A stretch of DNA of 6,182 nt from an uncultured Eubacteriales bacterium (GTDB lineage: Bacteria; Bacillota_A; Clostridia; Christensenellales; Aristaeellaceae). Location of the stretch: positions 1 to 6,182 of the forward strand of contig CADCQZ010000185.1 of the NCBI GenBank assembly GCA_902803675.1. The letters run 5' to 3'. Made by a program: the position numbers and the translations under genes. Positions 1 through 6,182 of this stretch are shown one piece after another (the stretch's first letter is position 1; each line of letters starts with the position of its first letter). The notes beneath the pieces were generated by a model that made no database searches, was not told the DNA's origin, and saw only the letters and a list, made by a program, of their open reading frames with translations.

Positions 1-1002
1 CCAGAGAAAGCTCATGACGAAGCCGTAGATCAGATAGGAAGGGTTTCGCCGGGCGCTCCTGGATTCACAGGCGGTCAGGGCTTTCAGAGCGCTGTTCTTT
101 CTCCCGCCGCGGATCATGTCCGCCGATACGTTCCTGCGCCGGGCGCGGGTGCTGAGCATATTGAGGGCGGTGTCAAAATAGAAGGCTTTGACAGCGAGGG
201 CGGCCAGCAGTCCCGTGACCAGAGGTACCGCCAGGCCGATCAGAAGAGCCGTGACGCTCCCTTCCGTCATGAACCGGATCAGAAAGGAGATGTTGGGGAA
301 GGCCGCGGACAGGTTCGTCAGCGCGCTGAGGGACTCCTCACCGGCGCCGTTTCGCTGAAGGGAATTGCTCACGATCATGTAGGCGACGGTAAGGCCAAAG
401 GTGAAGATGCCGCCCAGGGCCACGGTCACGTCCCGGCTGCGCAGGACGCCGAACACCCGGAATACGACCACCACCAGCAGCGCGGCGGCCGCGATCCCGG
501 TGACGGGGATCATCAGGCTGGCGAGCAGGGCGCCGATGATATACGGCGCGCCCGCCCCGGCACGGATGCCGTATCCCAGGCAGGCCGGCCCCATCAATAT
601 GAGGCTGAGGATCACCGGGAAGCGGGAGGCTACGGCCAGCTTCGCCAGGACGATCTGGGACGCGGAAAAGGGCAGGGGCACCAGGAGTTCCAGGTCATCT
701 GAGGTGTAGAGCACCGTCACGATATCCTTGACCGCCAGCACGAAGCTCAGGATCAGAAGGATCATCATCAGCGTCTGTGCCAGTCCGCCGGCCGTGATGA
801 ACGACGCCGCAGCGGGCTCGAGCAGATACATGCCCAGGAACAGCCCGCCCGCCAGGATCGTGAGACCCGCGGCCGCCAGGATCCCGGCCGCCCGGGCGGA
901 TATCAGGGCGCCTTCGCCCAGCACTGTCTTACCGTTGCATTTCCTCAGGACTTTGATGAGGCCTAAGACCTTTTTAAAGCTTTTTGACAGTTTCGGATCC
1001 AT
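1..1002 (-). CDS. ABC-2 type exporter permease, partial (3' end beyond the left edge)
   Basis: The minus-strand frame is open for all 334 codons from ATG at 1002 to the first base of the window, so the C-terminus is missing. The protein is very hydrophobic, with membrane segments at about residues 40-61, 74-97, 127-146, 151-181, 192-211 and 249-273, and another beginning near 322. A stretch at 101-121 (SDDLELLVPLPFSASQ followed by IVLAK) resembles the 'LL.lP' segment of Clostridial ABC-2 exporters of about 540 residues. A basic cytoplasmic loop (ARRRN, RRARRN) lies at about 287-320. It starts 4 bases after the stop of the small membrane gene, with no good ribosome binding site of its own, so translation is probably coupled. 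With the ATPase two genes upstream it would form the membrane part of an exporter. The substrate cannot be told from sequence. Confidence is high for an ABC-2 permease and low for the exact family. Confidence 0.85.
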   Translation of the reverse strand, partial: MDPKLSKSFKKVLGLIKVLRKCNGKTVLGEGALISARAAGILAAAGLTILAGGLFLGMYLLEPAAASFITAGGLAQTLMMILLILSFVLAVKDIVTVLYTSDDLELLVPLPFSASQIVLAKLAVASRFPVILSLILMGPACLGYGIRAGAGAPYIIGALLASLMIPVTGIAAAALLVVVVFRVFGVLRSRDVTVALGGIFTFGLTVAYMIVSNSLQRNGAGEESLSALTNLSAAFPNISFLIRFMTEGSVTALLIGLAVPLVTGLLAALAVKAFYFDTALNMLSTRARRRNVSADMIRGGRKNSALKALTACESRSARRNPSYLIYGFVMSFLW

Positions 1003-1006
1003 TTTT

Positions 1007-1336
1007 TTACGCTGCCGTTTTGCAGGATCTCCGGATCAGTACGTACACAAGGATCATGACCGCCAGTATGGCCAGAGCGATGATCCTGAACATGTTGGGC
1101 TCGATCAGGCCCAGCATCCGCACCAAAGCGATGCCGATGACCACGACGCCGCCGACGATGTTCATCACCGCGGAAAGGAGCCTGTATCTCTTGAGCCCTT
1201 TCTCGCTGAAGTCTTTCAGGTTCGCTTCCTCCCTTTCGGTAAGTTTGCCGGTGAGGAGCACCATGACGCCCCTGAAGATGCAGTAGGCGCCCAGGATGAG
1301 GAAGATGATCTGGCTGAAGTCCGTTCCTTTAAGCAT
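1007..1336 (-). CDS. small three-helix membrane protein of the exporter operon
   Basis: This 109-residue protein has three predicted membrane segments (about residues 8-29, 53-76 and 80-103). A charged cytoplasmic-type loop (KLTEREEANLKDFSEKGLKR) sits between the first two, and the C-terminus is basic (IRRSCK). I prefer the ATG at 1336 over the in-frame ATG at 1357. A GAAGGGAG ribosome binding site lies 9 bases upstream of 1336, and that start overlaps the ATPase stop by only 8 bases (1329-1336), which suits translational coupling. The longer form would add MRREKTK. I do not recognise the family. Its position between the ATPase and the permease suggests an accessory subunit or regulator of the exporter, which is inference from context. 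Confidence 0.75.
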   Translation of the reverse strand: MLKGTDFSQIIFLILGAYCIFRGVMVLLTGKLTEREEANLKDFSEKGLKRYRLLSAVMNIVGGVVVIGIALVRMLGLIEPNMFRIIALAILAVMILVYVLIRRSCKTAA

Positions 1337-2075
1337 TTTGGTTTTCTCCCTTCTCATTCGTTTCGGTCAGTTCCAGGAATATGTTCTCAAGGGACGCCTG
1401 GGACTTGTGGGTCGCTCTCAGGTCGTCCAGGGTGCCGGTGTAAAGGAGTTCTCCCATTTTGATGATGCAGATCTCGTCGCACAGCTTCTCCGCCACTTCC
1501 AGCACATGAGTGGAGAAGAACACCGTCTTGCCCTTGTCAGCGTGCTCCCGCATCATCTTTTTGAGCTCGAAGGCCGCCTGCGGGTCCAGCCCGGTCAGGG
1601 GCTCATCCAGGATCCACACCCAGGGGTCGTGGATCAGGGCCCCCAGGATCATGATCTTCTGGCGCATGCCGTGGGAGTAGGAGAGGATGCGGCTGCCCAG
1701 CGCGTCGAAGATCCCGAACCGCTTCGCGTTCGTTTCGATGAATTCGGCCCGGCCCTCCAAAGGGGTGTCGTAGACGTCCGCCATGAAGTTCAGGTACTCC
1801 AGGCCGGTCAGCCTCAGGAAATGGTCGGGGCTGTCGGACACATACCCGAACTGGGCCTTGGCCTTCCGCGGCTCCTTCACCACGTCGATCCCATTGATCA
1901 GGATCGTGCCCTTCGTGGGCCGGATCACCCCGGTGATCGCCTTGATGGTGGTGGATTTTCCCGCGCCGTTGTGGCCGATGAAGCCCGTGATGGCCCCGTC
2001 CTTCGCGGTGAAAGAGATGTTTTTCACCACTTCCCGGTCACCGTACGCCTTGGTGAAGTTTTCTGTCTGGATCAA
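1329..2075 (-). CDS. ABC-2 type exporter ATP-binding protein
   Basis: This 248-residue cytoplasmic ATPase would drive the adjacent membrane permease. The motifs in order are: Walker A GHNGAGKST at residues 34-42; a Q-loop region FGYVSDSPD (76-84) where the usual Gln is replaced by Ser-Asp; a non-canonical signature YSHGMRQK (133-140) in place of LSGGQ; Walker B WVWILDEP (152-159); a D-loop GLDP (162-165); and the H-loop STH with His190. The SHGM signature and the D/E-P Q-loop are typical of the ABC-2/EcsA-like exporter branch and do not suggest decay. The chosen start is TTG at 2075, because AAGGAGG at 2089-2083 is 7 bases upstream and the conserved fold begins at once (IQTENFTKAYG). Another in-frame TTG at 2150 would add 25 low-complexity residues without a ribosome binding site. 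It is the first gene of the operon and its end overlaps the next gene by 8 bases. Confidence 0.93.
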   Translation of the reverse strand: MIQTENFTKAYGDREVVKNISFTAKDGAITGFIGHNGAGKSTTIKAITGVIRPTKGTILINGIDVVKEPRKAKAQFGYVSDSPDHFLRLTGLEYLNFMADVYDTPLEGRAEFIETNAKRFGIFDALGSRILSYSHGMRQKIMILGALIHDPWVWILDEPLTGLDPQAAFELKKMMREHADKGKTVFFSTHVLEVAEKLCDEICIIKMGELLYTGTLDDLRATHKSQASLENIFLELTETNEKGENQNA

Positions 2076-2082
2076 TCGGATC

Positions 2083-2089
2083 CCTCCTT
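2083..2089 (-). promoter_or_regulatory. ribosome binding site that sets the TTG start of the ATPase
   Basis: The minus strand reads AAGGAGG here, 7 bases before TTG at 2075-2073. It is a full match to the anti-Shine-Dalgarno sequence at ideal spacing, and no ATG or GTG is available at that distance in frame. Confidence 0.85.
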
Positions 2090-2113
2090 GTCTGTTTCCG
2101 GTCCCTGTGCTCC

Positions 2114-2158
2114 GGGGCTTCCGGCCATTCGGTTTTGCCGGAGGGATCAAGAAGCCCC
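2114..2158 (-). other. two-tier hairpin in the 5' leader of the exporter operon
   Basis: The outer arms GGGGCTT (2114-2120) and AAGCCCC (2152-2158) pair over 7 bases. The inner arms CCGGC (2121-2125) and GCCGG (2137-2141) pair over 5. On the minus-strand transcript the structure lies between the putative start site near 2186 and the ribosome binding site at 2089. No U-tract follows, so it is not an intrinsic terminator. It may stabilise or modulate the leader. I recognise no riboswitch class. Confidence 0.4.
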
Positions 2159-2192
2159 TTGCCCGGGGATCGGGGTGCCGCGCTTAAAAAGG

Positions 2193-2201
2193 ATTATACC
2201 A
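2193..2201 (-). promoter_or_regulatory. extended -10 promoter for the exporter operon
   Basis: The minus strand reads TGGTATAAT: a perfect -10 hexamer with the TG-n extension. The region where the -35 box should be (TGCAGG at 17-base spacing) is poor, as is usual for extended -10 promoters. The predicted start near 2186 gives a leader of about 110 bases before the TTG codon. No terminator is visible after the SH3 gene, so read-through from it may add to expression. Confidence 0.55.
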
Positions 2202-2270
2202 TAAAAAGTAAGTTCCTGCATGGTCCCGGAGGATGAAAGAGAGTTTTTTTGTGTTATAAGACGCTCGCTC

Positions 2271-2846
2271 TTACACCCTGGCCACATAGGCTTTCATCAC
2301 GTAGCCGGTCATGCCGGTGACGGAGTCGACGGCCTTGTACCAGTCAAGGGTCTCGCCGATCACGGTGAGGAGACGGCCGTCCTTGAGGGTGGCGATCCGG
2401 GAGGCTCCGGTGCCGGGGGCGGAGCGGAAGTTCACCCAGCCGGTGGCGGGGCTGGTGGGACGGGCCGCGACCACGAAGGAAGCGACGGGATGGTAGTGGT
2501 TCATCTGGCGCTCGATCTCTTTCTTCTGGATGTCTTCATCGGAGATCTTCGTGGCGGAGAGGAACTTGGCCATCACATACCCGGTGCCGGTCTTGGCCCT
2601 GGGGCAGGAGATCTCATACCAGCCGTTCTTCGCGCTGCCCCGTACGGTAACGGCGTCGCCGTAGTTGTACTGGCAGATCACGTTGTCCTTCGAGTCGTCG
2701 GGAGCGGTGCGGACATTGAGGGGCCCGCCGTTGGCGGTGTTCACATACATGGTCCTGGCGGTCCTGCTCTCGGCCATGGAGGCGGGGATGCACAGGGCGA
2801 AAAGGCTCATGACGATCAGGGCGGCGGCGATCAGTTTCCTGAACAT
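2271..2846 (-). CDS. secreted protein with two bacterial SH3 domains
   Basis: This is a 191-residue protein. Residues 1-25 form a signal peptide (MFRKLIAAALIVMSLF, then a cut after ASMA). Two SH3_3-type repeats follow. Domain 1 spans about 33-98, with PLNVRTAPD at 42-50, NGWYEI at 74-79 and GYVMAKFL at 89-96. Domain 2 spans about 130-190, with WVNFRSAPG at 137-145, LDWYKA at 167-172 and GYVMKAYV at 181-188. A charged linker (SDEDIQKKEIERQMNHYHP) joins them. No catalytic domain is attached. Bacterial SH3 domains commonly bind peptidoglycan or the cell surface, so a cell-wall-binding role outside the membrane is likely, though the partner is unknown. The ATG at 2846 has AAGGGGG (2861-2855) 8 bases upstream. 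It is transcribed away from the met operon and towards the exporter operon 195 bases downstream. No convincing terminator follows the stop. Confidence 0.88.
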   Translation of the reverse strand: MFRKLIAAALIVMSLFALCIPASMAESRTARTMYVNTANGGPLNVRTAPDDSKDNVICQYNYGDAVTVRGSAKNGWYEISCPRAKTGTGYVMAKFLSATKISDEDIQKKEIERQMNHYHPVASFVVAARPTSPATGWVNFRSAPGTGASRIATLKDGRLLTVIGETLDWYKAVDSVTGMTGYVMKAYVARV

Positions 2847-2909
2847 TTTTATATCCCCCTTAAACTTTCATCGTTTGTTTTCTTTGATGTGTTTCCCGGT
2901 GACACGCAA

Positions 2910-2918
2910 AGGATACCA
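2910..2918 (-). promoter_or_regulatory. candidate extended -10 element for the SH3 gene
   Basis: The minus strand reads TGGTATCCT: an extended -10 element with a 4 of 6 hexamer match. No -35 box is present at the right distance. The spot where one would sit is occupied by the TGTCACA repeats. The start would be near 2903 and the leader about 57 bases. This is a weak call from position and sequence only. Confidence 0.35.
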
Positions 2919-2925
2919 CAGGCAC

Positions 2926-2943
2926 TGTCACAGTTTTGTCACA
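2926..2943. repeat. pair of TGTCACA direct repeats, possible operator
   Basis: TGTCACA occurs at 2926-2932 and 2937-2943, 11 bases apart start to start (one helical turn). The inverted core GTGACA occurs at 2899-2904. The pair covers the -35 position of the candidate SH3 gene promoter, where an activator or repressor could bind on one DNA face. No regulator gene is visible nearby. Confidence 0.35.
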
Positions 2944-3005
2944 TCAAAAAAACGGTACTGAGACCCCAGATCTCACGGCAGTACATGATAAATACAAAAT
3001 ATCTA

Positions 3006-3033
3006 TTGACTTTATAGACATTAAAAGTATAAT
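3006..3033 (+). promoter_or_regulatory. sigma-A promoter of the met uptake operon
   Basis: TTGACT (3006-3011, 5 of 6 match) and TATAAT (3028-3033, perfect) are separated by 16 bases in an AT-rich stretch. Initiation is expected near 3040. That leaves a leader of about 200 bases before metN, long enough for an attenuator, and places the start only about 10 bases before the leader-peptide ribosome binding site. Confidence 0.85.
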
Positions 3034-3049
3034 GACTTTCAAACAGGCG

Positions 3050-3057
3050 AAAGGAGG
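3050..3057 (+). promoter_or_regulatory. ribosome binding site of the leader peptide
   Basis: AAAGGAGG lies 8 bases before GTG at 3066. It is stronger than the site in front of metN itself, which argues that the short frame is actively translated. Confidence 0.8.
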
Positions 3058-3065
3058 CGGGCGCA

Positions 3066-3128
3066 GTGACCGGAAGGACCATCGGGTGTTGTTGTTCCAT
3101 GTGTGTGTTTGCTGCGCTCACTTTGTAG
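3066..3128 (+). CDS. cysteine-rich leader peptide (putative attenuator peptide)
   Basis: The GTG start at 3066 opens a 20-codon frame ending in TAG at 3126-3128: MTGRTIGCCCSMCVFAALTL. Four of the 20 residues are Cys, all encoded by TGT (3087-3095 three in a row, and 3102-3104), with one Met between them. The frame sits directly after the promoter and a near-perfect ribosome binding site, and just before a hairpin with a T-run. This is the geometry of amino-acid-responsive leader peptides such as those of trp, his and leu. The likely role is as a sensor: ribosomes would pause at the Cys codons when charged tRNA-Cys is scarce. The peptide itself probably has no function. One caveat is that the DNA here is rich in TG repeats, so another frame also holds some Cys codons, but that frame has no start with a ribosome binding site downstream of the promoter. 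Confidence 0.7.
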   Translation: MTGRTIGCCCSMCVFAALTL

Positions 3129-3166
3129 CGGCCGCATGGTCTTATCAGCGGCTCCATACAGGCGGC
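3097..3166 (+). promoter_or_regulatory. alternative pairings of a putative cysteine attenuator
   Basis: Segment 1 (CCATGTG, 3097-3103, inside the Cys codon block) can pair with segment 2 (CGCATGG, 3133-3139) over 7 pairs including one G-U. Segment 2 with its 5' extension (GCCGCATGG, 3131-3139) can instead pair with segment 3: ATGG with CCAT (3154-3157), and GCCGC with GCGGC (3162-3166), with a 4-base bulge. The 2:3 form takes up part of the 5' arm of the terminator. A ribosome held at the Cys codons covers segment 1 and leaves 2 free to pair with 3. A ribosome at the stop codon covers segment 2, so the terminator can form. A local hairpin GCCGC/GCGGC (3131-3135 with 3148-3152) is a further option compatible with termination. 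All pairings were drawn by eye. Confidence 0.5.
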
Positions 3167-3189
3167 GCGGCAGGCGGGCCTGTTTTTTT
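3158..3189 (+). terminator. putative attenuator terminator upstream of metN
   Basis: ACAGGC (3158-3163) pairs with GCCTGT (3178-3183) over 6 bases around a 14-base GC-rich loop, and seven T residues follow (3183-3189). A shorter alternative stem, CAGG/CCTG at 3171-3182, ends at the same place. It lies after the leader peptide stop and 53 bases before metN, so it would cut off the operon unless disrupted. The stem is short with a large loop, so its strength is uncertain. A further small hairpin (GCCGG 3212-3216 with CCGGC 3221-3225) sits next to the metN ribosome binding site. Confidence 0.55.
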
Positions 3190-3242
3190 ATTGCCCCGGT
3201 GATGCCGCGCTGCCGGCGTCCCGGCGGGGAAAGGACGCAGGC

Positions 3243-4268
3243 ATGATCCGGATCGATCACGCGGTCAAAACTTATAAGGACGGGAAGCAGGCGGTGCACG
3301 CTCTGCGGGACGTGAGCCTGCGGGTGGAAAAAGGCGATATCTACGGCATCGTCGGTTTTTCCGGGGCGGGCAAATCCACCCTGCTGCGGCTGGTGAACGG
3401 CCTGGAAAAGGCGGACAGCGGCACCGTCACCGTGGCGGGGCAGGACCTGAACGCGCTGAGCCCGAAGGAACTCCTTTTGATGCGCCGGAAGATCGGCATG
3501 GTGTTCCAGCAGTTCAACCTTCTGGAAGGGAAGACCGTGAAGTACAACGTGTCCGTCCCGCTCCTTCTGGCGGGCGCACCCAGGGGAGAGATCGACCGGC
3601 GGGTGAGAGAAGTGCTCAGCTTCGTGGAATTGGAGGACAAGGAGAACGCCTATGTCAGCCAGCTGTCCGGCGGGCAGAAACAGCGTGTGGGCATCGCCCG
3701 GGCCCTGGCCACCAAGCCTCAGGTCCTTCTGTGCGACGAAGCGACATCGGCCCTGGATCCCCAGACCACCGGATCCATCCTGCGTCTGCTCGAGCGGGTG
3801 AACCGCAGGATGGGGGTCACCATCCTGCTGATCACCCACCAGATGCAGGTGATCCAGATGATCTGCAACAAAGTGGCGGTGATGGAGCACGGAAAGATCG
3901 TGGAAGAGGGATCTGTTCTGGAGGTGTTCGGCACTCCGAAGGAAGAGGTGACCCGTCAGTTCGTGCGCACGGTGATCAGCGACCGGATCCCGGAAAAATT
4001 CGCTGCCGTGGTGCGTGCCGAGACCAGGAACCAGCGGGTGGAGCTGCTCAAGTTCATCGGCGATTCCGTAAAAGAGCCCCTGATCGCCGAGCTGTGCCGT
4101 ACGCAAGGGCTGGAGGTGAACATCCTGGGCGCGACGATCCGGGAGATGCAGGGCAGCGTGATGTGCGTGTTCATCCTTCAATTGATCGGGGATGACGCTT
4201 TGATCGACCGGGCGGAGGCAAGGATCGACGGGGCCGGGGCCCTCAGGGAAAGGATGGTGTTCGACTGA
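3243..4268 (+). CDS. metN: methionine-type uptake ABC transporter ATPase
   Basis: This 341-residue protein is close to the 343 of E. coli MetN. It would be the cytoplasmic ATPase of the D/L-methionine importer MetNIQ. The motifs are Walker A GFSGAGKST (38-46), Q-loop FQQFNLL (88-94), signature LSGGQKQR (141-148), Walker B VLLCDEATSALDP (161-173), and H-loop His199 in LLITHQM. A C-terminal region (about 262-340, with EPLIAELCRTQGLEVNILGA, then IREMQGS) matches the NIL domain, which in E. coli MetN binds methionine and inhibits transport. Feedback control is therefore possible. AAAGGA (3230-3235) lies 7 bases before the ATG. The stop overlaps the metI start by one base (TGATG). The operon is preceded by the putative Cys attenuator, so the substrate may be methionine, cysteine/cystine or a related sulfur compound. 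The family assignment is firm and the substrate is not. Confidence 0.95.
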   Translation: MIRIDHAVKTYKDGKQAVHALRDVSLRVEKGDIYGIVGFSGAGKSTLLRLVNGLEKADSGTVTVAGQDLNALSPKELLLMRRKIGMVFQQFNLLEGKTVKYNVSVPLLLAGAPRGEIDRRVREVLSFVELEDKENAYVSQLSGGQKQRVGIARALATKPQVLLCDEATSALDPQTTGSILRLLERVNRRMGVTILLITHQMQVIQMICNKVAVMEHGKIVEEGSVLEVFGTPKEEVTRQFVRTVISDRIPEKFAAVVRAETRNQRVELLKFIGDSVKEPLIAELCRTQGLEVNILGATIREMQGSVMCVFILQLIGDDALIDRAEARIDGAGALRERMVFD

Positions 4269-4957
4269 TGGAAGCATCCTGGCAGGCGCAGTTCAAAGAA
4301 TTCTTCGGCATCAGGTTCCCCAAGCTGCTTGAAAGCCTGGGGCAGACCGTCTACATGCTGGGCTGGGCTCTTCTCATCGGCGCGGTGATCGGCCTGATGC
4401 TGGCCCTTTTGCTGGTGCTGTGCCGCAAAGGCGGCCTCAGGCAGAACCGGGCGGTGTATGCCGCGGTGAACGTGTACGTGAATATCGTGCGCTCCATGCC
4501 CTTCATCATCACCCTGGTATTCGTGTTCCCTCTGACGCGGCTGATCGTGGGAAAGACCTACGGCTCCACCGCCATGCTGGTTCCCCTGGTGATCTACATC
4601 AGCCCGTACATGGCGCGCCTGATAGAGAACTCTCTCCTGGAGGTGAGCCCGGGCGTCATCGAGGCGGCCCAGGCCATGGGTGCCGACACATGGCAGATCG
4701 TCACCCGTTTCCTGCTGCCGGAAGCCCTGCCCTCCATCGTGCTGGCCCTGACCACCGGCACCGTGGGGCTTCTGGGCGCCACGGCCATGGCGGGGTACGT
4801 GGGCGGCGGCGGGGTGGGCGACCTGGCGCTGACTTACGGGTATCAGCGGTACAATTTCCCGCTGCTGATCCTGACCGTACTGATCCTGATCGTGTTCGTG
4901 CAGCTGCTGCAGCTGATCGGGAACCGCGTCAGCGGAAAACTGAGGCAGCACAGGTGA
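4268..4957 (+). CDS. metI: methionine-type uptake ABC transporter permease
   Basis: This 229-residue inner membrane permease (E. coli MetI has 217) is the partner of the ATPase encoded immediately upstream. About five membrane segments are visible: roughly 24-52, 70-92, 101-118, 153-178 and 198-218. The cytoplasmic coupling loop (EAA-type) is clear at 126-157: VSPGVIEAAQAMGAD, then a TRFLLPEALPSIV segment. The N-terminal NIVRSMPFIITL and the glycine-rich AGYVGGGGVGDLA (175-187) are hallmarks of this permease family. The ATG shares its A with the TGA stop of metN. AAAGGA at 4249-4254 is 13 bases upstream, so expression probably relies on coupling. A 76-base gap with a hairpin separates it from metQ. 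Confidence 0.95.
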   Translation: MEASWQAQFKEFFGIRFPKLLESLGQTVYMLGWALLIGAVIGLMLALLLVLCRKGGLRQNRAVYAAVNVYVNIVRSMPFIITLVFVFPLTRLIVGKTYGSTAMLVPLVIYISPYMARLIENSLLEVSPGVIEAAQAMGADTWQIVTRFLLPEALPSIVLALTTGTVGLLGATAMAGYVGGGGVGDLALTYGYQRYNFPLLILTVLILIVFVQLLQLIGNRVSGKLRQHR

Positions 4958-4967
4958 CACGGTATCG

Positions 4968-4989
4968 ATCCCCCGTCCGGAAGGGGGAT
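4968..4989 (+). other. hairpin between metI and metQ
   Basis: ATCCCCC (4968-4974) and GGGGGAT (4983-4989) form a perfect 7-base stem with an 8-base loop. No T-run follows, so it is not an intrinsic terminator. A hairpin between permease and binding-protein genes often protects or processes the message so that the binding protein is made in excess. That role is inferred here. Confidence 0.5.
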
Positions 4990-5033
4990 GGGATATAAAC
5001 ATGGACATAATATAAGAATGAGAGGAGAAAAAA

Positions 5034-5849
5034 ATGAAAAAGCTGTTTTCCGTCCTGCTGGTCCTTTCCCTGGTGCTGGGCGCGGCCGGTGCCGCTCTCG
5101 GCGAAGACAAGACCCTGATCCGTTATTCCAAGTCCCAGGGCCCCTACACCGAGCTGTTCGAGGACGGCATCATCCCGATCCTTGAAAAACAGGGCTACAC
5201 CCTGGAAGTAGTGGAGGCCAGTGACCTTCTGGTGGCCGACAAGATGCTGGAGGCCGGCGATGTGGACGTGAACGTGGAGCAGCACACCGCCTATATCCAG
5301 ACGTTCTTCAACGCCAATAACGACGGCCACCTGGTGGGCATCAGCCCCATCCCCACCGTGCCCGCCGGGCTGTATTCCGCGAGGCACAAGAGCCTGGACG
5401 AAGTCGCCGACGGCATGACCGTGGCTGTGACCAATGATGCGTCCAATACCGCCCGGTGCCTATTGATCCTGCAGAAGATCGGCTGGATCACCTTCGACCC
5501 GGATGTGGATGTGACCACCGTGACCGTGGACGATATCGCGGAGAATCCCTATCATCTGGAGATCATCCAGGTGCTCAACACCACCATCCCCACCAGCCTG
5601 GAGGATTACGACTTCGGCCTGATCACCGGTTCCATCGTGTGGAACGCCCGGGAGATCGTGGATCCCGCCAGCGCCCTGGCCCAGGAGGATATCCTGCCCC
5701 ATCTGGTGCTGCAGGTGACCGTCAAGGAACAGGACAGGGACGCCGCGTGGGCAAAGGCCATCGTGGACGCCTATCATTCCGATGAGTTCAAGGCCTATAT
5801 GACCGAGAACAACACCGGCATGTGGTGGATCCCGGAGGAGCTGCGCTGA
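5034..5849 (+). CDS. metQ: NlpA/MetQ-family substrate-binding protein, apparently without lipid anchor
   Basis: This 271-residue protein captures the ligand outside the membrane for the MetNI transporter. Recognisable family features are RYSKSQGPYTELFED near the N-terminus, GDVDVNVEQHTAYIQTF (76-92), VPAGLYSARHKSLDEV (109-124), VAVTNDASNTARCLLILQKIG (130-150, with Arg141) and LEDYDFGLITGS (189-200). The signal peptide (MKKLFSVLLVLSLVLGAAGA, then ALG-ED) has no cysteine at all. Most MetQ proteins are lipoproteins with an L-x-x-C lipobox, so this one would be cut by signal peptidase I or remain tethered by its N-terminus. The motif usually read as 'N.AL..GelDaN' is also altered (ADKMLEAGDVDVN), suggesting a shifted ligand preference. 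GAGGAGA (5022-5028) precedes the ATG at 5034. It is the last gene of the operon. Confidence 0.92.
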   Translation: MKKLFSVLLVLSLVLGAAGAALGEDKTLIRYSKSQGPYTELFEDGIIPILEKQGYTLEVVEASDLLVADKMLEAGDVDVNVEQHTAYIQTFFNANNDGHLVGISPIPTVPAGLYSARHKSLDEVADGMTVAVTNDASNTARCLLILQKIGWITFDPDVDVTTVTVDDIAENPYHLEIIQVLNTTIPTSLEDYDFGLITGSIVWNAREIVDPASALAQEDILPHLVLQVTVKEQDRDAAWAKAIVDAYHSDEFKAYMTENNTGMWWIPEELR

Positions 5850-5864
5850 CAGATCCTCCGGGAT
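5829..5864 (+). other. hairpin spanning the metQ stop codon
   Basis: ATCCCGGAGGA (5829-5839) and TCCTCCGGGAT (5854-5864) are a perfect 11-base inverted repeat with a 14-base loop that contains the TGA stop. The 5' arm encodes part of the C-terminal IPEEL. It could form after ribosomes leave and protect the 3' end of the message. Confidence 0.5.
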
Positions 5865-5867
5865 AAA

Positions 5868-5899
5868 CAAGGGGCTGTTGCTTGCGCAGCAGCCCCTTG
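5868..5899 (+). terminator. strong hairpin at the 3' end of the met operon
   Basis: A 14-pair stem (5868-5881 with 5886-5899, one G-U pair) closes a TTGC tetraloop, and the arms include AAGGGGCTG and CAGCCCCTT. It is the strongest hairpin in the window and lies 18 bases after metQ. On the plus strand GC-rich sequence follows instead of a T-run. On the minus strand TTTAT follows, so it resembles an intrinsic terminator only in that direction. It probably marks the transcript end or acts as a stability element. Confidence 0.5.
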
Positions 5900-5931
5900 C
5901 CCGGGCCCGCCTCGTCTGCCGGATGAACGCG

Positions 5932-5950
5932 GGTGAAGACAGGTGAAGAC
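5932..5950. repeat. tandem GGTGAAGAC repeats
   Basis: GGTGAAGAC occurs at 5932-5940 and 5942-5950, a 10-base period. It differs by one base from the GGTGAAAAC 9-mer that forms the arms of the two larger palindromic repeats just downstream, so these look like extra copies of the same site. Confidence 0.5.
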
Positions 5951-5961
5951 GGACAGGGCAA

Positions 5962-6019
5962 ACCGTTTTCACCCTGAAACCCTTGTGCCGCAAGGCTTCC
6001 GGCCCGCGGTGAAAACGGT
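5962..6019. repeat. nested palindromic repeat, copy 1
   Basis: The outer arms ACCGTTTTCACC (5962-5973) and GGTGAAAACGGT (6008-6019) are a perfect 12-base inverted repeat. Inside is a second hairpin, CCTTG/CAAGG (5981-5985 with 5991-5995), around TGCCG. The 19-base core at 5977-5995 recurs exactly at 6139-6157. Confidence 0.75.
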
Positions 6020-6111
6020 GGACACGGTTTTGCGCACCTTTTACCGGCGTATACTCGACCCCCCGGGGCCGGATGGCTGTACCTGTATTTTCAGTAAGTT
6101 TATACAAAAGT

Positions 6112-6174
6112 GTTTTCACCGTTTTCACCACCCCTTAAAAACCCTTGTGCCGCAAGGGCTGAGGCGGTGAAAAC
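6112..6174. repeat. nested palindromic repeat, copy 2
   Basis: Two abutting GTTTTCACC 9-mers (6112-6120 and 6121-6129) face a GGTGAAAAC at 6166-6174. The inner hairpin CCCTTG/CAAGGG (6142-6147 with 6153-6158) surrounds TGCCG. The shared core starts 162 bases after that of copy 1, in the same orientation. The copies share arms and core but differ in the linkers between them, as expected if the paired parts are what is conserved. Confidence 0.75.
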
Positions 6175-6182
6175 AAAGATCA

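Follow-up and report, generated by a model that had tools for sequence, protein, structure and literature searches.

A probable cysteine-codon leader peptide and transcription attenuator upstream of metNIQ in Clostridia

Introduction

How is a metNIQ-type importer operon controlled when neither a T-box nor an S-box is visible in front of it? The question is raised by the window, a 6,182-nucleotide stretch of contig CADCQZ010000185.1 from an uncultured Eubacteriales bacterium of the Aristaeellaceae. In Clostridium perfringens, the supply of cysteine and methionine is read by T-boxes and S-boxes, and mccBA, cysKE and transporters of cyst(e)ine are under Cys T-boxes, according to excerpts of PMC2940859. 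For the window, the initial annotation had proposed a translated leader whose Cys codons make the operon answer to charged tRNA-Cys. Here, we compare this leader with those of related genomes and weigh the proposal against its alternatives.

Anatomy of the leader region

The arrangement described at 3006-3189 is confirmed. All of the parts described by the initial annotation were located there, namely, a promoter, a Shine-Dalgarno sequence, a Cys-rich frame of 20 codons and a hairpin with a T-run, in this order and with metN-metI-metQ downstream (Table 1). With the -10 box ending 32 bases ahead of the leader start codon and a Shine-Dalgarno sequence in between, the frame is not leaderless. The view that T-boxes and S-boxes are missing from the locus also held: Rfam gave no match within 3006-3189 at E ≤ 1, the three weak matches of the window all lying outside the leader, and neither RF00230 (T-box) nor a SAM riboswitch matched anywhere in the window at this threshold. 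Likewise, the 16 metN loci of the family gave no match to a T-box, a SAM riboswitch or any further Rfam family at E ≤ 0.01.

Table 1. Features of the leader region and the downstream operon in the window
Feature	Position	Strand	Basis
Candidate operator, an imperfect palindrome (TCTATTGACTTTATAGA) enclosing the -35 box	3002..3018	+	Place in sequence
Sigma-70-type promoter, TTGACT-16-TATAAT	3006..3033	+	11 of 12 consensus bases
Leader Shine-Dalgarno sequence AAAGGAGG	3050..3057	+	Sequence, conserved
Region 1, Shine-Dalgarno/start-codon strand, pairs with 3109-3124	3054..3069	+	Consensus fold of 12 leaders, covariation above shuffles; coordinates mapped by hand from alignment columns
Leader peptide frame VTGRTIGCCCSMCVFAALTL, 20 codons, GTG at 3066, TAG stop	3066..3128	+	
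Sensor codons TGT TGT TGT (3087-3095) and TGT (3102-3104)	3087..3104	+	
Region 2, frame end, alternative partner of region 1 and, through 3110-3118, of region 3	3109..3124	+	
Post-stop hairpin, arms 3131-3135 and 3148-3152	3131..3152	+	Consensus fold, covariation
Region 3, in the 5' side of the terminator, complementary to 3110-3118 (antiterminator)	3164..3172	+	
Intrinsic terminator, hairpin 3158-3183 and T7 3183-3189	3158..3189	+	
metN-type ATPase with NIL domain	3243..4268	+	PF00005 and PF09383 above gathering
metI-type permease	4268..4957	+	Best model MetI, below its cut-off
metQ/NlpA-type binding protein	5034..5849	+	PF03180; best model MetQ, below its cut-off

Within the window, the parts are ordinary. 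It contains one promoter (shuffle mean 1.0) and two terminators (shuffle mean 2.1), both counts within chance, and the fold of the leader RNA is only marginally more stable than that of its shuffles (z -1.28; 21 of 200 equal or better), the MFE of the whole leader being ordinary. Only the frame is odd, and the case depends on comparison. The nature of the importer is also less than certain. Methionine-importer models are the best NCBIfam matches of MetN, MetI and MetQ, but all three proteins fall below the curated cut-offs (353.9 bits against 499.7 for metN and TIGR02314), so that methionine is uncertain as the substrate; the cargo would be cyst(e)ine itself or one of its precursors, for example methionine.

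Two observations concern the distal part of the operon. Read by eye, the N-terminus of the binding protein (5034-5110) is signal-peptide-like and has no lipobox Cys, as is also the case in the binding proteins of L174 and L198; the absence of this residue is unusual for a Gram-positive MetQ. A strong inverted repeat (AAGGGGCTGTTGCTTGCGCAGCAGCCCCTTG) 3' of metQ at 5869-5900 is likely the operon terminator, and the Rfam matches at this place (BjrC68, sucA-II) were below cut-off.

Conservation of the leader upstream of metN

A MetI search of genome contigs yielded 28 loci, close (L001-L014) or distant (L015-L028). Two more, L058 and L059, were added from a search of 200 family genomes, 14 of which had a match at 1e-110. 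L001-L014, L058 and L059 make up the 16 family relatives; the genomes of L001 and L009 also occur in a larger draw of 300 family genomes. Wider MetN searches, with five to seven candidates scored per genome, gave close relatives in 2 of 391 (E ≤ 1e-95), 6 of 299 (1e-98) and 1 of 297 (1e-110).

In 15 of the 16 family relatives, metN is preceded by a Shine-Dalgarno-led leader that has three or more Cys codons, and 14 of them have three Cys within six codons; in L059, the four Cys are more spread out. All 15 leaders have a promoter-like pair upstream (9-12 of 12 consensus bases, in a scan run without shuffle control). Compared across the relatives, as the initial annotation had suggested, the leader frame retains its Cys codons while much of the surrounding sequence drifts, with a single loss. 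This is L001, which retains the promoter, RNA similarity, terminator and operon; it scores 100 bits against the covariance model of the leader, of which it is one of the building sequences. With the Cys frame gone from its leader region (L001:3799-3944), the L001 operon might be always attenuated or bypassed. Frames of this kind are rare elsewhere: 11 distinct Shine-Dalgarno-led peptides with three Cys in six codons were judged by eye to be non-leaders in 1.62 Mb strand-bases (overlapping loci included), or about 0.002 per 300 bases, and a T-run accompanies three of the 11.

Seven of the 14 distant loci also have a Cys leader (L015, L017, L019, L020, L021, L023 and L027), two of them in Actinobacteria. 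The leader of L021 has only two Cys, and the one counted for L015 lies before L076, the first metN of the cluster. No convincing Cys leader was seen in the DNA examined of L016, L018, L022, L024, L025, L026, L028 and L060. In L078 and L079, the Cys leader is ahead of a peptidase-like gene (read by eye) that precedes metN. Such leaders are contained in records of the cultured Clostridium fessum, Enterocloster alcoholdehydrogenati and Georgenia satyanarayanai.

In the Enterocloster cluster (L015/L076), two nearby metN genes on one contig follow a single Cys leader, and a peptidase-like gene (by eye) is ahead of the second metN. The L076 leader contains CTCCCGGAC, which exactly matches GTCCGGGAG of the terminator arm. 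L017, a record with Alistipes in its title, has a leader similar to the one in L020, which is titled as a Bacillota MAG; a binning error is possible.

Codon choice and methionine content

Leader Cys codons are predominantly TGT (53 of 61 in the 16 family leaders, the window included), versus 5 of 43 in metN of L001-L014, where TGC accounts for the other 38 (Fisher 4e-15). In the window, TGT is used at four of four leader Cys codons and TGC at six of six in metNIQ. The rarer codon would raise the sensitivity of the sensor.

The leaders are rich in methionine as well. Across 34 leaders, chosen without close copies, Met accounts for 12.3% of the non-start residues, compared with 1.9% in long ORFs and 3.0% in 1059 background small ORFs, and it is the commonest residue before Cys runs (46 cases; next commonest residue, 11). 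Mixed leaders may sense both tRNAs.

A second, paralogous metN, about 47% identical, is present in 13 of the 14 genomes (15 loci). The 350 bases upstream of these genes contain no Cys-run leader, and the only related frames there are a Met-rich one in L043 and one with two Cys in L054. However, wider scans revealed Met/Cys-rich leaders for five of the 15 (L043, L051, L052, L053 and L174, the last upstream of paralogous locus L049), so the paralogues were rejected as a negative control; the upstream DNA of L045, L055 and L057 is short or missing. The second-MetNIQ leaders found are Met-richer and mostly contain Cys, with the exception of the L043 leader, where five internal Met stand without any Cys.

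RNA structure and predicted switching

RNAalifold places 12 leaders in a consensus fold of three helices: the Shine-Dalgarno/start strand with the end of the frame (regions 1 and 2), the post-stop hairpin and the terminator. Two-sided changes occur in 10 of its 28 pairs (shuffle mean 4.7, one of 500 shuffles as high) and none of 500 shuffles reached its covariation score, both for a structure derived from the same alignment rows on which it was tested. The terminator helix has two-sided changes in three of eight pairs, and a hairpin adjoining a T-run of at least four T follows the leader stop in 22 of 22 leaders and in all 16 further ones. As to the competing helix, 83.9% of cells pair between 3110-3118 and 3164-3172 in the 12 close leaders, versus 27-69% in slid versions. 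The helix of regions 2 and 3 has no two-sided pair changes in these leaders, and its covariation is not above shuffles. Its duplex energy is reached by at most 10 of 200 shuffles in L007, L008, L012, L013, L020, L027 and L076 and is not unusual in the remaining 15 of 22 loci.

To model the ribosome, which was assumed to cover 13 bases beyond its A site, only RNA downstream of it was folded. This scheme was chosen after the result of a first mask model, in which upstream RNA was allowed to pair downstream; the latter gave mixed or reversed results in seven loci and was replaced. In the window, the modelled terminator probability is 0.00 as long as the A site holds Cys 8, 9 or 10; it is 0.90 for the fourth Cys (Cys 13) and 0.77 once the stop is reached. 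L008, L009 and L076 follow the same pattern, L012 does so partly, and L059 is also part-clear. Without a ribosome, the probability is 0.00 in the window and 0.00-0.06 in the set of the window, L002, L004 and L076; these predicted folds do not fit a leader that is off by default. Since the ribosome-free fold of the window disfavours the terminator, our confidence in the attenuator reading is slightly reduced.

Against controls in which the exposed stretch was shuffled, the equilibrium switch of the window alone is within chance (37 of 200 equal or better). The corresponding numbers are 0 for L076, 1 for L009 and L012, 2 for L003 and L059, 3 for L008 and 6 for L007, whereas the switch difference is below 0.1 in 10 of 22 loci (L004, L010, L011, L013, L014, L017, L019, L020, L021 and L027). 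For 16 further leaders, the combined Fisher P is 0.056. An arm-occupation test, which asks whether the 5' arm of the terminator is occupied before the 3' arm is made, was devised after this weak P value. In it, 3 of 100 shuffles do as well as the window, 8 of 38 loci reach P ≤ 0.05, and the Fisher values are 1.8e-6 over 38 loci and 2e-5 over the 33 left when close copies are removed; the pooled values are optimistic because the loci are related. Taken as models, the pooled tests favour switching, with several loci lacking it.

Attenuation and its alternatives

We consider the leader probably a ribosome-controlled (trp-type) transcription attenuator that senses charged tRNA-Cys, on the basis of its anatomy, its conservation, its codon bias, the complementarity of its regions and the switching that some of the loci show in silico. 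The comparison, wholly computational, supports this mechanism; from it we infer that the leader is translated, that ribosomes stall, that transcription terminates and that cysteine is responded to, so that the operon would answer to charged tRNA-Cys. RNA polymerase would start at about 3040, judging from the promoter, and a ribosome would follow on the leader frame. With ample Cys-tRNA, it would pass the TGT codons, reach the stop and cover region 2, upon which the terminator would form and metNIQ would be off. With scarce Cys-tRNA, it would stall on the Cys run, leaving region 2 free to pair with region 3; no terminator would then form and metNIQ would be made. For RNA that is not translated, the conserved helix of regions 1 and 2 suggests termination, with which the equilibrium fold of the window (terminator 0.00) disagrees.

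Such a Cys-tRNA sensor might act on translation or via Rho rather than through the intrinsic terminator. Excerpts of PMC1262725 describe mycobacterial Cys leaders without conserved terminators, and an excerpt of PMC13236596 cites translation attenuation for cysteine genes of M. smegmatis; many terminators in our set also seem too strong for equilibrium switching. However, the hairpin and T-run behind the stop of every one of the 22 and 16 leaders, the two-sided changes in the terminator helix and the distance of 82-177 bases from leader stop to metN start (22 leaders), too far for simple coupling, make this mode of action improbable. It is more doubtful still that the frame is untranslated and its Cys run incidental to a conserved structured RNA. 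Parts of the frame (TTTGCTGCGCTC) are indeed conserved as RNA and lie in conserved helices, but the Shine-Dalgarno sequence and frame are retained across lineages with differing RNA sequence, and Cys is kept through TGT/TGC changes (L006, L008, L011) and in varied patterns. Short Cys-rich peptides can bind metals, and the product itself could in principle function in metal or thiol binding or as a RiPP precursor. This we find scarcely credible, given that distant leaders share little except Cys and Met (by eye), that terminators follow the leaders and that no RiPP enzyme is among the few downstream genes inspected.

A different matter is which amino acid is read. That methionine is sensed as well as, or more than, cysteine is suggested by the enrichment of Met in the leaders and before Cys runs, by the Met-rich leaders of the paralogous metN genes and by the methionine-dependent annotation of metL of Streptomyces lividans in excerpts of PMC8079986. 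On the other hand, Cys outnumbers internal Met four to one in the window leader and is written with the rarer TGT, while Met, having a single codon, gives no codon-choice test. We regard the sensing of methionine, alongside cysteine or ahead of it, as rather unlikely. Trp-type attenuation by Cys-tRNA could also be part of a broader scheme, which we propose tentatively for part of the sulfur amino-acid regulon in this lineage of gut-type Clostridia: leaders would read both Cys- and Met-tRNA, their codon mix would set a response to cysteine, to methionine or to the two together, Cys-rich and Met-richer leaders would distinguish the MetNIQ paralogues, and leaders would be found in the position that Cys T-boxes occupy in other clostridia, with T-boxes serving other genes of the same cells.

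T-boxes are indeed common in these genomes. All 14 (G001-G014) have a T-box over the Rfam cut-off. Among 11 cysS loci over cut-off (three genomes have none), two, L115 and L117, have a T-box upstream, that of L115 below the gathering score; the assignment to cysS is by position upstream. The specifier of these T-boxes (L115:602-804, L117:552-769) was read as UGC (Cys), and the same genomes have Cys leaders.

Relation to known leader peptides

With the trp, his and leu attenuators, the leaders described here share a promoter, a Shine-Dalgarno sequence, a short frame that carries sensor codons and a biosynthesis or uptake operon, together with a predicted competition between antiterminator and terminator. 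They differ in that the sensor is Cys (with Met in many), an importer would be controlled and the lineage is rich in T-boxes. Polycysteine sORF attenuators of mycobacteria reportedly respond to cysteine, as the title of Canestrari et al. 2020 has it. Mycobacterial and actinobacterial Cys leaders have in common with ours a short frame with a Cys run before sulfur genes and, by title, the cysteine response. However, they are leaderless or terminator-free and precede cys/cbs operons, whereas ours are Shine-Dalgarno-led, have an intrinsic terminator and are found before metNIQ and other genes. The lack of terminators in Actinobacteria is described in excerpts of PMC1262725, and the mycobacterial polycysteine sORFs are known to us via parts of PMC13236596 and PMC9094748.

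The nearest precedent is metL of S. lividans, a leader peptide before metNIQ that is annotated as methionine-dependent and ends in CMCRRMC, with both Cys and Met codons (PMC8079986, in part). In contrast to the leader of the window, metL is leaderless, has no clear terminator in the excerpts available, is interpreted by its methionines and threonines and belongs to another phylum; it may also read cysteine. The initial annotation named no described case before metNIQ in Clostridia, and no Cys leader from Clostridia was found among the open-access papers in the ranked and capped lists; a leader peptide before metNIQ as such is on record, in S. lividans. The uORFC-8-2 motif before cysS in Rhodobacterales, predicted only according to excerpts of PMC8632094, likewise combines tandem Cys codons with a terminator but differs in gene, phylum and RNA.

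Within the same phylum, translated leaders have replaced T-box-type control for other amino acids and genes. A Leu-rich leader peptide is said to occur in S. aureus, and His leaders precede hisS/hisZ in bacilli, the latter according to excerpts of PMC2965389. The Cys T-boxes of C. perfringens follow the same logic as the leaders here, in that uncharged tRNA-Cys blocks termination at genes of the same kind (mccBA and transporters of cyst(e)ine), but the tRNA binds the RNA directly and no translated frame is involved (PMC2940859, in part). By analogy, the leader peptides appear to stand in the role of these T-boxes. If so, Cys/Met leaders beside T-boxes would be a second way to read the same tRNA, leader codons would predict the cargo of MetNIQ-type importers, and Clostridia would be linked with the Cys leaders of Actinobacteria.

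A wider set of Cys leaders

The initial annotation presented the Cys attenuator before metNIQ as a single case. The reading as such is supported, but the leader is not isolated: it is one of several Cys or Cys/Met leaders before sulfur-linked genes of the family, which together look like a regulon. At E ≤ 0.01, a covariance model built from 12 leaders had matches in 43 of the 300 genomes drawn from the family, with many of the weak matches being plain terminators. Members were collected by inspection of the better matches and by a sensitive search of 19 genomes, and their genes were named from Pfam hits that pass the gathering threshold and NCBIfam hits that fall short of their cut-offs. Cys leaders precede cystathionine gamma-lyase-type genes in L143 and L144, with a cysteine-synthase-like frame next in L144 (by eye); the two genomes (G106, G198) are outside the 14 that carry this MetN. 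In L150 and L194, the leader lies ahead of a LysR regulator, with PLP-enzyme-like genes next in L150 (by eye), and in L174 it lies ahead of MetQ of a second MetNIQ. The gene behind the leader encodes a family-3 amino-acid binding protein in L175, L182 and L198 (a cystine-binding model being among the matches of the last two), an SsuA/NMT1-type binding protein in L197 and a family-5 oligopeptide-type binding protein in L181. Leaders with Cys or Cys/Met are also found in L185 and L186, the contig of the latter ending before any gene. No leader accompanies the RNA-model matches L145-L149, L151, L162, L163, L165-L167 and, by judgement, L164, nor, on a script scan only, L152-L159. The same holds for 15 of 20 further regions; the other five are L185, L186, L194, L197 and L198.

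Some leader promoters have a further feature. The palindrome CCTAYT-N5-ARTAGG coincides with the -35 box; of 38 leader promoters, 6 have no more than one mismatch to it (shuffle mean 0.02) and 11 no more than two (shuffle mean 0.27), in a partly circular test, as the consensus was read off some of the same promoters. The copy in the window has three mismatches, with 7 of 100 shuffles as good. The palindrome presumably resembles an Rrf2/CymR-type operator and could be bound by an Rrf2/CymR-like or other repressor, possibly as a second layer of control.
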